Source: Microbacterium sp.
GTDB taxonomy: Bacteria; Actinomycetota; Actinomycetes; Actinomycetales; Microbacteriaceae
Reading direction: 5' to 3'
Length of the DNA: 8,905 nt
Assembly (NCBI GenBank): GCA_029267645.1
Contig: JAJUIM010000062.1
Location: 1-8,905 of the forward strand
Position numbers and translations under genes: made by a program. A model generated the notes under the pieces. That model saw nothing but the letters and a program-made list of their open reading frames with translations, searched no databases and had not been told where the DNA came from. Below, piece by piece: positions 1 to 8,905 of the stretch (the stretch's first letter is position 1; each line of letters begins with the position of its first letter).

Positions 1-106
1 TCCGGCCCAGCCCGTCCCGACCACGGTCATCGACCAGGTGCTCGCGGTCAGTGAGGACGGCAAGCCGCTCGAAGACCACGCCGCCGGAAGCGAGGAGGCC
101 CGCTGA
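1..106 (+). CDS. C-terminal end of glycine betaine/proline ABC transporter ATPase (partial, 5' cut by window edge)
   Basis: Only the last 34 codons are visible, read from base 2 and ending with TGA at 104-106. The peptide ends in an Asp/Glu-rich tail after a stretch (VIDQVLAVSEDGKPL) that resembles the end of a CBS domain, which is what ProV/OpuAA-type ATPases carry after the nucleotide-binding domain. No Walker or signature motif falls inside the window, so the identification rests mainly on position: the stop codon overlaps the start of the ProW-like permease (TGATG, sharing one A), which implies translational coupling, and a substrate-binding lipoprotein follows. In this family the ATPase drives import of a quaternary ammonium osmolyte through the permease. 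Another ATPase class cannot be excluded from 34 residues alone. Confidence 0.7.
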   Translation, partial: PAQPVPTTVIDQVLAVSEDGKPLEDHAAGSEEAR

Positions 107-1068
107 TGCTCGAGAACTTCCACCTGCCGATCGGCGACTGGGCGGACGTCGCCCTCGACTGGTTCAACGACACCTTCACGTGGCTGCTCGACTTCATCGC
201 CGATGTCATCGGCTTCGTCGTCGAGGGTCTGGCCGACGGGCTCGCGTCGGTGCCCACCCTCGTGATGATCGCGATTCTCGCCGTCATCGCGTGGTTCTTC
301 CGCTCGTGGCAGCTCGCGATCGGCACAATCATTACGATGCTGCTGATCGTCGGCATGGATCAGTGGGAGAACGCGATGTATACGCTCGCGCTCATCCTCG
401 TCGCGACCGTCATCGCCGTCGTCATCGCCGTGCCGGTCGGCATCGCTGCGTCGCGCAGCGACACCTTCAGTGCGATCCTCAAGCCGATCCTCGACTTTAT
501 GCAGACGATGCCCGCGTTCATCTACCTGCTGCTCGCGGTCGTGTTCTTCCACATCGGCTTCGTGCCCGGTGTGTTCGCCACGATCCTGTTCTCGGTCGCG
601 CCTGGCGTGCGCATGACCGAGCTCGGCATCCGCGGAGTTGACTCCGAGACCGTCGAGGCGGGCAAGGCTTTCGGCGCCTCGCCCGGACAGATCCTGCGCG
701 GCATCCAGCTGCCGCTCGCGATGCCAACCATCATGGCGGGCGTCAACCAGGTGATCATGCTGTCGCTGTCGATGGCCGTCGTCGCGGGCATGGCCGGCGC
801 GGACGGGCTCGGCAAGGAGGTCATCGCGGCCATCACGACGCTCAACATCCCGCAGGGCATCGAGGCGGGCCTCGGCATCGTCTTCCTCGCCGTGTTCCTC
901 GACCGCGTGACGGCAGCGCTCGGCACGCCGTCCGACTACGCCGGATCGCTGCTCGGCACCATCACGCGCCGCCGGGCCGCGGCCCGGAACGCGCGCGCCG
1001 ACGCCGAGGCAGCGCGCGTCGCGGCCGAGGCGGAGGCAGAGAAGGCCGCAACCGCAGTTCGTCTGTGA
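106..1068 (+). CDS. proW: ProW/OpuAB-type osmoprotectant ABC transporter permease
   Basis: A 320-residue inner-membrane permease of the glycine betaine/proline betaine ABC family. Hydrophobic segments lie near residues 50-65, 69-84, 91-116, 136-166, 206-230 and 252-271. The cytoplasmic coupling loop (EAA motif) that docks on the ATPase is at about 184-203, with E184-A185-G186 and the invariant Gly at 190. The preceding segment, ending in R169-M170-T171-E172-L173-G174-I175, matches the family pattern of an R-(L/M)-T-x-L-G-I stretch before the EAA loop. The N-terminal 48 residues before the first strong membrane segment are partly amphipathic. The C-terminus (about 288-320) is an Ala/Arg/Glu-rich, probably helical cytoplasmic tail, longer than I would expect in the family. 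The start is fixed by the one-base overlap with the upstream ATPase. Substrate is inferred as a betaine-like osmolyte from the binding protein that follows. Confidence 0.92.
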   Translation: MLENFHLPIGDWADVALDWFNDTFTWLLDFIADVIGFVVEGLADGLASVPTLVMIAILAVIAWFFRSWQLAIGTIITMLLIVGMDQWENAMYTLALILVATVIAVVIAVPVGIAASRSDTFSAILKPILDFMQTMPAFIYLLLAVVFFHIGFVPGVFATILFSVAPGVRMTELGIRGVDSETVEAGKAFGASPGQILRGIQLPLAMPTIMAGVNQVIMLSLSMAVVAGMAGADGLGKEVIAAITTLNIPQGIEAGLGIVFLAVFLDRVTAALGTPSDYAGSLLGTITRRRAAARNARADAEAARVAAEAEAEKAATAVRL

Positions 1069-1087
1069 TCCCGACCATCGACCTGCG

Positions 1088-1128
1088 CGGACACCTGTCC
1101 GTTTTCCCCTCTCGCGCCGCCGGCGCGA
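1088..1128 (+). terminator. Two hairpins in the permease to binding-protein gap (attenuator or mRNA-stability element)
   Basis: The 113-bp gap between the permease stop and the lipoprotein start holds two stem-loops. The first is CGGAC (1088-1092), loop ACCT, GTCCG (1097-1101), followed directly by TTTT at 1102-1105, as in a weak intrinsic terminator. The second is TCGCGCC (1112-1118), loop GCC, GGCGCGA (1122-1128). Such structures are known in ABC operons to separate expression of the binding protein from the membrane components. A cryptic promoter for the lipoprotein gene could also sit here, but I see no convincing one. Confidence 0.4.
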
Positions 1129-1181
1129 AAGGATCCCCAACGACCAGCGCCTCAGGGCGCGGGAAGAAAGGAATCATCATC

Positions 1182-2105
1182 ATGATGAAGAAGCACAAGC
1201 TCATGACCCTGATCGGCGCCGGCGTCGTCGGCAGCCTCGCACTCGCCGGCTGCTCGTCGGACGGCGGGTCGAGCGCCGGTGGCGGCGAGGGCGACGGCGA
1301 CAAGACCGTCACGCTCGGCTACCTGCCGTCGTGGACCGACGGCCTGTCGGTTTCGTGGCTGCTGAAGGACCAGCTCGAGAAGCTCGGTTACGAGGTCGAG
1401 ATGGAGGAGCTGACCGAGGCCGGCATCCTCTACACGGGCCTCGCGAACGGTGACGTCGACATCTTCCCGTCGGCCTGGCCCGAGGTCACGCACGCCTCCT
1501 ACATGGAGCAGTATGGCGATGACATCGAGGACCTCGGCACGTACTACGACGGCGCCGTCCTGACGATCGCCGTGCCCGAGTACATGGAGGACGTCAACTC
1601 GATCGAGGACCTCAAGGGTCAGGCCGACCGCTTCGGCGGCGAGATCATCGGCATCGAGCCCAGCGCCGGCCTCACGAAGCAGACGCAGGAATCGATGATG
1701 CCCGAGTACGAGCTCGACGACGAGTACGAGCTGAAGACCTCCTCGACTGCCGCGATGCTCACGACGCTCGAGGACGCGGTCGACAACGAAGAGGACATCG
1801 TCGTCACGCTGTGGCGTCCCTTCTGGGCGAACGACACGTACCCCGTGAAGGACCTCGAAGACCCGAAGGGCGCGATGGGCGAGCCCGAGGGTCTGCACCC
1901 CATGGCCACGAAGGGCTGGGCCGAGGAGAACCCCGAGGCCGCCGAGCTCATCGCGGGCCTCAAGCTCGACGACGCCGCCTACGGCTCGCTCGAGGACACG
2001 GTCGTCAACGAGTACGCCGACGACAATGACAAGACCGAGGCGATCGACGCGTGGATCGAGGAGAACCCTGACGCGTTCGACACGCTGCTGACCGAGGAGC
2101 AGTAG
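1182..2105 (+). CDS. proX: Betaine-type ABC transporter substrate-binding lipoprotein (ProX/OpuAC family)
   Basis: A 307-residue secreted lipoprotein that should capture a quaternary ammonium osmolyte and hand it to the permease encoded just upstream. The start at 1182 is chosen because AAGGA (1168-1172) lies 9 nt upstream and gives a textbook lipoprotein signal: Lys-rich n-region (K3, K4, K6), hydrophobic core, and lipobox LAGC at 21-24 with lipidated Cys24. The open frame extends further upstream, but those residues do not look like signal sequence. A Ser/Gly/Asp linker (25-40) follows, then the OpuAC-type domain. Candidate aromatic-cage tryptophans are W51 (PSWTD), W99 (PSAWP), W211 and W215 (WRPFW). 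The order of motifs follows E. coli ProX (LEKLGY, GLANGD, then WxPxW, then KGWAEENPEAA). The mature protein is very acidic. It is clearly paralogous to the lipoprotein at 2929-3843. Which betaine it prefers cannot be told from sequence. Confidence 0.92.
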   Translation: MMKKHKLMTLIGAGVVGSLALAGCSSDGGSSAGGGEGDGDKTVTLGYLPSWTDGLSVSWLLKDQLEKLGYEVEMEELTEAGILYTGLANGDVDIFPSAWPEVTHASYMEQYGDDIEDLGTYYDGAVLTIAVPEYMEDVNSIEDLKGQADRFGGEIIGIEPSAGLTKQTQESMMPEYELDDEYELKTSSTAAMLTTLEDAVDNEEDIVVTLWRPFWANDTYPVKDLEDPKGAMGEPEGLHPMATKGWAEENPEAAELIAGLKLDDAAYGSLEDTVVNEYADDNDKTEAIDAWIEENPDAFDTLLTEEQ

Positions 2106-2120
2106 GACTCGCACAGCACC

Positions 2121-2152
2121 GGGCGCCCCGAGGACTCGTCCTCGGGGCGCCC
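2121..2152. terminator. Strong bidirectional hairpin between convergent genes
   Basis: A perfect 14-bp stem: GGGCGCCCCGAGGA (2121-2134), loop CTCG, and its exact complement at 2139-2152. It lies 15 bp after the lipoprotein stop and 18 bp before the stop of the convergent GntR gene, so it can serve both strands. No long T-tract follows (GCTTTCG on the plus strand), which is common for actinobacterial terminators. Confidence 0.8.
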
Positions 2153-2170
2153 GCTTTCGCGCGTGGGATC

Positions 2171-2839
2171 CTACGGCGCCTCGAGCTCGCCGCGGATGGC
2201 GGCAGTCGCGCGATCGATCGAGTCCTCGATGACGCTCGCGGCGCGGTCGCCGTCCCTCGCCTCGACGGCGGCGAGCAGATCGTCCTGATACATCCAGGGC
2301 TCGCTGGCCCAGTCGCCGCGCGCGCCGAAGAGCTTGAAGGAGCGGCTGCGGCGCCAGAGGCTCTGGATCGATTCCAGGAGCACGGCGTTGCCGGCAGCGC
2401 GGTAGAGCGCGGTGAGGACGCCCTCGTCGTGCTCGAGGAACGCGGCCTGGTCGCCCGCAGCCGCGGCCGCGCGCGCCGAGCGCGCCTGCGAGCGCATCTC
2501 GGCGATCACACGCGGATCCGCCGCTCCGCCGCCGCGGCGCGCCGCCTCGGCCTCGAGGAGACGCCGCACGTCGTACACCGCGAGCATCTCATCGGCGGAG
2601 AATGCCTTGACGACCGCGCCCTTGTACGGAATCGACTCGACGAGCCCGGCTTCCACGAGCCGCGTCATCGCTTCGCGCACCGGCATGACGCTCGTGCCGA
2701 GCTGCTCCGCGACGTCACGGATCCGCAGCCGGGTTCCCGGCTCGAGCTCGCCGCCGAGGATCGCGGCGCGAAGCGACTCCAGCACCTGGTCGCCGCGGCG
2801 CGCGGTCGGTGCAAGAGGAGGCAAAGACATCTCGCTCAT
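2171..2839 (-). CDS. GntR-family transcriptional regulator, FadR subfamily with FCD domain
   Basis: A 222-residue regulator. Residues about 17-80 form the GntR winged helix-turn-helix, with the recognition region LGTSVMPVREAMTRL (R55-E56-A57 is the usual family signature) and a wing ending at YKGAVV. Residues about 84-212 form the helical FCD effector domain (AVYDVRRLLEAEAA, then YRAAGN). The start at 2839 is supported by GGAGG at 2852-2848, 8 nt upstream. FCD domains usually bind a metal through one Asp and three His. Here the His of the usual FH..L..A.GN motif aligns with L142, the later one with Q185, and the last with S207, so a normal metal site appears absent, although D138 remains. It is divergent from the second binding-protein gene with an 89-bp shared region, so it most likely controls that gene and itself. 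Its effector is unknown. Confidence 0.9.
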   Translation of the reverse strand: MSEMSLPPLAPTARRGDQVLESLRAAILGGELEPGTRLRIRDVAEQLGTSVMPVREAMTRLVEAGLVESIPYKGAVVKAFSADEMLAVYDVRRLLEAEAARRGGGAADPRVIAEMRSQARSARAAAAAGDQAAFLEHDEGVLTALYRAAGNAVLLESIQSLWRRSRSFKLFGARGDWASEPWMYQDDLLAAVEARDGDRAASVIEDSIDRATAAIRGELEAP

Positions 2840-2873
2840 CCTAGGCGCCTCCGCGGCGCGAACTCGTCTTCGA

Positions 2874-2892
2874 TAGGGTGGATGTGATCACA
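2874..2892 (+). promoter_or_regulatory. Candidate promoter and GntR operator in the divergent region
   Basis: TGTGATCACA at 2883-2892 is a perfect 10-bp palindrome of the TGT...ACA type seen in many FadR-subfamily GntR operators. It sits 36 bp before the start of the second binding-protein gene and 43 bp before the regulator start. A possible actinobacterial -10 (TAGGGT, 2874-2879) lies just upstream, so a bound regulator would cover the likely transcription start. No convincing -35 is visible. The palindrome is seen directly; its pairing with this regulator is inferred from position. Confidence 0.45.
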
Positions 2893-2928
2893 GATAACAA
2901 ATGTACGCCAGATCAAGGACGACACAGC

Positions 2929-3843
2929 ATGCAGATGACACGTTCGAAGACCGCCCTTGCCGCAGGATCCGTCGCCGCGCTGCTCGTGCTCGCGGGCTGC
3001 TCGGCCGATTCCTCGGCCTCCTCCGCGGCGGGCGAGGGCGGGGGCGAGCTCGGCACACTCACGATCGGGTACATCCCCTCGTGGACCGACACGCTCGCAA
3101 CCGCCTTCCTCGCGAAGAATCAGCTCGAGAAGCTCGGCTACGAGGTCGAGCTCGAGGAGCTGACCGAAGCCGCGATCGTCTACACCGGACTCGCGAGCGG
3201 CGATATCGACATCTACCCTTCCGCGTGGCCCGATATGACCCACGCGGCATACGTCGAGAAGTACGGCGACGACCTCGAAGACCTCGGCACGTTCTACGAC
3301 CAGGCGCAGAACTTCCTCGCGGTTCCGACCTACACCGACATCGACACGATCGAGGAGCTCGCGCAGAATCCGGACATGTTCGGCGGCGAGATCGTCGGCA
3401 TCGAGCCGAGCGCCGGCCTCACCCAGCAGACCGAGGAGGCGGTCATGCCCGCGTACGGCCTCGATGAGAACTTCTCGCTCGTCACCTCGTCGACCGCCTC
3501 GATGCTCGCCACGCTCGAGGACGCGATGAGCAACGAGGAGGACATCGTCGTCACCATGTGGCGGCCCTACTGGGCGAACGGCTCGTTCGACCTGAAGCCG
3601 CTCGAGGACCCGGATGGTGCGATGGGCGAGCCCGAGACGATGCACACCTTCGCCACGAAGGGATTCTCGGAGGAGTTCCCGGAGGCCGCCGAGTACTTCG
3701 CCGGCTTCGAACTGGACGACAGCGAGTGGAGCTCGCTCGAGGACCTCGTCGTCAACGAGTACGGCGACGGCGAGGAGGACGCCGCGGTCGAGCAGTGGAT
3801 CGCAGACAACCCCGACGCGTACGAGACGCTCGACGCCGAGTGA
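2929..3843 (+). CDS. Second betaine-type substrate-binding lipoprotein, paralogue of the one at 1182-2105
   Basis: A 304-residue ProX/OpuAC-type lipoprotein. The start at 2929 is preferred because AAGGA (2915-2919) lies 9 nt upstream; an ATG two codons later and an upstream GTG at 2878 are less well placed. Signal peptide: positively charged start (R5, K7), hydrophobic core, lipobox LAGC at 21-24 with Cys24, then a Ser-rich linker. Key residues match the paralogue: W52 (PSWTD), W100 (PSAWP), W211 and W215 (WRPYW), and the segments QLEKLGYEVE, GIEPSAGLT, NEEDIVVT and AMGEPE are shared. Differences include F60 where the paralogue has W59, and many changes in the second half. No permease or ATPase gene is next to it, so it probably feeds the transporter encoded upstream, widening its substrate range or affinity. 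Expression is likely set by the divergent GntR regulator. Confidence 0.9.
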   Translation: MQMTRSKTALAAGSVAALLVLAGCSADSSASSAAGEGGGELGTLTIGYIPSWTDTLATAFLAKNQLEKLGYEVELEELTEAAIVYTGLASGDIDIYPSAWPDMTHAAYVEKYGDDLEDLGTFYDQAQNFLAVPTYTDIDTIEELAQNPDMFGGEIVGIEPSAGLTQQTEEAVMPAYGLDENFSLVTSSTASMLATLEDAMSNEEDIVVTMWRPYWANGSFDLKPLEDPDGAMGEPETMHTFATKGFSEEFPEAAEYFAGFELDDSEWSSLEDLVVNEYGDGEEDAAVEQWIADNPDAYETLDAE

Positions 3844-3856
3844 CCGAGCCCGAGAC

Positions 3857-3898
3857 GGCAGACGCCCCCGGATCCAAGTGGATCCGGGGGCGTCTGCC
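3857..3898. terminator. Long perfect hairpin between convergent genes
   Basis: A 19-bp perfect stem (left arm 3857-3875, right arm 3880-3898) with a 4-nt AAGT loop, 13 bp after the lipoprotein stop and 12 bp before the ettA stop. It can terminate both converging transcripts. No U-tract follows. Confidence 0.85.
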
Positions 3899-3910
3899 AC
3901 CTCGCCGCGC

Positions 3911-5593
3911 TCAGTCGCGCGTGAGCTTGCGGTGCGTCGTGCGGTGCGGGCGCGCGGCGTCGGGGCCGAGGCGCTCGATCTTGTTCTGCTCGTACGCCTC
4001 GAAGTTGCCCTCGAACCAGTACCAGTTGGCGGGGTTCTCGTCGGTGCCCTCATAGGCGAGGATGTGCGTCGCGATGCGGTCGAGGAACCACCGGTCGTGC
4101 GTGACGACCACGGCGCAGCCGGGGAACTCGAGCAGCGCGTTCTCGAGCGACTGCAGCGTCTCGACGTCGAGGTCGTTCGTCGGCTCGTCGAGCAGCAGCA
4201 CGTTGCCGCCCTGCTTGAGCGTGAGCGCGAGGTTCAGGCGGTTGCGCTCGCCGCCCGACAGCACGCCGGCCTTCTTCTGCTGGTCGGGGCCCTTGAAGCC
4301 GAACTTCGACACGTAGGCGCGCGATGGCACCTCGGTCTTGCCGACCATCATGATGTCGAGCCCGTCCGAGACGACCTCCCAGAGCGTCTTCTCGGGGTCG
4401 ATGCCGCCGCGCGTCTGGTCGACGTAGCTCAGCTTCACGGTCTCGCCGACCTTCAGCTCGCCGCCGTCGAGCGGCTCGAGGCCGACGATCGTCTTGAAGA
4501 GCGTGGTCTTGCCGACGCCGTTCGGGCCGATGACGCCGACGATGCCATTCGGCGGCAGGCTGAAGCTCAGGTCGTCGATGAGCACGCGGTCGTCGAAGCC
4601 CTTGCGGATGTTCTTGGCCTCGATGACGATGTTGCCGAGGCGCGGCCCCGGCGGGATCTGGATCTCCTCGAAGTCGAGCTTTCGCGTGCGCTCGGCCTCG
4701 GCCGCCATCTCCTCGTAGCGCGCGAGGCGGGCCTTCGACTTCGCCTGGCGGCCCTTCGCGTTCGACTTGACCCACTCCAGCTCATCCTTGAGGCGCTTCT
4801 GGAGCTTCGCGTCCTTCTTGCCCTGCACCTCGAGGCGCGCGGCCTTCTTCTCGAGGTAGGTCGAGTAGTTGCCCTCATACGGGTACAGGCGACCGCGGTC
4901 GACCTCGGCGATCCACTCGGCGACGTGGTCGAGGAAGTACCGGTCGTGCGTGATCGCGATGACGGCGCCCTGGTACTGCTGCAGGTGCTGCTCGAGCCAG
5001 AGCACGCTCTCGGCGTCGAGGTGGTTCGTGGGCTCGTCGAGGAGCAGCAGGTCGGGCTTCTCGAGCAGGAGCTTGCACAGCGCCACGCGGCGCTTCTCGC
5101 CACCCGACAGGTGCGCGATCTGCGCGTCGCCCGGGGGCGTGCGCAGCGCGTCCATCGCCTGCTCGAGCTGCGCGTCGAGATCCCACGCGTCGGCCGCGTC
5201 GATCGCCTCCTGCAGCGTGCCCATCTCGGCGAGCAGCGCGTCGAAGTCGGCGTCGGGCTCGGCCATGAGCGCCGAAATCTCGTTGAAGCGGTCGAGCTTG
5301 CCCTTGATGTCGGCGACGCCGTCCTGCACGTTCTCGAGCACCGTCTTCGACTCGTCGAGCTCGGGCTCCTGCATGAGGATGCCGACCGAGAAGCCGGGCG
5401 AGAGCGCGGCCTCGCCGTTGGACGGCTGATCGAGACCCGCCATGATCTTGAGGATCGTCGACTTTCCGGCGCCATTGGGGCCGACCATGCCGATCTTCGC
5501 TCCGGGGAGGAACGACATCGTCACGTCGTCGAGGATCACCTTGTCGCCCACCTTCTTGCGGGCGCGAACCATCTGATAAATGTACTCAGCCAT
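3911..5593 (-). CDS. ettA: Energy-dependent translational throttle protein EttA (ABC-F ATPase)
   Basis: A 560-residue soluble ABC-F protein, close to the 555 residues of E. coli EttA. Such proteins bind the ribosomal E site and gate the first peptide bonds according to the ATP/ADP ratio. NBD1: Walker A GPNGAGKST (38-46), signature LSGGE (162-166), Walker B with catalytic E187, H-loop H216. The arm insertion that contacts ribosomal protein L1 lies between about 92 and 140. The P-site tRNA interaction linker spans about 245-318 and is rich in Lys/Arg (LEWVKSN, GRQAKSKARLARYEE), typical of EttA. NBD2: Walker A GPNGVGKTT (356-364), LSGGE (445-449), E470, H-loop H499. The C-terminus ends in a short His/Arg-rich tail. 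No strong Shine-Dalgarno precedes ATG 5593. The neighbouring ssb paralogue lies in the same order in mycobacteria, as I recall. Confidence 0.97.
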   Translation of the reverse strand: MAEYIYQMVRARKKVGDKVILDDVTMSFLPGAKIGMVGPNGAGKSTILKIMAGLDQPSNGEAALSPGFSVGILMQEPELDESKTVLENVQDGVADIKGKLDRFNEISALMAEPDADFDALLAEMGTLQEAIDAADAWDLDAQLEQAMDALRTPPGDAQIAHLSGGEKRRVALCKLLLEKPDLLLLDEPTNHLDAESVLWLEQHLQQYQGAVIAITHDRYFLDHVAEWIAEVDRGRLYPYEGNYSTYLEKKAARLEVQGKKDAKLQKRLKDELEWVKSNAKGRQAKSKARLARYEEMAAEAERTRKLDFEEIQIPPGPRLGNIVIEAKNIRKGFDDRVLIDDLSFSLPPNGIVGVIGPNGVGKTTLFKTIVGLEPLDGGELKVGETVKLSYVDQTRGGIDPEKTLWEVVSDGLDIMMVGKTEVPSRAYVSKFGFKGPDQQKKAGVLSGGERNRLNLALTLKQGGNVLLLDEPTNDLDVETLQSLENALLEFPGCAVVVTHDRWFLDRIATHILAYEGTDENPANWYWFEGNFEAYEQNKIERLGPDAARPHRTTHRKLTRD

Positions 5594-5603
5594 CGTGGCA
5601 CCC

Positions 5604-5609
5604 AGTCTA
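5604..5609 (-). promoter_or_regulatory. Possible -10 element of ettA
   Basis: On the minus strand TAGACT (5609 to 5604) matches the actinobacterial TANNNT -10 pattern and ends 10 nt before the ettA ATG, which would give a leader of only a few bases. There is no convincing -35 and no good ribosome binding site upstream of the ATG, consistent with a nearly leaderless message but not proving it. Confidence 0.3.
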
Positions 5610-5656
5610 CGGGGAAAACGCCCGCTCGCCCGGGCACGTGAGCGTCGTCACGCGAT

Positions 5657-5678
5657 CCGCGCCGGGCGGCGGGCGCGG
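5657..5678 (-). terminator. Weak hairpin downstream of the ssb paralogue
   Basis: Read from the minus strand, an inverted repeat lies 19 bp after the ssb stop: CCGCGCC (5657-5663) pairs with GGCGCGG (5672-5678) across an 8-nt loop. An outer pair GATCCG/CGGATC (5654-5659 and 5686-5691) could compete. There is no T-run. It may end ssb transcription or may only be chance in GC-rich sequence. Confidence 0.35.
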
Positions 5679-5696
5679 GACCAGACGGATCCTCGA

Positions 5697-6200
5697 TCAG
5701 AACGGTGTGAGCGCCGCCTCCTCGAGCGCGGCGGGCGCGCCCTCTTCGCCATCGGCGTCGGCCGGCGGATCCGGCGCCTCGGGCACCGCGGGCAGCCACT
5801 CCTCCCCCTGCGCCTCGGCGTCCTGCTCGGCTTTGCGCCCCGCCGATGTGCGCTCATAGCCCGTGACCTTGCCCCAACGCAGATCGATGCCGAGGGCATC
5901 GGCCTTCACATTGACGTTGACGCCCGAGCGCTCATCGCGCTCCCAGTCGCGCACCTCGAGCGTGCCCGAGGCGACGACGCGCATGCCCTTGCTGACCGAC
6001 TTGATCGTGTTCTCGGCGAGCGTGCCGTAGGCGAAGACGGTGTACCAGTTCGACGCGCCGTCGCGCCACTGCCCGCTTTCCGCGTCGCGGAACCGGTGGG
6101 TGCACGCGACACGGAAGCGCGTGTAGATCGTGCCCGTGTCGGTCTTCGCGACGATCGGCTCGGTCGCGACGTTGCCCGCGACCGTGATGTGTTCGGCCAT
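5697..6200 (-). CDS. ssb: Single-stranded DNA-binding protein (SSB paralogue)
   Basis: A 167-residue protein with an N-terminal OB fold of the SSB family at about 1-112: ITVAGNVATEPI, F29-R-V-A-C strand, an aromatic-rich segment with W45 and W52 (SNWYTVFAYG), then MRVVASGTLEVRDWERD. It should bind single-stranded DNA. The start at 6200 is secure: AGGAGG (6211-6206) is 5 nt upstream. The C-terminal third (113-167) is Ala/Pro/Glu-rich and disordered, ending in EEAALTPF. Only the last two residues match the usual acidic DDDIPF tip that recruits partner proteins. I think this is the accessory SSB of actinobacteria rather than the replication SSB, which normally sits between rpsF and rpsR; I recall the same arrangement beside ettA in mycobacteria. 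It could act in recombination or competence, but the sequence does not say which. Confidence 0.88.
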   Translation of the reverse strand: MAEHITVAGNVATEPIVAKTDTGTIYTRFRVACTHRFRDAESGQWRDGASNWYTVFAYGTLAENTIKSVSKGMRVVASGTLEVRDWERDERSGVNVNVKADALGIDLRWGKVTGYERTSAGRKAEQDAEAQGEEWLPAVPEAPDPPADADGEEGAPAALEEAALTPF

Positions 6201-6256
6201 GACGGCCTCCTCTCTGTGGACGACCGGGGATCCGGCCGTTCACAGCGTCGCGCGAA

Positions 6257-6287
6257 CGCCCCTCCGTGCGCGGGGCACGGAGGGGCG
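6257..6287 (-). terminator. Terminator hairpin downstream of msrA
   Basis: A perfect 13-bp stem, CGCCCCTCCGTGC (6257-6269) with its complement at 6275-6287 and a 5-nt loop. It lies 51 bp past the msrA stop on the minus strand and upstream of the ssb ribosome binding site, so msrA and ssb are probably separate transcription units. Confidence 0.75.
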
Positions 6288-6338
6288 AAGTGGAACAACT
6301 CGGCGCGACGCGAGGATGTGAGCGCGCTGACCCGCGGA

Positions 6339-6884
6339 TCAGGCGGCGCGGTACTCCGAGAAGCGAGCGCGGACCTTGTTGACCTTCGGCACCGCGACGG
6401 CGAGGCAGTAACCCTGCGTCGGGTTCTTCGCGAAGAAGTCCTGGTGGTACTCCTCGCCGTCCCAGAACGTGCCGAGGGGCTCGATCGTCGTGACGACCGT
6501 GCCCTCGACGTCGCCGAGCGGTGCGTCCCACAGATCTGAGGCGCGACGGCGAGCGGTCTCGAAGACCTCGCGCTGCGCGTCGTCGGCGTAGAACATGGCC
6601 GAGCGGTACTGCGTGCCCGTGTCGGCGCCCTGGTGATTGAGCTGCCGCGGGTCGTGCATCGTGAAGTACGCGTCGAGGATGACCTCCTGCGGGATCACCT
6701 CGGGGTCGAACGTCACCTTGACGGCCTCGGCGTGGCCGGTCGCCCCCGTGCACACCTGCTCGTAGGTAGGCTGCGGCGCGGCGCCGCCCGTGTAGCCGGA
6801 GACGACGGACTCGACGCCGCGAAGGGCGCGGTAGGCCGCGTCGAGACACCAGAAGCAGCCGCCGGCGAGGACGAAGGTCTGCAT
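6339..6884 (-). CDS. msrA: Peptide-methionine (S)-S-oxide reductase MsrA
   Basis: A 181-residue MsrA, normal length for the family. It reduces methionine-S-sulfoxide in proteins and free methionine, restoring oxidised proteins in the cytoplasm. The active-site motif GGCFWC sits at residues 8-13, with catalytic Cys10; C13 is the fourth residue of the motif. GYTGG (30-34), the GHAEAV segment (50-55), the HDPRQLNHQGADTGTQYRS block (77-95) and GYC (158-160) are all present, with C160 the likely resolving cysteine regenerated by thioredoxin. ATG 6884 is preceded by AAGGAG (6899-6894) at 9 nt spacing. A possible -10 (TACCGT, minus strand 6942-6937) lies upstream without a clear -35. No MsrB domain is fused or adjacent. 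Confidence 0.97.
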   Translation of the reverse strand: MQTFVLAGGCFWCLDAAYRALRGVESVVSGYTGGAAPQPTYEQVCTGATGHAEAVKVTFDPEVIPQEVILDAYFTMHDPRQLNHQGADTGTQYRSAMFYADDAQREVFETARRRASDLWDAPLGDVEGTVVTTIEPLGTFWDGEEYHQDFFAKNPTQGYCLAVAVPKVNKVRARFSEYRAA

Positions 6885-6990
6885 GGGAACACACTCCTTG
6901 AGGTCGGGATGGGCGCCGCTCAGCGGGCCTTCCTCAACGGTACGCGCGTCAGGGAAGACGGGCGCCGCGTGGCCTGTCAGTGATACCCGG

Positions 6991-6996
6991 TAACCT
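6991..6996 (+). promoter_or_regulatory. Possible -10 element of the tRNA-Arg/orn unit
   Basis: TAACCT matches TANNNT and ends 9 nt before the first base of the mature tRNA, so transcription would begin a few bases upstream of the acceptor stem. No good -35 is visible at normal spacing. Confidence 0.35.
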
Positions 6997-7005
6997 GGTG
7001 GGCGA

Positions 7006-7077
7006 CCCCCAGTAGCTCAGTGGAAGAGCAGAGGCTTTCTAATCCTTAGGTCGGGTGTTCGAATCGCCCCTGGGGGA
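7006..7077 (+). tRNA. tRNA-Arg (anticodon UCU)
   Basis: A cloverleaf can be drawn through 72 nt: acceptor CCCCCAG (7006-7012) pairs with CTGGGGG (7070-7076); D arm GCTC/GAGC (7015-7018, 7026-7029) with A in the position-20 region, an arginine identity element; anticodon loop TTTCTAA (7036-7042), anticodon TCT at 7038-7040 reading AGA; T arm GGGTG/CGCCC (7053-7057, 7065-7069) with loop TTCGAAT. Discriminator A7077. CCA is not encoded. The anticodon stem is imperfect: pair 31-39 is C7035 opposite T7043 and 27-43 is G-U. The orn start codon is 38 nt downstream, so the two are probably co-transcribed and the tRNA cut out. Confidence 0.93.
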
Positions 7078-7114
7078 CGGCTACGTCACGCTGGAGAGAG
7101 AAGAGTGCACGACT

Positions 7115-7738
7115 GTGGGCGCACCTGAGAACGATCGGCTCGTCTGGATCGACTGCGAGATGACGGGGCTCGACCCCGCAACCGATGAGCTGGTCGAGAT
7201 CGCGGTCGTCGTGACCGACTTCGACCTCAAGATCCTCGACCCGGGCCTGCAGATCGTCATCAAGCCCTCCGAGGCGGCGCTCGCGAACATGGGCGACTTC
7301 GTGACGAAGATGCACGCGACGAGCGGCCTCGACAAGGAGATCCCCCACGGCGTGGATCTCGCGGACGCCGAGCGCCAGGTGCTCGACTACGTCAAGCAGT
7401 TCGTGCCCGTCGAGCGCAAGGCGCCCCTCGCAGGCAACACGATCGGCACCGACCGCATGTTCCTCGCAAAGTACATGCCCGAGCTCGACGGCTTCCTGCA
7501 CTATCGCAACGTCGACGTGTCGAGCATCAAGGAGCTCGCACGCCGCTGGATGCCCCGCGTCTATTTCCAGGCGCCCGAGAAGAACGGCGGCCACCGCGCG
7601 CTGGCCGACATCCTCGAATCGATCCGCGAGCTGCAGTACTACCGCCGCACGGCGTTCGTCGCGGATCCCGGCCCCACGACTGACGAAGCCCGGGCCGTAG
7701 CTGAGAATGTCGTGAACGAGTTCGCGCAGAACCTATGA
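7115..7738 (+). CDS. orn: Oligoribonuclease (DEDDh 3'-5' exoribonuclease)
   Basis: A 207-residue Orn, which degrades 2-5 nt RNA fragments, and the c-di-GMP breakdown product pGpG where present, to mononucleotides. Exonuclease motifs: Exo [11 protein letters not shown] at 11-20 with D13 and E15; the Exo II Asp lies in the [14 protein letters not shown] region; Exo III H-x-A-x-x-D in GHRALADI near the C-terminus supplies the general-base His and last Asp, followed by the typical [10 protein letters not shown]. The GTG at 7115 is preferred because it gives the family's normal length; the frame is open back into the tRNA-Arg gene (an ATG at 7055 lies inside the tRNA and is not credible). The ribosome binding site is only fair (purine-rich GAGAGAGAAG ending about 11 nt upstream). 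Placement directly before tRNA-His also occurs in mycobacteria, as I recall. Confidence 0.96.
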
Positions 7739-7777
7739 CAAAATAGACGGGTTGCCCGCTGCGGCGGGATCGACATG

Positions 7778-7853
7778 GTGGCTGTAGCTCAGCTGGTAGA
7801 GCACCGCGTTGTGGTCGCGGGGGTCGCGGGTTCAAGCCCCGTCAGCCACCCCA
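7778..7853 (+). tRNA. tRNA-His (anticodon GUG)
   Basis: Acceptor GTGGCTG (7778-7784) pairs with CAGCCAC (7843-7849); D arm GCTC/GAGC; anticodon stem CCGCG/CGCGG (7804-7808, 7816-7820) with loop TTGTGGT and anticodon GTG at 7811-7813; T arm GCGGG/CCCGT with loop TTCAAGC. G7777 before the acceptor can pair with discriminator C7850, giving the G-1:C73 pair that marks tRNA-His. CCA at 7851-7853 is present in the DNA, unlike in the neighbouring tRNA-Arg. It begins 39 bp after the orn stop and may be co-transcribed with it. Confidence 0.97.
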
Positions 7854-7856
7854 CTC

Positions 7857-7887
7857 ACGGCCCCGGCATCGTGCCGGGGCCGTTCTT
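7857..7887 (+). terminator. Rho-independent terminator after tRNA-His
   Basis: A perfect 12-bp stem, ACGGCCCCGGCA (7857-7868), loop TCG, complement at 7872-7883, followed by a T-rich tail (TTCTTCGTTT). It ends the tRNA-Arg/orn/tRNA-His unit just before the repeat array. Confidence 0.88.
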
Positions 7888-7914
7888 CGTTTCGGCGGAC
7901 GTGCGCGGGCGCTC

Positions 7915-7970
7915 TCCCGAGTGCCGCGGCGCCCTCGCATGGGCCCCGGAGGGCGTGTTCGCACTCGGGA
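7915..7970 (+). repeat. Palindromic unit 1
   Basis: Both arms match consensus (7915-7924 and 7961-7970). Inner stem GCCCTC 7931-7936 with GAGGGC 7949-7954. A second, nearer GGGC lies at 7941-7944. Confidence 0.9.
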
Positions 7971-8018
7971 ACGCGTATGCGAGCGGGGACGCACCGCCAC
8001 AAAACGCCGCGCTGCCGC

Positions 8019-8074
8019 TCCCGAGTGCCGCGGCGCCCTCGTGCAGGGTGCAGAGGGCGTGTCAGCACTCGGGA
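8019..8074 (+). repeat. Palindromic unit 2
   Basis: Both arms match consensus (8019-8028 and 8065-8074). Inner stem GCCCTC 8035-8040 with GAGGGC 8053-8058. The 6-nt linker CGCGGC is shared with unit 1. Confidence 0.9.
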
Positions 8075-8134
8075 GTGCGACGCGGCGACCGTGGCCACGG
8101 CCGCCGGTACGCCATTCACGCGCGGCAGCACGCC

Positions 8135-8190
8135 TCCCGAGTGCCGAACTGCCCTCGGGCGGGCGTTACAGGGCGTGTTCGCACTCGTGA
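8135..8190 (+). repeat. Palindromic unit 3
   Basis: Left arm matches consensus (8135-8144); right arm is GCACTCGTGA (8181-8190), one mismatch. The linker CGAACT can partly pair with the opposite linker GTGTTC through GAAC/GTTC. Very similar to unit 5, including the flanking sequence to the right. Confidence 0.9.
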
Positions 8191-8229
8191 GCGTGCGCAC
8201 GCACGCCTGGACGAGCCAGCGGCGCTATC

Positions 8230-8239
8230 GCACTCGGGA
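8230..8239 (+). repeat. Remnant: solitary right arm
   Basis: GCACTCGGGA followed by ACGCG, as after full units, but with no left arm or inner stem. The preceding GACGAGCCAGCGGCG resembles the sequence before unit 6 (GACGAGCCGGCAGCG), so this is probably a unit that lost its left part. Confidence 0.75.
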
Positions 8240-8275
8240 ACGCGGAAGCATCGCCGCGGACCGCCACACCGCCGC

Positions 8276-8331
8276 TCCCGAGTGCGGCGGCGCCCTCGGA
8301 CAGGGCGCGCAGGGCATGTTCGCACTCGGGA
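8276..8331 (+). repeat. Palindromic unit 4
   Basis: Both arms match consensus (8276-8285 and 8322-8331). Inner GCCCTC 8292-8297. AGGGC occurs twice downstream, at 8302-8306 and 8311-8315, so GCCCT can pair with either. Confidence 0.9.
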
Positions 8332-8391
8332 GCACGGCGCGATCAGCACAGCCAAGGCCGCGGTGCGCCGTCCGCACGCGGCCGCACCGGC

Positions 8392-8447
8392 TCCCGAGTG
8401 CCGAACTGCCCCAGGGCGGGCCTTACAGGGCGTGTTCGCACTCGGGA
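8392..8447 (+). repeat. Palindromic unit 5
   Basis: Both arms match consensus (8392-8401 and 8438-8447). Inner left element is GCCCCA (8408-8413) instead of GCCCTC. Nearly a copy of unit 3, 257 bp away. Confidence 0.9.
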
Positions 8448-8480
8448 GCGTGCACACACGCTTCGACGAGCCGGCAGCGA

Positions 8481-8537
8481 GTCCGAGCGCCGCCGGCGCC
8501 CTCGGGCGGGCCGCCGAGAGCGTCGTCACCCTCGGGA
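8481..8537 (+). repeat. Palindromic unit 6 (degenerate)
   Basis: Left arm GTCCGAGCGC and right arm ACCCTCGGGA both differ from consensus and pair poorly. The spacing is kept except for one extra base before GCCCTC (8498-8503). Confidence 0.75.
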
Positions 8538-8578
8538 ACGCGCACGCGAACGCACTGCGGCAGAACGCCGACCGCCAC

Positions 8579-8634
8579 TCTCGATTGCCGCGCCGCCCTC
8601 GGCCGGGGCGTGGAGGGCGCGAACGCACTCGGGA
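8579..8634 (+). repeat. Palindromic unit 7
   Basis: Left arm TCTCGATTGC (8579-8588) has two differences from consensus; the right arm (8625-8634) is exact. Inner GCCCTC 8595-8600 and GGGC 8615-8618 are retained. Confidence 0.85.
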
Positions 8635-8671
8635 ACGCACGCGCCACCGACCGCAATGCGCGCGCTGCCGC

Positions 8672-8727
8672 TCCCGAGTCCCGATACGCCCTCGTGCAGG
8701 GCATAGCGGGCGTGTCCGCACTCGGGA
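8672..8727 (+). repeat. Palindromic unit 8
   Basis: Left arm TCCCGAGTCC (8672-8681) has one difference; right arm exact (8718-8727). The right arm with its flanks (8714-8728) is identical over 15 bases to 8816-8830 in the RNase H gene. Confidence 0.88.
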
Positions 8728-8777
8728 ACGTGGGGCGGACGAGGGGTGCGCGGGGGCGGGGCTCAGGGGCGGCTCAG

Positions 8778-8783
8778 TACGCT
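8778..8783 (+). promoter_or_regulatory. Likely -10 element of a leaderless RNase H transcript
   Basis: TACGCT fits the actinobacterial TANNNT pattern and ends 6 nt before the ATG, the distance expected if transcription begins at the start codon itself. No Shine-Dalgarno sequence lies before the ATG, which fits. A -35 match is not evident. Confidence 0.55.
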
Positions 8784-8789
8784 GATCGG

Positions 8790-8905
8790 ATGACGATCAT
8801 CGCCGCTGCCGACGGGTCCGCACTCGGGAATCCCGGCCCCATGGGCTGGGCCTGGTACATCGACGACGAATCGTGGGCCGCGGGGGGATCGCCGCACGGC
8901 ACGAA
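8790..8905 (+). CDS. rnhA: Ribonuclease HI, N-terminal part (runs off the window)
   Basis: The first 38 codons are visible. The opening MTIIAAADGSALGNPGP carries the hallmark of type I RNase H: first beta strand, catalytic D8 at the start of DGS, then the LGNPGP turn, followed by GWAWYIDD as the second strand. The enzyme cuts the RNA strand of RNA:DNA hybrids and needs three further acidic residues beyond the window. No ribosome binding site is seen; a -10 placed 6 nt before the ATG suggests leaderless expression. Codons 9-14 contain the 15-base stretch shared with the right arm of palindromic unit 8. In some actinobacteria RNase HI is fused to another domain; that cannot be judged here. Confidence 0.9.
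   Translation, partial: MTIIAAADGSALGNPGPMGWAWYIDDESWAAGGSPHGT

What the first reader, a model, noticed from the sequence alone, without database searches (positions are those of the whole stretch)
7915..8727. Undescribed array of 56-bp nested palindromes between tRNA-His and RNase H
Eight elements keep an exact internal ruler (10-nt arm, 6, 6-nt inner arm, 14, GGGC, 6, 10-nt arm; 56 bp, one copy 57) while the sequence between them varies in length (33-85 bp). Fixed length inside and loose spacing outside suggest the element itself is the unit of function or mobility. Units occur in all three frames, so no protein is encoded. Candidate roles: protein-binding or nucleoid-structuring sites, a REP/MITE-like element moved by a transposase elsewhere, or a structured RNA array. 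I cannot match it to a named family from memory.
Basis: partly seen in the sequence, partly recalled or inferred. Interest (0 to 1): 0.8.

Follow-up and report, generated by a model that had tools for sequence, protein, structure and literature searches.

The report
Palindromes paired with a homing-type nuclease
Eight copies of a 56-letter mirror-image DNA element lie between two ordinary bacterial genes, and the same element flanks a gene for a predicted DNA-cutting enzyme elsewhere in this genome; many relatives of that enzyme gene in related bacteria are flanked by their own, different mirror-image elements, so each enzyme likely binds its own element, would cut there and would thereby spread it.

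Summary
The array is real: eight units (seven of 56 bp, one of 57) at 7915-8727. The genome, a fragmented Microbacterium assembly, holds 24 units on four contigs, 22 of exactly 56 bp. The same element sits on both sides of a 313-codon gene on another contig, modelled (pLDDT 95) as an AbiEi-like DNA-binding part plus a Vsr/EDxHD homing-endonuclease-like nuclease. In the genus, 52 of 69 homologue loci tested share a segment, mostly palindromic, between left and right flank (2 of 202 control genes, one itself such a nuclease); outside the genus 11 of 18 (controls 1 of 83). Palindrome sequence follows nuclease similarity, also between paralogues; span is about 59 bp, like paired repeats bound by AbiEi-family proteins. 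One palindrome type is dispersed in 6 of 14 genomes with that or a similar nuclease type and 0 of 20 others. RAYT: 0 of 40 genomes. Reading: a REP/RAYT-like partnership with an unrelated enzyme; the window array is a tandem expansion. Partnership is well supported; binding, cutting and mobility are inferred, and some genomes have such palindromes without a close nuclease. Ten open-access full-text searches listed no description.

The parts
7915..7970 (.). palindromic unit 1, 56 bp
   Evidence: arms exact
8019..8074 (.). palindromic unit 2, 56 bp
   Evidence: arms exact
8135..8190 (.). palindromic unit 3, 56 bp
   Evidence: one arm mismatch
8230..8239 (.). orphan half-site GCACTCGGGA, starting 46 bp before the start of unit 4
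8276..8331 (.). palindromic unit 4, 56 bp
   Evidence: arms exact
8392..8447 (.). palindromic unit 5, 56 bp
   Evidence: arms exact
8481..8537 (.). palindromic unit 6, degenerate, 57 bp
   Evidence: five arm mismatches
8579..8634 (.). palindromic unit 7, 56 bp
   Evidence: two arm mismatches
8672..8727 (.). palindromic unit 8, 56 bp
   Evidence: one arm mismatch
7778..7853 (+). tRNA-His upstream of the array (context; a terminator-like hairpin follows at about 7859-7890, by eye)
8791..8903 (+). start of an RNase HI-like gene downstream of the array (context, runs off the window)
   Evidence: DGSALGNPGP motif read; the name is by motif, from memory

Best explanation
The window array is a tandem cluster of palindromic elements of the kind that flanks a predicted nuclease gene on another contig of the same genome (C360:578-1516), and that nuclease likely binds the two inverted half-sites of each element, would cut or nick there, and would thereby spread the elements. 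Shown: the same element in the array and on both sides of the nuclease gene; homologous genes across the order flanked by palindromes whose sequence follows the nuclease; dispersed, often near-identical copies of one palindrome type in genomes with the matching nuclease type; one presence/absence difference between two species. Predicted: the protein fold (AbiEi-like N-terminal part, Vsr/EDxHD-like C-terminal part). Inferred and untested: binding of one protein molecule per 22-23-bp half-site, which would set the 56-59-bp ruler; cutting; movement by copying into new intergenic sites; and later tandem duplication of units with their spacers, which made the arrays in this genome.
Against: No binding, cutting or movement has been observed. 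Only one clean empty site was found; about 107 bp stand in place of 7 bp by the blastn ends, with no recognisable target duplication. 17 of 69 loci fail the flank test, including M. suaedae and G081 loci where boxes or palindromes are visible by eye, and some of the 52 shared segments are long or low-complexity rather than neat palindromes (eight were left out of the span measurement). Outside the genus the two f12 loci and five others fail. Some genomes have own-type palindromes without a close nuclease: G181 (4 matches; best homologue 47% identical and flanked by another palindrome) and G096 (1 match; no homologue at 1e-10). G133, G134, G152, G156 and G220 have high loose-pattern box counts (8-17, controls 4-7; their elements were not read) and no homologue at 1e-10. 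Many loci are related by descent, so counts are not independent. The AbiEi match has a high rmsd, and Foldseek gave no match below E 0.001.
Confidence: 0.62

Rival explanations
1. The palindromes are operator or insulator sites of the AbiEi-like protein (autoregulation upstream, something else downstream), and dispersed copies form a regulon or chromosome-organising sites; the protein does not mobilise them.
For: AbiEi-family proteins autoregulate by binding inverted repeats (PMC7319586, passages); fixed spacing without clear compensatory change fits protein binding.
Against: Palindromes also lie downstream of the gene; 13 of 33 element-bearing gaps are between convergent genes and only 6 between divergent ones, a poor place for operators; near-identical copies at many sites; tandem arrays.
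Confidence: 0.2
2. The elements are bidirectional transcription terminators or 3'-end RNA stabilisers that happen to accumulate next to nuclease genes.
For: Intergenic and enriched between convergent genes (13 of 33 gaps against 30 of 211, p 0.0012).
Against: No T-run seen; several elements sit beside an ordinary terminator-like hairpin (by eye: G081, G113, G042 and G044 loci, and the tRNA-His hairpin in the window); compensatory changes within shuffle range; would not explain nuclease-specific sequences.
Confidence: 0.08
3. Classical REP or MITE elements moved by a RAYT or a DDE transposase.
For: Dispersed intergenic palindromes in REP-like places.
Against: No Y1_Tnp in 40 of 40 genomes; the one empty site shows no target duplication; the flanking enzyme is a nuclease of another superfamily. 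DDE transposases were not searched for.
Confidence: 0.05

Closest known systems
REP / REPIN elements with RAYTs (REPtrons) and TIRtrons
   Same: Short intergenic palindromes, dispersed in the genome, flanking the gene of a DNA enzyme (PMC3733652 passages, PMC3116915 abstract).
   Different: The enzyme is an AbiEi-like plus Vsr/EDxHD-like nuclease, not an HUH tyrosine transposase; span about 56-61 bp as two half-sites; an array of eight full units here. GTAG or CGTC tags were not looked for systematically.
EDxHD homing endonucleases (I-Bth0305I)
   Different: Chromosomal, beside ordinary genes; flanked by complete copies of the presumed target instead of interrupting it; N-terminal AbiEi-like part.
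AbiEi / Rv2827c antitoxin-repressors of type IV toxin-antitoxin systems
   Different: Fused to a nuclease; no AbiEii-like toxin gene noticed next to it (by eye); sites also downstream and dispersed.
MTES_1575_REase / DUF559 (Vsr-like) domain proteins
   Same: Weak Pfam matches PF18741 and PF04480, below the curated cut-offs; MTES_1575_REase is introduced as a novel Vsr-REase in PMC3710099 (passages).
   Different: The passages seen do not mention palindromes.

Membership tests
REP/REPIN with RAYT | dispersed short intergenic palindromes | tested here: met
REP/REPIN with RAYT | tyrosine transposase (Y1_Tnp, PF01797) in the genome | tested here: not met
   0 of 1, 0 of 40 with own included; 5 of 14 control genomes ring
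REP/REPIN with RAYT | palindromes flank the cognate enzyme gene | tested here: met
   met for a different enzyme: 52 of 69
MITE | target-site duplication | tested here: inconclusive
   one empty site only, none visible
EDxHD homing endonuclease | Vsr-like fold with E, D, H, D residues | tested here: met
   model only; position 247 is D in 26 and E in 9 of 35
EDxHD homing endonuclease | gene interrupts its own cleavage site, cleavage shown | not testable with these tools
   no biochemistry; flanks carry full palindromes
AbiE type IV toxin-antitoxin | AbiEi-like DNA-binding fold | tested here: met
AbiE type IV toxin-antitoxin | adjacent AbiEii nucleotidyltransferase toxin | tested here: inconclusive
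   neighbours read by eye only in a few loci; none looked like one
structured RNA family | Rfam match or covariation beyond shuffles | tested here: not met
   M. suaedae and type-a counts lie above the shuffle mean but below the shuffle maximum
Known anti-phage defence protein | PADLOC model match | tested here: inconclusive
   0 of 4 Microbacterium proteins; one weak match (mREase_II, E 0.0027) for the fifth, L285

The most novel reading that the evidence does not exclude
A new class of selfish DNA in actinobacteria: palindromes of about 56-60 bp, each type bound, cut and spread by its own AbiEi-Vsr fusion nuclease, with the gene itself carried as a palindrome-DnaA-box-nuclease-palindrome cassette whose activity is tied to replication. 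It would be a second, independently evolved answer to the REP/RAYT problem, moved by a homing-type nuclease instead of a transposase.
Probability: 0.45. Interest if true: 0.92.

Novelty: new variant of a known kind. Interest (0 to 1): 0.82.

Why it matters
Bacterial palindromic repeats without a RAYT (for example the CGTC REPs, which PMC3733652 says apparently lack a dedicated transposase; passages) have no known mover. A nuclease-palindrome pairing found across an order gives a concrete, testable candidate mechanism and a set of matched nuclease and target pairs, which could also serve as long-site DNA-recognition tools. It turns an anonymous repeat array into a defined genetic system.

Tried and rejected
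RAYT hypothesis: not supported. Structured RNA: Rfam and pair counts gave no support; double-compensated cells were 15 (shuffle mean 15.7) in own units, 43 (33.7, maximum 47) in M. suaedae and 10 (5.4, maximum 12) in type-a elements. Conserved tRNA-His to rnhA locus: not found (one search parsed only part of the 30 loci, all 30). Viral source: no exact match in viral contigs; the phage and plasmid record collections were not searched. The Arthrobacter and Chloroflexi hits were not followed; the Chloroflexi one looks like an unrelated CTGAGTC repeat. The loose box pattern matches 283 of 366 genomes, but its reversed control is about as frequent in most of those listed, so only high counts mean anything. 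In one search five further arm pairs (other lengths, or overlapping a listed unit) were dropped before counting 24 units. First flank counts (51 of 70; 21 of 28) included loci at contig ends whose flanks were set wrongly; correct them. The 70 genus loci are the 30 that the tool returned plus 40 taken down the list of about 150 places, some skipped (several at contig ends). Genus control genes come from loci fetched because they hold palindromes; M. suaedae loci were fetched by the fixed 56-bp pattern, so their 43-bp box distance is partly built in. For the span measurement eight of the 52 segments, long or low-complexity, were left out by me, and 38 of the remaining 44 gave a palindrome. NCBIfam and the PDB sequence search gave no significant name for the protein. 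Paper searches (open-access PMC, judged by listed titles and abstract starts; only some aimed at this pairing) listed no description of it.

Full report
Observation. Eight units follow TCCCGAGTGC-N36-GCACTCGGGA with zero to five arm mismatches; seven are 56 bp and one 57 bp; gaps are 33-85 bp. Four have exact 9-bp arms, against none in 200 shuffles. A single extra half-site lies at 8230. The gene caller finds nothing between 7738 and 8610; it opens the RNase HI-like frame at 8610, inside the array, where I prefer the ATG at 8791.

Same element elsewhere in the genome. The window is contig C170 of a 477-contig, 2.37-Mb assembly. The genus is Microbacterium, because a genome of the same genus, G353, has matches at the same contig coordinates as G381, the genome of a locus named M. 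suaedae. Further units lie in C303 (seven), C360 (six) and C9 (three), 24 in all, 22 of exactly 56 bp and two of 57. Across the 22 aligned 56-bp units the outer arms and the inner GCCC/GGGC are conserved, but paired positions co-vary no more than independent columns would (387 of 616 cells paired, shuffle mean 403.5). M. suaedae has 27 matches with up to 3 mismatches at the fixed 56-bp pattern. With free spacing the 43-bp box-to-box distance dominates in own contigs (16 cases, next most frequent 2).

A wider family of palindromes. Other Microbacterium genomes carry palindromes with the same CGAGTGC box in other geometries: boxes at 0, 19, 24, 43 (G113); 0, 19, 52, 71 (G042, G051, G068); 0, 19, 42, 61 (G044); many single elements show only two or three exact boxes. 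In the loci examined the elements are intergenic; the one cluster labelled coding contains a stray box inside the neighbouring gene. Of 33 gaps of at least 80 bp with an element, 13 are convergent, 14 tandem and 6 divergent; of 211 without, 30, 101 and 80 (Fisher p 0.0012 for convergent).

The partner gene. In C360 units lie on both sides of a 313-codon gene (575-1516, minus strand). Homologues flanked on both sides by the same kind of element occur in Microbacterium sp. G2-8, M. suaedae, G336 and G113 (in G113 the gene matches in pieces and looks broken). The G042 homologue is flanked on both sides by a palindrome of unrelated sequence. That prompted a test: compare the 300 bp left and right of each homologue. 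In the genus, 328 of 366 genomes have a homologue at E 1e-10 or better. Of 69 loci tested, 52 share a segment with score 20 or more; of 202 control genes, 2 do, one being the G042 nuclease itself and the other a gene lying between copies of yet another palindrome. Of 18 loci outside the genus 11 do (4 of 6 in other genera of the family, 7 of 12 in other families, none of two in family f12), and 9 of 10 further genus loci; 1 of 83 control genes does. Of 29 shared segments found in direct orientation 22 exceed all of 100 shuffles in self-complementarity, and the span over 38 measurable loci has a median of 59 bp. Similar nucleases have similar palindromes and dissimilar ones do not, also within one genome (three pairs). 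The four genomes with the most similar nuclease (own, G353, G081, G336) have 21, 22, 4 and 2 own-type matches, where 353 of 366 genomes have none.

Dispersal and turnover. A type-a palindrome from the flank of the G119 nuclease was searched in 34 genomes chosen by me: 14 with type-a or type-a-like flanks by eye and 20 with other types. Hits occur in 6, all among the 14: G119 and G115 (22 strand hits each, about 11 places), G062 and G327 (10), G374 (8), G065 (5). The eight type-a-like genomes without hits may have palindromes too divergent for blastn. All 22 elements read in G115 and G119 are 57 or 58 bp (56-60 allowed). Of 10 windows in each species, 5 correspond; 5 in each have no partner among the windows fetched. 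For one of these the corresponding place in the other species was found and is empty (L319 against L300); about 107 bp stand in place of 7 bp by the blastn ends and no target duplication is visible. A second candidate (L313 against L321) was too near a contig end to judge.

Mechanism. AbiEi binds two 23-bp inverted repeats as two monomers; the Rv2827c pairs have 13 bp between repeats, 59 bp in all by my sum (PMC7319586, passages). I-Bth0305I dimerises on a target of nearly 60 bp (PMC3943268, passages). The window unit is 22 + 12 + 22 bp, the family median 59 bp. I therefore infer that one AbiEi-like part sits on each half-site and that the two nuclease parts meet between them. This would explain a fixed ruler with a free centre, conserved half-sites without clear compensatory change, and orphan half-sites as decay products. 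Spread by cutting and copying is inferred from dispersal, near-identity of copies, co-occurrence with the nuclease type and one presence/absence difference. The arrays in this genome look like later tandem duplication, since spacers are repeated with the units (family D4; the C9 sequence).

Against. The nuclease has not been shown to do anything. G181 and G096 have own-type palindromes without a close nuclease, and five genomes with high loose-pattern counts, whose elements I did not read, have no homologue at the threshold. These may be orphaned palindromes, or may have a partner too divergent for the search, or the idea may be wrong for them. 17 of 69 and 7 of 18 loci fail the flank test. 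Loci are not phylogenetically independent.

Upstream motif. Between the upstream palindrome and the start of the nuclease gene lies a DnaA-box-like CTGTGGANAAC: TGTGGA on either strand within about 200 bp in 59 of 69 loci against 36 of 483 control genes; a DnaA box with at most one mismatch in 36 of 69 against 9 of 483 (p 6e-29, not corrected for relatedness); TGTGGA on the gene's strand in 49 of 69. That this is a DnaA box is recalled, and a link to replication is a guess.

Novelty. It works like REP/RAYT but is not a member: the defining enzyme was not found. I file it as a new variant of a known kind because movement is not shown; if nuclease-driven movement is demonstrated it would be a class of its own.

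Noticed in passing
upstream of nuclease genes, e.g. L196 (C360) 47 bp before the match start: Conserved DnaA-box-like CTGTGGANAAC between the upstream palindrome and the nuclease gene (59 of 69 loci have TGTGGA, controls 36 of 483).
   Followed up: partly
L177-L184 (G042), L185-L187 (G044), L188-L190 (G068), L194-L195 (G051): Four-box palindromes (CGAGTGCACGG and similar, direct boxes 19 bp apart, then an inverted pair) read in four Microbacterium genomes; loose counts suggest more genomes, several of which lack a nuclease homologue at 1e-10, so their partner is unknown.
   Followed up: partly
window 8811-8830: The RNase HI-like reading frame contains TCCGCACTCGGGAA, identical over 14 bp to part of the last unit's right half-site; it encodes the S-A-L-G-N of the motif, so probably chance.
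   Followed up: no
L049, L164, L172, L198 versus L174, L202: The nuclease sits beside an imuA-like gene in four species (in G2-8, L060, other neighbours of that region are shared) and beside a prfA-like gene in two others, so the cassette has at least two chromosomal homes (gene names by eye).
   Followed up: partly
L173:1325-2329 flanks (G113) and L226 flanks (M. suaedae): Another palindrome family (around TTCCGGGTGCGCACATGGT) in G113; a similar motif flanks a second M. suaedae nuclease (by eye).
   Followed up: no
L048:2-289: A contig-end IstB-like ORF (name from memory) lies next to the C303 array.
   Followed up: no
window 1065-2105 and 2878-3843: Two similar OpuAC-type glycine betaine binding-protein genes with a GntR/FCD regulator between them (second one and regulator confirmed by Pfam; the first judged by eye).
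   Followed up: no
G000:C404:10799-11635: A second, distant (35%) nuclease homologue in the own genome; its flanks were not examined.
   Followed up: no
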